Shown one piece after another: positions 1 to 17,595 of a stretch of DNA of 17,595 nt. The notes under the pieces are model-generated. The model did not search any database and was not told the origin of the DNA. It was given only the letters and a program-made list of their open reading frames with translations. The translations under genes and the position numbers were made by a program. Origin of the DNA: a candidate division TA06 bacterium SM23_40 (GTDB lineage Bacteria; LJUI01; SM1-40); contig LJUI01000041.1 in the NCBI GenBank assembly GCA_001303705.1, forward strand, positions 1 through 17,595, read 5' to 3'. The stretch's first letter is position 1. Each line of letters opens with the position of its first letter.

Positions 1-3000
1 AGCGCTGGAAGATCAGCGGCATCAGGTATTCGAACATGCTCCCCGCCCAGCTGAGCAGCGCCCGGTGCCGGCCGATCGAGCCGTAGGGCCGGCTCATGGA
101 GAACCAATGCTCGATCGGGACATCCCCCCGGGCGATGGCAATGAAGCTTCCAAGCCGCGCCTCGCTCGCTAGGAGATCGTAGTAGGAGCTGTCCAGGCGG
201 CCTTCGGAGACGTTGTAACCGATCGAAAACAGCCGCTGTTCGGTGTCGTACAGGAAGCGCACGTTGATCGATTCGGACAGCTCGCCTCCATCCCGGATGA
301 GCTGCGTACTCAGCGCCAGCATTTCGCTGGCCAGCCATTTCGACTTTTCGAAGGCCTGTATGAGGCGGTCGATCCATTCGAAGAGGGGGGCTGCGTCTGC
401 GGGAGCCTCCTCCCGGATCGAACGGAGTAACTGAATAATGGCGACGGTTCCGTTGGCGAGATCGAGAAGCGAAGGTGCGCGATGCAGATCTCCGCTGTAC
501 GCGAGCAGCACATCCCGGCCCAGTGGGGCGATCTCCTCTTCCGTTTTTTCATCGAGGATTTCGATCCAGGCGAGGTAGCGGTCCGCGATCCCGAGCCAGG
601 CCGATGCCTGACTCTGCACCTGCCTCGCCCAATAGACCGCACCCGCGTAGGAGTCGGCGGACCCGCGCGCGGCGGCGGGCTCGCGCAAGTCGGTGGACCC
701 GTGCACGCCGGCTGACTCATACGCTTCACCGCCCAGAGCCCGTGCGCCGCTTTCCAACCGCCGCAGCAGGCGCACGGCGTCGGCGATCCGCTCCGGTGGA
801 CTTTTCAACGCGCGCAGCAGCTCGTCGAGGCCGTGGGCATCGAAACCGGGAACGCCCTCCGCTTCGACGGCCTGTTTCAGGATTTCCCCGGTGTCCCGCA
901 TCCCTTCAAAGGCATTCGCATCCAGAACAGGCGTCTGAATCAGCTCGTCGAGTCCCTGCTCCAGAGCCCACAGGCAACCGAGGAGGTTTCCGCTGTCCAC
1001 CATTGACACGTAGCGGGGCTCCATGGGGGCCAGGGTTCGAATATCGTACCAGTTCAGCAGATGGCCCTCATAACGTTCCAGCTTGCCGATCGTCTCCGTC
1101 GTGCGCGTCAACGCTTCGACGACCTGGTCCACCGTCAGGTATCCGAAATCATGCGCGCCGAGCGCGCTGAGCATCCAGAAACCGATATTGGTTGGGCTGG
1201 TACGCATTGACAGTTGATTCGTATGGGAGACCTGGTAATTATCGGGTGGCAGCCACGAAGTCTCTTCCCCGATGAACTCCGAGAAGTAGCTCCAGGTTCG
1301 TCGGGCGATGCTCCTCAGGAACCGATGATCCTCTTCAAGAAGATGAGGTTGCCGGGATTTCGCGGGCGGTTGGCTGACCAGGAGCCAGCCGACCAGGGGA
1401 GATACGAACCACAACGCGAGCCACGGGCCGGCAACAGGAAGGCTCGACGGTGCCCAGCGCTGCACCGCCCATACCGCTATACCGCTGAAGATGCTCGATA
1501 GACACAGTGTCATGACGAATGTCCGCACCTTCCCGGGAGCGTTCCAGTGCATTACCTGGGCTGAGGTCCACTCGAGCAACCGGCGATGTGAGATGAGGCG
1601 GCGATACCAGATCCGCACAATGGCATCCAGGGCCAGCCAGGCCTGGTGCGGGAGCAGCGCGGCCTCGACAACCGCCCGCAGCAGGTCGTGCGTCACCTTC
1701 GAGAACGAAAAGCCCTTCATCCACCGGCCGGTGGTCGCCCAGGTGAAGGGTTGCGCCAGGGGGTGGAAGAGGAGCTGCACGGCGACCACGCAGGTGGAAA
1801 TCAATCCCATCCGGGGGGAGATCAGCCAGGAGGGCACGAGCAGGCCCATGCTGGCCAGGGGCACGAGGCTCCGGCGCAGGTTATCGAAGATCTTCCAGCG
1901 GTCGAACCGGGAAAGCGGATTGTGCCCCCGCCGCCCCGCGGATTGGGGGGCGCGCGGCAGGATCCACTCCGCGATCTGCCAATCGCCACGGATCCATCGG
2001 TGCTGCCGGCCGGTGTAGCTCAGGTAATCCTGCGGGAATTCATCATAGAGCTCGATATCGCTGGCCAGGCCCACCCGGACGTGAGCGCCTTCGATCAAAT
2101 CGTGGCTCAGCAGACATTCTTCGGGGAACCTTCCGGAAAGCACCCGGCTGAAGGCGCGCACATCGTAGATGCCTTTGCCATGGTAGGAACCTTCGCCGGC
2201 GAGATCCTGATTGACGTCGGAGACGGCTTTTGTATACGGGTCGATTCCGACCGGGTCCGAGAAGAGCCGGCTGAAGAGCGAGGCGTTCGTGCTCGGCAGC
2301 GAGGGGCTGACGCGCGGCTGGATGATGGCGTAGGAGCCGGCCTCGATCGTGCCCTCGGTATTGAAGCGCGGCTGGTTGAGAGGGTGCGCCAGTGTTTCGA
2401 TCATCCTGCGGGCGGTGCCGTGAGGCAGCTGTGTGTCGCTGTCCAATGTGATGATGAACCGTACGTTGGACAGATGATCCGGATCGCCGACGTACACCAG
2501 ACGATCGGCATCCGCGGGCCGCGTTCCATCGATCAGGCGGTTGAGCTCTTCCAGCTTCCCGCGCTTTCGCTCCCAACCGATGAATTTTTGTTCGGATTCA
2601 CTCCATCTCCGCTCCCGGTGGAAGAGGAAGAAGCGTTCCTCGCCGTACCGCTGATTGAGGGCTTCGATCCCTTCGGTCACCATCCTGAGCAGAGATTCGT
2701 CCTCCCCCGAGTGTTCCTGATTCGAATCGGTATAATCCGAGTAGAGGCCGAAGAGCAGATTGGACTCCTTGTTGGCCAGGTACCGGATCTCGAGATTGTC
2801 CACCGCGGTCTGGATCGTTTCCGCATTCACCAGCATTATCGGCACGACGACGAGCGTGCGGAATTCATCGGGGATCCCCGAATCCTCGAAATCCATCTTT
2901 GGAAGGGTACGCGGCGGAAGCAGCCGCGTGATCATGTAATTCAATATCTCGAGCGAGAGCTGGCTGGCGGGAATCGACAGGAGTAGAATTATCAGGAGCC

Positions 3001-4774
3001 GTCCCCCGGGTGTCTGCCCGCGCATGCCGAGGAGGACGATCAAAGTGATGAATGCGGCGAGGAGGAAACCGAGCGCGGAGAAGTACACGACGGAATGACG
3101 GCGGTAGATCCAGTGCAGGGCGCGGAAACGCCACTTCTCGCCGCATCCGACGAGCAGCGCCAGCTTCTGCCTCCCTTCGCCGACGAGATACGTCCCGACA
3201 TGGGTCCGCCGTTCATCCGCCGCCGTCTCACGGGCGGCGTGCGCCGCAAGAGCGATGGCTTCCCGGGCGACCCGGTCTTCCGCCTGACCGGACCCGCGGG
3301 CGAGCTCCTCGATCCTCCGGCGATACCGGTCGCGTGTGTCGAAATCCATACGGGGATAGATGCCCGATGGATCCGTGCGAAGCAGCCGCTCCACCCGGCT
3401 GAGCTTTTCGAATATTTTTCTCCAATCCAGAAGGGCCAGTTGCCGCAGGCTGGTGAACGCATTTCCGATCGATATCTGATCTCTCATCTGACGGTTGTAC
3501 TCGCGGGGGGTGAGATCGCCGAGGGATATCCGCAGCGTGCGCTCGAGCCATCCCTGAACCGGCACCAGAGCGGCTTCCTGGTCGTAGAGGTTCTCGATCA
3601 GTTGCGCGGCGAAATAGGGGCTCGGGCTCGGGTGCATTTCGGCGAGCTCGGCGAGGATCGAGAAGAGCTGACTGGGATCCCGCCGGTTGGCGGTGATCAG
3701 CCTGTTCGCCCAGAAATCGGCGAATTCGCGCTCCCGCAGCGCCGTCAGCGACTGTTCAGCGAAATTCGAGATGCTCTCGATCAACGCCGCGCGCAGCATC
3801 TGGGGAACGGCCCAGAGCTCGCCGATCGACAGCGCGCCGACCGATTGATATGACTCGATGAAGGCGAGGATGTTCTCCCTGTCGAGGCGCAGGTCCTTAT
3901 GGGAGACGAGACTCCTCGCCAAGCCGTAGATGCGCGGCAGGCCGCGGTAGGGCTCGTTGGCGAGTACCGGCAGTTCCTGGTAATAGCGCCGAGGGAGGTT
4001 CATCTGAATCTCTCGAACGTTGCTCTCGACGATGTACTCGTTGTCCAGGAGCCATTCGGTGGTCGGGGTCGTACTCTGTCCCAGTCGGCTCGCTTCGGCG
4101 AGATCGATGCATGCCCGATGTATCCATCGCATGGTCCGGTCGAGCCGTTTGAGCAGTCCGATGTCCTGGCGGGCATATGGGTCCCCCCGCTGGTCCCCGG
4201 CGAGACGCTCCGCGTATTCCGGGATCTGCGCAGCCGGGAGCGGGCTTCCGAGGTTCTCCGTCTCTCCTACTAGACCCTCCCGCTTCGGATGCAGGATGAA
4301 TATGGCGGGAGGGATCTCGCCGCTCTCTCTCAGTATTGCCACCGGGGAATGCAGCGTTTTGATAGGCGTCCGGAGGATCAGAACGGTCTCTCCGGAAACC
4401 AGCCAGCGTGCGTGATCCTCGAGCAGTCTTCGTTCCAGGCCGAACCTCGATCGCCGTATCCAAGCAGCGGCGAGGAGGATCCCCACGAATCCACCCGCGA
4501 GGCCTGGAATCAGGGCGGAAAGGGCTCCGCCCGGAATCTGCGCCGGCCACTGAAGGGTTATGGAGGTGACTCCGGCGAGGGCCCCGAACAGGATGAACGC
4601 AATGGCCGTCCCGAAAATCCTGCGCCACCGGAAGGGGTCCCGTGTAACCACATTTCCATCCGCGGTCTTGCTCACCAGTGCAGCGCGGCGGAACCCTCTC
4701 CTCTGCAGCTTCTTGAAGGCTCCGCGGGCTTCTTCCCGTTTTGCGAAGTAACCTATGAGGATACCGGTGTCCAT
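1..4774 (-). CDS. ndvB: Cyclic beta-1,2-glucan synthase (NdvB/ChvB-like, GT84), N-terminal part, runs off left edge
   Basis: Inner-membrane enzyme that builds cyclic beta-1,2-glucans from UDP-glucose; 1591 residues are visible in one unbroken frame. The start is ATG at 4774, with AAGGA six bases upstream. Visible in order: a ~45-residue alpha/beta-looking N-terminus; two membrane segments (about 52-75 and 83-105); the family's conserved N-terminal region; a membrane pair around 550-627; the GT84 glycosyltransferase domain with the D778-S-D780 metal/donor motif and Q924-H-R-W927 acceptor-site motif; further membrane segments near 990-1160; then the middle GH144-like/glycoamylase-type region from about 1175, with SPTNIG at 1193-1198 and SIGYN at 1517-1521. 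Family members are usually about 2800 residues with a C-terminal GH94 phosphorylase domain, which must lie beyond the left edge. Family assignment is strong; the exact glucan product and any export partner are inferred, and no transporter gene is visible here. Confidence 0.93.
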   Translation of the reverse strand, partial: MDTGILIGYFAKREEARGAFKKLQRRGFRRAALVSKTADGNVVTRDPFRWRRIFGTAIAFILFGALAGVTSITLQWPAQIPGGALSALIPGLAGGFVGILLAAAWIRRSRFGLERRLLEDHARWLVSGETVLILRTPIKTLHSPVAILRESGEIPPAIFILHPKREGLVGETENLGSPLPAAQIPEYAERLAGDQRGDPYARQDIGLLKRLDRTMRWIHRACIDLAEASRLGQSTTPTTEWLLDNEYIVESNVREIQMNLPRRYYQELPVLANEPYRGLPRIYGLARSLVSHKDLRLDRENILAFIESYQSVGALSIGELWAVPQMLRAALIESISNFAEQSLTALREREFADFWANRLITANRRDPSQLFSILAELAEMHPSPSPYFAAQLIENLYDQEAALVPVQGWLERTLRISLGDLTPREYNRQMRDQISIGNAFTSLRQLALLDWRKIFEKLSRVERLLRTDPSGIYPRMDFDTRDRYRRRIEELARGSGQAEDRVAREAIALAAHAARETAADERRTHVGTYLVGEGRQKLALLVGCGEKWRFRALHWIYRRHSVVYFSALGFLLAAFITLIVLLGMRGQTPGGRLLIILLLSIPASQLSLEILNYMITRLLPPRTLPKMDFEDSGIPDEFRTLVVVPIMLVNAETIQTAVDNLEIRYLANKESNLLFGLYSDYTDSNQEHSGEDESLLRMVTEGIEALNQRYGEERFFLFHRERRWSESEQKFIGWERKRGKLEELNRLIDGTRPADADRLVYVGDPDHLSNVRFIITLDSDTQLPHGTARRMIETLAHPLNQPRFNTEGTIEAGSYAIIQPRVSPSLPSTNASLFSRLFSDPVGIDPYTKAVSDVNQDLAGEGSYHGKGIYDVRAFSRVLSGRFPEECLLSHDLIEGAHVRVGLASDIELYDEFPQDYLSYTGRQHRWIRGDWQIAEWILPRAPQSAGRRGHNPLSRFDRWKIFDNLRRSLVPLASMGLLVPSWLISPRMGLISTCVVAVQLLFHPLAQPFTWATTGRWMKGFSFSKVTHDLLRAVVEAALLPHQAWLALDAIVRIWYRRLISHRRLLEWTSAQVMHWNAPGKVRTFVMTLCLSSIFSGIAVWAVQRWAPSSLPVAGPWLALWFVSPLVGWLLVSQPPAKSRQPHLLEEDHRFLRSIARRTWSYFSEFIGEETSWLPPDNYQVSHTNQLSMRTSPTNIGFWMLSALGAHDFGYLTVDQVVEALTRTTETIGKLERYEGHLLNWYDIRTLAPMEPRYVSMVDSGNLLGCLWALEQGLDELIQTPVLDANAFEGMRDTGEILKQAVEAEGVPGFDAHGLDELLRALKSPPERIADAVRLLRRLESGARALGGEAYESAGVHGSTDLREPAAARGSADSYAGAVYWARQVQSQASAWLGIADRYLAWIEILDEKTEEEIAPLGRDVLLAYSGDLHRAPSLLDLANGTVAIIQLLRSIREEAPADAAPLFEWIDRLIQAFEKSKWLASEMLALSTQLIRDGGELSESINVRFLYDTEQRLFSIGYNVSEGRLDSSYYDLLASEARLGSFIAIARGDVPIEHWFSMSRPYGSIGRHRALLSWAGSMFEYLMPLIFQR

Positions 4775-4838
4775 TCTCTATCCTTCTGTCACCACTTGTT
4801 CTGAGCTACCAGGCATTGCGCTGGATTTCACCGGGTGG

Positions 4839-4888
4839 GAATCTGCAATGCAATTTCGGAGCGTCAATCAGGCTGCGTCTCTGATTGA
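4839..4888 (-). promoter_or_regulatory. Inverted repeat and weak promoter upstream of the glucan synthase
   Basis: TCAATCAG (4864-4871) and CTGATTGA (4881-4888) form a perfect 8-bp inverted repeat with a 9-nt gap, 90-114 bp upstream of the synthase ATG. Read on the minus strand, its inner-proximal arm overlaps TTGACG (4867-4862), a good -35 hexamer. The -10 positions 16-18 bp on (about 4839-4845, e.g. CAGATT) are poor. No T-run follows, so it is not a terminator. An operator overlapping a promoter is an inference. Confidence 0.4.
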
Positions 4889-5007
4889 GAGCAAATGGGT
4901 CTATGATGCTCCATTGTAGAAGCAGCACGGGATTACGTCCACATATATCAGCAGTTATCGGGAAGGGTGCGAATTATTATTACTTTACATAAATCATAAT
5001 ATATCCC

Positions 5008-5035
5008 TTGTGTTTCGCGTGGGTTGTGCTATATT
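5008..5035 (+). promoter_or_regulatory. Sigma70-like promoter for the RRM gene
   Basis: TTGTGT (5008-5013), a 16-bp spacer and TATATT (5030-5035) place transcription start near 5042, giving a 5' UTR of about 165 nt before the RRM start codon. Long UTRs are common for cold-induced RNA-binding genes, but cold regulation here is only a suggestion. Confidence 0.45.
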
Positions 5036-5207
5036 CAGCCGTGAAACAGATAGATTTAGGAGTGAATATAGCTAGTTATCCGGATAAAGACGATAAACGA
5101 AACCTGCCTTGTTGATCATCTCTATTGGGGAACTCACTTACATTTTTTCCTAAAAAAACTGTTCGATGTAGTTAAGTGGTATCATTTGAGACCAATAGGA
5201 GGTCACA

Positions 5208-5498
5208 ATGAAGATTTATGTAGGCAATATGTCTTACGATACGAGCGAGGACGACCTGCGGAAAGCATTCGAAGCTCACGGTCAGGTAGACTCCGTAAAA
5301 GTCATTACGGACAGGGACACCGGCCGTGCGAAAGGCTTCGGATTCGTCGAGATGTCAAGTGACACCGAGGCCAAGGCGGCAATGGAAGCCCTGAACGAGA
5401 AGGATTTCCAGGGCCGCAGCCTCAAGGTCAACGAGGCACGTGCTCGTAACGAAGGCCTGCGTGGCGGAGGCGGAAGAGGCTTCGGGCGCAGTTACTAG
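5208..5498 (+). CDS. Small glycine-rich RRM RNA-binding protein
   Basis: A 96-residue, single-RRM protein predicted to bind single-stranded RNA in the cytoplasm. The RNP2 motif IYVGNM is at residues 3-8 and RNP1 KGFGFVEM at 42-49; both carry the aromatic residues (Y4, F44, F46) that stack on RNA bases. The fold ends near residue 80 and is followed by a short Gly/Arg tail (86-96). This matches the bacterial/cyanobacterial Rbp family in size and layout. The ATG is fixed by a near-perfect TAGGAGGT at 5196-5203, four bases upstream. It is transcribed alone: a promoter lies upstream and a strong intrinsic terminator downstream. A role in cold adaptation or mRNA stability is known for related proteins but not shown by this sequence. 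Confidence 0.95.
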   Translation: MKIYVGNMSYDTSEDDLRKAFEAHGQVDSVKVITDRDTGRAKGFGFVEMSSDTEAKAAMEALNEKDFQGRSLKVNEARARNEGLRGGGGRGFGRSY

Positions 5499-5587
5499 AA
5501 ACCAGTGATCGGGCCTAATTGAAAGGCATCAGCAACTTAGAGGCAGGTTCATAGATTCGTTTTGATGTTTTCAGTTTACGATCAGAG

Positions 5588-5617
5588 GGGAAGCCGGGTG
5601 ACCGGCTTCCCTTTTTT
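5588..5617 (+). terminator. Intrinsic terminator after the RRM gene
   Basis: GGGAAGCCGG (5588-5597) pairs perfectly with CCGGCTTCCC (5602-5611) around a GTGA tetraloop and is followed by six T (5612-5617). It lies 90 nt after the RRM stop codon and ends a monocistronic transcript. Confidence 0.93.
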
Positions 5618-5630
5618 AGGTAAAAAATTA

Positions 5631-5659
5631 TTGCGATGCAGGAGATCAATTTCTATTAT
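5631..5659 (+). promoter_or_regulatory. Sigma70-like promoter upstream of the broken radical SAM gene
   Basis: TTGCGA (5631-5636), a 17-bp spacer and TATTAT (5654-5659) sit just after the RRM terminator and about 45 bp before the radical SAM reading frame. The promoter appears intact although the gene it would serve is broken. Confidence 0.5.
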
Positions 5660-5706
5660 CTATTAAAAAATTTATACTTACTAGAGTGAATTCTATAGAT
5701 ACTTGA

Positions 5707-7095
5707 TTGACACGTGCGATCCGATTGTATCTGATCAATCCCTCAAATCCGCTCGTCAGCATCATCAAGATCAAGGAGAGCCGCTGGAACCGTTTCCGCG
5801 TGTGGAAACCGCTCAGTCTCATGGTTCTCGCGGACCTGATCCCACCGGATTGGGAGATCTCGATCTTTGACGAGAACCTCGGCGTTCCGGACTATCCGTC
5901 CCTGCCGCGGCCGGATCTGGTGGGCATTACCGCTTTCACCTCGCAGGCGAACCGCGCGTATGAAGTGGCCGATCACTTCCGGCACTTGGGCGTTCCCGTT
6001 GTCATGGGCGGGATTCACGCAACCATATGCTTAGACGAGGTCATGGAGCGTGTGGATTCGGTTGTCACGGGGGAGGCCGAGGGCATTTGGCATCAGATTC
6101 TGGAAGATGCCCGGCATAAAGGCCTGAAGCGACGGTACGACGGCGGCCTTGCCGCCTCGACCGAAATGCCGATCTCTCGGCACGATTTGCTGGATTCGAG
6201 ATACGCATTCGGAGCCATTCAGACGACACGGGGCTGTCCCTTGAACTGCAGTTTTTGCAGTGTTTCGGCGTTCAACGGGATTCACTACCGCCAACGGTCG
6301 ATTGCCGACGTGGTGCAGGAATTTAAGATGATACGCGAGAAACGTGTTTTAGTGGTGGACGACAACCTCATCGGCACGCGGCCCGAGCACATCGCCCGCG
6401 CCAAGGATCTCTTCCGCGCCTTGGCAAAGGCGGAAGTGCGAAAGGAATGGGTTGCACAGGCCACCATTAATTTCGCCGATGACGATGAACTTCTCGCGTT
6501 GGCCGCGAAAGCTGGTTGCAGCGGCGTCTTCATCGGATTCGAGTCCCCCGTACCGGATGGGCTTCTAGAAATTGGCAAGAAATTCAACCTTCTTAACGGC
6601 CGGGACTTCCGAGCCTCCGTGTAAAGAATTCAGCGTTACAACATAATAGTAGTAGGTTCCCTTATCATTGGTTTGGACGTAGATAAACCGGGCATCGGCA
6701 AACATGTCGCCGAGGTAGCTGACCGGTACGGTGTTGACAGTCTCAACGCGCTGTTTTTGACGCCGTTGCCCGGCACACGTCTCTGGGAGAAGATGAAATC
6801 GGGGGATCGAATCGCTCTCGATGCATTCCCGGAAGATTGGAAATACTATACGCTGACATACCCGGTGGCACGATACAAGCACCTGTCACTAGACGATGTC
6901 TTGCAAGAAATGATAACCTGTAACCACACTTTCTATTCCTTGCCACGCGTTCTTCGCAGAATTTGGAGTAGTGTGAGGCATTACCGCAAGCCGTGGCTGA
7001 GCATAATAGGAAATTTTTCGAGCAGGGGCAACATCCGCTTGGCACACAGGTTGTACGAGGTATACCGGCGTCAGGTTTGGGATAAATTCTCATGA
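5707..7095 (+). pseudogene. B12-binding-domain radical SAM protein, interrupted by an in-frame TAA
   Basis: Read through one stop codon, the frame encodes about 462 residues, typical of B12-binding-domain radical SAM proteins. Residues 1-135 resemble the cobalamin-binding Rossmann domain; C177, C181 and C184 form the CxxxCxxC motif binding the 4Fe-4S/SAM cluster; the SPASM-less C-terminus resembles the DUF4070-type tail. TAA at 6622-6624 stops translation after residue 305, in the middle of the radical SAM barrel. The same frame then continues without a shift (RIQRYNI, FIIGLDVD, PLPGTRLW) to TGA at 7093-7095. An in-frame TGA ends at 5706, so the only start available there is TTG at 5707, with no clear Shine-Dalgarno. 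The 3' part alone would not be a working enzyme. A sequencing error at the TAA is the main alternative. Confidence 0.85.
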
Positions 7096-7180
7096 TGATT
7101 CGGATCGGTTCCGTAGTATTACACCGGTGAGTATTTCTTTTAGTAAGAGGGTGGCAGTTTCATATAGCACAACTGTTGTT

Positions 7181-7250
7181 TTATCAGTCGGTTAGCTGCC
7201 CAAAAGGTCTCTTAATCAGTAGGTTCGGGGTTCGATTCCCTGGCGGTGCA
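7181..7250 (+). repeat. Leader copy A: tRNA-Lys(CUU)-like relic, 3' half well kept
   Basis: The 3' half fits tRNA geometry exactly: anticodon loop CTCTTAA (7209-7215), 3' anticodon stem TCAGT, 5-nt variable region AGGTT, T-arm CGGGG-TTCGATT-CCCTG (7226-7242), acceptor strand GCGGTGC and discriminator A7250. A D-loop-like AGTCGGTTA precedes it (7186-7194). The 5' anticodon stem (AAGGT) does not pair with TCAGT, and no good 5' acceptor strand exists, so it is not a working tRNA. A T-rich tract with the palindrome ATTGCAAT (7265-7272) follows. It lies between the broken radical SAM gene and kinase 1. Confidence 0.75.
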
Positions 7251-7310
7251 TTTTTATTTATTTAATTGCAATAAGTTAGCGGCCTTGGGTTTTAAGGCGA
7301 AAATCCAAAA

Positions 7311-7346
7311 AATCAAAAGGTAGCGCATAGGTAGCAGCAAGATGCT
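7311..7346 (+). promoter_or_regulatory. Leader copy A: conserved block with small hairpin
   Basis: Stem AGCA (7333-7336) pairs with TGCT (7343-7346) around the hexaloop GCAAGA. Just before it, AGGTAGC occurs twice with an 11-bp period (7318-7324 and 7329-7335), the second overlapping the stem. The stem differs in the other leaders but remains paired. Confidence 0.6.
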
Positions 7347-7380
7347 GTATGTTTTGAATTTTCTACTATTGCGTTCCGGT

Positions 7381-7442
7381 TTATAACAAGTGTGTGCTAT
7401 TGTGTATATATATAGTATAATCAACGCACCTGGAGAGCTCTC
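7381..7442 (+). promoter_or_regulatory. Leader copy A: promoter and RBS of kinase 1
   Basis: A perfect TATAAT (7416-7421) begins 27 nt before the ATG. The expected -35 position (about 7393-7398, TGTGCT) does not match TTGACA. The Shine-Dalgarno GGAG (7432-7435) lies 7 nt before the start, inside the perfect 10-bp palindrome GAGAGCTCTC (7433-7442), which abuts the ATG. The predicted UTR is only about 15 nt. Confidence 0.6.
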
Positions 7443-9686
7443 ATGATCGGAAAGACCATTTCCCATTACGAAATCCTTGAGAAGCTCGGCGAGGGCGGTA
7501 TGGGTGTGGTCTACAAGGCCCGCGATACCAGGCTCGACCGGCCGGTCGGGATAAAATTCCTCCCGCCCCATCTGAGCCAGAAGGAGGACGCAAAGAAACG
7601 GTTCGTGCAGGAGGCCAAAGCGGCCTCCGCCCTCGACCATCCCAATATCTGCACCATATATGAGATAGACGAGATTCCTGAAGGACAGATGTTCATCGTC
7701 ATGGCCCACTACGAGGGGGAAACCCTGGAGGAGAGGGTGAAAAAGGGCGGGATCGGCGTCGAGGAGGCGTGCGATATCGTCGAGGCGGTCGCCGGTGGCC
7801 TGGCCGAAGCGCACCGGAGGGGGATCGTCCACCGGGACATCAAGTCGTCCAATATCCTCATCACCGGGGGCGGCCGGGCGAAGATCATCGATTTCGGCCT
7901 GGCCAAGCTGGCCGAGCAAAGCCACCTGACGAGGGAAGGGACTACGTTGGGTACGGTCAAGTACATGTCCCCCGAGCAGGCGCGAGGGGACGAGGTCGAT
8001 CACCGCACTGACATCTGGTCGACGGGGGTGCTCCTCTACGAGGTGATTACCGGCCGAAAGCCGTTCCGGGGGGATTACGACCAGGCGGTCATCTACTCGA
8101 TCCTGAACGATGAGCCGCCGGGGATCAAGACGCTCCGCCCCGAGGCGCCCGCGGCGGTGGAGAAGGTCATCAAAAAGGCCCTGGCCAAGGATCCGGAGCA
8201 GCGGTATCAGCGGATCGAGGATCTGGCGGCGGATGTGCGGTCGGTCCGGGAGGCGGCCCGGACGAAGACGGCGTCGGGGCGGCCCGACCGGGAAAAGCGC
8301 TCCATCGCGGTACTTCCCTTCGTCGACATGAGCCCCCAGAAGGACCAGGAGTACTTCTGCGACGGCCTGGCCGAGGAGCTGATCAATGCGCTGGCCCACA
8401 TCAAGCCGCTCCGCGTGGTGGCCCGGACATCGGCATTCTCGCTCAAGGGCGGGAAGTACGATGTGCGCGAGATCGGCGAGAAGCTGAACGTCGACACGGT
8501 GCTCGAGGGGAGTATCCGGAAGGCGGGCGAGCGGCTTCGGATCACCGCCCAGCTCGTCAGCGCCGCTGATGGGTATCATATCTGGTCGGAGAAGTACGAC
8601 CGCAAGCTGGAGGATATCTTCGCCATACAGGACGAGATCTCGCTCGCGATCGTTGACAAGCTGAAGATAGAACTCCTGGGCGACGAAGCCACCCGGCTGG
8701 TGAAGCGCGGCACGGAGAACCTCGAGGCGTACGATCTCTATATCAGGGGCCGCTTTTTCTGGGAGAAGCGTGGCGAGGGGCTGAAAAGGGCGGTCGAGTA
8801 TTTCGAGAAGGCGATAGAGAAGGACCCGAACTACGCGGAAGCGTACGCCGGTATCGCGGAATCCTACAATCTGCTCTCCTTCTACGGCTACCTGCTGTCC
8901 CGGGAGGCGATTCCCATCGCCAGGGAGAACGCCCTGAAGGCCCTCGAGATCAACGATACCATTGCCGAGGCCCACAACGCTCTGGGATGGATCCACCAGT
9001 ATCACGATTGGGATGGATCGGCGGCTGAGCAGGAGTTCAAGCGGGCCCTGGAACTCAATCCCACTTATACGCCGGCTCATTACTGGTATGCTTCGATGCT
9101 CTCGTTGACGGATCGAGATGATGAGATGCTACGGGAGAACGAGCGCGCGATAGAGGTAGATCCGCTCTCGGTCGTGGCACATGCACAGTACGGCTGGGAC
9201 CTGATCGGCAGGCTTAAATTAGATCAGGCGGAAGAGAAGCTGAAACGCGCGCTCGAGCTAAACCCTGACTACGCGCTCGCCCACTGGCTGCTCGGTTGGG
9301 TCTACGACCTCATGTCGAAAGACGACCAGGCCATCACAGAGCTTCGAAAATCGGTGGAATTGTCTGGCCGCAATCCATGGATACTTTCGACGCTCGGCAA
9401 TGTATACGGCAAAGTGGGGAGGACGGCGGAAGCCCTGGAGGTGCTCACCGAACTTCAGGAACGTTCCGAGAACGAATACGTCCAATCGCTCTATTTCGCG
9501 TATGCTTACGCGGGGCTCGGAGAGCTCGAGGAGACATTGACCTGGCTGGAGAAAGCGTATGAAGCCCATGAACTATGGCTGATCGTGATCGGAAGGTTTT
9601 GGCATATGGATCCTGTCTTCGAAAAAATCCGGGATGATCCCCGTTTCCAGGCGTTTGTCCGGAAGATCCTTGCCTCAATACGTTGA
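7443..9686 (+). CDS. Ser/Thr protein kinase 1 with TolB/FlgO-like and TPR domains, no membrane segment
   Basis: A 747-residue Hanks-type kinase, apparently complete. The kinase domain spans about 9-270: glycine loop LGEGGMGVV (15-23), ATP-binding K38, helix-C E57, catalytic H130-R-D132 with K134 and N137, D150-F-G, and T167/T168 in the activation loop before GTVKYMSPE. A TolB-like/FlgO-type domain follows (about 286-406, starting RSIAVLPF), then TPR repeats to the end (about 430-735, e.g. AVEYFEKAIEKDPNYAEAYAG). No hydrophobic segment separates kinase and sensor, so unlike the next three kinases it is probably cytoplasmic. The ATG is fixed by the conserved RBS block and by the MIGKTISHY opening shared with its neighbours. 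The first two thirds are visibly more GC-rich than the last third. The substrate is unknown. Confidence 0.95.
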   Translation: MIGKTISHYEILEKLGEGGMGVVYKARDTRLDRPVGIKFLPPHLSQKEDAKKRFVQEAKAASALDHPNICTIYEIDEIPEGQMFIVMAHYEGETLEERVKKGGIGVEEACDIVEAVAGGLAEAHRRGIVHRDIKSSNILITGGGRAKIIDFGLAKLAEQSHLTREGTTLGTVKYMSPEQARGDEVDHRTDIWSTGVLLYEVITGRKPFRGDYDQAVIYSILNDEPPGIKTLRPEAPAAVEKVIKKALAKDPEQRYQRIEDLAADVRSVREAARTKTASGRPDREKRSIAVLPFVDMSPQKDQEYFCDGLAEELINALAHIKPLRVVARTSAFSLKGGKYDVREIGEKLNVDTVLEGSIRKAGERLRITAQLVSAADGYHIWSEKYDRKLEDIFAIQDEISLAIVDKLKIELLGDEATRLVKRGTENLEAYDLYIRGRFFWEKRGEGLKRAVEYFEKAIEKDPNYAEAYAGIAESYNLLSFYGYLLSREAIPIARENALKALEINDTIAEAHNALGWIHQYHDWDGSAAEQEFKRALELNPTYTPAHYWYASMLSLTDRDDEMLRENERAIEVDPLSVVAHAQYGWDLIGRLKLDQAEEKLKRALELNPDYALAHWLLGWVYDLMSKDDQAITELRKSVELSGRNPWILSTLGNVYGKVGRTAEALEVLTELQERSENEYVQSLYFAYAYAGLGELEETLTWLEKAYEAHELWLIVIGRFWHMDPVFEKIRDDPRFQAFVRKILASIR

Positions 9687-9820
9687 GCGGTAAGATCAAG
9701 GGGGAGCTTCCTATGCATCGGGAATAGCTGCCTGAATCGTTTCCGTCCGATCGTCTGCATTCTCCAGTCGGATAAAAAGCCGTATATATGATATGGCAAC
9801 CACGCCACTTAACTGATTTT
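9687..9820. other. Spacer between kinase 1 and leader copy B
   Basis: I see no gene or convincing terminator. The sequence GTATATATGATATGG near 9782-9796 resembles the -10 region of leader B (about 10041-10058) and could be a decayed promoter remnant or simple AT-rich coincidence. Confidence 0.35.
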
Positions 9821-9890
9821 TTATCAGTCGGTTAGGTGCCCAAATGACCTCTTAATCAGTAGGTTCGGGGTTCGATTCCCTGGCGGCGTA
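9821..9890 (+). repeat. Leader copy B: tRNA-Lys(CUU)-like relic
   Basis: It has the same layout as copy A: D-loop-like AGTCGGTTA, anticodon loop CTCTTAA (9849-9855), variable AGGTT, intact T-arm with TTCGATT (9871-9877), and acceptor strand GCGGCGT plus A. In this copy TGA (9845-9847) can still pair with TCA after the loop, around an 8-nt loop, which supports descent from a tRNA-Lys anticodon arm. The following palindrome is broken here (ATTGTAAT). Confidence 0.72.
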
Positions 9891-9951
9891 TTTTTTATTT
9901 GTTTAATTGTAATAGGGTAGCGGCTTAGAACTTCAAAGCGAAAATCCTAAA

Positions 9952-9986
9952 AATCGAAAGGTAGCGCATAGGTGCAGCAAAATGCA
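9952..9986 (+). promoter_or_regulatory. Leader copy B: conserved block with small hairpin
   Basis: Stem TGCA (9973-9976) pairs with TGCA (9983-9986) around GCAAAA. Compared with copy A the first and last stem bases are swapped (A-T to T-A), so pairing is kept. The first AGGTAGC direct repeat is intact and the second is lost. Confidence 0.6.
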
Positions 9987-10020
9987 GTAGTTGCTGTATT
10001 TCTTCCTATTACGTCCTGGT

Positions 10021-10083
10021 TTATAACTCGTGCATGCTCTTATATATATGATATAGTATGCTTGACGTATCCGGAGATCTCTC
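10021..10083 (+). promoter_or_regulatory. Leader copy B: promoter and RBS of kinase 2
   Basis: The -10 is TATGCT (10057-10062), again starting 27 nt before the ATG. TTATAACTCGTG lies 36 bp upstream of it, as in copy D. The Shine-Dalgarno GGAG (10073-10076) overlaps the 8-bp palindrome GAGATCTC (10074-10081). Confidence 0.55.
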
Positions 10084-12420
10084 ATGATCGGTAAGACTAT
10101 ATCTCACTATAAAATACTCGAAGAACTCGGCCGCGGCGGTATGGGTGTTGTCTACAAGGCGGAAGATACGAAGCTCCGCCGCACCGTAGCGCTGAAGTTC
10201 CTCACTCCCCAGGCGCTCGGGACGGAAGACGAGAAAGCGCGCTTCATACACGAGGCGCAGGCGGCCGCCGCGCTCAATCATCCCAATATCTGCACGGTCT
10301 ACGAGATCGATGAGTTGGAAGGCCGATCCTTTATTGCGATGGAATATATCGAGGGACGGAGTTTGAGGGATATCATCGCGTCGGGTCCGATGAAATTGGA
10401 GATAGCACAGGGAATCGCGATACAGATTGCCGGGGGGTTGCATGCGGCTCACCAAAGACAAATCGTGCATCGCGACATAAAGCCCGCGAATATCATGATC
10501 ACCGGCGAGGGAAGAGTTAAGATCATGGACTTCGGTCTCGCGAAGTCGCCGGGCCGAACGCAGCTCACGCGCGAAGGGACTACGCTTGGAACGGTGGCAT
10601 ACATGTCGCCTGAGCAGAGCAGAGGAGAGGCGGTTGATTCTCGCACTGACATCTGGTCACTCGGTGTGATGCTCTATGAAATGGTAACGGGGCAGGCACC
10701 GTTCAGAGGTGACTATGAGCAGGCAGTTATCTACTCGATCCTGCACGAGGACCCCGAGCCGGTGACGGCGCTTCGAACCGGCGTGCCGGTTGAGCTTGAG
10801 AGAATCGCTCACAAGGCGATGGCAAAGAACGCGAGTGATCGATACCAGCGTGCCGATGAGCTGCTGGTGGATCTCAGATCTTTGTCGGCTGAGATAACAA
10901 CCACCGGTTTAGCAAAGGGTCCAGCAAAGAAAGGATTCACGGGAAAGCATATCGGTTTTGTATTCGGTTCGGTAGTAATTATCGTTGCAGCTCTCGTGCT
11001 TGCAAGACTCTATCTCTTTCCCGAAAAAAGCGAAGCGATCGATTCGATAGCGGTGCTGCCGCTCGAGAATTTATCACGGGATCCTGATCAGGAATACTTC
11101 GTTGATGGGATGACCGAGGCGCTTATCGCCGATCTTGGGAAGACCGGCACGATCAAGGTGATCTCGCGGACATCGGTCATGCGCTACAAGGATACAGACA
11201 AATCCCTGCCGGAGATTGCGAACGAGCTCGGCGTCGATGCGATCGTCGAGGGATCGGTCATGCAGACAGGAGGCCGGGTGCGCATCACGGCACAGCTCAT
11301 CGAGGCGGACGAGGATCATCAAATCTGGGGGGAGCACTACGAGCGTGACCTGCAAGATGTCCTGGCGCTACAGCGTGGGGTAGCACGCGCGATCGCCAGT
11401 GAAATAAATATCACTTTGGCACCAGGGGAAAAAGGCGAAAAATCTGATGCCCGCCGGATCGATCCCCGCGCTCATGAAGCGTACCTCAAGGGGCGCTACC
11501 ACTGGAACAAGAGGACGGAGAAGGATCTCTGGAAAAGCATCGAATATTTCGAGGAGGCTATCAGGATGGATCCCGATTACGCCCAGGCGTATGCGGGACT
11601 TGCGGAAGCCTTCACCATACTCAGAAACTGGGGATATTATTCGGCAAAAGAAGCCAATCAAAAAGCAAAGGAATACGCCCACAAGGCGCTCTCGATAGAC
11701 AACAAATCGGCGGCGGCGTATTCGGTGCTCGGCCTAGAATCTCTCGAATACGAGTATAACTGGGAGGCTGCGGAAGAATATTTTAAAAAAGCGATATCGC
11801 TGAATCCGAACTATGCCACCGCTCACCATTGGTATGCAAATATTCTTGCCCGCTGGGGGCGACATGATGAGGCGATGGAACAGATGCTGCGAGCCCTGAA
11901 GCTCGATCCACTGTCCCTTGTCATAAACGTGGCCCTTGCTCTTAACTATTATTATGTGGGTCGCTACGATGAAGCGATCGAGCAGAGCCGGAAGTCGCTC
12001 GAACTGGATAAGAATTTCCTTGCTGCTTATTTTGTTTTGTACCTTTGCTACGTAGAGAAAGGAATGATTCAGGAAGCTTACGAGGCATTCAGGCAAGTGA
12101 TGATCCTTGACGAAAAAACAAGCATATATGTGGAAGAACTCGACCATGTCTGCAAAACGTCGGGGTACGAAGTCTGCAATACATGGTGGGTAATCAAGAA
12201 CATGGATGAATGGTCGTTCCATGACTATAACTACCCGTTCTATCGGTCCATGGCTTATGCACGGATTGATAATAAGGACAAAGCGTTTGAAGAATTGGAA
12301 AAGGCGTATGAAGCGCGTTCGCCGTATTTAATATCGATCGGCGTCGAGCCGGCGCTCGACACCCTTCGATCGGATCCGCGTTTTGATGAGCTGCTCAAAA
12401 AGGTCGGATTAAAAGAGTGA
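10084..12420 (+). CDS. Ser/Thr receptor kinase 2 with membrane segment, TolB/FlgO-like and TPR domains
   Basis: A 778-residue Hanks-type kinase. Kinase domain about 9-268: glycine loop LGRGGMGVV (15-23), K38, H129-R-D131 with K133 and N136, D149-F-G, activation-loop T166/T167. One hydrophobic segment (about 290-312, GFVFGSVVIIVAALVLARLYL) should anchor it, placing the TolB/FlgO-like domain (about 320-440, SIAVLPLENLS) and TPR array (about 460-770) outside the cytoplasm. The region around TTLGT-YMSPEQ through PFRGDY is nearly the same as in kinase 1, while the TPR half is much more different. Its 3' end is AT-richer than the kinase half. The start is fixed by the shared leader and MIGKTISHY opening. 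The ligand is unknown; an intact catalytic set argues it is active. Confidence 0.95.
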   Translation: MIGKTISHYKILEELGRGGMGVVYKAEDTKLRRTVALKFLTPQALGTEDEKARFIHEAQAAAALNHPNICTVYEIDELEGRSFIAMEYIEGRSLRDIIASGPMKLEIAQGIAIQIAGGLHAAHQRQIVHRDIKPANIMITGEGRVKIMDFGLAKSPGRTQLTREGTTLGTVAYMSPEQSRGEAVDSRTDIWSLGVMLYEMVTGQAPFRGDYEQAVIYSILHEDPEPVTALRTGVPVELERIAHKAMAKNASDRYQRADELLVDLRSLSAEITTTGLAKGPAKKGFTGKHIGFVFGSVVIIVAALVLARLYLFPEKSEAIDSIAVLPLENLSRDPDQEYFVDGMTEALIADLGKTGTIKVISRTSVMRYKDTDKSLPEIANELGVDAIVEGSVMQTGGRVRITAQLIEADEDHQIWGEHYERDLQDVLALQRGVARAIASEINITLAPGEKGEKSDARRIDPRAHEAYLKGRYHWNKRTEKDLWKSIEYFEEAIRMDPDYAQAYAGLAEAFTILRNWGYYSAKEANQKAKEYAHKALSIDNKSAAAYSVLGLESLEYEYNWEAAEEYFKKAISLNPNYATAHHWYANILARWGRHDEAMEQMLRALKLDPLSLVINVALALNYYYVGRYDEAIEQSRKSLELDKNFLAAYFVLYLCYVEKGMIQEAYEAFRQVMILDEKTSIYVEELDHVCKTSGYEVCNTWWVIKNMDEWSFHDYNYPFYRSMAYARIDNKDKAFEELEKAYEARSPYLISIGVEPALDTLRSDPRFDELLKKVGLKE

Positions 12421-12469
12421 TCGGTGAAATCATTTGGTAATGCATTTTCGATAGACTTAAAATGACAAC

Positions 12470-12592
12470 ATGATCGGTAAGACCATTTCACATTACAATA
12501 TCCTCGAAGAACTCAGCCGCAGCGGCATGTTGGTTGTCTACAAGGCGAAGGATACGAAGCCGAAGCACACTGTGGTGCTTGAGCTCCTTTAG
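12470..12592 (+). pseudogene. Relic of a Ser/Thr kinase N-lobe (40 codons)
   Basis: ATG to TAG encodes 40 residues that align without gaps to the start of the neighbouring kinases (MIGKTISHYNILEEL, then VVYKAKDTK), closest to kinase 2. The glycine loop is degraded (SRSGML instead of GRGGMG) and the ATP-binding lysine is replaced by glutamate (VVLELL instead of VALKFL), so it cannot be a kinase. Several differences look like G-to-A changes. It starts 49 nt after the kinase 2 stop and has none of the conserved leader in front of it: no -10 at the expected spacing and no Shine-Dalgarno. It ends 14 bp before leader copy C. Best read as the leftover of a partial duplication or deletion; a translated micropeptide is unlikely. 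Confidence 0.8.
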
Positions 12593-12605
12593 CTCACCTG
12601 ATGTA

Positions 12606-12675
12606 TTATCAGCAGGTTTGACGCCCAATTGGTCTCTTAGTCAGTAGGTTCGGGGTTCGATTCCCTGGTGGTGCA
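12606..12675 (+). repeat. Leader copy C: tRNA-Lys(CUU)-like relic
   Basis: T-arm CGGGG-TTCGATT-CCCTG is intact (12651-12667). The anticodon loop reads CTCTTAG (12634-12640) with 3' stem TCAGT, and the acceptor strand is GTGGTGC plus A. The D-loop-like part is more diverged (ATCAGCAGGTTTG). The T-rich tract and ATTGCAAT palindrome follow, as in copy A. Confidence 0.7.
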
Positions 12676-12735
12676 TTTTTATTTATTTAATTGCAATAAG
12701 TTAACGTTTTAGAGCCCCGTTCCCAATATCCCGAA

Positions 12736-12771
12736 AATCGAAAGGTAGCGCATAGGTAGCAGCAGAATGCT
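12736..12771 (+). promoter_or_regulatory. Leader copy C: conserved block with small hairpin
   Basis: Stem AGCA (12758-12761) pairs with TGCT (12768-12771) around GCAGAA. Both AGGTAGC repeats with the 11-bp period are present, as in copy A. Confidence 0.6.
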
Positions 12772-12790
12772 GTATTTATTGTTTCTCCTG

Positions 12791-12864
12791 CTATAACATC
12801 TATATGACTAGTGTATCACCTTGCGGGTATGATACAGTATATGTAACGTGCCTGGAGAGCTCTC
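12791..12864 (+). promoter_or_regulatory. Leader copy C: promoter and RBS of kinase 3
   Basis: The -10 candidate TATATG (12838-12843) keeps the 27-nt distance to the ATG. Upstream, the TATAAC motif is 10 bp further away than in the other copies, so this is the most rearranged promoter. GGAG (12854-12857) overlaps the perfect palindrome GAGAGCTCTC (12855-12864). Confidence 0.5.
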
Positions 12865-15552
12865 ATGATCGGCAAGACAGTATCCCATTACAAGATCCTC
12901 GAAAAGCTTGGTGAGGGCGGGATGGGTGTGGTATATCGTGCGCACGATACCGCGTTGGGCCGTGACGTTGCACTCAAGTTCCTGCCCACCAACTTAACCC
13001 GCGATCCCACGGCCAAGACGCGGTTCGTCCGAGAGGCACGTGCAGCCTCCGCACTCGATCATCCAAATGTATCCACGGTGTACGAGATAGACGAGACCGA
13101 AGAGGGTCAGCTTTTTATCGCCATGACCTACTATGAAGGTGAGGCATTGAGAGAAAGGCTCTCCCGCGGGCCCCTGCCCCTGGAGGATGCCATGAGCATA
13201 ACAATTCAGATCGCGCAAGGGCTCTTGGCTGCTCACCAAAAGGATATCGTCCACCGGGATATCAAGGCGGCGAATGTTTTTCTTACCTCCAGCGGCCTCG
13301 TGAAGATCCTGGATTTCGGGCTGGCGAAGCTTTCCGGGGTGACGCAGCTGACACTGCCCGAGACGACCGTCGGCACGGTTTCTTACATGTCCCCGGAGCA
13401 GGCCCAGGGAGCGGAGATCGACAGCCGATCCGACGTATGGTCATTGGGCGTCGTTCTCTACGAGATGGTCACCGGCCAACTGCCCTTTCGAGGGGAATTC
13501 CCGGAGGCGATGGTGTACTCCATCCTCAATGAAGATCCCCCGCGCGTGACCGGGCTGCGGTCGGGTGTTCCTCTTGAACTGGAGAGAATCATCGATAAGT
13601 GCCTCGCAAAGGGTGCGGACCAGCGGTATCAGCACCTCGATGATCTCATCGTCGATCTCAACCGCCTTAAGCCTTCCCTGGCCAGTGGGTCAGGTGTGAG
13701 ATCAATGGAGCCTGCGAGCACAGTTCGAGGTGTACGCCGTTCACTGCTGTTCGCGGTGGCCGGGTTCGGTTGGCTTGCAGCCGTTATGGTCAGCCTTTAT
13801 CTGTTGCGTCCCCCCGCGCAGCATCCTCCCGTGCGGCTGCATACTATCTCTTACTCCGGTCGGGACTGGGCGCCCAACGCTTCCCCGGCAGGAGACATGA
13901 TCGCATTCGCATCCGATCGCGACGGAGTGTCCCGGATCTGGCTCAAGCAGGTGGCCGGCGGCAGCGAGGAGCCCATTACAGAAGGGCCCGACGATCTTCC
14001 CCGCTTCTCGCCAGACGGAGCGCAGATCCTGTTTGTGCGAGACCTGGGTGGCACGAGGGATCTCTACCGTACATCTGTAGTCGGTGCCCAGCAGCGCCGG
14101 ATACTCGAGGATGTAAGCGAGGCCGACTGGTCACCGGACTTGAAGAATGTGGCTTTTATAAGAACGGAACCGGTGGGCGAGGATAATATCGAGGTCATCG
14201 GCGTGGCAGATATTCAAACGGGTGATGAGCAGATCCTCGCAGAGATTCCAAATCGCCTTTGCTACGGTATCCGGTGGTCACCGGATGGACGGCGTATCGC
14301 CGTGAGCGAGACTCATTCATCTCCCGCGACGACAGGGTTCCACTATATCGACTTGATCTACGTTCCATCGGGCGAGATCACGCGCCTCGAGCTCACCGAC
14401 ATGGCGGGACCGTACACGGCTACCGAGTGGGGCCCGGACGGCCAGACGTTTCTGGCCGGTCAGGCTGCAGCCGTTCTCACGCAGTTCGGGGATTTCCCCG
14501 GCCAGATCATGGAGTACGACCTCGAATCAAAGACCGTTCACCCCTTGTTCTGGTCACCCGTCAAGCTGCCGTTTGGCGGGCGGAGATTCTCGACGATTGC
14601 TATTCTCGGTAACGATCGGTTCGTCATAGACGAAAATATAGCCAATTCGGTCCTCATTGAAGTTCCATGGTCTGGAAAGAACAGCACCGGCTTGGGAAGA
14701 ACGCTCACACGTGGATTGGGACGGGACCGGCAGCCCGCCTATTCACCGGACGGGGATCGTGTCATCTTCTCGTCCAATCGCAGCGGGAACACCGATCTCT
14801 GGACCGTCGACCGGAACACGGGAACAATCCGCCAGCTGACCGACGATCCCGCTATCGATTATGATCCGGCGTTCTTCCCCGACGGCGAGCGCATCGTGTG
14901 GACATCCACCCGCAGCGGCAATCCGGAGATCTGGATGGCTGCCGCCGATGGAAGCCGGGCACAGCAGGTCACGCGGGACGGCATGGATGCAGAGAATGCG
15001 ACCGTTACTGCCGACGGGGAATGGATCGTATACGGCAGTTTCAACGATGAAACGATCGGTATATTGAAAATACGCCCCGACGGTTCGGATATGACGTTCC
15101 TTGCGGAAGGCTCCTATGTTAATCCCGAAGTTTCGCCTGACGGACGGTACGTTCTGTTTCTGGTAACTCGCGGCCTCGGCACTGTTATGAAAATTGTCGA
15201 GACCGAGAGTGCCCGGATAGTGCCATTCGAGATCGAATTTCCCACGAGAATGCTGCACGAGAATATAGTTATCGGGCGCGCACGGTGGACGCACGACGGC
15301 CGTGGAATCGTCTATGTGGGGCATGATGAACGAGGGTGCTTCGGTATCTACGTGCAGGATTTCATCCCGGGACGCGACACGTCCGGATCACGAAGGCCGC
15401 TTGCCGGTTTCTCGAATGACTTTATCACGGAATCTCTCGGTGTCTCGCCCGATGGCAGGCACATCGCTATCTCAGTACTGTCCGAGCGTCTGAGTCTCAA
15501 GCTCGCCGAGCTGGTACCCCTTAGTTGGGGGGACGGCACGAGCGCCGAATAG
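12865..15552 (+). CDS. Ser/Thr receptor kinase 3 with membrane segment and WD40-like (PD40/TolB) beta-propeller
   Basis: An 895-residue Hanks-type kinase. Kinase domain about 9-270: glycine loop LGEGGMGVV (15-23), K38, H130-R-D132, D150-F-G, activation-loop T167/T168 before VGTVSYMSPEQ. A single membrane segment (about 293-314, SLLFAVAGFGWLAAVMVSLYLL) is followed by a long extracytoplasmic region (about 325-885) built of roughly eleven PD40-type repeats. Their SPDG-like turns include FSPDGAQILF, WSPDGRRIAV, YSPDGDRVIF, FFPDGERIVW and VSPDGRYVLF, some followed by SNRSGN or STRSGN and then an [DE][IL]W strand. This fold matches the TolB C-terminal propeller and replaces the TolB-like+TPR part of the neighbouring kinases. 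It probably senses a periplasmic protein or cell-wall ligand, which is inferred. The start is fixed by the conserved leader. Confidence 0.95.
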   Translation: MIGKTVSHYKILEKLGEGGMGVVYRAHDTALGRDVALKFLPTNLTRDPTAKTRFVREARAASALDHPNVSTVYEIDETEEGQLFIAMTYYEGEALRERLSRGPLPLEDAMSITIQIAQGLLAAHQKDIVHRDIKAANVFLTSSGLVKILDFGLAKLSGVTQLTLPETTVGTVSYMSPEQAQGAEIDSRSDVWSLGVVLYEMVTGQLPFRGEFPEAMVYSILNEDPPRVTGLRSGVPLELERIIDKCLAKGADQRYQHLDDLIVDLNRLKPSLASGSGVRSMEPASTVRGVRRSLLFAVAGFGWLAAVMVSLYLLRPPAQHPPVRLHTISYSGRDWAPNASPAGDMIAFASDRDGVSRIWLKQVAGGSEEPITEGPDDLPRFSPDGAQILFVRDLGGTRDLYRTSVVGAQQRRILEDVSEADWSPDLKNVAFIRTEPVGEDNIEVIGVADIQTGDEQILAEIPNRLCYGIRWSPDGRRIAVSETHSSPATTGFHYIDLIYVPSGEITRLELTDMAGPYTATEWGPDGQTFLAGQAAAVLTQFGDFPGQIMEYDLESKTVHPLFWSPVKLPFGGRRFSTIAILGNDRFVIDENIANSVLIEVPWSGKNSTGLGRTLTRGLGRDRQPAYSPDGDRVIFSSNRSGNTDLWTVDRNTGTIRQLTDDPAIDYDPAFFPDGERIVWTSTRSGNPEIWMAAADGSRAQQVTRDGMDAENATVTADGEWIVYGSFNDETIGILKIRPDGSDMTFLAEGSYVNPEVSPDGRYVLFLVTRGLGTVMKIVETESARIVPFEIEFPTRMLHENIVIGRARWTHDGRGIVYVGHDERGCFGIYVQDFIPGRDTSGSRRPLAGFSNDFITESLGVSPDGRHIAISVLSERLSLKLAELVPLSWGDGTSAE

Positions 15553-15637
15553 CCCGGATCCCCAGTCGTGATCCTTTGCGGAATGTCCTGGGATACCATG
15601 AAGTCATTCGTTCAGCACAATAAGAAAAGCTGTTGTT

Positions 15638-15708
15638 TTATCAGTAGGTTAGCTGCCCAAAAGGCCTCTGAATCAGTAGGTTCTCCGGTTCGATTCCTTG
15701 GCGGCGTA
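15638..15708 (+). repeat. Leader copy D: tRNA-Lys-like relic, most decayed
   Basis: The loop TTCGATT (15689-15695) remains, but the T-stem no longer pairs well (TCCGG against CCTTG), and the anticodon loop reads CTCTGAA. The acceptor strand is GCGGCGT plus A. The 11-bp direct repeat ATCAGTAGGTT is perfect here (15640-15650 and 15672-15682, 32-bp period). Because the sequence block survives while tRNA pairing does not, selection for tRNA function is unlikely. ATTGCAAT follows. Confidence 0.68.
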
Positions 15709-15769
15709 TTTTTTATTTATTTAATTGCAATAAGTTAACGACTTACAGCATCGCTACCAAAATCACAAA

Positions 15770-15805
15770 AATCGAAAGGTAGCGCATAGGTAGTAGCAAA
15801 ATACT
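15770..15805 (+). promoter_or_regulatory. Leader copy D: conserved block with small hairpin
   Basis: Stem AGTA (15792-15795) pairs with TACT (15802-15805) around GCAAAA. Relative to copies A and C, the inner C-G pair is changed to T-A on both sides. The first AGGTAGC repeat is intact; the second ends in T. Confidence 0.6.
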
Positions 15806-15831
15806 GTAATTACTGTCTACCACATTCTGGC

Positions 15832-15894
15832 TTATAACTCGTGTATGCTCTTGTTTGTATGATATAGTATAATGAGCTTACCTGGAGAACTCTC
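15832..15894 (+). promoter_or_regulatory. Leader copy D: promoter and RBS of kinase 4
   Basis: A perfect TATAAT (15868-15873) starts 27 nt before the ATG. The -35 position (about 15845-15850, ATGCTC) is not consensus. GGAG (15884-15887) is present, but the palindrome has one mismatch here (GAGAACTCTC, 15885-15894). Confidence 0.6.
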
Positions 15895-17595
15895 ATGGTC
15901 GGCAAGACTATTTCACATTATAAGGTCCTCGAGAAGCTCGGTGAGGGCGGGATGGGCGTGGTCTACAAGGCCCGCGATACCAAACTCGACCGCACCGTCG
16001 CGCTGAAGTTCTTGCCGCTGCATCTCACCGGCGCGGATGAAGACAAGCAGCGATTCATCCGCGAAGCGAAAGCGGCCGCGGCGCTGAACCATTCGAATAT
16101 CTGCACGATCTATTCAGTGGAAGAACACGGCGGGTACCAATTCATCTCGATGGAATACGTCGACGGAATGACGTTGCGTGAAAAATGCGGTACGACCGGT
16201 CCGGTCGCTGTGCCGTCCAAAGAGGCAATCGGGTATGCGATACAGATCGCCGAAGCCCTCTCGGAAGCCCATGAAAAGGGAATCATCCACCGTGATATCA
16301 AACCCGGAAACATCATGGTGGATTCGAAGAACCGGATAAAGGTCATGGACTTCGGTCTGGCCAAATTGAAGGATGTGAGCCCTCTCACCAAGGCAGGCAC
16401 GACGGTCGGAACGCTCGCCTACATGTCGCCGGAACAGATACAGGGGCAAGACGTCGATCACCGTTCGGACATCTTTTCATTCGGTGTCGTCCTGTACGAA
16501 ATGCTCGCGGGACAGACCCCCTTCCGCGGCGATCACGAAGCGGCGATGATGTACTCGATCGTGCATGAAGAGCCGCAGCCGATATCGTCCTCTGTGCCCG
16601 AGATATCATCTCAGCTCGAAAATTTCATCGAAAGAACGCTGGAAAAGGATCCCTCTGACCGGTACCAATCGATGCAGGATCTACTCAGTGATTTGAGGCG
16701 CTTGAAAAGAAAAACATCCAAGAAGGCGGCGACTGTGGTCGGCGCCGCACCCCCTGCCCCGTCAGTAGCGGAACAACAGCAATCTTTCGGCACGCGCTCT
16801 GTTGCGCGTTCTCCGGTCTTTTACATTGCTATAGCCATGGTCGTTGTAATTGCCGCGGTGGCGTCATACGTGATCTTCTTCCTCCCGAAGAGTGGTGACG
16901 CCCCCCCGATGAATCCCAACAGAGTCTTTGTCGCGGCGTTTGAAAACCGCACCAGCGATCCGGCCCTCGACCCGATCGGAAGGCTGGCGTCGGATTGGGT
17001 CACGCAGGGGATAGTGCAGAACGAGCTCGCCGAGGCGATACCGACGACGACAATGCTTATGCTTATGCAGGATGCCGGGTTGAAGGAAGCCGGATTCGAG
17101 GATCGAGATAAGCTCATCGAACTGGCGGAGGCGACGCATTCGGGGATTCTCGTGGCGGGGATGTTTTATCAGGTCGGCGAGGATATACAGATCGAGGCGC
17201 AGATCATCGATGCGCAGAGGAACGATGTCATCCTGACGCTCGATCCGGTTCGCGGTCCCCGGAGCGAGCCGATGAAGGCGATCGACGCGCTGCGGCAGAA
17301 GGTCATGGGAGCGCTCGCGATTCACATTACACCAGGGGTTGCTATTGCGACGGTCGGCGAGCCGCCGGTCTACGAAGCGTATGTGGAATATATGGAAGGA
17401 ACGAAATACTTCGGCATGGACTATGAAAAATCATTCGAACACTACCGGCGCGCATTGGAGATAGATCCTCACTATATGGGACCGAAGCTGAGGATGGCGA
17501 CCGGATATGCGAATATGGGGCAGTATGAAACCGCCGATTCGATTTTTCAAACCATTGATCGCCACAGTCGTAGATTATCTCCGTATGAGCGGTAT
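15895..17595 (+). CDS. Ser/Thr receptor kinase 4 with membrane segment and TolB/FlgO-like domain, runs off right edge
   Basis: 567 residues are visible, with no stop before the window ends. Kinase domain about 9-275: glycine loop LGEGGMGVV (15-23), K38, H132-R-D134 with K136 and N139, D152-F-G, activation-loop T169/T170. A proline/alanine-rich linker leads to one membrane segment (about 308-330, VFYIAIAMVVVIAAVASYVIFF). A TolB/FlgO-like domain follows (about 341-455, RVFVAAFENRTSD), then the first TPR-like repeats (about 492 on, SFEHYRRALEIDPHYMGPKLRMA), so its layout resembles kinase 2. It opens MVGKTISHYKVL rather than MIGKTISHY, and the start is fixed by the shared leader. The missing C-terminus is probably more TPRs, judged from kinases 1 and 2. 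Confidence 0.93.
   Translation, partial: MVGKTISHYKVLEKLGEGGMGVVYKARDTKLDRTVALKFLPLHLTGADEDKQRFIREAKAAAALNHSNICTIYSVEEHGGYQFISMEYVDGMTLREKCGTTGPVAVPSKEAIGYAIQIAEALSEAHEKGIIHRDIKPGNIMVDSKNRIKVMDFGLAKLKDVSPLTKAGTTVGTLAYMSPEQIQGQDVDHRSDIFSFGVVLYEMLAGQTPFRGDHEAAMMYSIVHEEPQPISSSVPEISSQLENFIERTLEKDPSDRYQSMQDLLSDLRRLKRKTSKKAATVVGAAPPAPSVAEQQQSFGTRSVARSPVFYIAIAMVVVIAAVASYVIFFLPKSGDAPPMNPNRVFVAAFENRTSDPALDPIGRLASDWVTQGIVQNELAEAIPTTTMLMLMQDAGLKEAGFEDRDKLIELAEATHSGILVAGMFYQVGEDIQIEAQIIDAQRNDVILTLDPVRGPRSEPMKAIDALRQKVMGALAIHITPGVAIATVGEPPVYEAYVEYMEGTKYFGMDYEKSFEHYRRALEIDPHYMGPKLRMATGYANMGQYETADSIFQTIDRHSRRLSPYERY

Follow-up and report, generated by a model that had tools for sequence, protein, structure and literature searches.

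The window analysed here (17,595 nucleotides) is the entire 17.6-kb contig LJUI01000041.1 of the candidate division TA06 bacterium SM23_40 (GCA_001303705.1), whose genome comprises 2.88 Mb in 189 contigs and is about 90% complete. It holds four Ser/Thr kinase genes (K1-K4), each preceded by a leader of about 260 nt (LK1-LK4), and a truncated kinase N-terminus between K2 and K3 (Table 1). The GC content is 38-42% in the leaders and 53-60% in the genes. A B12-binding radical-SAM gene at 5707-7095 is seemingly split by a frameshift into the frames 5707-6624 and 6673-7095, and positions 7090-7180, upstream of LK1, look like what is left of a secreted-protein gene's end and its 3' flank.

Table 1. 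Features of the kinase array (positions in the window).
Feature	Position	Strand	Basis or remark
Leader LK1: probable tRNA-Lys fossil, T-rich tract, GGTAGC repeat, putative promoter/RBS	7181..7442	+	leader alignment, searches
Leader LK2	9821..10083	+	leader alignment, searches
Leader LK3	12600..12864	+	5' part runs on from the truncated kinase fragment
Leader LK4	15633..15894	+	leader alignment, searches
tRNA-Lys(CTT)-derived core of LK1 (putative), anticodon loop to acceptor 3' end	7210..7250	+	identity to true tRNA-Lys(CTT) genes; crossover region
Equivalents of the core in LK2, LK3, LK4	9850-9891, 12635-12675, 15668-15709
T-rich tract of LK1, probably a former tRNA trailer/terminator	7251..7280	+
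GGTAGC-N5-GGTAGC direct repeat of LK1, arm-type-like	7319..7338	+
Equivalents of the GGTAGC repeat	12744, 15778		LK2 copy near 9960, one base shorter
Module B of LK1: promoter-like region and RBS, kinase-restricted	7360..7442	+	equivalents end at 10083, 12864, 15894
K1, Ser/Thr kinase with TPRs	7443..9686	+
K2, Ser/Thr kinase with TPRs	10084..12420	+
Truncated kinase N-terminus joined to the tRNA-Lys core of LK3	12471..~12590	+	two more copies in the relative G059
K3, Ser/Thr kinase with PD40 propeller	12865..15552	+
K4, Ser/Thr kinase, cut by contig end	15895..17595	+

The four leaders align over about 260 nt with pairwise identities of 76-82%, and with leader 1 as query the other three were recovered from the own genome at E-values of 1e-51 to 1e-68 and identities of 76-81%, which confirms the description in the first-pass annotation of one ordered module before each kinase ATG. 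The distances from the TTCGATT T-loop to the ATG that it had given (212, 213, 209 and 206 nt) were reproduced exactly. It had also stated that the other genes of the window lack such a leader, and indeed no comparable fifth leader was found in the window or elsewhere in the own genome as assembled (2.88 Mb, about 90% complete); the fifth match of leader 1 in that genome is a true tRNA-Lys(CTT) gene. Conserved blocks alternate with diverged spacers more strongly than chance would give: the variance of 20-column windows across the alignment was 37, as compared with 9.7 in shuffled alignments, and none of 5000 shuffles was as high. Regarding the individual blocks, the identity among the four leaders is 89% in the tRNA-3' block, 92% in both the T-rich and the GGTAGC block, 60% in the first spacer and 73% in the promoter region.

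The first approximately 165 nt of the leader, here called module A, consist of the tRNA-Lys(CTT) 3' fossil suggested by the matches below, the T-rich tract and the GGTAGC direct repeat. The 5' block includes an anticodon loop (CTCTTAA), the variable region, the T arm and the acceptor 3' strand, without CCA, and its core shows up to 34 of 34 identical nt when set against true tRNA-Lys(CTT) genes from unrelated genomes. Searches of 59 distant relatives gave short matches to the tRNA core only; those passed to ARAGORN were mostly identified as tRNA-Lys(CTT) (the match L009 was not called tRNA-Lys). Chance matches of the T-loop pattern in tmRNA and in coding DNA were not counted as fossils. Judged by these identities, the core is a fossil of the 3' part of tRNA-Lys(CTT). 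The earlier designation as a tRNA-like block holds for its derivation and fails for its fold: a functional tRNA is ruled out, as ARAGORN called none, Rfam gave no tRNA up to E=5 and the leaders fold no better than shuffled sequence (z-scores of -1.3 to +0.7). A known RNA leader such as a riboswitch or T-box is likewise ruled out, no Rfam family having matched up to E=5 except a sub-threshold isrN on the opposite strand; the consensus fold of the leaders is weak. The tRNA-Lys(TTT) of the relative G059 has a trailer similar to the T-rich tract. What had been named a hairpin block is mainly the direct repeat GGTAGC-N5-GGTAGC, which with its flanks is 92% conserved among the four leaders; the only hairpin is weak and lies 3' of the repeat. 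In its arrangement the repeat looks like integrase arm sites. Viral contigs yielded 39 matches to the 17-nt GGTAGC pattern, judged to be chance (module A model scores of E 0.04-0.6), and no module match was found in the phages and plasmids searched.

Only two genomes carry the module, the own genome and that of the near relative G059 (CP070727.1, a metagenome-assembled genome in a 4.1-Mb chromosome assembly). Module B, the last approximately 80 nt of the leader, was found before kinases alone and is probably an ordinary promoter with RBS for the kinase, promoter activity being predicted from sequence. The whole leader is present on 4 of the 11 kinases of the own genome, all four in this array, and on 2 of the 20 kinases of G059 (542 k, 909 k), where one further kinase, the K3 orthologue (10595), has module B only; a contig search revealed neither module at other kinase loci. 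In G059, module A stands alone at three places, before secreted-protein genes at 4243 and 906528 and before a radical-SAM gene at 7885. Leaders at places with no kinase downstream, which the first-pass annotation had named as evidence against its proposal of a dedicated kinase control module, therefore do occur for module A, while module B remains kinase-only. Since most kinases have no leader, module A also precedes other genes, and the own-genome copies are confined to one array, neither the dedicated control module nor the genome-wide regulon is upheld: the leader is not the regulon of a kinase family.

The tRNA core occurs before K1-K4 in the window and at no fewer than six places in G059, and in both the cargo is bounded by core copies, which repeat, in direct orientation, the 3' end of the tRNA gene that would be the target. 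All copies of module A lie within clusters of kinase and secreted-protein genes and are co-oriented with the next gene. The window has the order K2, kinase fragment, core, K3. Its counterpart in G059 has 8.7 kb between core and K3, provided that the two stretches are joined across the scaffold gap in K2 (L121/L120); the 8.7-kb interval contains two more copies of module A as well as secreted-protein and radical-SAM genes. The radical-SAM genes stand between modules A and B, and the boundary of this insertion is not at the core; the same applies to the boundary at the K1 orthologue, which has no leader. A remnant of a secreted-protein gene end similar to that upstream of LK1 precedes module A in G059 (L120 7835, L121 14476). 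The gap in the K2 orthologue consists of 100 N (L121 15331-15430), and the C-terminal part of this gene appears to begin the CP070727 record (L120 69), which suggests a misjoined start at a repeated kinase. G059 also contains a second family of intergenic repeats, each about 350 nt long (1146299, 2325813, 3993959, 226959, 3473312 and 3506499; L347-L352), some copies of which begin with GGTAGCAAATAGGTAGC right after the ends of secreted-protein genes or their remnants.

The flanks of the approximately 32-bp tRNA core were compared over 95 nt to the left and 100 nt to the right. The 909-k copy of G059 is a mosaic, its left side being 93% identical to the non-kinase copy at 7885 and its right side 83-85% identical to the leaders of the window. 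The copies with the truncated kinase N-terminus share nothing with module A except the core; LK3 is intermediate among these, the kinase fragment forming its far left side. The left side of the 906-k copy is unrelated. Incompatible column pairs amounted to 2 of 66 within the left side, 96 of 156 between left and right, and 32 of 78 within the right side; on account of the last figure, the core is not the only place of recombination or convergence. By this comparison, the sequences to the left and right of the core have recombined with each other, with a right side that is not clean.

The kinase domains of K1-K4 are 53-63% identical in amino acids and 26-46% identical at 4-fold sites, and their synonymous sites are saturated. 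Over the first 42 codons the pooled 4-fold identity is about 42%, as against about 32% in the rest of the kinases. The AU test rejects a clade of the leader-bearing kinases, a group defined before the tree was built (p=0.000177). For the K2 orthologues of the two genomes, identity is 95% in amino acids, 78% at 4-fold sites and 81% in the leader, with values of 92% for the core and 97% for the GGTAGC block. Because the kinases form no clade and their synonymous sites are saturated, the leaders are the younger part, the kinases being much older than the paralogous leaders; and as the latter, at 76-82%, match the leader (81%) and 4-fold identity (78%) of the K2 orthologues, they date from about the time when the two genomes split. 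Simple duplication of whole leader-kinase units is ruled out by the AU test and by the gap between leader and 4-fold identities. The first-pass annotation was right that this is not simple leftover duplication, the leaders being far more alike than the 4-fold sites. These comparisons leave three routes: the leaders were transferred to the kinases, the kinases were placed behind the leaders, or the leaders were homogenised.

Kinases also adjoin tRNA genes elsewhere in the two genomes. In G059, a tRNA-Arg(TCT) 5' half is followed by a kinase, a kinase fragment and the intact tRNA-Arg(TCT), to which the half is 98% identical, with TGGCACAAATGTGGCACA nearby; this locus (2240898-2243930; L320 6902-9930) continues into tandem tRNA 3'-end repeats (CCTGCCGGGCGCATTTTACTATAAAGG). 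Contig C104 of the own genome has the order tyrosine integrase of 355 aa, TGGCACAAATCTGGCACA, tRNA-Arg(TCG), kinase; a TGGCACA direct repeat lies between the integrase and the tRNA, and the kinase domain lies within an open frame of 1292 aa (L333 275-6571). Further tRNA 3' fossils are those of tRNA-Arg(TCT) at 220040, adjoining secreted-protein genes, and of tRNA-Lys(TTT) at 2671277. Two nearly full-length tRNA-Asn-like sequences with similar downstream sequence, not called by ARAGORN, were noted on contigs C28 and C90 of the own genome (L335 2862-2932, L336 1427-1499). The window has no integrase gene, and none of the 10 integrase hits in the two genomes, four of which adjoin tRNAs, is linked to the GGTAGC repeats or to this site. 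An intact tRNA-Lys(CTT) as a possible target was not found in G059, and that of the own genome differs from the leader fossil. As neither genome yielded a cognate integrase, an empty site or a product of excision, the mechanism is one that we infer.

Our preferred explanation, which we hold to be probable on balance, is that the leader is a tRNA-gene attachment-site scar plus an ordinary promoter, marking the accretion and shuffling of gene cassettes and not a switch dedicated to kinases. Module A would be the scar, made up of a core of about 32 bp from the 3' half of tRNA-Lys(CTT), a T-rich trailer and, in the GGTAGC repeat, a putative arm site; module B would be the kinase's own active promoter and RBS, joined to module A. 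Integrative elements targeting the tRNA would have inserted and accreted in the array by integrase action, each leaving a copy of the core, and the kinases would have arrived as nearly single-gene cassettes carrying their own promoter. Later exchanges at the core would have put already divergent kinases, secreted-protein genes and radical-SAM genes behind one site. The observations that speak for this are the identity of the core to tRNA-Lys, the mosaic flanks, the non-kinase copies, the polyphyly of the kinases and the kinase-tRNA-integrase neighbourhoods elsewhere, along with the younger age of the leaders, the further tRNA 3' fossils and the GC contrast between leaders and genes. Against it count the negative searches for a linked integrase, for a target tRNA in G059, for an empty site and for an excision product, the difference between the fossil and the own genome's tRNA-Lys(CTT), the two insertion boundaries away from a core, the conflicts among right-hand columns, the conservation of the T-rich and GGTAGC blocks and the restriction of the module to two genomes. 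A CIME by definition has no integrase; the absence of a cognate one therefore bars assignment to the ICE/IME class and leaves a decayed CIME-like scar compatible.

The main rival of the attachment-scar reading takes the leader for a passive fossil whose tandem copies have undergone homologous recombination. An ancestral kinase would have stood beside a decayed tRNA-Lys, the leader-kinase unit would have been duplicated in tandem, and exchange by ordinary homologous recombination or gene conversion, at the leaders and the 5' ends of the kinases, would then have swapped the downstream genes and kept the leaders alike. This would agree with the confinement of the own-genome copies to one tandem array, with the raised 4-fold identity of the first 42 codons, as expected from conversion spilling past the ATG, with the conflicts among the right-hand columns, and with the frequency of segment duplication here. 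We nevertheless regard it as not very likely: the kinase-fragment copies and the 906-k copy have, on one side, only the core of about 32 bp in common, which is short for homologous recombination, copies precede unrelated gene families, and independent kinases sit at tRNA-Arg genes with integrase-like direct repeats.

That the leader is a dedicated regulatory element of the kinase family, acting as RNA or through regulator binding sites, appears improbable given its absence from most kinases, the non-kinase copies of module A and the Rfam and folding results, even though the block conservation is non-random, promoter and RBS are linked to kinases, and the orthologous core and GGTAGC block are more conserved than the 4-fold sites; a regulatory role could also explain why the T-rich and GGTAGC blocks stay conserved. 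A tRNA-derived dispersed repeat of MITE or SINE type inserting upstream of genes would account for a short module A at several intergenic places, in a lineage whose member G059 has the second intergenic family of about 350 nt; yet the boundary on the left is formed by the tRNA core, whose flanks are mosaic, and not by fixed ends with target duplications, and all copies lie in kinase/secreted-gene clusters in the orientation of the next gene, which makes this reading very improbable.

Under the attachment-scar reading, the array is best likened, by analogy, to accreted ssrA islands, to tRNA-Lys(ctt) additive islands and to CIMEs. In the tandem ssrA genomic islands of Dehalococcoides, cargo modules are bounded by short direct repeats of the 3' end of the RNA gene, 15 islands without an integration module were proposed to be cis-mobilizable, and the trees of cargo and integration parts are discordant (PMC3146451). 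The tandem cargo between 3'-end repeats of an RNA gene is common to both; the Dehalococcoides islands, however, have a known target gene, an integrase and a 20-bp repeat, whereas here the core is derived from tRNA-Lys, the cassettes hold close to one gene each, and cognate integrase and target were not found in the two genomes. Recurring copies of tRNA 3' ends likewise mark the additive flexible genomic islands of Methylophilaceae, with tRNA-Lys(ctt) repeats (PMC10872708), and the tRNA cassette islands of Alteromonas (PMC4119200), but neither has a link of scar and promoter heading a kinase gene family. CIMEs are decayed elements that retain attL and attR and pile up in tandem at a tRNA gene (reviewed in PMC5704250); decayed att copies would have accumulated in tandem here too. 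To integron cassette arrays the likeness is one of working only, namely co-oriented, nearly single-gene cassettes with a repeated recombination site between them; unlike in integrons, the site is tRNA-derived and the cassettes have their own promoter. The integron attC boxes RYYYAAC/GTTRRRY are absent from LK1, LK3 and LK4, and LK2 has a chance-like pair.

A bolder and rather unlikely extension would be that this uncultured lineage has a cassette system working like an integron. Single-gene cassettes with their own promoters would be shuffled by a tyrosine recombinase acting in trans, with a tRNA-Lys-derived site and its GGTAGC arm repeats as the common joint, and the lineage's set of Ser/Thr kinases, whose sensor domains would be exchangeable, would have been built up in this way. 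Large numbers of 'MIGKTISHY' Ser/Thr kinases that differ in their sensor domains are found in several groups of uncultured bacteria. That paralogous genes share a conserved leader does not by itself make the leader regulatory, and divergent kinases behind a common tRNA-derived scar suggest that tRNA-targeted integration is one source of such kinase repertoires, an origin that thereby becomes testable.
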